Origin: Acidihalobacter yilgarnensis
Lineage (GTDB): Bacteria > Pseudomonadota > Gammaproteobacteria > DSM-5130 > Acidihalobacteraceae
DNA length: 64,000 bases
Assembly: GCF_001753245.1 (NCBI RefSeq)
Contig: NZ_CP017415.1
Location: forward strand, 1,888,501-1,952,500
Direction of reading: 5' to 3'
Shown: positions 1 to 64,000 of the stretch, piece by piece
How the letters are laid out: each line of letters starts with the position of its first letter
How positions within the stretch are numbered: position 1 is the stretch's first letter
Position numbers and translations under genes: made by a program
The notes under the pieces: model-generated
Told to the model about the DNA's origin: nothing
Seen by the model: only the letters and a program-made list of their open reading frames with translations
Database searches by the model: none

Positions 1-450
1 CCCGGTCGTGGTTTCGACGCCGGCAGCATCTCCGAATTCCGGGTGACCGGTGCAGCAACTTCCCGCTTGGCGAAAGTGCTGTAACGCGTCCAGAGTGACG
101 GCCTGCCCTTGCGATGCGGTGCCCGTCTCGCTGCCGGACGCGGTCTGCGGCTTCACGCCACACAGAAACAAAAGGCTGTAGAGCAAAGCCGATGCATGGC
201 CCGATGAGAGCACGAAGCGGTCGCGGTTCGGCCAGTCGGGTGCGTTCGGGTCGTAGCGCAGAAAAAGCTGCCACAGACAGTAGGCTGCTGGGGCCGCATC
301 CAGGGGTGTACCGGGGTGGCCGGAGTTTGCCTTTTGCACGGCGTCGATGGAGAGCGTACGCAGCGTGTTGATGCAGAGCTGGTCGAGCTGCGCTGCATCC
401 TTCGTCTCGTCGCCATCACCGGAGTGAACACGCTTCATACGCTGGCTCAT
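1..450 (-). CDS. tkt: Transketolase, N-terminal part (truncated by window edge)
   Basis: Reading the minus strand from the ATG at 450 gives an open frame that runs off the window without a stop. It encodes the first 150 residues of a thiamine-diphosphate transketolase. Recognisable family blocks are LCINTLRTLSIDAVQKANSG near residue 25, HPGTPLDAAPAAYCLW, the RFVLSSGHASALLYSLL block, and HFRQ...GHPEFG...GVETTTG at the window edge. The start overlaps the stop of the DUF2090 gene as ATGA, so translation is probably coupled. It is the most distal visible gene of the sugar-phosphate operon and would work with tal in the non-oxidative pentose phosphate pathway. Only the N-terminal cofactor domain is visible, so whether the rest is intact cannot be judged. 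Confidence 0.9.
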   Translation of the reverse strand, partial: MSQRMKRVHSGDGDETKDAAQLDQLCINTLRTLSIDAVQKANSGHPGTPLDAAPAAYCLWQLFLRYDPNAPDWPNRDRFVLSSGHASALLYSLLFLCGVKPQTASGSETGTASQGQAVTLDALQHFRQAGSCCTGHPEFGDAAGVETTTG

Positions 451-1394
451 GATGCTGCGCCTGACTTGGCGCTGGCGACTCGCGCCAGGCGCCCTCGCTC
501 GAAAACATCAACCCACTCGCGCAGGCGCCCGGCAATTTGTGTTACCGCCGCCGCACGCGTTAGGGTCTTCTTGCGATAAGCGGAGACGGCATCCCAAAAG
601 CTGGTGCGACCCACGGCGAAACCAATGAACCCAGGCACACTTGCAGCTGTCGCAAGCCAACTGCGCACGCTGGCTTCGTCCGCACCGCGGCCAAGCACGA
701 TGCAGCTGACCCCGCTGCGCCCACCCCGCCGAACCGCTGCGACCATCCGGACGCAATCGTCGCGTTCGGCAAGTCCCTCAATCTTCCACAGGTCGGGCTC
801 AATCCCTGCATCTTGTAAGGCATGAATCGCTTCGACCATGAGTTGCGGGCGCATCGTCAGGTCATAGGCTGCGCGGTCGCCCTTGAGCCCGGCCAGTTGT
901 TGCGCGGTTGCTGGCACCAACAGTTCGAACATGAAGCAACGCCCACTGGTCTTGCAAACATCGGACAGTTGTTTCAGGCGTTCCGCTTGGCGCAGGTTCA
1001 ACGCAGGGTCACCCTCGGGGTTGTAGCGCACCAGCACCTTGGCAAACGTCGGATCGAAGACTTCGATATGCTGGGCGAAGTCTTCGCCATATTCGAACTT
1101 GAACTCATCCGAGCCACTACTCTCGATGGACAATGCCGTGATGAAGCCGCGCTGGTGCGCATCTCGCAAAATGGCACTGCCAAATTCTTCGTCGACCAGG
1201 ATGCCAGCCGCATCGCGGGGCACACCCGCCTCAAGTGCCCGCTGGAAGCCTTCATAAATGAGCTGCTTGCTGTCGCAGACGTCTGCGTGCTGCTCTGCGG
1301 TCAGCGGTGGCTTGAAGTGAAACATGCCGGTGATATAGGAATGCCGGTGGTCGAATGGCAGTAGATACAGTGCCTGGTCGTCGCCTGTATTCAT
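447..1394 (-). CDS. DUF2090 class I aldolase-like protein (IolC C-terminal-domain family)
   Basis: A 315-aa protein of the DUF2090 family, best known as the C-terminal half of some IolC 5-dehydro-2-deoxygluconokinases; here it stands alone. It opens with [11 protein letters not shown] and carries GILVDEEFG, a [11 protein letters not shown] block (Lys119), MFELLVP (Glu157) and DLWKIEGL (Lys204). This Lys/Glu/Lys pattern resembles the active site of LacD-type class I aldolases, where the last lysine forms the Schiff base. Its start overlaps the pgi stop and its stop overlaps the tkt start, both as ATGA. Between pgi and tkt it could cleave or form a ketose (bis)phosphate, but the substrate is unknown. 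Family call firm, reaction inferred. Confidence 0.8.
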
Positions 1395-3070
1395 GATGGC
1401 TCCTTGCGTTGGCCTTGGTAACGCCGCATGAGGGTGTTGGTTGAGCTATCGTGAGTCAGCGGCGCGTCGCTGGTGTCGGCCAACTCCGTCACGATGCGCT
1501 GCGCCAGAACCTTGCCCAGCTCGACACCCCACTGGTCGAACGAATCGATATTCCAGATGACGCCTTGCGTGAAGACGCTGTGTTCGTACAACGCCACCAA
1601 GGCGCCGAGTGCATAGGGTGTCAACCGCTCGGCCAGCAAGGTATTGCTCGGGCGGTTGCCCTTGCATACGCGTTGCGCAACCCGTGCTTCGTCCACACTT
1701 TCGGTCATCAGCGCCTGTGCCGTTTTGCCAAACGCCAGGGCCTCGCTCTGCGCAAACAGATTGGCCATCAGTAAGTCGTGCTGATCAGCAAGTGGATTTT
1801 GGCTGCGGGAAAAGCCGATGAAATCACACGCGACCAGTCGGGTGCCCTGATGCAGCAGCTGGAAAAACGAGTGCTGGCCATTGGTCCCCGGTTCTCCCCA
1901 AACAATGGGCGAGGTAGAAGCACTCACGGCTTGCCCCGTGGCCGTGACATGCTTGCCATTGCTTTCCATCGTCAACTGTTGCAGATAAGCAGGAAAGCGT
2001 TTGAGATCATGGGCGTAGGGCAGCACGGCCAGCGTCTCTGCGCCAAGAAAATTGTTGTTCCAAATGGCCAGCAAACCCATCAGAACGGGCATATTGCGGG
2101 CCAGTGGTGTGCTGTGAAAATGTTCGTCCATGGCGCGAAAGCCAGCCAGCATGGCGCGAAAATGCTCGGGCCCGACTGCAATCATGGTGATAAGCCCGAT
2201 GGCGGAATCCATCGAGTAGCGACCCCCAACCCAGTCCCATAGCGCAAACATGTGAGCGGGATCGATGCCAAACGCGGCAACCGCTTCGGTGTTGGTCGAT
2301 ACGGCGACGAAATGGCTGGCAATGGCGCGCTCATCCCCGAGTTGCGCCAAGCTCCAGGCGCGCGCGGCGCGCGCGTTGGTCAGTGTGTCGATGGTGTGGA
2401 AACTCTTGGAGCAGACGATGAAGAGGGTTTCGGCGGCCTCCAGGCCACGCGTGGCTTCGACCAGGTCGTTGGGATCGATATTGGAGACAAAGCCCAAGTG
2501 CAAACCGGCCTGGCTGTAGTGGCGCAAGGCTTCGTAAGCCATCACCGGGCCGAGTTCGGAGCCGCCAATGCCGATGTTGATCACATTGCGGATAGGCTTA
2601 CCGGTGTGGCCCCGCCATTCGCCGCTGCGAATACGTTCCGCAAAATCCGCCATACGGTCGAGTACGGCGTGGACTTGGGGCACGACGTTGACACCCTCCA
2701 CGACGATATTCACATCCGCCGGCGCGCGCAGCGCAGTATGCAACGCGGCGCGTTTTTCGGTCGTGTTGATCGGGTCACCACGGAACATGGCGTCCCTGCG
2801 CTCGCGCAGGCCACAGTGCTCAGCCAGATCAACCAGCAATGTGAGTGTTTCGTCGGTGATCCGGTTTTTGGAAAAGTCCAAATAAAGCCCCGCCGCTTCG
2901 ACCTGCAGGCGTTCTCCGCGCTGGGGATCATCGGCGAAAAACTGGCGCAGGTGCCGCGCACTCATGCTGCGGTGATGATCGACAAGTGCCTGCCACGCGG
3001 GAAGTTGAATCAGTGGTAGTGTCGATGGGTTCGGCAAGCGGGACGATGCGGAAGATTCTGTGCGAATCAT
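1391..3070 (-). CDS. pgi: Glucose-6-phosphate isomerase
   Basis: A 559-aa cytoplasmic enzyme interconverting glucose 6-phosphate and fructose 6-phosphate. Family blocks are present: [21 protein letters not shown], the phosphate-binding [44 protein letters not shown] (catalytic Glu and His region) and the second signature [11 protein letters not shown]. The frame is open upstream to 3133, but the ATG at 3070 is chosen because it forms an ATGA overlap with the tal stop and has GAGGAG about 10 nt upstream. The stop overlaps the next start in the same way. It links the hexose phosphate pool to both arms of the pentose phosphate pathway encoded around it. Confidence 0.95.
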
Positions 3071-4158
3071 GACGCGCTGCTCCTCGCAAGATGCGCTGCT
3101 TTGGTGCCGATCGCTTGCAAGAGTTGACGCCACGACGCGACAAACGCCTCAGCACCTTCACGCTGCAGGCGCTCGGCCAGGACATCAATGTCGATGCCCT
3201 GGCGGTCGAAGTCCGCAAGCACGGCGCCTGCCTCGCCTCCATCCATTGGCAGCACCTGCTTGGCTTGGCCGTGGTCGGCAAAGGCGAGTAATGTTTTTTC
3301 TGGAATGGTATTGATGGTATGCGGTGCGGCCAACGCCTCGACATACAAGGTGTCAGACGCCTGCGGGTCTTTCGTGCCGGTGCTGGCCCACAGCACGCGC
3401 TGTGCGCTGGCGCCAGCCGCAGCCAGCGCCTGCCAACGGGACGACGCGAGTAAGTCGCAATAGGCCTGGTAGGTCTGCATGGCCACAGCAATGCCGAGAC
3501 GATTGCGCGATTGCGGTGAAACGGTGTCTTTCACCGCAACATCCCAACGGCTGATGAAAAGCGATGCGACCGAGCCGACATTCGCATCGAGCCCGGCCTC
3601 GATGCGCCGCTCGATGCCGCGCAAATAGGCCTTGGCCGCAGCCAGGTATTGTTTGCACGAAAACAGCAGCGTGACATTCACGGGAACGCCGGCAAAGATA
3701 GACGCTTCAATCGCCACCAAGCCTTCGGTGGTGCCCGGAATTTTGATGAACAGGTTGGGCCGATTGGCACGCGCATGCAGTTCTGCCGCTTCCTTGAGGG
3801 TTTTCGCGGCGTCATGGGCCAGCAGTGGAGACACCTCCAGCGAGACCCAGCCATCCACCCCGGCGCTGGCGTCGAAGGTGGGGCGGAATAAATCGGCCGC
3901 CTGGCTCAGGTCTTCCAGCGCCAAATCGAAAAACAGGCTTTCGTCCGATTTGTCATTGTCCGACTGACTGCGAATTGCGGCGTCGTAGGCGGTGGAGTGT
4001 CCGATGGCATGCTCGAAAATGGTTGGGTTCGAGGTCAGGCCCGTCACCTGTAAATCGCGTATATAGCCGGCCAGGATGCCGCTGGTGAGTAGCTCCCGCG
4101 TAATATTGTCGAGCCAAATGCTTTGGCCGAGATCGTGCAACTTTTGGGTCGAGTTCAT
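3067..4158 (-). CDS. tal: Transaldolase
   Basis: A 363-aa transaldolase of the longer bacterial class (as in mycobacteria and cyanobacteria) rather than the short TalB or TalC types. It shows [36 protein letters not shown], the Schiff-base block [12 protein letters not shown] with its lysine, and [11 protein letters not shown]. It moves a dihydroxyacetone unit between sedoheptulose 7-phosphate and glyceraldehyde 3-phosphate in the cytoplasm. The start overlaps the HAD gene stop and the stop overlaps the pgi start, each as ATGA. Several E. coli-type class I features are absent, which is normal for this class. Confidence 0.93.
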
Positions 4159-4868
4159 GGCGATTCCTGTGTTGAACGACGGGCTGATTTTTGCCCCAGC
4201 AACGTGGGGAAATCGATGGCCAGCAAATCACCGATACAATCGATGCTGATGTCGGCCTGCGGATAATGGGCGATGTTCTCCGGGTCGGTAGCGTAATGGC
4301 CCTGGCGTGCAAACACGGTTGTCAGGCGCACTCCCAAGCTTTGCTTCATGGCGGCAAGAATGCGGAGCTTGTCGTCCACCATCACATAGTGATGCGCCGG
4401 GAAGCGTTGCTGCATCTGGTGAAGCATGCGTTCTTTGTGGAGATAGATCAGCACGCGGCCATCGACAGCGCGCCACAAGCCCGAGCGCTGCACTTTGCGC
4501 GGCTGAAACACAACGTCGCCATCGGTCAGCACCACCGTCGTGCCGAATGTTTGGAGTCGCTCGATGACATCTAGCGCGCCGGCATAGAGCCGGTCGGCGA
4601 ATGGATAGTCGATGAGAAACGTGGACATTTCGAGCAGCCGCGGATCGCTCAGCGCGTCGCTTAGCTCATCCATGCGGTAACGCTGCAAGGCACCCAGGTA
4701 ATCTGCATAACCCAATTCGCTGCGCAATTGCTCGAAGCATGCCCAGTAGCGTTCAGCGCTGGCATGACCGAAGGCACGTTCCAGGTGCTGCCTGAGATCA
4801 AGGATGACACGGTCGTTGTCGAGTAACGTGTTGTCCACGTCCAGCAAAAAAACGATATCCTGCGTCAT
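4155..4868 (-). CDS. HAD-family hydrolase
   Basis: A 237-aa haloacid dehalogenase-superfamily protein. Motif I is FLLDVDNTLLDND near residue 10 (nucleophile Asp and the +2 Asp), motif II is around VVLTDGDVVF, and the motif IV region is YVMVDDKL. A helical cap lies between motifs I and II. The ATG at 4868 is chosen because it lies 4 nt after the zwf stop; a longer frame to 4916 would overlap zwf. The position between zwf and tal suggests a sugar-phosphate phosphatase or mutase, but HAD specificity cannot be read from motifs. It is not a 6-phosphogluconolactonase by fold. Confidence 0.8.
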   Translation of the reverse strand: MTQDIVFLLDVDNTLLDNDRVILDLRQHLERAFGHASAERYWACFEQLRSELGYADYLGALQRYRMDELSDALSDPRLLEMSTFLIDYPFADRLYAGALDVIERLQTFGTTVVLTDGDVVFQPRKVQRSGLWRAVDGRVLIYLHKERMLHQMQQRFPAHHYVMVDDKLRILAAMKQSLGVRLTTVFARQGHYATDPENIAHYPQADISIDCIGDLLAIDFPTLLGQKSARRSTQESP

Positions 4869-4872
4869 AGCG

Positions 4873-6282
4873 TCACCGCACCACTTCTGGGTTATGCCAG
4901 CCACCGTCGGCGACAATCAGGCGGTCGGCCTCCTCCGGCCCCCAACTGCCAGTAGGGTAGGAAATGGCACTCGGGTGTTTGGAGAGCACCGGCTCAACCA
5001 CCGCCCAGGCGGCTTCTACGGTTTCTTCACTGGTAAACAAGGCGTTGTCGCCAAACATGGCGTCGGTGAGCAGGCGCTCGTACGGCGTTTCTTCGCCATC
5101 GCCATCTTCTGCCAAGGTCAGTTCACGTTGATCGCCCTCATAGCCCTTGCCAGGGCGTTTGACGCGCGCAGCCAGTGCGATCATCGATGTGGGCGATAGC
5201 TGGAAGCGCAGGTAATTGGCCTGCACACCGCTTGCCACGGCGTCCGCGAACAGCGACTGCGAAGGCGGTTGCAATCGAACGAGCACCTCGCAGCTGGTCA
5301 CGGGTAGTTGCTTGCCAGCCCGCAAATACCAGGGCACGCCCGCCCAGCGTTTGGAGTTGATATGCAGGCGCATCGCGCAATAGGTTTCAACATCCGAATC
5401 TTTCGCGACCTGCGGCTCATCGCGATAACCCACGTACTGGCCGCGGACCAAGTCGGCGGGGTGCAAGGGACGCATCGCTTTGAATATTTTCAGCTTTTCG
5501 CTGTTGACGGCCGCGAAATCGCGTCTCGTCGGTGGCTCCATCGCCAGCAGGGCTGCAATCTGGAAGAGGTGGTTCTGGATGACGTCGCGTAGGCAACCGG
5601 CACTCTCGTAAAACTTGCCACGTCCCAGTACGCCGAAAACCTCGGCAAGGGTGATTTGCACACTGGCCACATGCTGGCGGTTCCAGATGGGTTCGAGAAA
5701 GGCATTGGCGAAGCGAAAATAAAGAATGTTCATGATCGCGCCCTTGCCCAGGAAGTGATCAATACGGAAGATGGCCTCGCTGGGAAAGGCGTCGGACGCG
5801 ACACGGTTGAGTTCGCGCGCCGAGGCCAAGTCGCGACCGAATGGCTTCTCGATGATGACACGCCCCTGCGCAGCCAGCCCCGCCTTGCTCAGCCCCTGTA
5901 TGACAGTGGCAAACAGTGCCGGTGGAATGGCCAGATAGTGCGCGGGCCGCTGGGCGGCGCCGAGTGCCTGTTTGAGTTTCGCGTAGGTGTCCGCTTCGTT
6001 GTAATCACCACTGACATATTGAATTTGAGAGAGCAGTTGGGCCAGTGCGGGCGCATCGTCCACGGCGCCGCCGCGCTCGATGCTTTGCTGTGCATGATCG
6101 CGCAATTGCGCAAGTGTCCAGGGTGAAGAAGCCACACCGATGATGGGTCCATTCAGTACGCCGCTCTTGCGCATGGCATAGAGCGCCGGAAAAATCATTT
6201 TGTCGGCGAGATCACCGGTGGCGCCAAACACCACAAGCGCATCTGACTGCTGGTTTAAGGCGCGAGCAGGATCGTCATGCAT
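4873..6282 (-). CDS. zwf: Glucose-6-phosphate 1-dehydrogenase
   Basis: A 469-aa oxidoreductase making 6-phosphogluconolactone and NAD(P)H from glucose 6-phosphate. The nucleotide-binding motif [19 protein letters not shown] lies near the N-terminus, the EKPFGRDL block follows, and the substrate site RIDHFLGKG (catalytic His and Lys) is near the middle. The ATG at 6282 starts 1 nt after the gnd stop and leaves little ahead of the Rossmann fold. The frame extends to 6414, but that would run back into gnd. No 6-phosphogluconolactonase gene accompanies it in the operon, which is unusual for a zwf-gnd pair. Confidence 0.93.
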
Positions 6283-6283
6283 G

Positions 6284-7318
6284 TCAGGACTTCGCCTTTG
6301 GTGAATCTGGATTGAGTTCGACATGACCGCCGAATTCATGCCGCATGGCGGATAGCACGCGATTGGCGAAATCGGCTTGATCGCGCGAACTGAAACGGGC
6401 GTAGAGCGCGGCACTCAGCACCGGCGCTGGCACTGCTTCATCAACGGCGGCCTGGATCGTCCAGCGACCTTCGCCGGAGTCTGAGACATGGCCCTCAAAG
6501 CTGCTCAAGGCAGGGTCGGCGGCCAACGCCGTGGCGGTGAGATCAAGCAGCCACGATCCAATCACACTGCCCCGTCGCCAGACTTCGGTGATCTCGGGCA
6601 AGTTCATGTCGAACTGGTACATGGCCGGATCGCGCAGCGGGGTGGTTTCGGCATTGACGGCGTCGGTCTGTTTCCCCACGTTGGCATTGCGCAAAATATT
6701 CAGCCCTTCGGCATACGCGGCCATGATCCCGTACTCAATGCCGTTGTGAACCATCTTGACGAAATGCCCCGCACCATGCGGCCCGCAGTGCAAATAGCCC
6801 TGGTCGGCGCTGCCCGCATCTGCGCTGCGCCCAGGCGTCGGCACGGCGGTGCCAGCGCCAGGGGCCAGGGCGGCGAACAAGGGATCAAGGTGTTTGACGG
6901 TCGCTGCCTCTCCCCCAATCATCAGACAATAACCGCGCTCCAAACCGGCGACGCCGCCACTGGTGCCGACGTCGACATAGTGCAGACCCAGCGCATGCAA
7001 TGTGCTCGCGCGGCGGATGTCGTCACGGTAGTAGGAGTTACCGCCGTCGATGACGATGTCGTGTTTGTCGAGCAACGGGGTCAGCTCTGCCAGCGTGTCG
7101 TCAACCACGGCTGCGGGCACCATCAGCCAGATGGTCCGCGGCTTTGCCAGCGCCTTGACCAACTGTGGCAGAGTCTTTGCACCCTCAGCGCCCTCCCCCT
7201 CCAGTGACGCAATAGCGGCTGCCTGTGTGTCGTGGACGACGCAGTTGTGGCCCGCACGCATCAGCCGGCGCGTCATGTTGGCACCCATGCGTCCCAGTCC
7301 TATCATGCCGATTTGCAT
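6284..7318 (-). CDS. gnd: 6-phosphogluconate dehydrogenase (decarboxylating), short GndA type
   Basis: A 344-aa enzyme of the short class, compared with about 470 aa for the long E. coli enzyme. It starts with the Rossmann motif [13 protein letters not shown] and carries [12 protein letters not shown], the [19 protein letters not shown] substrate block and [20 protein letters not shown] with the catalytic Lys and Asn. It oxidatively decarboxylates 6-phosphogluconate to ribulose 5-phosphate; short-class enzymes often use NAD. It lies 15 nt downstream of the GH94 gene and 1 nt ahead of zwf. An extra Gly/Pro/Ser-rich stretch (around [16 protein letters not shown]) sits before the active-site helix. 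Confidence 0.93.
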
Positions 7319-7333
7319 CGTGATGCTCCTTGT

Positions 7334-10300
7334 TTAGTGGGGTTCTTGTCGCGTTGAACATTGCACGCTGACACGGTGTTCCAGGCCATCATCAAGCAAT
7401 GCGAGGACGGCTCCGGGTCGATCAACCCCGTCGATGGACCACCTGGGCTCGCCTTCGATCGCAGCCGATTTCTGCACCGTGATGTGATAGGTGGTTTTCA
7501 GGTAGCGGTAATGCACCTGGAATGAAGTCCAGTTTTGCGGCATGCAGGGAATGAAGCGAAGCTGGTCGCCCACGCGTTTCAGACCGAGCAGCGATTCGAG
7601 GATGAAGCGGTACATCCAACCGGCCGAACCCGTGTACCAAGTCCAGCCGCCACGCCCGATGTGGGGTGCGTAGGCGTAGACATCGGAGGCCATGACATAG
7701 GGCTCTGTTTTGTAGACCGCAATGGCTTCTGGCGAGTTGGCATGCTGAATTGGATTGAGCATGTCGAACAGCTCCCAGGCCCGCTCGGCATCACCAAGCG
7801 CAGCGAACGCCATGGCCGTCCAGACGGCACCATGGGTGTACTGGCCACCGTTCTCACGCACTCCGCTGACATAGCCTTGGATGTATCCGGGACTCGGATC
7901 AGAGTGATTGAAGGGCGGGGCCAGCAGCTGGATCAATGCGGCGTCGCGGCGCACGAGACGGGTATCGACAGCGTGCATGGCGCAACGTCCGCGCGTTGTT
8001 TCCGCTGCGCCAGACAACACGGCCCAGCTCTGCGCGATGGAGTCGATCTGACATTCGGTATTGCTCGACGTGCCCAGCGGTGAACCGTCATCGAACCAAC
8101 CACGGCGGTACCAGTCTCCGTCCCAGCCGTGTTGTTCGATCGCGTTGCGCAGACGCGTGGCCTCGCTTGCGCAACGGTTGGCGAATTCGGTATCACCGCG
8201 TTGCCGTGCCACATCACCAAACTGCGAGAGCACGGTGTGCAGGAAGAAGCCGAGCCAGACACTTTCGCCTTTTCCACCCACGCCCACCAGATTCATGCCA
8301 TCGTTCCAGTCACCCGAGCCCATGAGCGGCAAGCCATGCTCGCCAAAGCGCAAGCCATGCTCAATGGCGCGCACGCAATGCGTGTACAGACTTGCCTTTT
8401 GCTCGGATTTTGTGGGCAATGCGTAGTCGGACACCGCATCAGGCTTGAGAACCGCACCGCCGATGAAGGGCACAATGACATCCAGCACACCATGGTCACC
8501 CGTGACTTCGACATAACGGCATGTCGCCAGTGGGAGCCAAAGGGCATCATCCGAGCAGCGCGTGCGGATGCCGCGGCCTCCCGGAGGATGCCACCAGTGC
8601 TGAACATCGCCTTCGGGAAACTGTCGGGACGCACTGCGCAGCAAGTGCTCGCGCACCAAGTCCGGAGTGGCATGAACCAAGGCCATCACGTCCTGCAATT
8701 GATCGCGAAAACCGAAGGCGCCACTGGACTGATAAAACGCGGTGCGCGCCCAGAGCCGGCAAGCAAGCACCTGATAGACCAGCCAGCCGTTGGCCAGGAC
8801 ATCCAGCGCAGGGTCGGATGTTTCCACCTGCACGACGCCAAGCGTCTGCGTCCAGTACCGCGTCACCGCATCGAGCGCCTCTTGCGCTGCGGTGGCTCCA
8901 CGCCAACGCTGCACAAAACTGCTGACAGCTGCGTTATTCTCGGCCGCGCCGAGTCGGAAAATAAGTTCGCAGGCTTCCCCCGCCGCCAATGTCTGCGGCA
9001 CACGGATGGCCGCGCAGGGGTCGAGCGCGAAGCCGACAACTCCGCAAAGCAGCGGTTGTGACATGGCAGCGGGATGACGCAGCGTGCCGTTGGGCCCGAG
9101 AAAAGCCAGGCGGTCACCACACACCGTGGCGTTGGCGATGTCGTCAACATCCAGAAACGCAACCCGGCCCGCGAAGTCGCTGTTGTAAGGGTTGCGGGCG
9201 AATATCGCGCCGCTGCCAGCATCGATCGCTGTTCCCACAAACATGCTGGTCTTCGCGTGCTCATCGCCCAGCACCCACTCAACATAAGCCGTCACCGAGA
9301 GCCGACGAACCACGGTCGTTGTGTTGTGCAGCTTCAGCACGGCGAACTTGATCGGCGCGTCGAGGGCCACATACACGCTGAGTTCCGAGTCGATACCCTG
9401 TTCGCTGTGCTCAAACACGCTGTAGCCGAACCCGTGCCGTGTCACATAAGGTGCAGCGCCAGGCGTGGGCAGCAGCGTGGGCGACCAGAACTGGCCACTG
9501 TCCTCGTCGCGGATGTAATACGCCTCAGTATTGGCGTCCCCGACAGGATCGTTCGACCATGGGGTGAGGCGATGGGTCTGCGCGTTCTCGCTCCAGGTGT
9601 TTGCGCTACCGCTCTCCGAAATGAGACTGCCGAATGACGGATTGGCCAACACATTGATCCACGGCGCAGGCGTCATCTGCCCCGGTGTGATCGTGATCAC
9701 ATACTCGCGCCCATCGGGGCTGAACCCGCCCAAGCCACAGTCCATCAGCAACTCGCGCACAGGCGTCTGCACGGGGAGCGCTGCAGGCGCCTGTAGTAAG
9801 GACTTCGTCGCGTTGTCGGCGTTGCCCGCATGGCGATCTGCAGCCGTTGGCGACGGATCTTGAGTCGCACGTCGGCTGGCGAGTTGCTGTGGCAAGGAGC
9901 CTTCGTCATCGTGCATCACGATGCGCGATGCCGTTTGCAGAAGAATGCGATCCGGCGGCGACATTTTGCCAGCGTCGAGCAGCCATAGCCCCCCTGGCTG
10001 ATTCATCAATTCATCTGTATTGCAGGCCTGGCTCGCATTTAGGAGCAGCGCGTGCAGATCAGACAGGCTCGCGCCGTGGTCCTCGCCTTCAGTCAGAAAG
10101 AGCGCATCCACCTTCAGACCATGGCTTCGCCAATACGCATGCGCCTGCACGAATGCCTTAACCACATCAACATCGGCCGGGCATTTCACCTGCAACAGCG
10201 CGATCGGCAAATCGCCAGAAATCGAATACGCCCATAATGCCGATTGCCCCTGATTGTTGTGCGCGATGATTTCCGGGGCGGCACGCATGGATGCGTTGGC

Positions 10301-11278
10301 GTAAATCAGGGAGCTGGCAAGTTCCGCATACAACTGCGCGTCAACTTGGCTTGCACCCAGCCGATGCAGGGTTTCTTGCCCACGCCTTGCTGCATCCACA
10401 AGAATTTGATCAGCGGCGGCGCCACTTTGATAACGCTCAATGCTTTGCAGGCAGTCATTGCGTGTTGGCGCCACGCCGCAGAGCCAATGCACGACAACGG
10501 TTTCGCCAGGCTCAAGTTCGATCGGATAACGAATCGACACGGCAGCATCAAGCACCGAGCCGGAGCGTCCGGAGAGCGTTGCGCCAGGGTCCATGGCTTG
10601 TGGATGGCCCACAGTCCGTCCACGTCCGATAAAATCTGCGCGATCCGTGTTGTAAGACAGATCTCCCAACGCCGGTTTCGATGCCTGCAGCAGGTGAAAT
10701 GCCGAGGCTGGTTGGTCCTTGGCACCGCTCACCCGGCGGGTGCATAAAATGGCCTGCTGTGCGGGCAATATCTCCGTTTCCACAAACAGCTTTTCAAATG
10801 CGGGGTGTGTGGAATCGGCAGCATTCGACGTCAGCACGATTTCCGCATAACTCGTGAGCTCAATCGCTCTCTTATCGGACGATTGATTAGTAATTCTAAT
10901 TATGCGGAGTTCGACGTTATCGACCGGTGAGATCGCGACTTCCGTTTCAACGCATATGCCGTAATCAAGACGGCGAATAACCGCAAGCCCTTCCGAGAAC
11001 TCTGTTTCGTAGATATCTCCCAGTTTCAAAGTCGGCTGATATGTCGTCGACCAGACCTGTCCACTCGCGAGATCGCGAATATAGCAAAACGATCCCCAGT
11101 TATTGCAGGTCGCATCGTCACGCCAACGAGTAACCGCAATATCCTTCCAGCGGCTGTAACCACCACCCGCGCTTGTGAGCATGATGTGGGATTCATCACT
11201 CGACAACAAATGCACGTCAGGGCACAAATAACTCAAGTTGCGGCATGAATCTGCCTTGACGATCCGAAAGTTTCTCAT
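7334..11278 (-). CDS. GH94-family glucan phosphorylase, stand-alone cyclic beta-glucan synthase C-terminal half
   Basis: A 1314-aa protein resembling the C-terminal half of NdvB/ChvB cyclic beta-1,2-glucan synthases and 1,2-beta-oligoglucan phosphorylases. Two similar beta-sandwich regions occur, at about residues 10-300 and 520-800. A catalytic (alpha/alpha)6 region follows, with QSSGAFGFRDQLQD near 853 and RCSDDALWLP near 908, the acidic region of GH94 enzymes. The C-terminus has GGWTWYTGSAGWMYR and a small beta domain. The GT84 glycosyltransferase and all membrane segments of NdvB are missing, and there is no signal peptide, so a cytoplasmic phosphorylase is likely. It would release glucose 1-phosphate from oligoglucans. 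First gene of the operon; AGAGGTAG lies just upstream of its ATG. The linkage specificity is inferred. Confidence 0.85.
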   Translation of the reverse strand: MRNFRIVKADSCRNLSYLCPDVHLLSSDESHIMLTSAGGGYSRWKDIAVTRWRDDATCNNWGSFCYIRDLASGQVWSTTYQPTLKLGDIYETEFSEGLAVIRRLDYGICVETEVAISPVDNVELRIIRITNQSSDKRAIELTSYAEIVLTSNAADSTHPAFEKLFVETEILPAQQAILCTRRVSGAKDQPASAFHLLQASKPALGDLSYNTDRADFIGRGRTVGHPQAMDPGATLSGRSGSVLDAAVSIRYPIELEPGETVVVHWLCGVAPTRNDCLQSIERYQSGAAADQILVDAARRGQETLHRLGASQVDAQLYAELASSLIYANASMRAAPEIIAHNNQGQSALWAYSISGDLPIALLQVKCPADVDVVKAFVQAHAYWRSHGLKVDALFLTEGEDHGASLSDLHALLLNASQACNTDELMNQPGGLWLLDAGKMSPPDRILLQTASRIVMHDDEGSLPQQLASRRATQDPSPTAADRHAGNADNATKSLLQAPAALPVQTPVRELLMDCGLGGFSPDGREYVITITPGQMTPAPWINVLANPSFGSLISESGSANTWSENAQTHRLTPWSNDPVGDANTEAYYIRDEDSGQFWSPTLLPTPGAAPYVTRHGFGYSVFEHSEQGIDSELSVYVALDAPIKFAVLKLHNTTTVVRRLSVTAYVEWVLGDEHAKTSMFVGTAIDAGSGAIFARNPYNSDFAGRVAFLDVDDIANATVCGDRLAFLGPNGTLRHPAAMSQPLLCGVVGFALDPCAAIRVPQTLAAGEACELIFRLGAAENNAAVSSFVQRWRGATAAQEALDAVTRYWTQTLGVVQVETSDPALDVLANGWLVYQVLACRLWARTAFYQSSGAFGFRDQLQDVMALVHATPDLVREHLLRSASRQFPEGDVQHWWHPPGGRGIRTRCSDDALWLPLATCRYVEVTGDHGVLDVIVPFIGGAVLKPDAVSDYALPTKSEQKASLYTHCVRAIEHGLRFGEHGLPLMGSGDWNDGMNLVGVGGKGESVWLGFFLHTVLSQFGDVARQRGDTEFANRCASEATRLRNAIEQHGWDGDWYRRGWFDDGSPLGTSSNTECQIDSIAQSWAVLSGAAETTRGRCAMHAVDTRLVRRDAALIQLLAPPFNHSDPSPGYIQGYVSGVRENGGQYTHGAVWTAMAFAALGDAERAWELFDMLNPIQHANSPEAIAVYKTEPYVMASDVYAYAPHIGRGGWTWYTGSAGWMYRFILESLLGLKRVGDQLRFIPCMPQNWTSFQVHYRYLKTTYHITVQKSAAIEGEPRWSIDGVDRPGAVLALLDDGLEHRVSVQCSTRQEPH

Positions 11279-11818
11279 TGACTACCTCTGCATGGTTTCA
11301 GTGAGCATTCCGGAAAAGCGTGCGCTGAGGCCTCGAATCTTGTTGACGTTGTTCCTTGGCCGCACCGTTTAAAAATAAGGACTGTCAACCAAATCGATTC
11401 ATCGTGCCTGGATTGGTTTTTTTCATCCAAAGCGCCCTAGATTGGCGGAACGCCGAGATGAGACATCTGATCATCAGTAAATTACGGCAGAACATTTCAT
11501 GGAACAGTACGCTACCGCACGTAAGAGATATTTATTCTTGATTAGGGCAACGCTGAATATAAGCAGTAACAATCAATCGACCTTCAAATCTGATCGATTT
11601 TGCCTCTGGCCAGACAGATGGATCCTGGTTTTCTGAACTGAAGGTATTCACTACTTTCGTACCTGGGGGCGAGTTCTTGGCCCTCGACGGGCCATCAGGC
11701 GAGTACTTGGGTTCACGACAGGCACAGGTTTACTAACCCGTGAGCCGCGAAACTACGGTTGGCATTCTTGTCCAAATCTCGGTGACGCGCCGGGTCGAGA
11801 TTGCCGAATTTGCCATAC
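11279..11818. other. Operon leader and intergenic region, no gene recognised
   Basis: About 540 bases between the GH94 start and the end of the integrase relic. It must hold the promoter of the sugar-phosphate operon, but no convincing -35/-10 pair could be fixed. A 61-codon plus-strand frame (11,356-11,541) and a roughly 60-codon minus-strand frame without an ATG are present; neither resembles a known protein nor has a good ribosome site. GGCGAGTTCTTGG and GGCGAGTACTTGG recur about 30 nt apart near 11,670-11,710. The stretch is AT-richer than its surroundings and is probably residue of a decayed element. Confidence 0.4.
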
Positions 11819-12660
11819 TCAATCCATCTTGCTGACTAGATCATCGACCTTCGGTGCGTAATAGACGTTCTGCAGGATTCGCTGGTCTCTCTATCCCAAA
11901 ATCTTGGCCGAATCCATCACGCCGAACTTCTTCGCCAGGCGTGATAGCCTCGCGTTACGTAACGTGAGCGTGCGAATAATCGATATCCACCTTTTACGGA
12001 ACAAGCACATCAATTTGCCGAGACGACAAGCCCAATACGGTGTTGTCGTCGGTTTAACCGGTGGATGGCCACATCTGATCGATGAGTCCCAGCGCGCGCT
12101 TCGATAGGGATACGTCCCGGAGCGGCCATTCTTGGTCATAGGGAGATGGGCATGCGCCCTTCCCAATAGACGGCCACGTCAATCCAGCGAGATCACCAGC
12201 CTGTATCACTGTCTCGATAGCGATTAGCCGCTCAATTCCGTCCGTAGAAAGCCTATTATTGCGAGCCAATGGGGTCGCCAGCTTGCGCACTCTAGTCAGC
12301 GGATTCTCTTTTGCCCAAGCCCCTTCACGCAAACCAATGCTGAAGGCGTTGCTCAGGAAGTTCCATTCGCGCAGAACGGTTCCTGGCGAGACCTGTTTCA
12401 GGCGCCGGTCGCGCCAGGCAGCCAGGTCGGACGGGGTAATGTTACGCAACATGATCCTGGCCAGCGGATCATCCTGGCAGTTGGCAATCAACTGCAGGTT
12501 TTCCCAAGGTGCGCCACGCTTGTCGGGCGTCACCTCATCTTGCTAGCAGCACAGCAGGTCTCCGACGGTCTTATCGGCAGGGATTCGCCCTATCGCCGTA
12601 TCGTCGAGTTCGACCTCCATCCGCAGTGCCTAGGCCTAGGCTTGGGCTTGGAATTCAGAA
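11819..12660 (-). pseudogene. Decayed tyrosine-type site-specific integrase
   Basis: Fragments of a phage/island integrase can be read along the minus strand in shifting frames. An N-terminal piece (MEVELDD...ADKTVGDLL) is stopped by an in-frame TAG at 12,543-12,545. A central piece has DEVTPDKRGAPWE, LAAWRDRRLKQVSPGTVLREW and LAGLTW. A region with out-of-frame AHLPMTKNGR and in-frame DVSLSKRALGLIDQMWP lies near 12,050-12,170, and a C-terminal piece (RLAKKFGVM...ILQNVYYAPKVDDLVSKMD) follows. The His position of the C-terminal H-R-D box is a TAG at 11,891-11,893; the YY holding the nucleophile survives. Several stops and frame changes make it non-functional. It begins just beside the 3' end of tRNA-Ser, the usual place for such integrases. 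Confidence 0.85.
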
Positions 12661-12720
12661 TTCGCGTATTGACACTGCCTTGGCCGATATATCAATACAA
12701 AGCCATTATTTCTACAGATT

Positions 12721-12808
12721 TGGCGGAAGAGGTGGGATTCGAACCCACGAACGGTTACCCGTTGCCGGTTTTCAAGACCGGTGCCTTCAACCGCTCGGCC
12801 ACTCTTCC
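12721..12808 (-). tRNA. tRNA-Ser, anticodon UGA
   Basis: Reverse complement folds as a class II tRNA of 88 nt including an encoded CCA. The acceptor stem is GGAAGAG paired with CTCTTCC, the anticodon loop is CTTGAAA with anticodon TGA (serine UCA codons), there is a long variable arm (CGGCAACGGGTAACCG region), and the T arm is GTGGGTTCGAATCCCAC. The integrase relic lies directly downstream of its 3' end, so this tRNA was probably an attachment site. The tRNA sequence itself appears intact. Confidence 0.95.
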
Positions 12809-12983
12809 GGGTTTATCTCGCTTGCTGATGGCCTTGCGGCGGATGTCTCATCTTCGATGGAGAGCCGAACCGCTGTGGCGCGGCGCCAAGGATACCCGAA
12901 CTGGTTTGCCAGGCACAGTGGGGTTATTCTCGCGATCCGTGCCCACCGACCGGCTGCATTGCCTCAATACTCGTACTCTCACC

Positions 12984-13823
12984 GTGAATCCACCGCTTGA
13001 TCCACCATCTCCCCCGATCACCGAGCTGCCCGATGACTTCTGGGTAGGTGCCGCTGACGGTACCGACCCGAATGCGCTTCGACGGGTCGCCACGCGCTTC
13101 GGCATCACGCCTGCCTCGGCGCCACACGTCTCCAGCTACGGAATCTGGCTGGATGAACTCGGTTGGGCGTTACATGCACCCATCGCACTTGGGTTTACGC
13201 CACTGCGTCTGGATTTTTCGGCCGGCGCGACCGGATTGCGATTGCGGCAAGCCGGGCGTCGACAGCCGCTGGGGCGCGCAATCGGCCTCAAGCCAGGCAT
13301 ACGATTGCACGTCGTCGACGCCACCGCAGGCTTGGGTCGCGACGGCGCGGTGCTCGCGCAGCTCGGCTGCGAGGTGACGATGATCGAACGCTCGCCGGTG
13401 ATGGCGCTATTGCTGCGCGACGGCTGGGATCGTACCGCTCCGGCGGAGGCGCACACCCGCGTGAGCGTGTATTGCGACGATGCCCGCCATGCGCTGGATC
13501 AGCTCGCGAGCCTGCCGGATGCCGTGTATCTCGATCCGATGTACCCACATCGCGACAAATCGGCGCTGGTCAAGAAGGAGATGCGCGTGATCCGCGATCT
13601 CGTCGGCGACGATCCAGATGCCGGGGAGCTCCTGCTGGCGGCGCTCGATTGCGGCGCACGACGCGTCGTGGTGAAGCGCCCTCGCGGCGCGCCGACGTTG
13701 CCGGGGCCGGCCCCGTTGCGACATATCGAAGGGCCGAACACGCGATACGACATCTACGCCCCACACGATTCCGCTGTGACTCAGCGCCCGATCACTAACA
13801 CCCCATCGCCATCGAAGCGATAA
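12984..13823 (+). CDS. rsmJ: 16S rRNA (guanine1516-N2)-methyltransferase
   Basis: A 279-aa SAM-dependent methyltransferase of the RsmJ family, which modifies G1516 of 16S rRNA. The core is clear: LHVVDATAGLGRDGAVLAQLGC (SAM motif I), VTMIERSPVMALLLRDGW, the catalytic VYLDPMYPHRDKSALVKKEMR and RRVVVKRPRGAPTL. The start is uncertain: the frame is open far upstream, even across the tRNA, and no good Shine-Dalgarno is seen. GTG at 12,984 fits family length; GTG at 12,939 and ATGs at about 12,826-12,841 are alternatives. The 3' end overlaps the convergent Rieske-like gene by 43 bp. Confidence 0.88.
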   Translation: MNPPLDPPSPPITELPDDFWVGAADGTDPNALRRVATRFGITPASAPHVSSYGIWLDELGWALHAPIALGFTPLRLDFSAGATGLRLRQAGRRQPLGRAIGLKPGIRLHVVDATAGLGRDGAVLAQLGCEVTMIERSPVMALLLRDGWDRTAPAEAHTRVSVYCDDARHALDQLASLPDAVYLDPMYPHRDKSALVKKEMRVIRDLVGDDPDAGELLLAALDCGARRVVVKRPRGAPTLPGPAPLRHIEGPNTRYDIYAPHDSAVTQRPITNTPSPSKR

Positions 13824-14344
13824 GGCGGAACGGTCAGATTGCGCTGCGCATCCTGGCCGGCATACACACGACCGGCAACGTCGTAACGCGTACCGCCACA
13901 GCTATCGCGCAGATCCACGGGCGCCGACATTTTTACATCCAGCGCAAGGGCACACCCATAGGTCGTGCCGTAGTCGTAGGCGACGAACCAATCCGGGCGC
14001 AAGCTACGCAGCCGATTACGCAACGCCGGCGGCAATCCGTCGCGAGTCGACCGCGGATCATACAGACGCGCCGCCGACATCGTACGCAAAGCCGCGAGCA
14101 TGGCCGGCGTGCGATGAAGGATGAATATCCGACGACCGGCCCACTTCACTACCTTGTAAGTGCCAGGTGGGATTTCGCGTAGTTCGATGCGCACAACGGC
14201 CTCCTCACCATCGGGCGTTCCAAACAATGAGGCCGTCATCACGTAGACACCGGCGCCCAGCAGGGCTGCGAACATCAGTTTGAGGGCGACGCGCAGATAC
14301 AAGCGTCGCCGTTGATTGGTGTAGGATCGCTCCCATTCACTCAT
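13781..14344 (-). CDS. Membrane-anchored Rieske-fold protein lacking the 2Fe-2S ligands
   Basis: A 187-aa protein with one transmembrane helix (about residues 19-41) and a periplasmic domain that follows the bc1-complex Rieske subunit: VVRIELREIPPGTYKVVKWAG, IFILHRTPAMLAAL, then GTTYGCALAL, SCGGTRYDVAGRVYAG and NLTVPPYRFDGDGVLVIG. Where PetA has CTHLGC and CPCHGS, this protein has GTTYGC and DSCGGT. All four cluster ligands (Cys, His, Cys, His) are replaced, while the two cysteines that make the disulfide in bc1 Rieske proteins remain as Cys131 and Cys149. It therefore cannot bind a canonical cluster. The ATG at 14,344 is chosen for the TM topology. Divergent from the next gene with only 17 bp between starts. 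Function unknown. Confidence 0.75.
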   Translation of the reverse strand: MSEWERSYTNQRRRLYLRVALKLMFAALLGAGVYVMTASLFGTPDGEEAVVRIELREIPPGTYKVVKWAGRRIFILHRTPAMLAALRTMSAARLYDPRSTRDGLPPALRNRLRSLRPDWFVAYDYGTTYGCALALDVKMSAPVDLRDSCGGTRYDVAGRVYAGQDAQRNLTVPPYRFDGDGVLVIGR

Positions 14345-14361
14345 CAGGCAGGATCTCACGC

Positions 14362-14688
14362 ATGTCAGGACGCCCACAGAAACGCACCTACATCGGCATC
14401 GATCAGGACAAATTCGGTGGCATGACCCCAACCGGCGCGATCGTCAAAGATGCCTGGATTTTCGGCCTACTGCAGGAAACCGAAGATACCTGCGCGGGCT
14501 GGGATGCCGGGCGGATGCAAATACTCTACGACAAGACCAGCGAGTTGTGGGCCCAGTATCACTATCGCGTCGAAGCGTTGCCGGAAGACATCCGGGCACG
14601 CCACGAGCGCATCCACCGCGAGGCGATGGCGCGCGCGCGCGCGCTAGGCTGGGCGCCCGACTCCATGATCGAGGAGGACGAGTCCTAG
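14362..14688 (+). CDS. Conserved hypothetical protein, 108 aa
   Basis: A soluble 108-aa protein starting MSGRPQKRTYIGIDQDKFGG, with CAGWDAGRMQILYDK in the middle and an acidic tail (MIEEDES). No known domain was recognised; I think similar proteins occur in related sulfur-oxidising gammaproteobacteria, but this is recall only. There is no signal peptide or membrane segment. It diverges from the Rieske-like gene across 17 bp and converges on yajQ with 5 bp between stops, so its boundaries are well constrained. Codon use matches the neighbours. Confidence 0.7.
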   Translation: MSGRPQKRTYIGIDQDKFGGMTPTGAIVKDAWIFGLLQETEDTCAGWDAGRMQILYDKTSELWAQYHYRVEALPEDIRARHERIHREAMARARALGWAPDSMIEEDES

Positions 14689-14693
14689 GCGGC

Positions 14694-15182
14694 TCAGTCG
14701 CGTAGATTTTCGAACTGCAGCGGCCGACCCCAGTCGCCAGCACGCAACAATGCCATGACTTGCTGAAGATCATCCCGATTTTTGCCGGTGACGCGCAACT
14801 TGTCACCCTGGATCGCCGCCTGCACCTTGAGCTTGCTGTCTTTGACGGATTTGACCATACGCTTGGCGGTGTCGGTATCGATGCCCTGCTTCACCTCGAC
14901 GAGCAATGTCGCGCGGCGGCCGGTTTCGGTCAGCTTGCCGCGCTCGATGCAACGCACGTCGATGCCGCGCTTGGCGATTTTCTTGAGCAGAATGTCCATC
15001 ATCTGTTCGATCTGAAACTCGCTCTGTGCTTCCAGCTGCAGACCGCCTTCGTCGCCGGCTTGTTCGACCTGGGCCTCGGCGCCCTTAAAATCGTAGCGAG
15101 TATCGATCTCGCGGTTGGCCTGATCGACGGCATTGGCGAGTTCGTGCTGATCGACCTCGGAGACCACATCAAAACTGGGCAT
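14694..15182 (-). CDS. yajQ: YajQ family nucleotide-binding protein
   Basis: A 162-aa UPF0234 protein with the characteristic start MPSFDVVSEVD, the IDTRYDFKGAEAQVE block, RCIERGKLTETG, QGIDTDTAKRMVK and KLRVTGKNRDDLQQVM. Relatives have been reported to bind cyclic di-GMP or tRNA/nucleotides and influence gene expression; the cellular role is not settled. It is divergent from the DUF423 gene and convergent with the 108-aa gene. Confidence 0.92.
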   Translation of the reverse strand: MPSFDVVSEVDQHELANAVDQANREIDTRYDFKGAEAQVEQAGDEGGLQLEAQSEFQIEQMMDILLKKIAKRGIDVRCIERGKLTETGRRATLLVEVKQGIDTDTAKRMVKSVKDSKLKVQAAIQGDKLRVTGKNRDDLQQVMALLRAGDWGRPLQFENLRD

Positions 15183-15241
15183 TTCGTTTCACCTGAATTA
15201 TCCAAACCCGTACTATACGAAAATCGTCAGGAGTCCTCACA

Positions 15242-15625
15242 ATGAACCGAAGCTTTGTCGCGCTGGGCGCCGCCCTGGGCATGATCTACGTGATAATGGG
15301 CGCGGTCAGCGACCACGTGGTCCACGCCGAGGTGGATGCCCACCTGTTTCGCATCTTCAACATAGCCCTGCGCTTCGAGATTGGTCATGCCCTTGGCCTG
15401 ATCTTGATTGGTTTGACCGCAGCGCACCTCGGACGCAGCCGCCTATTGACCATCGCGGGCTGGCTGATGTTTGCAGGTACGCTGATGTTCAGCGGCAGCC
15501 TGTATCTCATCGTACTCACCGGCCATCCGGGGCTCGGCATCATCACACCGTTCGGCGGTAGTGCGCTGATTCTGTCCTGGCTGCTGTTTACACTCGCGGT
15601 TATCAAAGGCCCTGCGAAGGCATGA
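15242..15625 (+). CDS. DUF423 family small membrane protein
   Basis: A 127-aa inner-membrane protein with four predicted helices. It starts MNRSFVALGAALGMIYVIMG and has the family pattern AVSDHVVHAEVDAH followed by RFEIGHALGLILIGL, then two further helices with GGSALILSW near the end. An AGGAG ribosome site lies about 7 nt upstream (TCAGGAGTCCTCACA). DUF423 proteins (YgdD type) have no established function. It is followed 28 nt later by cyaY in the same direction. Confidence 0.8.
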   Translation: MNRSFVALGAALGMIYVIMGAVSDHVVHAEVDAHLFRIFNIALRFEIGHALGLILIGLTAAHLGRSRLLTIAGWLMFAGTLMFSGSLYLIVLTGHPGLGIITPFGGSALILSWLLFTLAVIKGPAKA

Positions 15626-15653
15626 CCCTCGCCCATCCACTCAAGGCAACCCC

Positions 15654-15989
15654 ATGACCGAAATGACATTCTCACTGCGTGCCGAGCAGGCACTGGAAGC
15701 CCTGCTGGAGCGCATCAGCGAGCACGATATACTCGCGGATCTCGACGCAGATCTCGTCGACGGTGTGCTGCGCATCGATTTTGACAGCGGTGCTGTACTC
15801 ATCATCAATCGCCAGGAACCGGTACAACAGCTCTGGCTGGCCTCTCCCGAGGGCCCGGCGCACTTTGGCCTCGATGCCGAACGCGCCGAATGGCTCAATC
15901 ACCGTACCGGCGAATCGCTGACCGCAACACTCAGTCGGGTTTTCAGTCAGCAGATGGGCTCACCCGTCACGATCGTCGGCCCGCTCTAG
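15654..15989 (+). CDS. cyaY: Frataxin-like iron-sulfur cluster assembly protein
   Basis: A 111-aa frataxin homologue. The N-terminal helix is acidic (ISEHDILADLDADLVDGVL), followed by the beta sheet LRIDFDSGAVLIINRQEPVQQLWLAS, and a C-terminal helix (SLTATLSRVFSQQMG). The acidic first helix is the usual iron-binding surface. CyaY donates or regulates iron during ISC cluster assembly in the cytoplasm. Confidence 0.9.
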   Translation: MTEMTFSLRAEQALEALLERISEHDILADLDADLVDGVLRIDFDSGAVLIINRQEPVQQLWLASPEGPAHFGLDAERAEWLNHRTGESLTATLSRVFSQQMGSPVTIVGPL

Positions 15990-16000
15990 AAATGCGAGAT

Positions 16001-16348
16001 CTAGACTCGGGCGTCGTCAATCAGACGCTCGGTGATCTCCGCCAGAACCAGTCGACGCGGCCTCCGTTCGCATTGACCTTCCAGCCAGCGGATGGCCTCG
16101 GCGCCCGCCGGCTGGACACATAGGCGCCACGACGCCCAGCGGTACACAAACGGAGACATCAAGCGAAACGCCAGATAGCCGATTGTCGCCACGGCCAGCG
16201 CATACCAGGCAGCATCGCGGTACCATAACCACATGGCCAGCCCATAAGCGCAAAATGCCAGAGCGGCAATGGTGATCTTGGCACGCCGCATCGTCCGCAT
16301 CAGAATGGTGAGACTGTCGGCGTGACGTTGAAGGTCGATTTTGTTCAT
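16001..16348 (-). CDS. Hypothetical membrane protein, 115 aa
   Basis: A 115-aa protein with two adjacent membrane helices (about residues 24-42 and 48-67) and a basic C-terminal cytoplasmic tail with QCERRPRRLVLAEITERL. No family was recognised. The ATG at 16,348 is preferred over one at 16,369 because it gives a compact N-terminus and leaves 36 bp to the divergent phosphatase gene. Convergent with cyaY, 11 bp between stops. Confidence 0.55.
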   Translation of the reverse strand: MNKIDLQRHADSLTILMRTMRRAKITIAALAFCAYGLAMWLWYRDAAWYALAVATIGYLAFRLMSPFVYRWASWRLCVQPAGAEAIRWLEGQCERRPRRLVLAEITERLIDDARV

Positions 16349-16384
16349 GCGCGCATCATAACAAGGCACCAGAGGAGTCAGAGT

Positions 16385-17164
16385 ATGGCGACTGCACAGT
16401 CAGCCGAATCAGCCTGGCAATGGCATGTACGTCTACCACGCAACGACGACGGCCGCGACTTCTGTGTGGGCGATCTTCATGGCATGTTTCCACTGCTGGA
16501 GCACGCCCTCACCCAGCTTCGCTTCGATCCCGCACGCGATCGCCTGATGTCCGTGGGTGACCTGATCGATCGCGGCCCGGAATCCGCGAACGTCGTAAAT
16601 TTCCTCGGCCGATCCTGGGTACATGCCGTGCGCGGCAATCACGAACAGATGCTGCTGGACAGCGAAGGCGACCCCGCGCTGGAGGCCGATTGGACGATGG
16701 GTTGTGGTGGCGACTGGTGGCTGGCGCTGCCTGAAGTAAACCGGAAACGTTGCCGATCAGCGATCTCGGCCCTGCCCTATGCGCTAGAGATCGAAACCCG
16801 ACTGGGTCTGGTGGGCATCGTCCATGCAGATGTCCCCCAGGACATGATGTGGACGCAATTCGTTGATCGTTTGGGTATCGACCCCGATGTACGCGAACAC
16901 GCGCTCTGGTCGCGTACACGCATCGGTCGTGTGCGCCGAGGTGAGGCAGTGCCCCCGGTGCCGGGTATCGATCTGCTGGTCTGTGGACACACGCCACTGA
17001 ATGCAGCCCAACAGGCGGGCAACGTACACTTCATCGATACCGGTGCGGTCTACGCCATGCGCTTCCAGCAAGCCAGCCTGACGCTGCTCGAAATACAACC
17101 GGAATGGCGCGTCCACAGTTTTCCTGCCAACACACCGGTCAAGCGCGTTAGCGCTACACCTTAA
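16385..17164 (+). CDS. Metallophosphoesterase, PrpA/PphA-type serine/threonine phosphatase
   Basis: A 259-aa calcineurin-like phosphatase with the dinuclear metal motifs in order: DFCVGDLHGMF (about residue 27), SVGDLIDRGPES, VRGNHEQM and CGHTPLN near the C-terminus. This arrangement matches bacterial PP1-like phosphatases such as E. coli PphA/PphB, and is also close to diadenosine tetraphosphatases. The ATG at 16,385 follows AGAGGAG at a good distance. Its 3' end overlaps the convergent dusA gene by 4 bp. The natural substrate is unknown. Confidence 0.83.
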   Translation: MATAQSAESAWQWHVRLPRNDDGRDFCVGDLHGMFPLLEHALTQLRFDPARDRLMSVGDLIDRGPESANVVNFLGRSWVHAVRGNHEQMLLDSEGDPALEADWTMGCGGDWWLALPEVNRKRCRSAISALPYALEIETRLGLVGIVHADVPQDMMWTQFVDRLGIDPDVREHALWSRTRIGRVRRGEAVPPVPGIDLLVCGHTPLNAAQQAGNVHFIDTGAVYAMRFQQASLTLLEIQPEWRVHSFPANTPVKRVSATP

Positions 17165-18153
17165 CCCGCCTGGGCCTGTCCGATCACCGCCCAAGCCTCA
17201 TCAATAAGCGTAGGCGCGACCTGCGGCTGATGGGCGCCTTCGCTTAGGGTGCGTCGAAAACGCCGTGCGCCCGGCAATCCCTGCACCAGCCCCATCAGAT
17301 GCCGCGTCATATGCGCCAGCGGCACACCCTGCGCGTGTTGACGCTCGCAATACTCCCGATAGGCCGCCAGCACCCCCTCGCGCGATGGCTTCACCGCCGG
17401 CGGTGGGCAACCGAAAACGCGCGTGTCAGCCTCGGCCAGCAACCAGGGATTGTGATAAGCCGCGCGCCCGACCATCACCCCGTCTACCTGCGCCAACTGC
17501 TCGATGGCCTGGTCAAGATTCAGAATTCCGCCGTTGATGATGATCTCCAGCGCCGGATAATCCTCCTTGAGTCGATATACGCGGGGGTAATCCAGTGGGG
17601 GGACATCTCGATTCTCGCGCGGACTCAAGCCCTTGAGCCAGGCCTTGCGCGCATGGATCGTAAAGCTGCCGCAACCGGCCTCCGATACGCGTTCGACGAA
17701 ACCACATAGCGCCTCGTAGCTGTCCTGGTGGTCGATACCGATGCGCGTTTTCACCGTCACCGGCAAACGCGTGGCGCCACGCATGGCAGCCACGCATTCG
17801 GCGACGGTGTCCGGCTCCGCCATCAGGCAGGCACCGAAGCGCCCCGCCTGCACTCGGTCACTGGGGCAGCCGACGTTGACATTAATCTCATCGTAACCAT
17901 ATTGCTCCGCCAGGCGTGCAGCAGCGGCCATCTCGCTCGGGTCGCTGCCACCAACTTGTAGGGCGACCGGATGCTCCTCATGGTTGTAGTTCAGCAAGCG
18001 GGCGGCATCGCCGTGCACTAGCGCGGCACTGGTCACCATTTCCGTGTACAGCAGCGTGTGTTGCGAAATCAGTCGCAGCAAATAGCGCGCGTGACGGTCC
18101 GTGTAATCCATCATCGGCGCCACGCTGAGTCGTCGGCTTATGTTCTGATGCAT
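17161..18153 (-). CDS. dusA: tRNA-dihydrouridine(20/20a) synthase
   Basis: A 330-aa flavoenzyme reducing uridine in the tRNA D-loop. Signature blocks: LSVAPMMDYTDRHARYLLR (FMN site), YTEMVTSAAL, VALQVGGSDP, INVNVGCPSDRVQAGRFGACLM with the catalytic cysteine, VTVKTRIGID, TIHARKAWLKGLSPRENR (DusA type) and VMVGRAAYHNPW. ATG 18,153 is chosen, 1 nt after the aminopeptidase stop; upstream ATGs would overlap that gene. Translation is probably coupled. Confidence 0.93.
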   Translation of the reverse strand: MHQNISRRLSVAPMMDYTDRHARYLLRLISQHTLLYTEMVTSAALVHGDAARLLNYNHEEHPVALQVGGSDPSEMAAAARLAEQYGYDEINVNVGCPSDRVQAGRFGACLMAEPDTVAECVAAMRGATRLPVTVKTRIGIDHQDSYEALCGFVERVSEAGCGSFTIHARKAWLKGLSPRENRDVPPLDYPRVYRLKEDYPALEIIINGGILNLDQAIEQLAQVDGVMVGRAAYHNPWLLAEADTRVFGCPPPAVKPSREGVLAAYREYCERQHAQGVPLAHMTRHLMGLVQGLPGARRFRRTLSEGAHQPQVAPTLIDEAWAVIGQAQAG

Positions 18154-18154
18154 T

Positions 18155-19552
18155 TCAATCACGATCACCGCCATAACGCGTCTTGAGGTAGGCGAATACG
18201 GCTCGCAGGCCCATGGCCTCACCACCACGAGGGCGCCCTGGCCTCGCTCGCAGATTCCAAGCCATCAGGTCGATATGGACCCAGTCAAGGGTCTTCGGCA
18301 CGAAGGCATCGAGAAACAGGGCGGCGGTGATCGCGCCGCCAAAAGGCGAAGTGCTGCAATTGAGCAAATCGGCGATACCGCTGTCGAGCTGGCCGCGATA
18401 TTCCTCGACCAGGGGCAGGCGCCAAAGAGGATCCTGCGCCCATGTGCCGGCCTCAACCAAGGCATTCGCGACCGCATGGTTGTGCGTAAAAAAAGCTGGC
18501 AGTTCAGTGCCCAAAGCCACGCGCGCCGCACCGGTCAGGGTCGCAAAATCAATAATCAGGCTCGGCGCGCCATCGCTGGCCTCGGCCAGTGCGTCGCACA
18601 ACACCAGACGGCCTTCGGCATCGGTATTGTCGATCTCGACGGTCAATCCCTTGCGTGTTTTCAGTACGTCGCCGGGCCGGAAGGCATCGCCGGAGATCGC
18701 GTTTTCCACCGCAGGCACCAGCACGCGTAAGCGAATAGGCAAGTGCTCGGACATGATCAGCCGGGCCAGCCCCAGGACATGCGCGGCACCACCCATGTCT
18801 TTTTTCATGTGCCGCATGCCGCTGGCGTTCTTGAGATCGAGTCCACCGGTATCGAAACACACGCCCTTGCCGACCAGCACCACTTCCGGGTTGTGCATCT
18901 CGCCCCAGCGCAGGTCGATGAGCCGGGGTGGGTGCACGCTGGCGCGCCCGACCGCATGAATCGCAGGGTAACCCTGGCTGAGCAACGCGTCGCCGACGAT
19001 GACCTCACAAGTAGCATCAAATTCGTGCGCGAGCGCACATGCAGCGGCGGCAAGCTGTGCCGGCCCCATGTCTTCGGCGGGCGTATTCACCAGATCGCGC
19101 ACCAACGAACAGGCTGAAATCGTCCGCACAGCCTCATCGAACACCGTATCGCTTTCGATCAGCAATCGCGCTGGCGCACGCTTGGACGCCTTGTATCGCT
19201 GGAAACGATAGGCGCCCAACCCCCAGCCAGTGGCCAGACGCGCGAGTGCGGTGCCTTCAAAACCTTCAAGGCGATAATCGCGCGCTGGCAGGCGATACGG
19301 GAGATCGCCCAATGCCCAGTGGTCCTCCGGGTCATCGAGCGTCACCACGACACTCAGGCCTCCATCCACATCGGGCAGCAGGCTGAAGGCTCGGTGCGCC
19401 GGTTTGAAATCGCTGGCACTCAACCACTGCCCCAGCGCCTCGGGTTGAGCCGCAAGCCAGCCTGCATAGGCCTCGGTCGTCACCACGTGAATCACCGCAG
19501 GCACGTCGCCGTCGCGCACCGACCGGGCGAGCCCAGGCAGGGTCATTTCCAT
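18155..19552 (-). CDS. M17 leucyl aminopeptidase family protein
   Basis: A 465-aa cytosolic metallopeptidase. The M17 catalytic core is complete: VLVGKGVCFDTGGLDLKN, MKKDMGGAAH, the signature NTDAEGRLVLCDAL, DFATLTGAARVALG and GGAITAALFLDAF. It removes N-terminal residues using two metal ions. The divergent N-terminal domain and overall length resemble the PepB/short M17 branch rather than E. coli PepA. dusA follows directly. Exact substrate preference cannot be set. Confidence 0.88.
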   Translation of the reverse strand: MEMTLPGLARSVRDGDVPAVIHVVTTEAYAGWLAAQPEALGQWLSASDFKPAHRAFSLLPDVDGGLSVVVTLDDPEDHWALGDLPYRLPARDYRLEGFEGTALARLATGWGLGAYRFQRYKASKRAPARLLIESDTVFDEAVRTISACSLVRDLVNTPAEDMGPAQLAAAACALAHEFDATCEVIVGDALLSQGYPAIHAVGRASVHPPRLIDLRWGEMHNPEVVLVGKGVCFDTGGLDLKNASGMRHMKKDMGGAAHVLGLARLIMSEHLPIRLRVLVPAVENAISGDAFRPGDVLKTRKGLTVEIDNTDAEGRLVLCDALAEASDGAPSLIIDFATLTGAARVALGTELPAFFTHNHAVANALVEAGTWAQDPLWRLPLVEEYRGQLDSGIADLLNCSTSPFGGAITAALFLDAFVPKTLDWVHIDLMAWNLRARPGRPRGGEAMGLRAVFAYLKTRYGGDRD

Positions 19553-19640
19553 ACACGCTCCTTGGGAATCTGTCGCCGAAAACCGTCTATGTTAGACTGC
19601 CCGCCCTTCGGTTTCACCTGCCCTCGAGAAAGACCGCCTC

Positions 19641-20582
19641 ATGACAAAGGCACTATCAATCCGCAATTTACGTAAGGTCTATGCGCAAGACATCGTCGCG
19701 CTCAAGGGCATCGATCTTGATGTTGAGGAAGGCGATTTCTTTGCCTTGCTTGGCCCCAACGGGGCTGGCAAATCCACCACCATCGGCATCTCCAGCTCGC
19801 TCGTCAACAAGACCTCCGGCGAAGTGCGCATTTTCGATTGCGACCTTGATACGCAGAAGTCACAGGCCAAGACCTTCATCGGCCTCGTGCCGCAAGAATT
19901 CAATTTCAATCAGTTCGAGCCGGTTGAGGAAGTGCTCATCAATCAGGCTGGCTACTACGGCATCGACCGTAGCAAAGCGCGCGTACGTGCCGAACGTTAT
20001 CTTAAGCAACTGGGGCTTTGGGAGAAGCGCCGTCAAATGGCGCGCAACCTGTCCGGCGGACAGAAGCGGCGTCTGATGATCGCGCGGGCGTTGGTGCACG
20101 AACCCCGACTGTTGATTCTCGACGAACCCACGGCAGGTGTGGATATCGAGATACGCCGCTCGATGTGGGCCTTTCTGCGCGAAATCAACGCGCAGGGCAC
20201 CACCATCATCCTGACCACGCATTATCTGGAAGAGGCGGAAAATCTCTGCCGCAATATCGCCATCATCGATCACGGCGAGATCGTTGAAAACACCAGCATG
20301 AAACAGTTATTGGCCAAGATGATCCACGAAACCGTGGTTCTGGACGTGGCGACACCATTGGGGACATTACCCGAACTCGCCGGCTACCGCTTGCGCGGCA
20401 TCGACACCCTGACACTGGAGGCCGAGATCACCCGGGAGCATGGCCTGACCGAGCTTTTCAGTAAGCTCAACGAGTACGGCATACGCGTGACCAGCATGCG
20501 CAACAAGAGCAATCGCCTGGAAGAATTATTCATGGCGTTGGTTGGTGAGGGCGAATCCGCCAATCGCCGCAACGTGAGTTAG
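19641..20582 (+). CDS. ABC transporter ATP-binding protein, YadG type
   Basis: A 313-aa ATPase with Walker A LLGPNGAGKSTT, Q-loop GLVPQEFNFN, signature LSGGQKRRLMIARAL, Walker B LLILDEPTAGVDIEIRR and the H-loop TTHYLEEAE. The sequence follows the YadG family, which pairs with an ABC-2 permease. It is followed 11 nt later by that permease, making a two-gene exporter operon. The exported substrate of YadGH-type systems is not known. Confidence 0.88.
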   Translation: MTKALSIRNLRKVYAQDIVALKGIDLDVEEGDFFALLGPNGAGKSTTIGISSSLVNKTSGEVRIFDCDLDTQKSQAKTFIGLVPQEFNFNQFEPVEEVLINQAGYYGIDRSKARVRAERYLKQLGLWEKRRQMARNLSGGQKRRLMIARALVHEPRLLILDEPTAGVDIEIRRSMWAFLREINAQGTTIILTTHYLEEAENLCRNIAIIDHGEIVENTSMKQLLAKMIHETVVLDVATPLGTLPELAGYRLRGIDTLTLEAEITREHGLTELFSKLNEYGIRVTSMRNKSNRLEELFMALVGEGESANRRNVS

Positions 20583-20593
20583 GAAATACCGCC

Positions 20594-21367
20594 GTGCAAA
20601 TACGCAGTCAATACATCGCGCTCAAGACCATCGTGGTTAAGGAAGTGCTTCGCTTCAGCCGTATATGGGTACAGACGATCGTACCGCCGGTGGTCATGAC
20701 CACGTTGTACTTCATTATCTTCGGGCAGCTCATCGGCCATCGTATCGGCCAGATGGATGGCTACAGCTATATCCAATACATCGTACCCGGTCTGGTGATG
20801 ATGGCCATCATCACCAACTCATACTCGAATGTCGTGTCGTCGTTTTTCGGCGCCAAATTTGGACATTACGTGGAAGAGATGTTGGTGTCTCCAATCCCCA
20901 ACTACTTGATCCTGCTGGGTTATGTGCTGGGTGGTGTCGCACGCGGACTTGTAGTCGGACTTGCCGTCACCTTGACCTCGCTGATATTCACCCACCTGCG
21001 AGTGGAAAACCTGCTGGTCACGGTCAGCATCGCACTCCTGACCTCCATATTGTTCGCGCTCGCCGGCTTCATCAATGCCGTGTTCGCGAAGAGTTTCGAC
21101 GATATTTCCATCGTCCCGACCTTCATACTGACGCCACTGACCTACCTTGGGGGCGTCTTCTACTCGATCAACCTGCTGCCAACCTTCTGGCAACGTGCCT
21201 CAATGGCCAATCCGGTGCTGTATATGGTCAACGCCTTCAGAGACGGAATTCTCGGCACATCGGACATACCATTGTGGACGTCATATACCGTGATCGTGGG
21301 CTTCATTGTGATACTTGCCGGTGTCGCGCTGACGCTGCTCAATCGCGGAGTCGGCATCCGTCACTGA
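20594..21367 (+). CDS. ABC-2 type permease, YadH type
   Basis: A 257-aa inner-membrane protein with six helices. Family features are the N-terminal ALKTIVVKEVLRFSRIWVQT amphipathic start, MTTLYFIIFGQLIGHRIG, the YIQYIVPGLVMM block and YLGGVFYSINLLPTFWQ. It forms the membrane part of the exporter with the preceding ATPase. Close to E. coli YadH; substrate unknown. Confidence 0.87.
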   Translation: MQIRSQYIALKTIVVKEVLRFSRIWVQTIVPPVVMTTLYFIIFGQLIGHRIGQMDGYSYIQYIVPGLVMMAIITNSYSNVVSSFFGAKFGHYVEEMLVSPIPNYLILLGYVLGGVARGLVVGLAVTLTSLIFTHLRVENLLVTVSIALLTSILFALAGFINAVFAKSFDDISIVPTFILTPLTYLGGVFYSINLLPTFWQRASMANPVLYMVNAFRDGILGTSDIPLWTSYTVIVGFIVILAGVALTLLNRGVGIRH

Positions 21368-21405
21368 AGCTCGGAACACGCCATCGCACAGCAATGCTAG
21401 ATATA

Positions 21406-21747
21406 TCAAAGTGTATGGGTCGGCCGGTCCGACTTGAGCATGCCGGCCAGGGCGTTTTCAATGCGATTACGCACCTTGCCGTTGTCCTGATCGCTGAACT
21501 GCACCCCGATTCCTGAAAGCCGCCCGCCTTGCGAACCCTTCGGCGTAATCCAGATGATACGCCCGGCCACCGGGAGCTTTTCGCCGTCGTCCAGCAATGT
21601 GATGAGCATGAACACCTCATCGCCCAATTGATAGTGGCGTTGGGTGGGAATGAATAGGCCGCCATTCTTCACGAAGGGCATGTATGCCTGATAGAGCGCA
21701 CTCTTCTCGCGAATCGAAAGCGTCAGGATGCCTTGTCCGACGGACAT
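21406..21747 (-). CDS. pilZ: PilZ-domain type IV pilus assembly protein
   Basis: A 113-aa single-domain PilZ protein with VKNGGLFIPT, GDEVFMLITLLDD, VAGRIIWITPKG and GIGVQF. Like PilZ proper it lacks the RxxxR c-di-GMP-binding motif and probably acts in type IV pilus biogenesis by protein contacts. Start ATG 21,747 has GAGGT about 7 nt upstream; the frame is open further, but that would enter holB. It follows holB by 22 nt, the standard gammaproteobacterial neighbourhood (tmk-holB-pilZ). Confidence 0.87.
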   Translation of the reverse strand: MSVGQGILTLSIREKSALYQAYMPFVKNGGLFIPTQRHYQLGDEVFMLITLLDDGEKLPVAGRIIWITPKGSQGGRLSGIGVQFSDQDNGKVRNRIENALAGMLKSDRPTHTL

Positions 21748-21769
21748 GTGTTCTACCTCGTGCACAAAT

Positions 21770-24454
<2,685 letters not shown>

Positions 24455-24455
<1 letters not shown>

Positions 24456-25246
24456 CAGCATGCGCCTTCCTGCACGGCCTGCGACAGCTCGCGCATCAAC
24501 GACGGAATCTGCATATCATGATTTTCCAAGCGGCGCACAGGCCAGAGACCTATGACGCTGTTACACACGAACAGACCCTCCGCGCTTTGCAGGCGAGCCG
24601 GCGCGAGTACCTCGATACGGGTCACGATGCCTTGAGCAGCGGCCCAGTCGAGGATGCGTGCACGCATGATGCCCGCGACGCCGCAACGGCTCAAATCAGG
24701 CGTCCGCAGTGTATCACCTTCAATCCAGAACACATTGCTCATCGTCCCCTCGACAACCCATCCGTCCGTGTCCGACAGCAAGCCTTCAGCAATGGCTTCA
24801 TCGTCCCACTCCGCACGCGCGAGCACCTGATGCAGACGATTGAGGTGTTTGATGCCAGCCAGTGCCGAATCGATGGGTAGACGTGTTCGGCAATGACGCA
24901 GTGCAACGCCTTGCTCGGCGTATGTCGCCGGATAGGTTGGCCAGGGATGCAACGAGACGATCCAACGCGGTGTAATCTTACTCGGCGCACGATATCCGCG
25001 TCCGCCGTCGCCCGCAGTCAGTACCAGCTTGAGTACGTGTCGTCCCAGTGCCGGAGCATCCGTGAGCAATGCCGTTTCCAATCTATCGCGGTCAGGCGCC
25101 GGTAGCCCGAGACGTCGGCAGCCTTCGACGAGGCGCTGCCAATGCCTTGGCCAATGCGGCAAATGACCTGCGCGTAGCTCCATGGTCTCGAATACGCCAT
25201 GACCGTAGGCCAGTCCTCGATCGGTGGCTGGTATCGTTTTCTGCAT
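24455..25246 (-). CDS. pabC: Aminodeoxychorismate lyase
   Basis: A 263-aa PLP enzyme of fold type IV making 4-aminobenzoate for folate. Features: DRGLAYGHGVFETMEL near the N-terminus, HVLKLVLTAGDGGRGY with a core lysine, IKHLNRLHQVLARAEWDDEAIAEGLL, and WVVEGTMSNVFWIEG. The ATG at 25,246 gives the normal family start 36 nt after pabB; the frame is open upstream into pabB but has no protein logic there. Together with pabB it supplies the whole chorismate branch except the amidotransferase PabA, which is not in the window. Confidence 0.9.
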
Positions 25247-25281
25247 TCTCTTGCCCTGTTGCGGTTGCGCTGTCACTCCGC

Positions 25282-26604
25282 CTACCCCAGGGCTCGGATC
25301 AAACCTTCCGCCTTGTGCCGGGTTTCGGCAAGCTCGGCTTCCGGCTGGGAATCGGCGACGATCCCAGCACCGGTACGAAAACGTAACTCGCCGTCGTTCC
25401 ACTCCAGTGTGCGGATCAGGATATTGAGGTCCATACGACCATTGTCGCCAAGATAACCAATGGCGCCGGTATATGCCCCTCGCGCGGCGCCCTCCAGCTC
25501 CCGCAGTATCTGCATGCAACGTATTTTGGGACAACCGGTGATCGTGCCGCCGGGAAACACCGCACGGATCAACTCGCTGGGACGTAGGCCAGCGCGTGGG
25601 CGAGCACGCACGTTCGAGACGATATGGTGCACGTGGGCATAGCTCTCCGTCACCATCAGCTCATCGACTTCCACCGTGCCTGTGCGGGCAACCCGACCGA
25701 GGTCGTTGCCCTCCAGATCGATTAGCATGACGTGTTCGGCGCGCTCCTTCGGGTGTGCGGCAAGCGCCTCCAGCAAGGCTCGGTCCGAGTCGGCATCTGC
25801 CCCTCTCGGTCGCGTTCCGGCAATCGGCCGTGTCGACAACCAGCCGTTCTCATGTGCGATCAGGCGTTCCGGAGAGGAGCTTACGATAGCCTGCGTGCCC
25901 AGCGTCGCCAGTGCCGCGAACGGTGCGGGATTGGTCCGCCGCAGGCGCGCATAAACTTCGGCGGCTCGATGCCCGGCGGCACTCGTCCCGGTCCAGGCTC
26001 GCGACAGATTGACCTGGAACACATCGCCCTCGCGGATATAACCTCGGATGCGCTCGACGCCGGCCAGATAATCCGCAGCGGGCGCCTCATCCAGCGTTAA
26101 TCCCAGCGGCGCCATATCGGCAATGGCCGGGAGCTCCATCGAGCGTTCGGCATCCTGCACAATCGCCGTCAGCAGGGATTCCCTGCCGGGCGCGGTCACC
26201 GCATACAGCCGCCCTTGTGCATGATCGCGAATCACCGCCGCCGGGCAGTATTGTGCTGCTGCTGCCGGCCAGCCCCAGGGATGAGCAGGCGCCTGCCCCA
26301 GCACGGGCTCCAGCCCATAGGCAAGCTCGTAGCCAAGATAGAGAAACCAGCCGCCGGTAAAGGGCGGCTCATCCGCCGATATCTTTCGTCCGAAGGGTTG
26401 ACCGCCAACCGAATCCAGCCAGTCTGCAAAACGGGTGCCGTCGGGGTCGACGAAGGTGCGCTCAGGAAACGCGAACAGGATGTCGTAGCGGCCACGGGCG
26501 CCATCACGGGTGACGCTCTGCAGCAGATGCGGGTATCGCTGCGCATCAAGCCGGTGGAGGGCAAGCAGATCGTCCGGCCCGCGCAGCGGGCGCTGCGCGG
26601 GCAT
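25282..26604 (-). CDS. pabB: Aminodeoxychorismate synthase component I
   Basis: A 440-aa chorismate-utilising enzyme. The C-terminal catalytic domain has FQVNLSRAW, SSPERLIAHENGWLSTRPIAGTRPRG cut into the PIAGTRPRG motif, VMLIDLEGNDLGRV, VFPGGTITGCPKIRCM and GAYTGAIGYLGDNG. The PIAGTRPRG form separates PabB from many TrpE proteins. The ATG at 26,604 lies 2 nt after the fabF stop; a TTG at 26,610 is less likely. Its placement between fabF and pabC is less common than fabF-pabC directly. Confidence 0.9.
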   Translation of the reverse strand: MPAQRPLRGPDDLLALHRLDAQRYPHLLQSVTRDGARGRYDILFAFPERTFVDPDGTRFADWLDSVGGQPFGRKISADEPPFTGGWFLYLGYELAYGLEPVLGQAPAHPWGWPAAAAQYCPAAVIRDHAQGRLYAVTAPGRESLLTAIVQDAERSMELPAIADMAPLGLTLDEAPAADYLAGVERIRGYIREGDVFQVNLSRAWTGTSAAGHRAAEVYARLRRTNPAPFAALATLGTQAIVSSSPERLIAHENGWLSTRPIAGTRPRGADADSDRALLEALAAHPKERAEHVMLIDLEGNDLGRVARTGTVEVDELMVTESYAHVHHIVSNVRARPRAGLRPSELIRAVFPGGTITGCPKIRCMQILRELEGAARGAYTGAIGYLGDNGRMDLNILIRTLEWNDGELRFRTGAGIVADSQPEAELAETRHKAEGLIRALG

Positions 26605-26606
26605 GA

Positions 26607-27845
26607 TCAAATTTTCCGGAACAATAATGATCCGTTGGTGCCGCCGAAGCCGAAGGAATTCGACAGGGCGCAGTTCACCTGAGTCTCGCGCGCCGTATTC
26701 GGCACGTAGTCGAGATCGCAGCCCTCGTCTGGATGATCGAGGTTGATCGTCGGCGGGAGCACTTGGTCACGCAGCGCGAGAATCGAAAAGACAGCCTCGA
26801 CACCACCGGCGGCGCCAAGCAGGTGTCCGGTCATCGATTTGGTGGAACTGACCGCCAAATGCTCAGCGTGGTTGCCGAAGGCGCGCTTGATGGCATCGCT
26901 CTCGGCCCTGTCGCCCACCGACGTGGAGGTACCGTGCGCGTTGATGTAGTCGACCGCCTCGGCATTCATACCCGCATCGCGCAGGGCGAGCTTCATGCAT
27001 CGCGTGGCGCCTTCGCCGGAGGGCTGAGTCATGTGATAGGCATCTGCGTTGAGCGCGTAGCCAGCCAGTTCGCAATAGATGCGGGCACCGCGTGCCATCG
27101 CGTGTTCGTAGGATTCGAGCACCAGGACACCGGCACCGTCACCGATGACGAAACCGTCCCGATCACGGTCCCAGGGACGACTGGCCCCGGCCGGATCATC
27201 ATTACGTGTGGATAAGGCACGTGCAGCGGCAAAGCCCGAGATGCATAGCGGCGTCGAGGCCATTTCCGCCCCGCCCGCAACCATCACATCCGCATCGCCG
27301 TACGCAATCATGCGCGCGGCATCGCCGATGTTGTGGGTTCCGGTCGTGCAGGCCGTGACGATTGCGATATTCGGCCCTTTGAACCCGTACATGATAGACA
27401 GGTTGCCGGACACCATATTGATCAGGCTGCTGGGAATGAAGAAGGGCGAGACCTTACGTGGTCCACCGTTCATCAAGGCGATATGACCCTTCTCGATACC
27501 CGGCAACCCGCCAATACCGGAACCGATAGCTACGCCGATACGCTCAAAATCGAGCTTCTCGTCATCGGCTTCGATCCCCGCGTCACGGATCGCCTGAATC
27601 GCCGCCCCCATACCGTAATGGACAAAAATATCCATTTTTTTCTGGTCTTTGGGGGTGATGTATTCGTCAACATCGAAGTCGCGCACCGCGCCGGAAATTT
27701 TGACGGGCGAATCCACGGCATCGAAGTGATCGATGTGCGTGACCCCGCTACGACCGGCCAGGATGTTCTCCCAGGCAGTTTCAAGCTTCGAGCCCACGGG
27801 TGAAACAATCCCGAGACCGGTGACGACTACGCGCCGCTTCGACAA
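26607..27845 (-). CDS. fabF: Beta-ketoacyl-ACP synthase II
   Basis: A 412-aa condensing enzyme with the thiolase fold. Catalytic residues are visible: the nucleophile Cys in [14 protein letters not shown], the first His in [12 protein letters not shown], the lysine in [16 protein letters not shown] with the second His, and the C-terminal [14 protein letters not shown]. It elongates acyl-ACP in type II fatty acid synthesis. Starts 97 nt after acpP. Confidence 0.96.
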
Positions 27846-27942
27846 GGCAGTATCCCTCTTCTATTCCCTTGCAGTCCCCTGCGGCCGGCACCCGGCGACC
27901 GCATTGTCGGGGGGATACCGGCTCGCGCGGATATGACCGCGG

Positions 27943-28179
27943 TTATTTCAGATGCGCGTTGATGTAGTCGATCGCCTGCTGCACGGTGGTGATCTTCTCG
28001 GCCTCTTCATCGGGGATTTCGCACTCGAACTCTTCTTCGAGGGCCATCACCAGCTCGACCGTATCCAAGGAGTCGGCGCCAAGATCGTCGACAAAGGAAG
28101 AATCGTTCTTGACGTCCTCCTCTTTGACGCCAAGCTGCTCGATCACGATCTTTTTGACGCGCTCTTCAACGTTGCTCAT
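27943..28179 (-). CDS. acpP: Acyl carrier protein
   Basis: A 78-aa acidic four-helix carrier. The phosphopantetheine serine sits in [19 protein letters not shown]; the protein begins [18 protein letters not shown] and ends [10 protein letters not shown]. The ATG at 28,179 has AGGGG about 12 nt upstream. The longer frame to 28,251 is not typical of ACP. Confidence 0.96.
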
Positions 28180-28277
28180 GCTCGTTATTCCCCTGTGTAA
28201 AAAAAATGCAGCCGTCGGCTGCGGGCGGTATTTTAGAGAAACCTCAGCCATACCGCCACCTATGTGCGGCGACTGGC

Positions 28278-29021
28278 TTACGCCATGTACATGCCACCGT
28301 TGACGTGCAAGGTCTCGCCGGTGATATAACCAGCACCGGGCGAGGCCAAAAATGCGACGGCCTGGGCGATATCCTCCACCCCGCCAAGCCTGCGCAACGG
28401 TATCTGCCCCAGCAGGCCGTCACGCTGTTCTTCCTTCAGCACACGGGTCATATCCGTATCAATGAATCCGGGCGCTACCACGTTCACCGTAATACCGCGT
28501 GAGCCCACCTCGCGAGCCAGCGACTTGCTGAAGCCGATCATGCCTGCCTTGGCAGCCGCATAATTGCACTGCCCAGGATTTCCGGAAGCTGCAACGACCG
28601 AGGCGATGTTGATGATACGCCCGCGGCGTTGTTTGAGCATGCCGCGAATGCAGGCGCGCGACAGCCTGAAAATCGAGCCGAGATCGGTATCGATCACCGA
28701 CGTCCAATCCTCGTCCTTCATCGCCATCAGCAAGGTATCGCGCGTGATCCCGGCATTGTTGACCAAAATCGACACGCTGCCATGATCCGAGCCGATACGC
28801 GACATCACCTCGTCCACCGAGGCCTGGTCCTCTACCTTGAGCATCATGCCCACACCTGCGGCGCTCGCTTCCTTCAGGTACCCGGAAATGGCTTCGGCGC
28901 CCGCAGCAGAGGTCGCTGTACCGATTACGGTGGCGCCGCCACGCGCCAACTCAAGCGCGATGGCTTGGCCGATACCCCGGCTCGCGCCGGTGACCAGCGC
29001 GATTTCACCCTGCAGATTCAT
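28278..29021 (-). CDS. fabG: 3-oxoacyl-ACP reductase
   Basis: A 247-aa short-chain dehydrogenase. Cofactor motif [17 protein letters not shown] in [11 protein letters not shown], catalytic Ser/Tyr/Lys in [21 protein letters not shown] cut as SVVAASG and YAAAK, and [14 protein letters not shown]. The ATG at 29,021 overlaps the fabD stop as ATGA. It reduces 3-oxoacyl-ACP with NADPH. Confidence 0.95.
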
Positions 29022-29962
29022 GCTCCGTACTCCTCGCATAGCTCAAGCGCGGCATCAAGCGTCTTAACGTCATCCACACAGATGACCTTGAGGCTGCGGT
29101 CGATGCGCTTGTTCAAACCACTGAGCACCTTGCCGGGGCCGAATTCGAACACGATACGGATACCTTCATCGGCAAAGCCTTCGATCGTCTCGACCCAGCG
29201 CACAGGACTGTACAGCTGGCGCACCAAGGCATCGGCGATCGAAGCCGGATCGGTATACGATACAACGTCGGCGTTGTGGATCACTGGCACCCGAGGCGCG
29301 CTGAGGGTTACACCTCGCAGTACCGTGCCGAAGGATTCGGCCGCCGGCCGCATCAGTGCACAGTGCGAGGGCACGCTGACGCTAAGTGGAATCACGCGCT
29401 TGGCGCCTGCGTCCGTCGCCAAGGCCATCAGCCGTGCAACGGCTGCCGCATGGCCAGCAACCACTACCTGTCCCGGCGCATTGAAATTGACGGCCTCGAT
29501 GATCTCGCCGGTAGCAGCCTTCGTGCACAGTGCTACGACCTGATCGTCCGTGAGGCCCAGTATCGCGGCCATCGCGCCTTCCCCTTCGGGGACGGCCGAT
29601 TGCATCAGGCGCCCACGTTCAGCCACTACCCGCACTGCGTCGCCAAAGCTAAGCGCGCCGGCGCAGACCAAGGCGGTGTATTCACCCAGGCTGTGCCCGG
29701 CCATGACCTCGGGCCGGCATCCTCCCTCCTCTTCCCAGGCACGCCAAACGGCAACGCCAGCGGCAAGCATGGCCGGCTGGGTCACGGCTGTCTGGCCTAA
29801 TTCGCCTTCCGGGCCGTTCTGCACCAGCGACCAGAGGTCATACCCCAGGCAGTCCGAAGCCTCCTGAAAGGTTTCACGTACCTGTGGATATTTATCGGAA
29901 AGTGCGGCCAGCATCCCAATGGATTGGGAACCCTGGCCGGGAAATACGGCGGCGATGCTCAT
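29018..29962 (-). CDS. fabD: Malonyl-CoA:ACP transacylase
   Basis: A 314-aa transacylase with VFPGQGSQSIGM, the active-site GHSLGEYTAL (Ser), the binding arginine in ERGRLMQ, and the C-terminal EFGPGKVLSGL. It loads malonyl groups onto ACP. It is the first gene of the fab run. The usual upstream partners fabH, plsX and rpmF are not here; infA is divergent instead. Confidence 0.95.
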   Translation of the reverse strand: MSIAAVFPGQGSQSIGMLAALSDKYPQVRETFQEASDCLGYDLWSLVQNGPEGELGQTAVTQPAMLAAGVAVWRAWEEEGGCRPEVMAGHSLGEYTALVCAGALSFGDAVRVVAERGRLMQSAVPEGEGAMAAILGLTDDQVVALCTKAATGEIIEAVNFNAPGQVVVAGHAAAVARLMALATDAGAKRVIPLSVSVPSHCALMRPAAESFGTVLRGVTLSAPRVPVIHNADVVSYTDPASIADALVRQLYSPVRWVETIEGFADEGIRIVFEFGPGKVLSGLNKRIDRSLKVICVDDVKTLDAALELCEEYGA

Positions 29963-29998
29963 GAAGTCTGTAAATGCCTCGGGCTTAAAAAGGCGAGT

Positions 29999-30027
29999 AG
30001 TGTAGGCAAAGGCCTCCCAGTGGGCAA
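29999..30027 (-). promoter_or_regulatory. Candidate sigma70 promoter for fabD-fabG-acpP-fabF
   Basis: On the minus strand TTGCCC (30,027-30,022) and TACACT (30,004-29,999) are separated by 17 nt, placing a start site about 30 nt ahead of the fabD ATG. Position and spacing fit; the hexamers are only partial matches. Confidence 0.35.
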
Positions 30028-30144
30028 ATACTTGCGCGTACGGAGGTCGTCACATCACTGATCTCGCCTACTGGGTTATCATGATTACACTGCCAAAATA
30101 CGCACCGCCACCCTAGGTGCCCACCTTGGCTCAGCTCACCCGCC

Positions 30145-30172
30145 TTGTTTTATCGCGCCAGTTATTGATAAT
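30145..30172 (+). promoter_or_regulatory. Candidate sigma70 promoter for infA
   Basis: TTGTTT (30,145-30,150) and GATAAT (30,167-30,172) are separated by 16 nt and lie about 35 nt ahead of the IF-1 start codon. Four to five matches to each consensus hexamer. Confidence 0.4.
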
Positions 30173-30206
30173 GGGCGCCTCGTCGCCCGAGGGATATCCC
30201 GCACGA

Positions 30207-30425
30207 ATGGCTAAAGAAGACGCAATCGAAATGGAAGGCAAGGTGATCGACACCCTGCCGAATACCATGTTCAGAGTTGAACTCGACAACGGTCACGTAG
30301 TGACCGCCCATATTTCCGGCCGCATGCGCAAGCACTACATCCGCATACTGACCGGCGATCAGGTCACTGTCGAACTCACCCCGTACGACCTGAGCAAGGG
30401 CCGTATCGTTTACCGCAAAAAATGA
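30207..30425 (+). CDS. infA: Translation initiation factor IF-1
   Basis: A 72-aa OB-fold protein, [19 protein letters not shown] to the KGRIVYRKK end, with the typical [12 protein letters not shown] and [11 protein letters not shown]. The frame is open 30 codons further upstream, but the ATG at 30,207 gives the exact family length. It binds the ribosomal A site during initiation. Adjacent and convergent with clpA, as in many gammaproteobacteria. Confidence 0.96.
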
Positions 30426-30433
30426 CCCCGGCC

Positions 30434-30458
30434 GAGGCGGCCCTTAGTGGACCGCCTC
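30434..30458. terminator. Possible bidirectional terminator between infA and clpA
   Basis: GAGGCGG (30,434-30,440) pairs with CCGCCTC (30,452-30,458) around an 11-nt loop containing the end of clpA. It lies just past the infA stop. There is no strong T tract, so termination is only suggested. Confidence 0.35.
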
Positions 30459-32711
30459 CCGATCGCTGCTGAAGGCCAGCCGCAGTTCGTCGCCTTCCAC
30501 GTCGAGGTGAACCTCACCGCCATCGCGGAGCCGTCCGAACAGGATCTCCTCTGCGAGGGGCTTTTTGACGTGCTCCTGAATCACGCGTGCCATGGGACGC
30601 GCGCCCATGAGGGGATCGTAGCCACGTTCGGCGAGCCAGGCGCGTGCCGCGTCGTCAACCACCAGACGCACCTTCTTTTCTTCAAGCTGCGATTCGAGTT
30701 CGATCAAGAACTTGTCGACCACGTTGGCAACGACTCTCGGCTCCAGCGCCTTGAACTGAATGATCGCATCCAAGCGATTGCGGAATTCCGGCGAAAACGC
30801 GCGCCGGATGGCTTCCATGCCATCGGTCGAGTGATCCTGTTCGGTGAACCCCAGGCTACGACGGCTCACGGATTGCGCGCCTGCGTTGCTGGTCATGATC
30901 AGAATCACGTTGCGGAAGTCCACCTGTCGGCCGTTGGCGTCGGTCAGAGTGCCGTGATCCATCACCTGCAACAACAGGTTGTATACATCCGGATGCGCCT
31001 TCTCGATTTCGTCGAGCAGCAGCACGGCATGCGGATGTTTGAGAACTGCGTCCGTCAGCAGCCCGCCTTGGTCGAACCCGACGTAACCTGGCGGGGCACC
31101 AATCAAACGCGATACCGTGTGCCGCTCCATGTACTCGGACATATCGAAACGCACCAGCTCAATACCCATGACCTGCGCGAGTTGACGAGTGACCTCGGTT
31201 TTGCCTACGCCGGTCGGCCCTGCAAACAGGAAGGAACCGATTGGCCTGTCTGGGCTACCGAGTCCGGAACGCGACATTTTGATCGCTGCGGCCAGCATGC
31301 CGATTGCCTCGTCCTGGCCGAACACGACGAGCTTGAGGTTGCTCTCGAGGTTCTTCAATACCTCGACGTCTGAGCTCGATATCTGCTTCGGCGGGATACG
31401 GGCGATTTTGGCCACGATATCCTCCACGTCATGTACCGAGATGGTCTTCCGTCGCTGACTCGCCGGTTGCAGGCGCCTGCGTGCACCGGCCTCGTCGATC
31501 ACGTCGATGGCCTTGTCCGGCAGGTGGCGGTCGGTGATGTAACGCTCGGAAAGTTCGGCGGCGGCGCGCAGCGACGGGTTCGTGTAGCGCACGTCATGAT
31601 GCTCCTCGAAACGCCCCTTGAGGCCCTTGAGGATCTGATAGGTTTCCTCAACACTGGGTTCGCGCACGTCGATCTTCTGGAAACGTCGCGCCAACGCTCG
31701 GTCTTTCTCGAAAATTCCGCGATATTCCTGATAAGTGGTCGAACCGATGCACTTAAGTTGGCCATTGGCCAGCATCGGCTTGAGCAAATTGGAGGCGTCC
31801 ATCACGCCTCCCGAGGCTGCTCCTGCGCCGATAATCGTATGGATTTCGTCGATGAAAAGAATCGCCCCCGGCTGACGCTTAAGCTGGGCAAGCACGCCCT
31901 TGAGGCGCTTCTCGAAATCGCCACGGTACTTGGTGCCAGCGACCAATGCACCGAGATCGAGCGAGTAGACCACGCCATCGCTCAGGATTTCGGGCACCTC
32001 GCCGTCGACGATACGTTTAGCCAAACCTTCGGCCATGGCGGTCTTGCCCACGCCGGCTTCGCCTACGTACAGCGGATTGTTTTTGCGACGGCGGCAGAGA
32101 ATCTGCACCGTGCGTTCGATTTCGCTATCGCGGCCGATCAGTGGATCGATTTTACCTTGGCGTGCCAGTTCGTTGAGGTTGACGGCAAACTGCTCAAGCG
32201 GATTGCTGCGCACGGCTTCGTCGCCGCCACCGCCCTCAGGAGGACTTTCCGGGTCCATCTCAGGTTGCTGCTCGTCCGACACCTTCGAAATACCATGCGA
32301 GATGTAGTTGAGTACATCAAGGCGACTGATGCCCTGCTTCGACAGCAAATAGACCGCATGCGACTCCTGCTCGCCGAACAGTGCGACAAGTACATTGGCG
32401 CCCGTGACTTCTTTGCGTCCCGATGACTGCACATGGAACACCGCGCGCTGCAATACGCGCTGAAAACCGACCGTCGGCTGCGTCTCGCGCTGGTCACTGT
32501 CGTTCAAGCGAGGCGTGTTGTCCTCAATGAACAGGTCCAACTCGCGCTTGAGCCGCAACAGATCCGCGCCACAGGCGCGCAACACGCCCACCGCAGTGGG
32601 GTTGTCCGTCAGTGCGAGTAGCAGGTGTTCCACGGTAATGAATTCGTGGCGCTTCTCACGGGCTTGCTTGAAAGCCATGTTGAGGGAGAATTCAAGCTCT
32701 TTGTTCAGCAT
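30444..32711 (-). CDS. clpA: ATP-dependent Clp protease ATP-binding subunit ClpA
   Basis: A 755-aa Hsp100 unfoldase. The N domain ([20 protein letters not shown]) is followed by two AAA+ modules: [18 protein letters not shown] with [13 protein letters not shown], and [14 protein letters not shown] with [14 protein letters not shown]. The second module has the [14 protein letters not shown] region and a C-terminal [20 protein letters not shown]. It feeds substrates to ClpP. clpS lies 62 nt upstream, as expected. Confidence 0.96.
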
Positions 32712-32773
32712 CGCCGATTTGCCTCAGGTTTGGGCGGCCATCCTCGGCCCACGGAATCCGTATATTTCGGGCC

Positions 32774-33091
32774 TCAGGCCTCTTCCAGGGTACATAGTAA
32801 GGGGTGCTGGTGATCCCGCGCATAGTCATTAACCTGCGCCACCTTGGTTTCTGCAATATCGCGGGTAAACACCCCGCAGACACCCCGGCCACGTGTATGC
32901 ACGTGCAGCATGACCCGGGTGGCTTTCTCCCGGTCCATACTGAAAAACACCTCTAGCACTTCGACCACAAACTCCATCGGAGTGTAGTCATCGTTAAGAA
33001 TCACCACCTTGTACAAAGGTGGCTGTTTGATTTCTGGGCGACTTTCCTCGACCACGGACTCTGCCTGGTCGCCAGGTTTTTCCTCACTCAT
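32774..33091 (-). CDS. clpS: ClpS adaptor of the Clp protease
   Basis: A 105-aa N-end rule adaptor. The folded core [38 protein letters not shown] and [10 protein letters not shown] is complete, preceded by a flexible acidic N-terminal tail. It presents N-degron substrates to ClpA. ATG 33,091 is chosen; an in-frame GTG at 33,112 is possible, and neither start has a clear ribosome site. Confidence 0.94.
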
Positions 33092-33166
33092 GTTGACTAT
33101 GTCGGGTTTCACTGCGCTAATCTCAAGGCCTGCACATCCACATCACTCGCACTTTAACCGCCAGCG

Positions 33167-34423
33167 CTACATATGCGCGACGATGCAGCGACCGAATTCG
33201 GAACTCGAAACGCTCTGCGCATCGGGCATCAACCGCGCCAGATCGTCGGTCACGCGCCCCGCGCGTATCGCGCCGGACAATCCGCGCACGATCGCATCGG
33301 CAGCCTCGTTCCAACCAAGGTGACGCAACATCATCTCAGCGGATAGTACGATGGACCCCGGATTCGCCTTGTCCTGCCCGGCGATCTTGGGTGCCGTACC
33401 GTGAGTCGCCTCGAAAATACCCACGCTGTCCGAAAGATTGGCCCCGGGCGCGATGCCGATACCGCCGACCTGGGCGGCGAGCGCGTCGGAAATATAGTCG
33501 CCGTTCAGGTTCAGCGTCGCAATCACGTCATAGTCCTCTGGATTGAGTAGGATTTCCTGAAGAAAGGCGTCAGCAATCACATCCTTGAGCACGATGTCAT
33601 CACCCGTACGTGGGTTGCGCAGGCGCATCCAAGGACCACCATCGAGCGGTTCCGCGCCGAATTCACGACGGGCAAGCTCGTATCCCCAGACCTTAAAGGC
33701 GCCTTCGGTGAACTTCATGATGTTCCCCTTGTGCACCAACGTCACCGAAGGGCGCCCGTTGTCGATGGCATATTGGATCGCCTTGCGCACTAGGCGTTCC
33801 GTCCCTTCGCGGGAAACGGGCTTGATGCCAATGCCCGAGGTTTCCGGGAAGCGTATCTTGCTGACCTTCATGGTATCGCGCAGAAATGCGATCAAGGACT
33901 GCGCCTCGGGGGTACCTGCCGCCCACTCGATACCGGCATAGATGTCCTCCGAGTTTTCACGGAAGATCACCATGTCGGTCTTTTCCGGTGACTTGAGCGG
34001 ACTTGGCGTACCGTCGTAATAGCGAATCGGGCGCAAGCAAACGTATAGATCGAGCTGCTGCCTGAGCGTGACGTTGAGCGAACGGATGCCGCCTCCGACC
34101 GGGGTCGTCAGCGGACCTTTAATCGACACCAGATATTCACTGACTGCTTGCAGGGTCTCGTCCGGCAGCCAGACATCTTCGCCGTAGACCTGGGTAGCTT
34201 TCTCGCCGGCATACACCTCCATCCAGGCGATCTTGCGCGTATCTCCGTAAGCTTTGAGCACTGCGGCATCGACCACTTCGCGCATCACCGGGGTCACGTC
34301 CACACCAATGCCGTCGCCCTCGATAAAAGGGATCACGGGTTGCGCGGGCACGCTCAGGCTGCCGCCGGGCGCCATAGTGATCTTCTCGCCCCAACTGGGA
34401 ATCTGGATGTGCTCGTAAGACAT
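33167..34423 (-). CDS. icd: Isocitrate dehydrogenase, cofactor preference unclear
   Basis: A 418-aa homodimeric-type isocitrate dehydrogenase close to E. coli Icd over its whole length, with the active-site serine region [28 protein letters not shown] and [19 protein letters not shown]. Against E. coli numbering the NADP determinants are mixed: Lys344 is kept, Tyr345 is Ile, Val351 is Ala, Tyr391 is Asp, Arg395 is kept. Two of these changes (Ile345, Ala351) match NAD-using enzymes. Start ATG 34,423 matches family length; upstream frame ignored. Divergent from nudJ. Confidence 0.93.
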
Positions 34424-34505
34424 GTGTCGGGGTCTCCGCAAAACGAATGGCTGACTCGCATTATACATTCACTCTGGACGCGCAGAGCTGTGATAAAGTC
34501 TTCCG

Positions 34506-34949
34506 ATGCGGTTCCAACCCCACGTCACCGTTGCGGCGGTCGCCGAGCGCGAAGGCCGGTTTCTGATGGTCCGCGAGCGCATCGACGAACGCACACGCTA
34601 CAACCAGCCGGCCGGCCATCTCGAGGCAGGCGAATCGCTGCTTGATGCCGTGGCACGGGAAACGATCGAAGAAACTGCCTGGAGCTTCCGCCCCGAGGCC
34701 CTGATCGGACTCTACCGCTGGGTCAGTCCGTCGGGTTCGACCTTCCTGCGCGTAACCTTTGCCGGCACCGTCGGCGACCATGCCCCTGATCGCGCGCTCG
34801 ATGAAGGCGTTGAGGCGGCCGAATGGCTCACGCACGATGCGGTATGCGCACTCGGTAAACAATTGCGCAGCCCGCTTGTCCTGCAGTCCATCGACGATTA
34901 TCTGCAAGGACGCCGGTATCCGCTGGATCTGTTACGCGAACTCGCGTGA
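34506..34949 (+). CDS. nudJ: NudJ-type Nudix phosphatase
   Basis: A 147-aa Nudix hydrolase starting [20 protein letters not shown]. The Nudix box is complete: [20 protein letters not shown] followed by TA. NudJ enzymes hydrolyse nucleoside tri/diphosphates and thiamine pyrophosphate precursors. The gene overlaps mnmA by 4 nt, and the order nudJ-mnmA-hflD is conserved with E. coli, which supports the subfamily call. Confidence 0.88.
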
Positions 34950-36082
34950 ACAGCATGCGACGACAACGCATTATCGTCGGGCTTTCCGGCGGCGTAGATT
35001 CCGCTGTCGCCGCGCTGCGCCTGATTGAACAGGGACATCGCGTCGAAGGCCTGTTCATGAAGAACTGGGAAGACGACGACGAGGGTTATTGCGCCGCGGC
35101 CGACGACCTCGCCGAGGCGAAGCGTGTCGCCGAAACACTCGAAATTCCATTACACAAGGCGAACTTCGCCCGCGAATACTGGGATCGCGTATTCGCCTAC
35201 TTCCTGGCCGAATACCGCGCCGGCCGCACACCCAATCCCGATGTGCTGTGCAACAAGGAAATCAAGTTCAAGGCCTTCCTAGACTATGCTCGCAGCCTCG
35301 GCGCCGATGCCATCGCGACCGGGCACTACGCACGCATCGACGCGCAGGCAAACCTACTCCGCGGGCTCGACCCGAACAAGGACCAGAGTTACTTTCTGCA
35401 CGCGTTGACGCGCGCGCAGCTCGCCGCCAGTCGCTTCCCGTTGGGTGACTCGCTCAAATCCGATATCCGCCGGATCGCGCGCGAAGCCGGCCTGCCGAAT
35501 CACCAGCGCAAGGACAGCACCGGCATCTGCTTCATCGGCGAGCGTCGCTTTCGCGACTTCCTGGCCCGCTACCTGCCCGCCACGCCGGGCACGATCGTCA
35601 ATCCTCAGGGCGAATCCCTCGGTACACATCAGGGATTGATGTACTACACCCTCGGCCAGCGTCAGGGCCTCGGGATCGGAGGCACGGCTGACGGCGGCGA
35701 GGCGCCTTGGTACGTGGCCGAGAAGAGATTGGCGCACAATGAACTGCTCGTCGTGCAAGGGCACGACCATCCGCTGCTGCAATCCACTGCGTTGTGGGCG
35801 CGCCCACTGCACTGGATCTCGGGGATGACACCGGGCGACCGCTTTGAATGCACCGTCAAGACGCGCTATCGGCAAATCGACCAAGCCTGCACGGTGACGC
35901 TGGCGGAGGATCGGGCCCACGTCACTTTCGAGCGACCCCAGCGCGCAGTAACGCCGGGGCAATTCGCTGTTTTCTATCGAGGCGACATATGCCTCGGCGG
36001 CGGGGTCATCGAAACGATCGAACCCTGGCGGCAGGAAGGTCAATTCACGGCCACAACAACCACATTTTCAGCCGCACACTGA
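34946..36082 (+). CDS. mnmA: tRNA-specific 2-thiouridylase
   Basis: A 378-aa PP-loop ATPase that thiolates U34 of tRNA-Lys, -Glu and -Gln. Present are the PP-loop [30 protein letters not shown], the first catalytic Cys in [29 protein letters not shown] and the second Cys in [19 protein letters not shown] at 34,946 overlaps the nudJ stop (GTGA); an ATG 9 nt further in is an equally good start. Confidence 0.95.
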
Positions 36083-36110
36083 TCCGCAACATTGATTCAA
36101 GGGGAATGAA

Positions 36111-36728
36111 GTGGAGAAAAATCTGCGCAATCGCACACTGGCACTCGCCGCCGTATTCCAATGCGCCGCCGATGCCGACCGTCTTGCGCGCACGGGCACG
36201 CTGGACGAAGGCGCCCTCAAACCCCTGATCGGAAGCCTGTTGACGCGTGATTCCGACAGCCTGGAGGCTGTCTACGGGGGAATCGCCAATCTACGTCCTG
36301 GGCTGCAGATCCTAAAGGCACAGCTCGACCCGCAGGAACGCGTACGAGCCCTTGAAATCATGCGCTATGCCGTTTCGTTGCTGCATCTCGAACGCCGTCT
36401 CGCCAAGCATCCGGAAATGCTGGAACGCCTGGGCAAGGGCATCGATGGCGCCCAGCGACAGGCCGAATACTTCGAGCCCGGACACGAAAACGTGATTGCC
36501 GGCCTGGCGGGTCTTTACCGCGAGACCATCAGCGAACTCGGCCCCCGCATCATCGTGCGCGGCGAACAGAGTCATCTCGCCAACGAGGCGGTGGCCAGCC
36601 GTATCCGCGTACTGTTGTTGGCCGGCATTCGTGCCGCCGTATTGTGGCGCCAGGCCGGCGGTACTCGACTGCGGTTGCTGTTTGCGCGCAAACCCATGCT
36701 CCGGGAAGCCGAGCGCCTGCTCGCCTGA
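36111..36728 (+). CDS. hflD: High-frequency lysogenization protein HflD homologue
   Basis: A 205-aa membrane-associated helical protein, starting with GTG. It shows NRTLALAAVFQCAADADRLARTG, a middle part with LDPQERVRALEIMRYAVSLLHLER and the C-terminal SHLANEAVASRIRVLLLAGIRAAVLWRQ-type helix. In E. coli HflD modulates lambda CII; its cellular role is unclear. It follows mnmA as in E. coli, but purB, its usual next gene, is 18 kb away here. Confidence 0.9.
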   Translation: MEKNLRNRTLALAAVFQCAADADRLARTGTLDEGALKPLIGSLLTRDSDSLEAVYGGIANLRPGLQILKAQLDPQERVRALEIMRYAVSLLHLERRLAKHPEMLERLGKGIDGAQRQAEYFEPGHENVIAGLAGLYRETISELGPRIIVRGEQSHLANEAVASRIRVLLLAGIRAAVLWRQAGGTRLRLLFARKPMLREAERLLA

Positions 36729-36768
36729 ATCCGCCCGCGCCGGCAGACGACGCGCACCTTAAGTGGTT

Positions 36769-36774
36769 TACAAT
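36769..36774 (+). promoter_or_regulatory. Candidate -10 element upstream of acnA
   Basis: TACAAT sits about 100 nt ahead of the acnA ATG in the 145-nt gap after hflD. No good -35 hexamer is found at the right distance, so this is a weak call. Confidence 0.25.
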
Positions 36775-36873
36775 GGACCTCGTCTCCGGGCAGCCTCTCC
36801 AGATCTGTCCCGGTTCGGCATCCGCCACGGGGCGCCGTGCCCTCAATACAAACCCGGACACAAGGACGACTCC

Positions 36874-39606
<2,733 letters not shown>

Positions 39607-40178
39607 ATCCCATCGATGCAGCAGCACCGGGTGGCTACCCGGTGCTGCTGCATCAAACCAGCGAGATCGACAATACCCATCCGATACGCCATCGGGCCAA
39701 ATCGCCGCCTGGAGAGGCGGTAGGTGATATTGCTTCGGCTCGTACACGCGCCCCTTCACCGGGTCTCTCGAAACGACACGAAATAAACAATTCGCGTCGT
39801 GTTCATGAACGGCAAAATCGGAATAAAGGCGTGGCGGCTACCATCTCATGGTAGTCATGCTTCAGGAAATGCTCGTCTCACTGGTGATGCAAGACCTATG
39901 GCCGGAGCGACCCTGAGTCGTATGACGATCACGGAGCGTATCGCATGCTCAGCCCCAAGCATCCGGTGCAGGACGGGCATCGTGTGCAGGTTATCGCTAT
40001 CGATCCTGTGTGCAATATTCAGGTTCCCAGGCCTCGCCTGGCAATACTGCGGCATACCCAAAGGCTCGGACTAAGCCAAACCCCCGCACGCACCCTTGTT
40101 GCGGCTATGGCTGACCGACGCTACGTTCGGAAGCAATAGCGTGGCGCCATGCTGGACTGTCTCGGCATTGACAGTGCG
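39607..40178. other. Gene-free spacer with a series of stem-loops
   Basis: About 570 bases between acnA and the sulfur oxygenase reductase-like gene. No frame looks like a protein: a 70-codon frame at 39,642-39,854 and a 91-codon frame at 39,799-40,074 give low-complexity basic translations without ribosome sites. At least five compact inverted repeats are spread along it: 39,615-39,654; 39,705-39,720; 39,773-39,800; 39,838-39,854; 40,027-40,041. It could hold a structured RNA or be eroded DNA. Confidence 0.4.
39615..39654 (+). terminator. Perfect 18-bp hairpin after acnA
   Basis: Arms of 18 nt (39,615-39,632 and 39,637-39,654) are perfectly complementary around a GGCT loop, 9 nt after the acnA stop. 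Position and stability suggest transcript end protection or termination. No T run follows, so it may stabilise the 3' end or need Rho. Confidence 0.6.
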
Positions 40179-40583
40179 CTATTCTGGCACCCCTTGCCAT
40201 AACATTTCATAGCCAACTTCATAAGTATCATCACAGAATGCAGCAAGTTCTGAAAACTTCTCTTTAAATACTTTATCCGCATGCGATTTTTCGTGCTGGT
40301 CAAACGATTTCCAGTACGTGACGATGACCAGGTCACCCTGTTTCATGCTTTTATCTTCATCGTCTGGTGCAGCACCAACGCTGCCTTCTTTCGATACAAA
40401 GCCAGAGTACTTGAATACCTGGCCGCCGATGAAGCCACCTTTGTCATCACCGTAGGTGTTTTTAACTACATTGCACATCTCACCCAGGACAAGTTCGACG
40501 TCTTCCATTTTTACACCCGGCTTTAGATCTACCACATTAAAAAGCATGACACAGCCAAAGGGTATTTGAATTGGTTCGAACAT
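40179..40583 (-). CDS. Small single-domain protein resembling sulfur oxygenase reductase
   Basis: A 134-aa soluble protein with an alpha+beta barrel-like pattern. By eye it aligns with the first half of archaeal sulfur oxygenase reductase (about 310 aa): VMLFNVVDLK / GEMCNVV...GGFIGGQV / DLVIVTYWKSFDQHEKSHADKVF / FCDDTYEVGYEMLWQG. Cys37 falls where the persulfide Cys31 lies, and His97-x3-His101 matches the iron ligands His86 and His90. An acidic ligand could be the terminal Glu134 or Glu126. No signal peptide. Base composition is clearly lower in GC than neighbours, suggesting transfer. GGTGGGAG precedes its ATG. An antibiotic-biosynthesis-monooxygenase-like protein is the alternative. Function is inferred only. 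Confidence 0.55.
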   Translation of the reverse strand: MFEPIQIPFGCVMLFNVVDLKPGVKMEDVELVLGEMCNVVKNTYGDDKGGFIGGQVFKYSGFVSKEGSVGAAPDDEDKSMKQGDLVIVTYWKSFDQHEKSHADKVFKEKFSELAAFCDDTYEVGYEMLWQGVPE

Positions 40584-41018
40584 AACGAGCTCCCACCTGA
40601 TTAAAGGTGTTCGTTTGATCGGCCAGAGATATGGCTGATCATTACTGCTAACCGACTTTCAATTTATACTAACATATAGAATATTAATAGACACTAATGC
40701 GAAAGGCATCCTGCTCACATGAACTCAATAACCTTCGAGTACGCTCAGCAGGCTCCAGCAGGCGGCGCCAACAAGGGCGCTGTGCAGTTCCAGACCGGGA
40801 TCGTCAGAGGTTCTGTTCGCTTGCAGGCATGCAAGGCGCAAACCTGCCTGCCACCGACAACCCTCTTCATCGCGGTATCGCCGTCGACAGATTGATGCGA
40901 TTCACGCCTGACCCTATAGCAATCCGCTAGGTATCATCAGGCGCGCTTCAGCACATGTGGCCTTCCAGACCGCTTGGGACGCTGCTAACCTGCGCCTCTT
41001 TTGCCGGAGGAGCCCTGA
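40584..41018. other. Intergenic region, no gene recognised
   Basis: About 435 bases between the divergent sulfur oxygenase reductase-like gene and the hydroxyacid dehydrogenase. The first 110 bases are AT-rich (around 40,650-40,700) and probably hold the promoter of the left gene. A 77-codon plus frame (40,697-40,930) gives an arginine/cysteine-rich translation with no family resemblance. GGAGGAG just before 41,019 is the ribosome site of the right gene. Confidence 0.4.
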
Positions 41019-41975
41019 ATGCGCGGCGCATTTCTCGATTTGGATACCCTGGACAACGGCGACCTCGACCGCACCCCGCTGCACGAGGCCGTCGAGGATT
41101 GGACCTTTCACGCGCAGACCGCAGGGAATGAAGTCGCCGCGCACATCGGCGATGCCGAGGTGTTGATCACCAACAAGGTCATGGTCGACAGTGAGGCCTT
41201 GCAAACGGCGCCGCGACTCAAACTGATCTGCGTCGCGGCCACCGGCACCAATAACGTCGACCTCGAGGCCGCCGCCCGGAGGGGCATCGTGGTCTGTAAC
41301 GTGCGCGATTACGGCACCGCCTCAGTGGCCGAACACACTATCGCACTCATGCTCGCGCTGATCAGGCACCTCCCCGAGTACGCCCGCGCGGTCGAGCAGG
41401 GTCAGTGGACGCAGGCACGCAGCTTTTCGCTATACGACTTCTTCCCGGTTGGCGAACTCAATGGGCGTACGCTGGGTATCGTCGGGCATGGCGTGCTCGG
41501 CGGCGCCGTGGCGCGCATCGCCGAATGCATGGGCATGCGCGTGCTGATCTCCGAACGCCGCGGTGCCGAACCCCGCCCTGGCCGCACGGCCTTCGACAGC
41601 GTATTGAATCAGGCCGACATACTCAGCCTGCACTGTCCGTTAACGCCGGAAACCGCACACCTGATCGGCGCCGGCGAACTCGATCGTCTGGGCCCGGAGG
41701 CCATACTGATCAATACCGCACGCGGCGGGCTGGTCGACAGCCACGCACTGGCTACCGCCTTGCGCGAAGGCCGGCTCGGTGGTGCTGGCCTCGATGTGCT
41801 CGATCAGGAGCCTCCCCCGTCCGATCACCCACTCCTGGCCACTGACATCTCCAACCTGATCGTGACCCCGCACGTAGCCTGGGCCAGCCGTAACGCACGC
41901 CAGCGGCTGGTCGACGAGATGGCGCAGAACATCCGCGCCTTCCAGGCAGGCAAGCCACGCAACCGAGTTGCCTGA
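41019..41975 (+). CDS. D-2-hydroxyacid dehydrogenase, glycerate dehydrogenase-like
   Basis: A 318-aa NAD(P)H-dependent dehydrogenase. The N-terminal substrate domain has LKLICVAATGTNNVDL; the cofactor motif is TLGIVGHGVLGGAVA; the catalytic Arg is in LINTARGGLVD, the Glu in LDVLDQEPP, and the His in VTPHVAWAS. The sequence resembles HprA/glycerate dehydrogenases that reduce hydroxypyruvate or glyoxylate. Preceded by GGAGGAG. Substrate not certain. Confidence 0.85.
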   Translation: MRGAFLDLDTLDNGDLDRTPLHEAVEDWTFHAQTAGNEVAAHIGDAEVLITNKVMVDSEALQTAPRLKLICVAATGTNNVDLEAAARRGIVVCNVRDYGTASVAEHTIALMLALIRHLPEYARAVEQGQWTQARSFSLYDFFPVGELNGRTLGIVGHGVLGGAVARIAECMGMRVLISERRGAEPRPGRTAFDSVLNQADILSLHCPLTPETAHLIGAGELDRLGPEAILINTARGGLVDSHALATALREGRLGGAGLDVLDQEPPPSDHPLLATDISNLIVTPHVAWASRNARQRLVDEMAQNIRAFQAGKPRNRVA

Positions 41976-42106
41976 AGCAAGTAGCTGATCTGCGCATCGT
42001 GCCGCGACGCGTGATGCAGACTAATCCATAATGAGTCGGGTCCCACGGGATGCGGCTCGACTGCCCGCATCCCGTGTTCGCTGGTACTGCACGGGAGCGC
42101 ACGGCC

Positions 42107-45100
42107 ATGCTTTTCGACGCACCGCCCGACGAAACCGAACCGCTACGCACGGCCATAGGGCAGGCGCATCTCGGCAATGAAGCCAAGCTCCTGGGCAAAC
42201 TCTACGACGAGGCTTCGTTCGACGAACCGACCCGTCAACGCATACACGCACAGGCCGAAGCGCTCGTACGAGGCATGCTCCAAGCCCCATTGCCGGAGGA
42301 CCGTACCGGCGTGCTGATGGCCGATTACGGGCTTGACGGCGCCGAAGGTCGAGCACTGATGGGCCTGGCCGAGGCCCTGCTTCGAGTGCCGGACACGGCA
42401 ACCGCCAGCGCACTGATTCGGGATCGACTCGGCGCGGCCGATTGGCTGAATCCAGCGGAGCATTCTGGAGGTTCGCCGCCACCTGCGCGCAATCGAGCCC
42501 TCGCACTGGCCAGCCGCCTACTAGGGCCGTTGGACGATGGGCATCAGCGTGGCCTGCGACGACTCGTCGGACGCGCTGGCGAACCGCTGGCACGCATAGC
42601 GGCAACACGCGCCATGCGGCACCTGGGGCGCAGCTTCGTCATCGGCGACGATATCGACGCGGCCCTGCGCCGAGCCGCGCGCACCGAAGCGACCGGCACT
42701 CGGCACGCTTATGACATGCTGGGCGAGGCCGCGATAACCGAAGAAGATGCCCGCCGCTATTATGCCGCCTACCGGGAGGCCATCGCCGCCATCGGCAGTC
42801 AGGGCGCCGCCCACCCAGACCCACTGCGCCGGGCAAGCATCTCGGTCAAGCTCTCGGCCCTGCATCCACGTTACGAATTCGCGCAGCGCACGCGCGTCCG
42901 CACCGAGGTTCTGCCCCGCCTGCGCCAACTCTGCCTCGACGCCGCCGCACACAATCTCTCGATCTGTATCGACGCGGAGGAATCGAGTCGCCTCGAACCC
43001 TCGTTGGACCTGATCGAAGCCTTGCTCGAGGACCCGGCGCTACAGACCTGGCAAGGCCTTGGAATGGCCGTCCAGTCTTATCAGAAGCGTGCGTCCACAG
43101 TTCTCGACCGGATCCTCGATAAAGCAGAAAGACATGATCGCAAGATCATGATAAGACTGGTTAAAGGCGCATACTGGGACACCGAAATCAAACTCGCCCA
43201 AATCGCTGGTTTCACGGATTACCCGGTATTCACGCGTCGCGTCTCGACCAACGTCGCCTACTTGGCTTATGCCCGCCGCCTACTGGCGAGGCGCGACCGC
43301 TGCTACCCCATGTTCGCAACGCATAACGCGCATACCGTGGCCGCGGTGCTTGAAATAGCCGGGAACGCGGACGGCTTCGAGTTCCAACGCCTCTATGGCA
43401 TGGGCGCCGCCCTCTATGCACAACTCGCTGCACACAAGACCCCCACCCCACCCTGCCGCATCTATGCCCCGGTAGGTCACCAGGATCGTCTGCTGGCTTA
43501 CCTCATTCGGCGCCTGATGGAAAACGGCGCCAACGGCTCATTTGTCCATCGTGTACAACGCGCGGCACAACGTGGCGATTCGACGCTCCTGCAAGACCCC
43601 CGCGAGCGCCTGCGAGCACTCGGCGATGCCATACGCAATCCCCACCTGCCCTTGCCCGCGCATCTTTACGGCGAACTACGCACCAACGCCGCAGGACTCG
43701 ATCTGACGGACGAAGCCACGCTGCGCCCACTTGATCGTGCCCTGCAGGCGGCTGCCGCACACGAATGGACTGCCGCACCACTGATCGCAGGCCGCTCGCC
43801 GGCCGGCAGCGCGCGCCCGATCCATGACCCAGCGGACCTGCGGCGATACGTGGGCAGCGTGATCGAGTCAAGTCGCACGGACGTCGAGCAGGCGTTATCC
43901 ACGACGCACGCAGCGGCATCTGCCTGGGCGCGCACAGCGGCCGCAGTGCGCGCCGCCTGCCTTGAGCGGCTCGCCGACCTTTACGAACAGCATCGTGCGG
44001 AGCTGATGGCGCTGTGCATACGCGAGGCCGGCCGCACGGTACCCGATGCACTGTCCGAGGTACGCGAGGCGGTGGACTTTTGCCGTTACTATGCGGCGCA
44101 GGCGCGCGCCCTGTTCGACACGCCGCGCCGGTTGAGCGGCCCCACCGGCGAAAGCAACCACTTCAGCCTTCACGCACGCGGCATCTTCCTCTGTATCAGC
44201 CCCTGGAATTTCCCGCTCGCAATCTTCACCGGCCAGATCGCCGCCGCCTTGGCTGCGGGCAACGCCGTCATCGCCAAGCCCGCCGAACAAACGCCGCTGA
44301 TCGCGGCATTGGCGGTCAGATTGATGCTCCTCGCCGGCATACCGGCCGAGGTTCTGGCACTGATACCGGGCGATGGTTCACGGATCGGCCCGTGGCTGAC
44401 CGGTGACTCACGCATCGCCGGTATCGCTTTTACCGGCTCAACGCAGACCGCGCAAGCCATCCAGCGACATCTGGCCGAGCGGCCTGGCCCGATTGTGCCG
44501 CTGATCGCGGAAACCGGCGGCATCAACGCCATGATCGCCGATGCTACCGCCCTGCCCGAACAACTCGTGCGCGATGTGCTCCAGTCGGCCTTCGCCAGTG
44601 CGGGCCAGCGCTGCTCCGCATTGCGCGTGCTTTACCTTCAGGAAGACGTTGCCGACACCGTGCTGGCGATGCTACGCGGCGCCTTGGCAACTCAGGTGCT
44701 GGGCGATCCTGGACGTCTGTCCACCGACATCGGCCCGGTGATCGACACAACGGCGCGCGAAACGCTGGAAGCACATGCAACGCGCATGATCGCGGATGGA
44801 CGCCTGTTGGCGCGCGCCGAATTGCCTGAAACATGCGCCCATGGCCACTTTGTCGCGCCGGCAATCTTTCGCCTGGACGGCATCCACGAACTCGAAACCG
44901 AGGTCTTCGGCCCGTTTCTCCACATTGTGCGTTGGCGCGCAGGCATGCTCGACGAGGTGATCGATGCGATCAACGCTACCGGTTACGGGCTCACGCTCGG
45001 CGTGCATACCCGTATTGAGTCGCGAGTCCGGCACATCGCGGCCCGTGCTCGGGTCGGCAACCTTTACGTCAATCGAAATATGATCGGTGCCGTAGTCGGC

Positions 45101-45250
45101 GTGCAGCCCTTCGGCGGCGAAGGCTTGTCCGGCACGGGATTCAAGGCAGGCGGCCCGCATTATCTGCTGCGTTTTGCGACCGAGCGGACCCTGACCGTCA
45201 ACACCGCCGCGGTCGGCGGCGATGTCGGGCTACTCGCACAGGACGATTGA
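42107..45250 (+). CDS. putA: Bifunctional proline dehydrogenase / P5C dehydrogenase
   Basis: A 1047-aa PutA converting proline to glutamate. The proline dehydrogenase barrel (about residues 100-460) has SVKLSALHPRYEFAQ, MIRLVKGAYWDTEIK and FQRLYGMGAALYAQL. The aldehyde dehydrogenase half has CISPWNFPLAIFTGQ, FTGSTQTAQAI, IAETGGINAMI (near 803) and the catalytic Cys in ASAGQRCSALRVL (near 835). It begins directly with the alpha domain and lacks the N-terminal ribbon-helix-helix of regulatory PutA, so it is a short type A enzyme. ATG 42,107 has GGGAG upstream. Convergent with livF. Confidence 0.95.
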   Translation: MLFDAPPDETEPLRTAIGQAHLGNEAKLLGKLYDEASFDEPTRQRIHAQAEALVRGMLQAPLPEDRTGVLMADYGLDGAEGRALMGLAEALLRVPDTATASALIRDRLGAADWLNPAEHSGGSPPPARNRALALASRLLGPLDDGHQRGLRRLVGRAGEPLARIAATRAMRHLGRSFVIGDDIDAALRRAARTEATGTRHAYDMLGEAAITEEDARRYYAAYREAIAAIGSQGAAHPDPLRRASISVKLSALHPRYEFAQRTRVRTEVLPRLRQLCLDAAAHNLSICIDAEESSRLEPSLDLIEALLEDPALQTWQGLGMAVQSYQKRASTVLDRILDKAERHDRKIMIRLVKGAYWDTEIKLAQIAGFTDYPVFTRRVSTNVAYLAYARRLLARRDRCYPMFATHNAHTVAAVLEIAGNADGFEFQRLYGMGAALYAQLAAHKTPTPPCRIYAPVGHQDRLLAYLIRRLMENGANGSFVHRVQRAAQRGDSTLLQDPRERLRALGDAIRNPHLPLPAHLYGELRTNAAGLDLTDEATLRPLDRALQAAAAHEWTAAPLIAGRSPAGSARPIHDPADLRRYVGSVIESSRTDVEQALSTTHAAASAWARTAAAVRAACLERLADLYEQHRAELMALCIREAGRTVPDALSEVREAVDFCRYYAAQARALFDTPRRLSGPTGESNHFSLHARGIFLCISPWNFPLAIFTGQIAAALAAGNAVIAKPAEQTPLIAALAVRLMLLAGIPAEVLALIPGDGSRIGPWLTGDSRIAGIAFTGSTQTAQAIQRHLAERPGPIVPLIAETGGINAMIADATALPEQLVRDVLQSAFASAGQRCSALRVLYLQEDVADTVLAMLRGALATQVLGDPGRLSTDIGPVIDTTARETLEAHATRMIADGRLLARAELPETCAHGHFVAPAIFRLDGIHELETEVFGPFLHIVRWRAGMLDEVIDAINATGYGLTLGVHTRIESRVRHIAARARVGNLYVNRNMIGAVVGVQPFGGEGLSGTGFKAGGPHYLLRFATERTLTVNTAAVGGDVGLLAQDD

Positions 45251-45268
45251 ATCGGGAGCCAGCGGCTC

Positions 45269-45979
45269 TCAGCCGCCAAGATAGGCCGCGCGAACCTCGG
45301 GAGAGGCCAGCAACTCGCCACTGTCGGCTGCGTGCACGATACGCCCCACCTCAAGCACGTAACCTCGATCCGCCAGCTTGAGCGCCATGCGGGCATTCTG
45401 CTCAACCACCAGGATGGTCACACCGGTTTGACGGATATCGCGCAAGGCATCGAAGATGCCACGCACGATTAGCGGCGCCAGGCCGAGGCTGGGCTCGTCC
45501 AGCAGCAACAGCTGAGGCTTGGCCATCAAGGCCCGTCCGATGGCCAACATCTGCTGCTCACCGCCCGACAAGGTCCCCGAAAGCTGACGGCGTCGCTCTG
45601 CAAGGCGCGGGAACAATGCGTAGATCTCGTCGCGACTACCCGCGACCTCCTGCTTGGGCCGCGTATAGGCACCCAGTCGAAGGTTTTCCTCCACGGTCAA
45701 TGTGCCGAAGACTCGGCGCCCCTCTGGCGACTGGGCAATGCCAAGGCCAACGATGACATCCGCCCCCAGACGCGTCAGTTCCTTGTCGCGATAGCGGATG
45801 CTGCCGGTACGTGGGTGAATCAATCCGCTGATTGCGCGCATCAGCGTGGTCTTGCCGGCACCGTTGGCACCCAGGATGGCCACTACCTCGCCGGCATCGA
45901 TGTTCAGCGACACGCCCTTGATGGCCTCGATATGGCCATAGGCGACATGCAGATCCTCGATTTCGAGCAAGCGGCTCAT
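45269..45979 (-). CDS. livF: Branched-chain amino acid ABC transporter ATPase LivF
   Basis: A 236-aa ATPase with Walker A ILGANGAGKTTLMRAI, signature LSGGEQQMLAIGRALM, Walker B LLLLDEPSLGLAP and the LivF-type IAQSPEGRRVFGTLTVEENL. Its start overlaps the livG stop by 4 nt. Last gene of the livJHMGF operon. Confidence 0.92.
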   Translation of the reverse strand: MSRLLEIEDLHVAYGHIEAIKGVSLNIDAGEVVAILGANGAGKTTLMRAISGLIHPRTGSIRYRDKELTRLGADVIVGLGIAQSPEGRRVFGTLTVEENLRLGAYTRPKQEVAGSRDEIYALFPRLAERRRQLSGTLSGGEQQMLAIGRALMAKPQLLLLDEPSLGLAPLIVRGIFDALRDIRQTGVTILVVEQNARMALKLADRGYVLEVGRIVHAADSGELLASPEVRAAYLGG

Positions 45980-46788
45980 GGCCGATTTTCCTCGCTTGCC
46001 ACACCGACATCATCGTCGTCAACGCCCAGATAGGCCTCGATGACCTGTGGGTCGTTGCGAATCATGGCGGGAGTGCCCTCGGCGATCTTGCGCCCGAAGT
46101 TGAGCACGACAATGTGATCCGTCACCCGCATGACCACATTCATGTCGTGCTCTACCAGCAACACCGTAACGCCGCTATCGCGGATCCCGAGAATGGTGTC
46201 GTTGAGCCCCGCCGATTCCTGCTCGTTGAGCCCTGCGGCGGGTTCGTCGAGGATCAGCAGCCGGGGCTCCGCTGCCAAGGTGCGCGCCAGCTCCACGCGT
46301 CTTTGCAGTCCGTAGGGCAACGACGTCGCCTCCTCCTGTGCAACCCCGTCAAGATCGAGGCGTTCGAGTACGGCATGCGCCTGCTGACGCAGCGCGCGCT
46401 CCTCGCGACGCTGCGCAGGCGTGCTGAGGAGACCGGCAACCCAATTTTGGCGTGTACGCAGGTGTTGCCCGGCAATGACGTTCTCCAACACGCTCATTCC
46501 CCGAAACAGGCGAATGGTCTGGAAGGTCCGCATGATTCCGTGGCGGGCAATGCGGTAGGAAGGCAGACCGGTGATCGCTTCACTCTGCCAGCGAATCTCG
46601 CCCTCACCGGGTCGATAAACGCCGGTAATGAGGTTGAAGACCGTGGTCTTGCCGGCGCCGTTCGGACCGATCAGACCGACGATCTCGCCCTCGCCGACCT
46701 GGAAACTCAGGCGGTCGACGGCGCGCAGGCCTCCGAAGCTGATACCCACGTTGTCGAGGCTCAGCAGCGCAGCCGGGCGCTCACTCAC
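45976..46788 (-). CDS. livG: Branched-chain amino acid ABC transporter ATPase LivG
   Basis: A 270-aa ATPase with GLIGPNGAGKTTVFNLITGVY, the LivG-type GIMRTFQTIRLFRGMSVLEN, signature region LPYGLQRRVELARTLA and Walker B LLILDEPAAGLNEQES. An acidic C-terminal tail (YLGVDDDDVGVASEEN) extends beyond the usual end. It overlaps livM and livF. Confidence 0.92.
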   Translation of the reverse strand: MSERPAALLSLDNVGISFGGLRAVDRLSFQVGEGEIVGLIGPNGAGKTTVFNLITGVYRPGEGEIRWQSEAITGLPSYRIARHGIMRTFQTIRLFRGMSVLENVIAGQHLRTRQNWVAGLLSTPAQRREERALRQQAHAVLERLDLDGVAQEEATSLPYGLQRRVELARTLAAEPRLLILDEPAAGLNEQESAGLNDTILGIRDSGVTVLLVEHDMNVVMRVTDHIVVLNFGRKIAEGTPAMIRNDPQVIEAYLGVDDDDVGVASEENRP

Positions 46789-47713
46789 CAGCGGACTCCC
46801 GACGACGCGGCCAGATGCCCTGAGGACGCAGCACCATGACCACGATCATGGCGATACCGAAGATGAAATAACGATACTGCGCCAACCCTTGAAAGACCTG
46901 CGGGATCACAAACATGAGTACGGTGCCAAGCAGGACGCCTGGAATCGAGGCTTGCCCGCCGACGATGACGATGGCGAATAAGGTGACCGATTCGATAAAA
47001 TTGAAGGCTCCCGAGCTGACGGTCGAAAGCTGCACCGCGAACAACATCCCCGCGGCGCCGGCAAGACCCGCTCCGAGTGCGAAGGCCAGTATCTTATAGG
47101 CACGCGCATTCACGCCAAGCGTGGTTGCCGCCAGCTCATCCTCCTTGAGGTAACGGAAGACGCGGCCCACGCGGCTACGCTCCAGGTTGCGCATCAGCAA
47201 AAGAGCCACGCCGAGTACCACCCAGTTGAGCAGATACAGATCGCTCTGGCTGGAGAAATCATGGCCGAAGAGGCTCGGCACGCCAACGCCGAAGATACCG
47301 TCCGGGCCACCGGTGAGACCGCCCACGTTATTGTCCATCGACAAACGGAATATCTCGTTGAAACCGATGGTGACCACCAGCAGGTAATCTCCGCGCAGCT
47401 TGACGATCGGCGCCGCCAGCAAGGCGCCGACACCGGCGGCGACCAGCACGGCCAGCGGCAACGTCCACAGCACCGGAACTCCGTATTCGGTATTGAGTAT
47501 CGCGGTGGTATACGCGCCCACACCGAAATACATCGCGTGCCCCATGTCATACAGCCCGGCGCGCCCGAGCACGATGTCCGTGCTCAGTGCGACCACCGCA
47601 TAGATGGCGAACAACGACAGAATGCTCAGCCAGTTACCGTTCGCCAGCCAAGGCACGGCCAAGCCTACGAACCACAATAGCGGTCCCAGTGTCGCAGTTG
47701 GCAGGCGCCTCAT
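46781..47713 (-). CDS. livM: Branched-chain amino acid ABC transporter permease LivM
   Basis: A 310-aa inner-membrane permease with eight or more helices. It has the family block LGRAGLYDMGHAMYFGVGAYTTA, LLVVTIGFNEIFRL and SRVGRVFRYLKEDELAATTLGVN. ATG 47,713 overlaps the livH stop as ATGA; an upstream open frame to 47,803 is rejected. Pairs with LivH. Confidence 0.92.
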   Translation of the reverse strand: MRRLPTATLGPLLWFVGLAVPWLANGNWLSILSLFAIYAVVALSTDIVLGRAGLYDMGHAMYFGVGAYTTAILNTEYGVPVLWTLPLAVLVAAGVGALLAAPIVKLRGDYLLVVTIGFNEIFRLSMDNNVGGLTGGPDGIFGVGVPSLFGHDFSSQSDLYLLNWVVLGVALLLMRNLERSRVGRVFRYLKEDELAATTLGVNARAYKILAFALGAGLAGAAGMLFAVQLSTVSSGAFNFIESVTLFAIVIVGGQASIPGVLLGTVLMFVIPQVFQGLAQYRYFIFGIAMIVVMVLRPQGIWPRRRESAGE

Positions 47714-48621
47714 ACCTTCTCCGCCACCCGTTCGCCGAGTATACCGGTGGGGCGCACCAGGAGGATCAAGATCAGCAATCCGAAGGTAATCGCCTCCTGC
47801 CAACTGCTGGAGATGTAGCCTGCCGCGAGCGAATTGAACAGACCGAGCAGCAATCCGCCAAGCATCGCGCCAGGGATGTTGCCGATGCCCCCGATAATGG
47901 CGGCGATGAAGGCATTCAGGCCATAGAGCCAGCCCATATTGAAGATTGCTTCACGGTAGTAGATACCGATGAACAGGCCACCGATTGCGCCCAACGCGGG
48001 GCCGAGGATAAACACGCTGATGATCACGCGATTGACGTTGATACCCATCAGTCGTGCCGCATCCTGATCAATGGCAGCCGCCCGTATCGCGGTGCCAAAG
48101 CGGGTGTGATTGACGTAGAGATACAGCGCGAGCATCAACAATAACGAGCTGAACACGATCAACACCTGGGTGAAAGTCAGCACGACACCGCCGAGATGCC
48201 AGGTGATATCGGGCAGGATGTGCGACGGGAATACCCGCGTCTGTGGACTCCAGATCAGCATCATGCCGTTTTCGAAGAACATCGACGCGCCCAGCGCGGA
48301 AACAACCGCCGACAACCGATGCGCATGGCGCAGCGGGCGGTAGGCGGTGAATTCCAATGCAACGCCGGCCAGCGAGACCACCAGTACTGCCGCAATGAAG
48401 GCCAGCGCCACCAACCAAGCGGCCGGTGGCGCACCGCCGCCGAGTTGCCCACCGAGCACCGTCAAGCCGATGAAGGCTCCGAGCACGGCGAGGTCGCCGT
48501 GCGCGAAGTTGATCAGTTTGAGAATGCCGTAGACCATCGTGTAACCGAGCGCGATGAGGGCATAGATGCCCCCGACCGTCAGTCCGTTGACGAGCTGCTG
48601 CAGCAGCGTGCTCAGTTCCAT
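47710..48621 (-). CDS. livH: Branched-chain amino acid ABC transporter permease LivH
   Basis: A 303-aa permease with the LivH start LLQQLVNGLTVGGIYALIAL, GYTMVYGILKLINFAHGD, TRFGTAIRAAAIDQDAARLMGIN and GGIGNIPGAMLGGLLLGLFN. It lies 29 nt downstream of the binding-protein gene. Confidence 0.93.
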   Translation of the reverse strand: MELSTLLQQLVNGLTVGGIYALIALGYTMVYGILKLINFAHGDLAVLGAFIGLTVLGGQLGGGAPPAAWLVALAFIAAVLVVSLAGVALEFTAYRPLRHAHRLSAVVSALGASMFFENGMMLIWSPQTRVFPSHILPDITWHLGGVVLTFTQVLIVFSSLLLMLALYLYVNHTRFGTAIRAAAIDQDAARLMGINVNRVIISVFILGPALGAIGGLFIGIYYREAIFNMGWLYGLNAFIAAIIGGIGNIPGAMLGGLLLGLFNSLAAGYISSSWQEAITFGLLILILLVRPTGILGERVAEKV

Positions 48622-48650
48622 GTCATCCGTCCCGTGGTCGCGCGGCGCGA

Positions 48651-49775
48651 TTATTCGCTGTATAGCGTCTTGTAGCTGCCGTCGGCCTGGATCTCGAAGG
48701 CCTGGAAGGCACTGCCCAGACGCTCACCATGCTTGTTGAAGCCCAAAGGTCCGGTGATGCCGCGGAAGTCACGCAGGTGATGCAGGAAATCCTCGACCTT
48801 GTCAGGGTTCAAACTCTTGGTTTTCTCCACCGCATACATGATGGCGCGCATGCCGTCGGCATTGGTCAGGGTGAAGATACTCGGCGGTGCCGTGCCGTAG
48901 GCAGCCTTGTAGTCGGCCAGGAAGGCCTTGGCCTCGGCATAAGGCAGATTTGCCGGTGCCGGCACGTTGACGATCACCGTGCCGCGTGCGGCGCTGCCGG
49001 CGATCTTGGCAAACTCGGTATTCTGATTGGCATCACCGCCGACAAAGACAGCCTTGATACCCAGACGCGCCTGTTGCGCACGCAACAGACCGCCGTCGGA
49101 GTAATAACCGGAAAAATAGATCACGTCGGGCTTGAGCGATTTGATCTTGGTCAGCACCGACATGAAATTCTGCGAGCCGGCAGTGATGTAACCGCGATAG
49201 ATCACATGGCCACCATCGCGCTTGACCGCCGCCTCGGTAGCATCGCCCAGTCCCTTGGAAAAGCTGGAGTGATCCGACAGCACCGCGATTCGACTGTAAT
49301 GCTTAATTTTGACCAGATAGTGCGCGGTGAATTTGGCCTCCGCACTGTTAGGCGGCGCATTGCGGAAAAAGGTTTTGTAACCGCGCCGGGTCAGCATTTC
49401 GGCCGTGCCGTCGCTGGTCTGAATGACATTGGCGCGAGCATAGATCGGCTGGGCAGCACTGGCCGCGCCAGAGGTGTAGGTGCCGATCACCGCAAACACG
49501 CCATCGTTGACCAGGCGACGCGCGCACAAGGCACCCTGAGTCGCCTTGCCTTCGTCATCGCAAACCACGACTTCGATCTTGTGGCCCAGTAATCCACCTT
49601 TGGCATTCTGCTGTTTAGCCAGGAGGCGCACGGCCTTCTCGATGCCCTGGCCTTCGTTGGCGTAATTGCCCGTGATGGGCGCTTGCACGCCAAATTTGAC
49701 GATCTCGGCGCCGAAAGCCGCTCCTACGCCCAGAATGGAGACCGCAATCACGGCCAGAATGCGCTTGATCATCAT
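48651..49775 (-). CDS. livJ: Branched-chain amino acid ABC transporter substrate-binding protein
   Basis: A 374-aa periplasmic binding protein. Signal peptide MMIKRILAVIAVSILGVGAA with cleavage near AFG-AE, then the type I binding fold: VKFGVQAPITGNYANEGQG, VVVCDDEGKATQG, VFAVIGTYTSGAASAAQP. It delivers branched-chain or related amino acids to LivHMGF. ATG 49,775 is chosen for the signal peptide and GAGG ahead of it. Exact ligand unknown; related proteins also bind amides or aromatic acids. Confidence 0.9.
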   Translation of the reverse strand: MMIKRILAVIAVSILGVGAAFGAEIVKFGVQAPITGNYANEGQGIEKAVRLLAKQQNAKGGLLGHKIEVVVCDDEGKATQGALCARRLVNDGVFAVIGTYTSGAASAAQPIYARANVIQTSDGTAEMLTRRGYKTFFRNAPPNSAEAKFTAHYLVKIKHYSRIAVLSDHSSFSKGLGDATEAAVKRDGGHVIYRGYITAGSQNFMSVLTKIKSLKPDVIYFSGYYSDGGLLRAQQARLGIKAVFVGGDANQNTEFAKIAGSAARGTVIVNVPAPANLPYAEAKAFLADYKAAYGTAPPSIFTLTNADGMRAIMYAVEKTKSLNPDKVEDFLHHLRDFRGITGPLGFNKHGERLGSAFQAFEIQADGSYKTLYSE

Positions 49776-49950
49776 GTTCGCCCTCACGCTATTAAGGAGT
49801 CGTTCTTGGCCCCAGATGGGGTGCAAGATGGAAAGTTTAGAGGAGATGACAGCCACTGCCCAGCAGCATGCTGATGAACTCGGATGCAATACCCGAGTCA
49901 GACATCAGACCAAACGGTTTGTCGCTAGCCATTCTACGGGAGAGGCGCAC

Positions 49951-50949
49951 ATGGAATACACGCGTTTGACACAGACAGACATGGAAATACCGAAGATTGG
50001 CCTGGGCACCTGGGCGATCGGCGGATGGATGTGGGGCGGCACGGATGAGCAAGCCGCCATCGACACGATTCATGCCGCGCTCGACCGAGGTATCACCCTG
50101 ATCGACACCGCCCCTGTGTACGGCTTCGGCAACTCCGAGGAGATCGTGGGCAAGGCGCTGGCGCAATACGGCCGGCGCGAGCACGTGACGCTGGCGACCA
50201 AGGTCGGGTTAGCCTGGCAAGATGGGCGTGTCACCCGCGACAGCTCTCCATCCCGCATCCGTCAGGAAATCGAAGACTCGCTGCGCCGACTCGGTACCGA
50301 CTACATCGATATCTATCAGGTGCACTGGCCCGATGGGTCCGTGCCGTTCGAGGAGACCGCGGCGACGCTGGAGGCGCTGCGCATCGAGGGCAAGATCCGC
50401 GCAATCGGTGTGAGCAACTATTCACCGGCACAGATGGCGGCCTTTGCCCAGGCCGCGCCGCTGGCCACCAACCAGCCGCCCTACAATCTGTTCGAGCGCG
50501 AAATCGAGGGCGATGTTGCCGATTACTGCATCGAACACGGCGTCGGCATGATCGCCTACGGCGCGCTCTGCCGCGGTTTGTTGTCTGGACGCATGCAGGC
50601 GGACACGCAGTTCACCGGTGACGATCTACGTCTGTCTGACCCGAAATTCCAGGCACCGCGCTACGTGCATTATCTTGAGGCCGTCCGCCAGCTCGACGAA
50701 TACGCGCAGACACATCACGGGCGACGCGTCATTCATCTTGCGCTGCGCTGGTTGATTGATCAGCCGGGTGTGGCGACCGCGCTATGGGGTGCCCGCCGCC
50801 CGGACCAGCTCGAACCCGTCGAAGCCGTCATGGGCTGGTCGCTCAGCGACGAAGACCGCGCGGCCATCGACGGAATTCTCCAGACCTGTATTCCCGATCC
50901 GGTCGGTCCTGAATTCATGGCGCCGCCGGAGAATGCCCCACTGGCCTGA
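49951..50949 (+). CDS. Aldo/keto reductase
   Basis: A 332-aa NADPH-dependent reductase with a TIM barrel. Catalytic tetrad: Asp in LIDTAPVYG, Tyr in the same block, Lys in LATKVGL and His in IYQVHWPDG. Cofactor-binding C-terminus ATALWGARRPDQLEPVEAVMGW. The ATG at 49,951 has GGGAGAGG upstream; an open frame to 49,666 is rejected. Divergent from livJ. Substrate unknown. Confidence 0.9.
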   Translation: MEYTRLTQTDMEIPKIGLGTWAIGGWMWGGTDEQAAIDTIHAALDRGITLIDTAPVYGFGNSEEIVGKALAQYGRREHVTLATKVGLAWQDGRVTRDSSPSRIRQEIEDSLRRLGTDYIDIYQVHWPDGSVPFEETAATLEALRIEGKIRAIGVSNYSPAQMAAFAQAAPLATNQPPYNLFEREIEGDVADYCIEHGVGMIAYGALCRGLLSGRMQADTQFTGDDLRLSDPKFQAPRYVHYLEAVRQLDEYAQTHHGRRVIHLALRWLIDQPGVATALWGARRPDQLEPVEAVMGWSLSDEDRAAIDGILQTCIPDPVGPEFMAPPENAPLA

Positions 50950-50966
50950 AAAACCCTGCGAATGGC

Positions 50967-50995
50967 GCGGACGTGGCCTTAGTGGCCGCGTCCGC
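50967..50995. terminator. Convergent terminator between aldo/keto reductase and corA
   Basis: GCGGACGTGGCC (50,967-50,978) pairs with GGCCGCGTCCGC (50,984-50,995), 12 bp with one G-T wobble, loop TTAGT. It includes the corA stop codon. On the minus strand a short T run follows about 10 nt later. Confidence 0.45.
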
Positions 50996-52076
50996 CCAGC
51001 CATCCCTTACGCCGGAAAAACACAACCATGCCCGCGGCGATCAGTAGCATCACGCCCCAGACCATCGGATAACCGTAATATGAGTTCAGTTCCGGCATGG
51101 CCCAGGGGCTCTTGGTGTTATTGCCGAAGTTCATCCCGTAGACACCGACGATGAAGGTCAGCGGGATGAAGATGGTCGAGATCATCGTCAACACGCGCAT
51201 GATGTCGTTGAGCCGATTGCTGACGCTCGACAGATATACATCGAGCATGCTGGCCACGATGTCGCGGTAAGTTTCCAGCAGATCCATGATGTGTACCGTA
51301 TGGTCGTACAGGTCCTGTAGGTACGGTTGAAGATCCGGTGCAAAATACTCCTCATCGTTGGCGCCGCGCATCAACTGGCTGACCACCTCGCGGGTCGGCC
51401 ACAACTGCCGACGCAGAATCATCAGATTGCGTTTGTGCTGATAAATGGTCGACAACAGGCTGCGATTGGGGCGCACCAGCAATGCCTCCTCCAGCGCCTC
51501 GACCTCCTCGCCGAAGGTTTCAAGCACTGGGAAGGCCTGGTCGACCACGAGATCCATCAATGCATAGAAGAGATAGTCGGTACCGTGCGTTCGCAACCGG
51601 GTTCTGACCTTCGCCATGCGCCGCTTCACCGCCTGGACCACCTCCTCGTCGCCGGCATGGATGCTGAGCACGTAACCCTCGCCCATGAACAGATTGAACT
51701 GCTCCAGTGCCACGCCCTCGTCATCCCAGCGCGGCAGATTGAGAATGACGAAAAGCTGTTCCGTAAAAACGTCTAACTTGGGGCGCTGCACCAGCGATTG
51801 CACATCCTCCAAGGCCAAGCCGTGTAGGCCGAAAGCTTCGCCGAGCTGATCGAGCAGGCGGCGGTCGGGCTGCCCCTGGACGTGAATCCAGGTAACCCCG
51901 TCCGGATTCACGAGGGCACGCGCAGCCTGCACATCGATGTCCAAATATTCGGTCATCTCGTCGCCGTTGTAATGCACGGCCCACAACTGCGACGGCGAAC
52001 CGATCGGCAAGTCGACCAGCGTACCCGGTGCGCTGCCGATCTTGTGCGTATGGCTGCGATGCGAATCGAACCCCAT
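50979..52076 (-). CDS. corA: Magnesium/cobalt transporter CorA
   Basis: A 365-aa pentameric ion channel. The long N-terminal cytoplasmic domain (DGVTWIHVQGQPDRRLLDQL) is followed by a stalk helix and two C-terminal membrane helices, with the selectivity signature GVYGMNFG at the end of the first. The periplasmic loop is acidic-poor (NNTKSPWAMPEL). It lies 30 nt downstream of kch on the same strand and is probably co-transcribed. Confidence 0.95.
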   Translation of the reverse strand: MGFDSHRSHTHKIGSAPGTLVDLPIGSPSQLWAVHYNGDEMTEYLDIDVQAARALVNPDGVTWIHVQGQPDRRLLDQLGEAFGLHGLALEDVQSLVQRPKLDVFTEQLFVILNLPRWDDEGVALEQFNLFMGEGYVLSIHAGDEEVVQAVKRRMAKVRTRLRTHGTDYLFYALMDLVVDQAFPVLETFGEEVEALEEALLVRPNRSLLSTIYQHKRNLMILRRQLWPTREVVSQLMRGANDEEYFAPDLQPYLQDLYDHTVHIMDLLETYRDIVASMLDVYLSSVSNRLNDIMRVLTMISTIFIPLTFIVGVYGMNFGNNTKSPWAMPELNSYYGYPMVWGVMLLIAAGMVVFFRRKGWLGGRGH

Positions 52077-52106
52077 GGATCACCTCCCTTATTGTTTGAT
52101 GGTGCG

Positions 52107-53339
52107 TCAGCGCACGTGTAGCAACTGATCAATCAAGGTTTCCGAATTGATTTCCTCGCCACTCAGCGCCATCGCCAGCAGCTCGCCGCCGAGTACCTGT
52201 GGCGCCAACAGCAGATCGGGTTGGACGCGCTTGACGCGTGCCAGATTGCGCGCATCGCTGACCACTGCCACCGTGCGAATACCCTCCCCGATCTCCTTGA
52301 CCGCGAGGATCACGAAGGCGTTTTCAGAATCGTCGTCGCCCAGTGCCAACACCGCTTTCGCCCGTTCGGCACCCGCCTTGCGCAACACATCGATGTCGCT
52401 GCCATCACCGACGATGATATCGGCCTTCTGGTAAGGACCGTCGTCCACTTGGCGCGGCAGGATCAGCGTCAGTTTCTGCCCGCGCGCCTGCAGTTCCTTG
52501 AAGCTGTTGCGGGAGAGCGCGGTGTCGCCGACGATGATGTAATGATTGGATCGGTCCATGCGTGATCTCCGGGGCTGAATCAGTGCAATCAGACGATTGT
52601 TCATCATAGGCCCGAGGATCGCGCTCAACGAGGTGGCGAAGATCACGAGGCCAAGAATGATCAGCGAAACGACGAACAGACGTGCCTCGGGCGTGATCGG
52701 TACGATATCGCCATAACCCACGGTGGACATGGTGACCACGGCGAAATACAGCGCATCGTCCGCACCGGTGATCGCCGGTCGAAATTGCGCGCCGAGCAGG
52801 TAGGCACCGAAGACCCCGTAGCCCAGGGTCAGCAACACACTGGTCAAAGCAAACAAGGTGCCGGTGGCCAGGCTGCTGCGGTCGAAGTGTCGCCGTGCCG
52901 CCAGCAGAACCAACAACAACAACAGGTTGTAACCGGTCTCCAGCGGGTAATGCCAGCCCGAAGCGGTCAACTGCACCACGATCGCTGCCAGCGTCACCAA
53001 CATGGTGATCACCCAAGCCAAGCGGGATCGCCACAACAGCCCCAAAGACATGACCAGCAGCAAAATGCCCACGGCAAACTGCGGAATTCCGTGGATCGCC
53101 AGTGTCGAAAAACCCTCGTTAAGACGCCCAAGATCAGGCACCGCGAGGGTCAGGCCGAATAATCGCCTGAAATCTGGCACCAGCTGCAGCAGGCCGGCAA
53201 GACCAACGCCGAGAGCAAGTGGGATTTGCGGAAACCAGCGATCCGCGCGCGTGATCTGGGACAGCTTGCTCCACGAGCGGCGCAAGCCCGGCCAGATGCC
53301 GAGATCCAGGCGCTTATTCAGACGCTCAGGGTCAGACAC
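52107..53339 (-). CDS. kch: Voltage-gated potassium channel, Kch-like
   Basis: A 410-aa protein with six N-terminal membrane helices, the K+ selectivity filter in VVTMSTVGYGDIVPITPEARLF, then FATSLSAILGPMMNNR leading into a cytoplasmic RCK/TrkA-N domain. The RCK start is YIIVGDTALSRNSFKELQARG, with a degenerate glycine motif as in E. coli Kch. Length and filter region match Kch well. Followed by corA. Confidence 0.88.
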   Translation of the reverse strand: MSDPERLNKRLDLGIWPGLRRSWSKLSQITRADRWFPQIPLALGVGLAGLLQLVPDFRRLFGLTLAVPDLGRLNEGFSTLAIHGIPQFAVGILLLVMSLGLLWRSRLAWVITMLVTLAAIVVQLTASGWHYPLETGYNLLLLLVLLAARRHFDRSSLATGTLFALTSVLLTLGYGVFGAYLLGAQFRPAITGADDALYFAVVTMSTVGYGDIVPITPEARLFVVSLIILGLVIFATSLSAILGPMMNNRLIALIQPRRSRMDRSNHYIIVGDTALSRNSFKELQARGQKLTLILPRQVDDGPYQKADIIVGDGSDIDVLRKAGAERAKAVLALGDDDSENAFVILAVKEIGEGIRTVAVVSDARNLARVKRVQPDLLLAPQVLGGELLAMALSGEEINSETLIDQLLHVR

Positions 53340-53393
53340 GCCACATCCGCGCTGCGCTTAAAGTCCCCGTCACCCGCGTGTGCGCGGACACGT

Positions 53394-54776
53394 TCATGTA
53401 CTGCCGGTCAATCCAGCCGGATCGAGTAGGCGCTTCAATTCCACCTCGCCCAGATCCGTCATCTCCAGCGCGACCTCAAGGACCGGGCGGCCTTCCGCAT
53501 AGGCGCGCTTTGCGATGGCCGCACCGCGTTCGTAACCGATAACCCCGTTGAGCGCCGTCACGAGAATCGGATTACGTGCCAACGCCGCCTCGGTACGACT
53601 GCGGTTTACCGCAAAGCCCAAAATCGCGCGCTCCGCCAAAAGTGATGAAACATTAGAAGTCAATTCAATGGATTGCAGTATATTGTTCGCAATCAACGGC
53701 AACATGACATTGAGCTGGAAATTGCCGGACTGACCGCCCACGGTGATCGCTGCATCCAGCCCGATGACCTGCGCAGCAACCATGCAGACCGCCTCCGGCA
53801 CCACCGGATTGACCTTGCCCGGCATAATGCTGCTGCCCGGCTGCAACGAAGGCAGGCTGATCTCGCCAAGCCCGGCCAGCGGCCCGGAGTTCATCCAGCG
53901 CAGATCGTTGGCGATCTTCATCAGGGCCGTGGCGATGCTCTTCATCTGCCCGGACAGGGCCACGATGTCGTCCTGAGCGCTTAAGCCCTCGAACAGGTCG
54001 CCGCGCACATGGAAAGCGACGCCCGTACGCTCTGCGAGCCGTGCCGCGATACGCCGACCGAGCTCGGGGTGGGCGTTGACGCCGGTACCCACGGCCGTGC
54101 CGCCCTGAGCAAGGCCGTACACCTGGGGCAATGCGCCGACGATGCGCTCAGCGCCCAGACGGATTTGCGCGGCCCAGCCACCGAGTATCTGCGAAAGTCG
54201 AACCGGCATCGCATCCATCAGATGCGTGCGCCCAGTGGTGATCGCGTCGCCAAGCTCGCCTGCGCGTGCCTCGATGGCACTGGCCAATCCATCGAGTGCC
54301 GGCAGCAGCTGCTGATGGCAGGCCAGTGCCGCACTCAGATGAATCGCGCTGGGGATGACGTCGTTCGAACTCTGACCACGATTGACGTCGTCGTTGGGAT
54401 GTACCGCGCGACCCAGACGCGCGCTCGCCAGATGCGCGACGACCTCGTTCACGTTCATATTGGTGCTGGTACCAGAGCCGGTCTGATAGACATCGACCGG
54501 GAAGGCATCCGCATGAGCGCCCTCGGCAACGGCATCGGCCGCCTCGGCAATCGCCAGGGCAAGATCTTCCGGCATCAGGCCGAGATCGGCATGCGCGTGG
54601 GCGGCGGCAGACTTGATCATCGCCACAGCCTGGATAAAACGGGCAGGCATACGCTGGCCGCTGACCGGGAAATTTTCGATCGCCCGTTGCGTCTGAGCAC
54701 CCCACGGCGCTTCGACAGGCACGCGCAGCTCACCCATGCTGTCGTGTTCGATACGGTATTGCTCAACTGAGGCCAT
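53394..54776 (-). CDS. fumC: Class II fumarate hydratase
   Basis: A 460-aa fumarase interconverting fumarate and malate. Key blocks: EAPWGAQTQRAIENFPVSG, GSGTSTNMNVNEVVA, HPNDDVNRGQSSNDVIPSAIH, TGRTHLMDAMPVRL and the signature GSSIMPGKVNPVVPEA. It is the oxygen-stable FumC form. Divergent from purB over an 81-bp promoter region. Confidence 0.95.
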   Translation of the reverse strand: MASVEQYRIEHDSMGELRVPVEAPWGAQTQRAIENFPVSGQRMPARFIQAVAMIKSAAAHAHADLGLMPEDLALAIAEAADAVAEGAHADAFPVDVYQTGSGTSTNMNVNEVVAHLASARLGRAVHPNDDVNRGQSSNDVIPSAIHLSAALACHQQLLPALDGLASAIEARAGELGDAITTGRTHLMDAMPVRLSQILGGWAAQIRLGAERIVGALPQVYGLAQGGTAVGTGVNAHPELGRRIAARLAERTGVAFHVRGDLFEGLSAQDDIVALSGQMKSIATALMKIANDLRWMNSGPLAGLGEISLPSLQPGSSIMPGKVNPVVPEAVCMVAAQVIGLDAAITVGGQSGNFQLNVMLPLIANNILQSIELTSNVSSLLAERAILGFAVNRSRTEAALARNPILVTALNGVIGYERGAAIAKRAYAEGRPVLEVALEMTDLGEVELKRLLDPAGLTGST

Positions 54777-54822
54777 GCATTGCTCCCTGCGTTCTGGGGT
54801 CGGTCTGGCGGGCTTGGGGTAT

Positions 54823-57391
<2,569 letters not shown>

Positions 57392-57438
57392 ACTCATCGA
57401 TTCGTCATGACACGCCATACCGCATCAGGAATATCACA

Positions 57439-57990
57439 ATGAGCTCGTTATCGATCCGACGCTACATCATGCCGGTCATGGTTGCCGCCGCCCTGGTGGC
57501 CCTGGCCCTGGTTACCCTGTTCCCGAGCAAGACCGACTCCCTCAAACAGAGTCGTTCAGCATTGGCGACCTTCGAACGGCACGTCACGGAAACGGCACAG
57601 CCGGCCGAACAAGCCTGGCTGCAATTCAAGCAACAAAGCGCCGTTTATGTTCAAAAAAAGGATTTTCACGCCCTTTACCAGGCGGCCAATCAGACCTACG
57701 ACAGCATCGACAAGGTCGGCGTCACCCTCGCGGCCATTCCGATACCCAAGCTTCACAACACCCATGCCCGTCAGGCCGCCTGGAAGGCACTTGAGGATAC
57801 GCGCGCCAAATACACCATGCTGGCCGCCGCGGCGCAGGTCTGGATCAAAATGGCCGGCGTCGGGCAGCTCACCTCGGATGAGCTCATCGCCATTGAGGGT
57901 GTCGAAAAGCAGGCCGCTAAATACCAGCGCATGATCCCCGGCGATTTTGCACTCGCCCACAGCGCGCTTGAGCCACCGACCTCGCCCTGA
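57439..57990 (+). CDS. Hypothetical membrane-anchored protein, 183 aa
   Basis: A 183-aa protein with an N-terminal anchor (IMPVMVAAALVALALVTLF) and a mostly helical, periplasmic-side domain with FERHVTETAQPAEQAWLQFK and KLHNTHARQAAWKALEDTRA. No family recognised. AGGAAT precedes the ATG. It lies between roxA and moxR in the same direction and may belong to either transcript. Confidence 0.65.
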   Translation: MSSLSIRRYIMPVMVAAALVALALVTLFPSKTDSLKQSRSALATFERHVTETAQPAEQAWLQFKQQSAVYVQKKDFHALYQAANQTYDSIDKVGVTLAAIPIPKLHNTHARQAAWKALEDTRAKYTMLAAAAQVWIKMAGVGQLTSDELIAIEGVEKQAAKYQRMIPGDFALAHSALEPPTSP

Positions 57991-58096
57991 TCGGCCCCTC
58001 GACAGATACCCGTAGGCCTCGTGGTTCGACGCGCGCTCGCACTGGCGGGATGAATCGCCTATTCTGATCGACATCCCGCCAACGAGAACAGGTGCA

Positions 58097-59029
58097 ATGG
58101 CGTCAATTATAAATATAAACAATAAGTTGTCAGATACAATCAATCTTGTATCTGAAGTTATTTTGGGTAAAGAACCCACCATCGAACTCGCGCTGACCTG
58201 CTTGCTCGCACGTGGCCATTTGCTCATCGAAGATCTGCCCGGCATGGGCAAAACGACCCTGGCCCACGCCCTCGCGGTCACCCTCGGCTTACGCTTCCAG
58301 CGCATTCAATTCACCAGCGATCTCCTGCCGGCCGACATACTCGGTCTCTCGATTTACGATCGCGAGCGCGGTGATTTTCGCTTTCATCCTGGCCCGGTTT
58401 TCACTCAATTATTGCTCGCGGACGAAATCAACCGTGCGACCCCCAAGGCGCAAAGCGCCCTGCTGGAGGCCATGGAAGAACATCAGGTCACCCTCGACGG
58501 CGAAGCCCGCCCACTGCCCGAACCCTTCTTCGTGGTTGCTACCCAAAATCCACTGCAGCAGCTGGGTACATTTGCGCTGCCCGAATCCCAACTCGACCGG
58601 TTTCTCATGCGCCTCAGCCTGGGGTATCCCGATGCCGCGGCCGAACGTGCGCTGCTCTCTGGACAGGACCGTCGGCAGAAACTGGAAACGCTGCGCCCCG
58701 TACTCACCGCCCCCGAATTGATCGCGCTGCAGTCGCAGATCGAAACGCTGCACATCGCTCCACCCATCCTGGACTATATCCAGGCCTTGCTGCTCGCCTC
58801 GCGCCGCGCCGAACAGATGCAGCCGGGCCTATCGCCACGTGCGGGTCTAGCCCTCGTACGCGCCAGCCGCGCCTTCGCCGCAATCCGCGGGCGCGACTAT
58901 GTCATCCCCGAGGACGTACAGGCCATTTTCGAAGCGGTCGCCGGGCATCGGCTAGGCGCAACAGGCACCGATGCACAGGCTGCGGGAGCAATGTCCAAAT
59001 GGTTGCTGGAACAGGTCGATCTGGTCTGA
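58097..59029 (+). CDS. MoxR-family AAA+ ATPase
   Basis: A 310-aa ATPase with Walker A IEDLPGMGKTTLAHAL, Walker B LLLADEINRATPKAQSALLEAMEE, sensor 1 VVATQNPLQQLGTF and SPRAGLALVRASRAFA in the lid. MoxR proteins act as chaperones with DUF58 partners. The first 25 codons are unusually AT-rich and contain a 10-bp inverted repeat. First gene of the moxR-DUF58-tgpA operon. Confidence 0.92.
   Translation: MASIININNKLSDTINLVSEVILGKEPTIELALTCLLARGHLLIEDLPGMGKTTLAHALAVTLGLRFQRIQFTSDLLPADILGLSIYDRERGDFRFHPGPVFTQLLLADEINRATPKAQSALLEAMEEHQVTLDGEARPLPEPFFVVATQNPLQQLGTFALPESQLDRFLMRLSLGYPDAAAERALLSGQDRRQKLETLRPVLTAPELIALQSQIETLHIAPPILDYIQALLLASRRAEQMQPGLSPRAGLALVRASRAFAAIRGRDYVIPEDVQAIFEAVAGHRLGATGTDAQAAGAMSKWLLEQVDLV
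58130..58155. promoter_or_regulatory. 26-bp palindrome within the start of moxR
   Basis: TCAGATACAA and TTGTATCTGA form a perfect 10-bp inverted repeat with spacer TCAATC, covering codons 12-20 of moxR. It looks like an operator or an RNA stem-loop close to the start codon. No regulator is assigned. Confidence 0.4.
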
Positions 59030-59031
59030 GC

Positions 59032-60009
59032 GTGACGCAGACCACGGACAGACGGGCGGGCCATTTTGCGCGATGGACACGCAAACGCCTCCGGATCACC
59101 GGCAACGCCGTAACACTCGAACGGCGCCGGCTGTTCATCCTGCCGACCGGCGCCGGACTTGGTTACGGTGCCATGCTCGCGGTGATGTTGCTATTTGCCC
59201 TCAACTACAACAACAGCATGATCTTCGCCGCCACCTTTCTGCTGGCAGGCATCTCGATCAACGCCATCTGGCAAACGCACCGCAACCTGCTCGGCCTCAA
59301 AATCGAGCTGATCATGCCAAGCACACCCTTGGCCGACAGACCGGCGACCCTCATCCTGAGCATCGGCCTTGATGGCAAACAAACGCATCCGGCGATCACC
59401 TTCCGCATCGTCGGAACCGAGCAGCGGGTACGCACGCATGACATCCACGCCGGCACACAGATTCGACTGGAACTACCGGTCCTGAGTCGTGGCCGGAGAG
59501 CGCTCCCGGAAATCAACATCAGCACGATCTACCCGCTCGGCCTCTTCCGCACCTGGAGCCTCCTGCGCTTCCCGCAGCCGCTACTGGTGGCCCCCGCACC
59601 GGCCCCACGCGGCCTGTATCAACCGCCTGGGCACAGTGGATCAGCGCAGGCAGACGCCGTCGCCACACAGGCAGACGAAGAAGACATTCTCGTCGGTCTG
59701 CGTCCCTACCAATACGGCGACCCCATACGACGCATCGCCTGGCGCGCCTCCGCACGCAGCGAAGCCTTGCTCAGCAAACAATTCCAGAGCGGCACACAGG
59801 CGCACACCACCTGGCTGCGTTGGACCGACCTGCCCGCCCTCGATACCGAAAAGCGCTTGTCTGTACTGTGTCGCTGGGTGCTCGACGCCGACGGCGCCGG
59901 TCACCCTTATGGTCTGGTCATCCCCGGTGCGGAAATCCCCCCAAACCGCGGCCCCGGACATCGTCGCCAGTGTCTCGAAGCACTCGCACGCTTCGAGCAG
60001 CCCGCGTGA
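59032..60009 (+). CDS. DUF58 domain protein
   Basis: A 325-aa membrane protein with two N-terminal helices (TGAGLGYGAMLAVMLLFAL and the next) and a soluble DUF58 domain with the motif DILVGLRPYQYGDPIRRIAW followed by ASARSEALLSKQF. Such proteins accompany MoxR ATPases. Start uncertain: GTG at 59,032, 2 nt after the moxR stop, or ATG at 58,999 inside moxR. Its stop overlaps the tgpA start. Confidence 0.87.
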   Translation: MTQTTDRRAGHFARWTRKRLRITGNAVTLERRRLFILPTGAGLGYGAMLAVMLLFALNYNNSMIFAATFLLAGISINAIWQTHRNLLGLKIELIMPSTPLADRPATLILSIGLDGKQTHPAITFRIVGTEQRVRTHDIHAGTQIRLELPVLSRGRRALPEINISTIYPLGLFRTWSLLRFPQPLLVAPAPAPRGLYQPPGHSGSAQADAVATQADEEDILVGLRPYQYGDPIRRIAWRASARSEALLSKQFQSGTQAHTTWLRWTDLPALDTEKRLSVLCRWVLDADGAGHPYGLVIPGAEIPPNRGPGHRRQCLEALARFEQPA

Positions 60010-62086
60010 GCACACAACACGTGAACAAGGGCCGGCGTCACACCGATCTGGCCGCACCCCTGCATACCGCGCTGTATGGTCTGCTGGGCAGCCAGATACT
60101 GATCGCCGCCCTGCTCTTCGGCGCCTTGCCCATCTGGGTGCCCGTCAGCGCAATTCTGATGTTCCTGACCTGTGGCTTGATCCTGTATCGCGGCTGGCCC
60201 CTTCCCGCCTCGATATTCCTCGTCGGACTCGGACTCTCCGCGATGCTTGGCGTCTGGTTATGGTTCCACACTCTCAATGGCGCATCAGCCGGGGTCTCGC
60301 TGCTACTCCTGATCGCCGCGATCAAGACCTTCGAAACCCGTACCACACGCGATCTGATGGTCGTCGCCCTGAGCGCCTATCTGCTGACAACCAGCCTCTT
60401 CCTGTTCGATCAAAGCATTCCACGCAGCGCCTTCGCACTGCTCAATCTGATCTGGCTGACCGCCATTTTGCAGCAGATGCAGACCCGGCAAATCTCGCTA
60501 CCGCTTCGACGACATCTCGGGAGCGCCAGTGGGCGCATTGCCTTCGCCCTACCGCTGATGCTGATCCTGTTCGTCCTCTTTCCCCGCATCGAAGGTCCAC
60601 TGTGGGGGCGCGTACCGGACCGACACAAGGCCGTGACGGGACTGAGCGACCACATGTCGCCCGGCGACATCTCGCAACTCGTGCGCTCACGCGCGATCGC
60701 CTTTCGCGCGCATATTCAAGGCCCCCGCCGCCACCGCGCGAGCGATATTGGCGAGCCTATGTCCTCGATCGATTCAATGGCGTCACCTGGCTTCCTCCGG
60801 CAAAACTCACATCGCCGACGGCAGAATTAAACGCTTCCGGGTCACTGACCCGCTATACGTTGCTGCTCCAGGGTTCCGGCCAGCGCGGTATCCCAACCCT
60901 TGGCCTGCCGATCGCGGCGCCGCCAGGCACCCGCCTCGTCTCCGGTTACACCCTGCGCGCGGATCGCCCCGTAAACACCGTACACAGCTTCCTGCTACGT
61001 GCCGCGCTGGGCCATTCCCATCTCGGGGCACAGCTGCCGACCGCCCGATTGATGCCCGATTTGAATCTCCCGGCAAACGATGCCCTGCAGGCCCGCGCGC
61101 TGGCCAAACGTTGGGCAACGCAGGACCCGCACCCCTCGGCGATCATTGCCCGCGCGTTGCGTTATTTCCACGACCAACCCTTTTACTACACCCTCAACCC
61201 ACCTCGCCTCCAAGGCGATATCACGGACAGATTCCTGTTCGATACGCGCCAGGGGTTTTGCGAAGACTACGCCAGTGCATTTGCCGTACTGATGCGCGCC
61301 GCAGGTATTCCCGCCCGGATTGTGGTCGGCTATATGGGTGGCAGCTGGAATTCCACATTGCACTACTTCACCGTGCGCGATGCCGACGCACACGCTTGGG
61401 TCGAAGTGTGGCTACAGGGGCAAGGCTGGGTACGCGTCGACCCGACCGCAGCCGTCGCGGCCTCCCGTATCGAGGCTGGCGCCGGCGCCACCGCAAATGG
61501 CGGGCTTGGGCTCAGCACCGCAAACCAGGGCTGGTTCCCGCAATGGACCCGCGCGCTGCGCTCGGGTTGGGATACCGCCGGCTATCTGTGGGACACATGG
61601 GTGGTTGCCTTCGGCCCCGCAGAACAACGGGCGCTGCTGCATCGGCTCGGCCTAAAGGCAGACTGGGGCGCCCTCGCACGATATCTCGCCATCAGCTTCG
61701 GCCTGCTCGCCGCAATGGGCTTCGTCTGGACCTATTGGCGTCAACGCCCGCCCGTACTTCCCCTCGATCAACGCCTTTACCGACGCTACCTTCGGCGACT
61801 CAAACGTCACGGCCTGCGCCCATTGCCCGGCGAGGGAGCCCTCGACTTTGCCCTGCGTATCGGCAGACACTGGCCCGCCCACGCGCAAGCCGCGCTGGAA
61901 GTCGCCAGACGCTATCACGAGGTACGCTATGCACCCGTCGGCCCCGGAGATTCCTTGGCAAAACGCCTCGCGAAATTACGCAAGGCCACCACCGCTCCAC
62001 TGACCACGTCCGGCACGTCCGGCACGTCCGGCACGTCCGGCAAAGCACCGAACACCACCCAGAAACCCGATACCGCTATTCGCTGA
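60006..62086 (+). pseudogene. tgpA: TgpA-like DUF3488/transglutaminase protein, frameshifted
   Basis: Two frames together make one TgpA protein of about 693 aa. The first (GTG at 60,006, overlapping the DUF58 stop) holds the N-terminal membrane domain with about five helices. Its similarity ends at 60,722-60,726, a run of five C. Adding one base there restores PPPPRERYWRAYVLDRF and the periplasmic transglutaminase core: Cys in RQGFCEDYASAFAVLM, His in ADAHAWVEVW, Asp in WVRVDPTAAV. A last helix and a cytoplasmic tail ending in a Thr-Ser-Gly repeat follow. The catalytic part is undamaged, so the shift is recent, programmed, or a sequencing error. Confidence 0.85.
62006..62041 (+). repeat. Four tandem copies of a 9-bp unit in tgpA
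   Basis: ACGTCCGGC is repeated four times without mismatch, encoding (Thr-Ser-Gly) units in the C-terminal tail. It is in frame, so copy-number change would not break the gene. Confidence 0.9.
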
Positions 62087-62406
62087 ACGGCAACCTGACG
62101 ATCGCTAAAGCGGTCCATGACATCACTCGGCCACCCAACAACAGAACGGGACAGCCGGATACGCTCTAACGGCGACTCCCCTCAAACGAAAACATTTGCG
62201 GTAGTGACCACGTCAGATTCAACTAGCGCCTTCAACAGAGACAAGGCTCCGGAAAAAATTGCCGTATAAATCACGCGATATTTCAACGGGACATGACAAC
62301 ATCGGAGGAAGGTGATACGCGATCCCTGTTATCTTGTTCAGACGTTCTTTGCCTATATATTTCTTAATTCCCTATTTGCTCAATCAACATCCGCGGCAAG
62401 GCACGG
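62087..62406. other. Intergenic region, no gene recognised
   Basis: 320 bases between the convergent tgpA and antiporter genes. The stretch near 62,330-62,390 is AT-rich. No frame with a ribosome site and no clear hairpin terminator were found. Confidence 0.5.
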
Positions 62407-63699
62407 TTAAAGTCTAGATGAAGACTTAGCGTCCGCCGACGAGTCGCCGACCGCCCGAATTACCCGGCCCACCGTCATGCCTTGAACAAGGATCGAGAAC
62501 ACCACCACGAAATATGTGAGGGTCAGCACTAGGCTGCGTGAGTCGCCAGCGGGCAATGACAAGGCCATTGCCACTGAGATGGCGCCACGCAGCCCACCCC
62601 AGGTCAGGACCTGAATCGCGCCTTTTGATTGCGACGTCACCCAACTGAGCGGCAACATGATGCCCGTAACAGTCAACCAGCGCGCCGCCAGCACGATTGG
62701 TATCGCGAGCGCTCCTGCCATCAGCCATTCATGCTGGATCGGCAATACGAGTAGCTCCAGGCCGATCAAGAGAAACAGAACGACGTTAATAACCTCGTCG
62801 ATCAGCTCCCAGAACGTGTCGACGTGTTCACGCGTCTTCTCCGTCATCGCAAATGTCCGGCCCCGGTTGCCAATGAACAGCCCAGCAACCACGACAGCTA
62901 TCGGTGCCGACAGATGCAAGGCATCGGCCAAGGCATAAAGTCCCATGGCCAAGGAAAGGGTCAGCAGCACTTCGACCTGATAGTTATCCACACGCTTCAA
63001 CATCTGGTAGGTGATGTATCCCGCCGCCATTGCCAAAACTAGGGCCCCCCCCACTTCCTTGACCAGCAGAATCCCCACTGAGCCAAGCTCAATCGACAGC
63101 GGTGTAGCGCCGCTCACTGCTGCACCGCCAGAACGGGCCAGTTCCAGGAGGATCAGGAACACAACGACGCCCAGCCCATCATTGAATAGCGACTCACCGG
63201 CCACCTGTACCTCGAGCTGCCGTGGCGCACCGGCAGATTTCAGTATCCCCAACACCGCGATGGGATCGGTCGGTGAAATCAGGGCACCGAACAACAGCGC
63301 ATGCAAAAATGGAATGCCTAGGCCCAGCCAGCCAAGAACCAACCACGTCACCCCGCCGACAATACAAGTGGAGATGAGCGTCCCAAATACAGCCAGCAAC
63401 GCAATCGGCAACCATTCACGGCCAATATCTTCGAGCTTCACGTGTATCGAACCGGCAAACAACAGGAATGCGAGCATGCCGTGCAGCACGACTTGATTGA
63501 AGTCGACCTGCGAGACCAGTGTCGCAGCCTGTTCGCGGAAACTTTCTGTGTAAGAACCGGCTAGCACCAACGCAAGTGACGCAACCAAGGCCACCAGCAT
63601 GACGCCGATAGTGGTTGGTAGCTTGATATAACGATAATTGATATAACTCGAAACACCTGCGAGTGTAATCAGGATGCTGACCAGGGGAAAGAAACTCAT
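62407..63699 (-). CDS. CPA1-family Na+/H+ antiporter
   Basis: A 430-aa membrane protein with 12 or so helices. The ion-binding regions typical of NhaP/NHE exchangers are present: LFGALISPTDPIAVLGIL and VAGESLFNDGLGVVVFLILL, plus TWGGLRGAISVAMALSLP in a later helix. It would expel Na+ (or K+) in exchange for protons. ATG 63,699 has AGAGGA upstream; an earlier in-frame start at 63,720 is less likely. Confidence 0.9.
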   Translation of the reverse strand: MSFFPLVSILITLAGVSSYINYRYIKLPTTIGVMLVALVASLALVLAGSYTESFREQAATLVSQVDFNQVVLHGMLAFLLFAGSIHVKLEDIGREWLPIALLAVFGTLISTCIVGGVTWLVLGWLGLGIPFLHALLFGALISPTDPIAVLGILKSAGAPRQLEVQVAGESLFNDGLGVVVFLILLELARSGGAAVSGATPLSIELGSVGILLVKEVGGALVLAMAAGYITYQMLKRVDNYQVEVLLTLSLAMGLYALADALHLSAPIAVVVAGLFIGNRGRTFAMTEKTREHVDTFWELIDEVINVVLFLLIGLELLVLPIQHEWLMAGALAIPIVLAARWLTVTGIMLPLSWVTSQSKGAIQVLTWGGLRGAISVAMALSLPAGDSRSLVLTLTYFVVVFSILVQGMTVGRVIRAVGDSSADAKSSSRL

Positions 63700-63915
63700 A
63701 CCGCATCCTCTTTTCAACATTTACCAGCGCTATGATGAGTGGTCAGCAGACTGACTCACTCACGGAAAAGACAACCCTGGGGCGATGGCCAAATTAACTG
63801 GATGCTTCAGGTCGGACATCATTTCGGCTTGATCGGATCGATGTTCGACATGACCAGCCAATCCCATGCAATTTTCTTAAAGCTCGCAAAGTGAATGCCA
63901 TGTGCCTAATCCATA

Positions 63916-63955
63916 ATTCACCGGTCTGCACAAAATATCACGCAGGCCGGTGAAT
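63916..63955. repeat. 14-bp inverted repeat near the right edge
   Basis: Arms at 63,916-63,929 and 63,942-63,955 are complementary with one G-T wobble, around a 12-nt AT-rich loop. It could be a terminator or operator belonging to a gene beyond the window; no T run follows. Confidence 0.5.
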
Positions 63956-64000
63956 GCCGACATTAGCACGCATTTTCCGCGCCTCCCGGCATTTTGTGAC

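Follow-up and report, generated by a model that had tools for sequence, protein, structure and literature searches.

A half-size relative of sulfur oxygenase reductase in sulfur-oxidising Proteobacteria and on phage contigs

Results

A lone, low-GC gene between two conserved flanking genes

Within the window, the whole 64,000-nucleotide stretch of Acidihalobacter yilgarnensis DNA that was analysed, a short minus-strand gene stands by itself, flanked by genes for aconitase and D-2-hydroxyacid dehydrogenase, both on the plus strand:

36763–39606, plus strand: aconitase (Pfam, synteny), the conserved left flank of the site
39607–41018, no strand: spacer holding the half-SOR gene, compared with two same-genus genomes
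40179–40583, minus strand: half-SOR gene, 134 residues plus stop, with a profile relation to sulfur oxygenase reductase (SOR) and 154 unique homologues
41019–41975, plus strand: D-2-hydroxyacid dehydrogenase (Pfam, synteny), the conserved right flank of the site

The reading frame, whose product we call half-SOR, is intact and single-copy in its 3.57-Mb genome; it opens with ATG, and a purine-rich ribosome-binding motif (GGTGGGAG) lies just upstream. An earlier note on this DNA had described a 134-residue product with Cys37, His97-x3-His101 and the segments YWKSFDQHE and EMLWQG, all of which are as it stated. It had also described the gene as lower in GC than its neighbours; indeed, it has a GC content of 43.7%, where the window as a whole has 60.5%, and its GC3 is 45% against 78% in both neighbouring genes. 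Its label of a stem-loop-rich spacer is weak, because positions 40584–41018 fold only mildly better than shuffles (z −2.4, with folding confined to the minus strand), the number of promoter-like and terminator-like sites in 39600–41050 is close to chance expectation, and the spacer region has no Rfam match at the gathering threshold; it holds no tandem array either.

The suggestion of recent transfer made in the same note has fared better. Half-SOR is absent from the four family relatives of this genome (0/4), and the same flanking gene pair in two same-genus genomes, G001 and G002, lies only about 830 and 890 bases apart, compared with about 1,380–1,420 here, with no match to the window's half-SOR in either spacer. 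Given these absences, the shorter spacers and the low GC and GC3, the gene was probably acquired recently; its loss from all the relatives is possible but less likely. The nearest sequence among the best 80 of at least 564 comes from a metagenome bin, is 85% identical and is sister to the window's sequence with support 0.91, and a plasmid collection held no match to the window's half-SOR.

Half-SOR resembles the N-terminal half of SOR

SOR subunits are about 310 residues long, comprise two halves and assemble into a hollow sphere of 24; the enzyme disproportionates sulfur in an O2-dependent reaction with bound iron. The earlier note had likened the product to the first half of this enzyme, and had set a profile search as a test. 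That search gave no clear match to an unrelated family: the SOR family was the top match both in Pfam (PF07682, E 4.7e-4, 19.5 bits, under the cut-off of 25 bits) and in NCBIfam (NF047630, 16.8 bits, under the cut-off of 400), and PF07682 matched 17 of 22 half-SOR members at E≤1. Searched against solved structures, a 22-sequence half-SOR profile ranked SORs first (E 2.1e-5), as did a 49-sequence profile, which had SORs in its top ten rows. The likeness lies in the half that the note had named: hhalign placed half-SOR in the N-terminal part of one full-length SOR with a probability of 71% (P 3.7e-5; 56% with a deeper half-SOR profile), against 0.65% (P 0.088) for the C-terminal part of the same protein. 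This full-length SOR scored 17.6 bits against a model of 154 half-SOR sequences, the best of 2000 shuffles of the SOR scoring 4.4; as judged from these comparisons, the resemblance exceeds chance.

The residues that bear on a shared chemistry are encoded as follows:

40473–40475, minus strand: Cys37 codon, invariant in 154/154, within one residue of SOR Cys31, the persulfide cysteine
40293–40295, minus strand: His97 codon, aligned to SOR iron ligand His86
40281–40283, minus strand: His101 codon, aligned to SOR iron ligand His90
40233–40235, minus strand: Cys117 codon, cysteine in 149/154, near SOR Cys101
40218–40220, minus strand: Glu122 codon, opposite SOR Glu114 in a single alignment and past a gap; placed in the model's last strand

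According to passages of PMC7398979, the SOR iron ligands His86, His90 and Glu114 are all needed for activity, and mutation shows Cys31 to be essential too. In a printed alignment to the Sulfurisphaera SOR (6m35), His86 and His90 stand opposite the two half-SOR histidines and Cys31 falls one place beyond the half-SOR cysteine; an alignment with a full-length SOR has His97, His101, Glu122, Tyr125, Trp91, Thr89 and Asn16 common to both proteins, with Cys37 again one residue off. Two alignments thus put His97-x3-His101 at the presumptive iron-ligand positions, where the earlier note had it. For the third ligand the note had offered Glu126 or Glu134; Glu122 is the better candidate, matched to Glu114 in one alignment only, past a 7-column gap, the HMMER and hhalign alignments ending before it. 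The note's assignment of Cys37 to the persulfide cysteine gains from the residue's invariance and loses from its offset: because the two are aligned one residue apart, equivalence to Cys31 is only probable. Of the two pocket cysteines of SOR, Cys101 has Cys117 near it, and Cys104 has no half-SOR counterpart.

Cys37, Trp91, His97, Glu98, His101, Glu122, Tyr125 and Trp129 do not vary in any of the 154 sequences, a unique and nearly complete set drawn from 184 aligned matches by leaving out duplicates and incomplete rows; the two tryptophans are those that had been singled out as conserved in YWKSFDQHE and EMLWQG. Half-SOR has in common with the N-terminal half of SOR a Gly-Phe motif, T-x-W-K, H-x3-H, a last-strand Glu and Tyr and a nearby Cys, but differs in its length, its displaced cysteine and the missing partner of Cys104. 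Since its scores lie below both family cut-offs and it is half the size, we file it, on its sequence, as a sister family of SOR rather than as an SOR. Among the matches listed in open-access full text, no paper dealt with a half-size or phage SOR; a 'sor' gene is listed for one gammaproteobacterial sulfur-oxidising symbiont in a passage of PMC10952691.

A predicted single-domain alpha+beta barrel protein

Two AlphaFold2 models, built from 22 and 49 sequences (pLDDT 86 and 89, pTM 0.77 and 0.81), predict one ferredoxin-like beta-alpha-beta-beta-alpha-beta domain of the dimeric alpha+beta barrel (ABM) type, with Cys37 in helix 1, His97 and His101 in the helix after strand 3, and Glu122 in strand 4. 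The best fold matches were SnoaB and RslO4, of the ABM family (PF03992), with Z scores of 13.3 and 13.5 over 97 residues at 1.9–2.4 angstrom; sequence identity is only 14–16%, however, and half-SOR profiles prefer SOR. SnoaB is, by its title, a cofactor-independent oxygenase, whereas half-SOR is proposed to bind iron. SOR was not among the 50 matches listed in each of four PDB fold searches, lists that exclude nothing, and a library of viral protein models gave no fold match at E≤0.001. As passages of PMC4835899 describe, barrels in the ABM superfamily arise either when two chains dimerise or when a domain is duplicated and fused, and a half-SOR homodimer is therefore a natural guess. We also considered a metallo-beta-lactamase persulfide dioxygenase and rejected it, the predicted fold being different.

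A large, conserved family that tracks dsrA and soxB

With the window's half-SOR as query, 12 of 56 relatives and 71 of 369 genomes of the class matched at E≤0.001; the weakest class match, in G138, is a full-length SOR, which leaves 70 carriers. A half-SOR profile matched 7 of 229 genomes in a phylum sample, five of them outside the class, and scanning named genomes with a pattern yielded at least 564 stretches encoding relatives, the best 80 at 66–85% identity. On these sequence matches, half-SOR is no rare oddity: the family is large and highly conserved and runs to hundreds of members. It is a small, uncharacterised protein for which we found no name. Intact members other than the window's are about 123–152 residues long in the sequences examined. 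Two subgroups can be told apart, A with at least 58% identity to the window's half-SOR (26 class genomes, the window's included) and B with 35–47% (49 class genomes; 14 sequences of 147–152 residues); five class genomes have both. Thiothrix, Thiofilum, Cocleimonas, Ca. Thiodiazotropha and Ca. Ruthturnera are among the carriers of the best 80 of at least 564 stretches; most of the others are bins, and those titled as other classes or as an archaeon are metagenome bins that may be misassigned. The gene is kept in four genomes of only 1.0–1.1 Mb (G146, G258, G289 and G353) and is absent from the similar-sized G043.

The earlier note had proposed surveying homologues in sulfur oxidisers, and the survey bears out the link: dsrA or soxB is present in 69 of the 70 carriers against 96 of 299 other class genomes (P 2e-27), and dsrA by itself in 61/70 against 57/299 (P 6e-27), P values that are indicative only because the genomes are related by descent. 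Collapsing the co-occurrence by family (about 182 labels) left 38/43 against 21/139. As a control, katG showed no link (25/71 against 100/298, P 0.78, with G138 still counted). All markers were sought in the same 369 genomes, G138 being removed from the dsrA and soxB counts. The dsrA threshold was E<1e-30, since sulfite reductases give weak matches, and yielded 118 genomes (111 over the cut-off); soxB was found in 151 at E≤1e-60 (148 over the cut-off) and katG in 125 at E≤1e-100. The one carrier with neither dsrA nor soxB has an assembly that is 75% complete.

The window's own genome has soxB, with dsrA and soxC giving weak matches only, none over the cut-off, and with no dsrC match, so half-SOR is not tied to DsrC. 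Conversely, the same-genus G001 has soxB and no half-SOR; Sox thus does not require it. Co-occurrence fits sulfur oxidation and sulfur transfer alike and cannot separate the two.

Bacterial neighbourhoods revealed no conserved operon, the commonest neighbour family occurring in 7 of 64 group-A loci (of 80; the gene was missed by the ORF caller in the 16 left out) and in 6 of 26 group-B loci. By reading only, three group-A loci have dsr-like genes about 8–9 kb upstream; these are not relied on, nor is the dsrA gene about 10 kb from half-SOR in the Thiofilum-type G307. Of the 26 group-B loci, six (for example L140:713-3541) have an HtrA-like protease gene in the 8 kb upstream, at a distance of no more than 365 bases in four, and some of these loci have small heat-shock genes as well (identities by reading the sequence).

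Phage contigs carry half-SOR, a probable auxiliary metabolic gene

At least 25 viral contigs in IMG/VR encode half-SOR, at 50–68% identity and with one copy partial; this is a lower bound, as one of seven carriers found from phage dsrC loci lay outside the 25. Tail, baseplate, head, helicase, DNA polymerase or single-strand binding protein genes, that is, phage structural or replication genes, are present on 17 of the 25, and by this carriage half-SOR is a phage auxiliary metabolic gene. Of the eight remaining contigs, the PHROG comparison covered two, L158 and L159, with a single protein from each and no match.

Around half-SOR, the viral contigs carry genes for sulfur relay and iron–sulfur assembly: DsrC in the locus or record of 7/25, about 0.1–0.9 kb upstream, an IscA-like gene in 12/25 and IscU in 2/25. 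In nine contigs (L168, L173–L180), the alpha subunit of a Rieske-type oxygenase adjoins half-SOR, and at least one of these four genes lies nearby in 19/25; within the stretches examined, no contig has both DsrC and an IscA-like gene. Pfam supports the neighbour identities for representatives, including the Rieske copies of L178 and L173; in L174, a phage ORF of 1786 residues next to half-SOR has no Pfam match, yet matches the Rieske-type protein of L178. On L170, an AhpC/TSA-family peroxiredoxin gene (3168-3683, plus strand) lies near dsrC and half-SOR.

In a FastTree phylogeny of the 154 sequences, 21 de-duplicated viral rows formed four groups inside subgroup A (supports 0.64–0.99). Two of these fall in one clade with G289, a genome of 1.1 Mb, which puts the number of phage captures at three or four; the sister of the viral sequence L157 is a pair of betaproteobacterial bins. 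Among the best 80 of 115 phage dsrC relatives, 7 loci had half-SOR within the fetched stretch, and, as a separate observation, 48 of those 80 loci had an IscA/ErpA-like iron–sulfur carrier gene (among L164, L165, L167 and L207–L283). The 7 phage DsrC copies examined each have a single C-terminal Cys; loss of the second cysteine is described for DsrC of SUP05 phages in passages of PMC4164917, and we infer that the hosts of the half-SOR phages are SUP05-like.

A set of 50,697 named phage records gave no match to phage half-SOR, and the best PHROG match to the window's protein was not significant (E 0.19). The known phage sulfur genes dsrA, dsrC/tusE, soxYZ, soxC and soxD, as given in passages of PMC8190135 and PMC4164917, are likewise on uncultivated phages. 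Half-SOR is absent from the gene list in the abstract of PMC8190135, whose main text does not contain 'sulfur oxygenase'.

Discussion

A candidate persulfide oxygenase

We propose, with a probability of roughly 0.5 for the explanation as a whole, that half-SOR is a cytoplasmic homodimeric iron protein that oxidises sulfane sulfur and that doubles as a phage auxiliary metabolic gene. It has a single domain akin to the catalytic N-terminal half of SOR, and this ABM-type domain would most likely homodimerise, two copies taking the place of the two halves of SOR. A single non-haem iron would be coordinated by His97, His101 and Glu122, and Cys37 would carry sulfane sulfur in persulfide form, received from a sulfur carrier or a low-molecular-weight persulfide; the iron would activate O2 and oxidise the Cys37-bound sulfur towards sulfite, a product that could feed sulfur oxidation where a Dsr or truncated Sox pathway is present. 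Phage copies may keep the sulfur energy metabolism of the host running during infection. Half-SOR probably works like SOR on sulfur, and, being common in sulfur oxidisers and phage-borne beside sulfur-relay and iron–sulfur genes, it is probably an overlooked part of sulfur oxidation in these bacteria.

A protein of the same distribution could, however, handle persulfide without any O2 chemistry, in sulfur transfer or sensing: Cys37 would pass its persulfide between TusA- or DsrC-like carriers or on to iron–sulfur assembly, and the metal would be structural or regulatory. DsrC, IscA and IscU, the phage neighbours, are just such carrier and assembly proteins, and the phage sulfur genes published so far are mostly carriers rather than enzymes (passages of PMC8190135). 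Set against this are the invariance of all three positions that match the catalytic iron ligands, each of them needed in SOR (PMC7398979, as above), and the window's genome, which has half-SOR and no DsrC match; we regard a pure transfer role as unlikely, though it is the most serious of the alternatives.

Less probable still is a role in protection, in which half-SOR would be a persulfide or sulfane-sulfur dioxygenase that detoxifies under sulfide and oxygen and contributes nothing to energy metabolism. Its chemistry and distribution would be identical to those of the oxygenase that we favour, and the HtrA/Hsp20-like genes near a few group-B loci and the AhpC-family gene on one phage contig would suit it, but half-SOR spreads little beyond genomes with sulfur-oxidation markers, the single exception among 70 being the incomplete assembly. 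Similarly improbable, and slightly the more so, is a conventional ABM-fold enzyme, a monooxygenase or isomerase with an organic substrate, whose likeness to SOR would go no further than the fold. The fold matches listed are indeed ABM-type or dimeric ferredoxin-like proteins, several with organic substrates and several of unknown function; of 22 half-SOR members, 5 have a match to PF03992 (best E 0.019; none for the window's own protein) and 4 to PF13826 (best E 9.8e-4), and a Rieske oxygenase adjoins half-SOR in one phage group. Sequence searches nevertheless favour SOR over ABM families, and an enzyme of organic substrates sits poorly with dsrA or soxB in all but one of the class-sample carriers.

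A broader form of the persulfide-oxidation proposal is more tentative than its core, and we hold it rather less likely to be right than wrong: half-SOR would be an unrecognised, widespread cytoplasmic persulfide oxygenase of sulfur-oxidising Proteobacteria, a homodimeric, single-domain counterpart or ancestor-type form of SOR, which phages of three or four lineages have captured and which, together with DsrC and iron–sulfur assembly factors, would drive sulfur oxidation in the host.

The strongest new fact is that phages, too, carry the gene for this unnamed protein of sulfur oxidisers, some of them with dsrC alongside. In our judgement, the handling of cytoplasmic sulfane sulfur is still poorly explained, especially where soxB occurs without Dsr, as in the window's genome; half-SOR is a testable candidate for it, conserved, tracking dsrA and soxB, kept in some reduced genomes and phage-borne. 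With it, a phage sulfur gene set made up mostly of carriers, as passages of PMC8190135 present it, would gain a possible oxidising enzyme.

Half-SOR also offers a one-domain model of how SOR arose. The earlier note's minimal or ancestral form may apply: two halves could have fused into SOR, or half-SOR could be what was left after one half was lost, and both are possible. Full-length SOR occurs in the same class, at L144:7590-8747 (plus strand), where it scores 308.6 bits against NF047630 (cut-off 400) and has a hydrophobic, twin-arginine-like N-terminus, which suggests that this SOR is exported.
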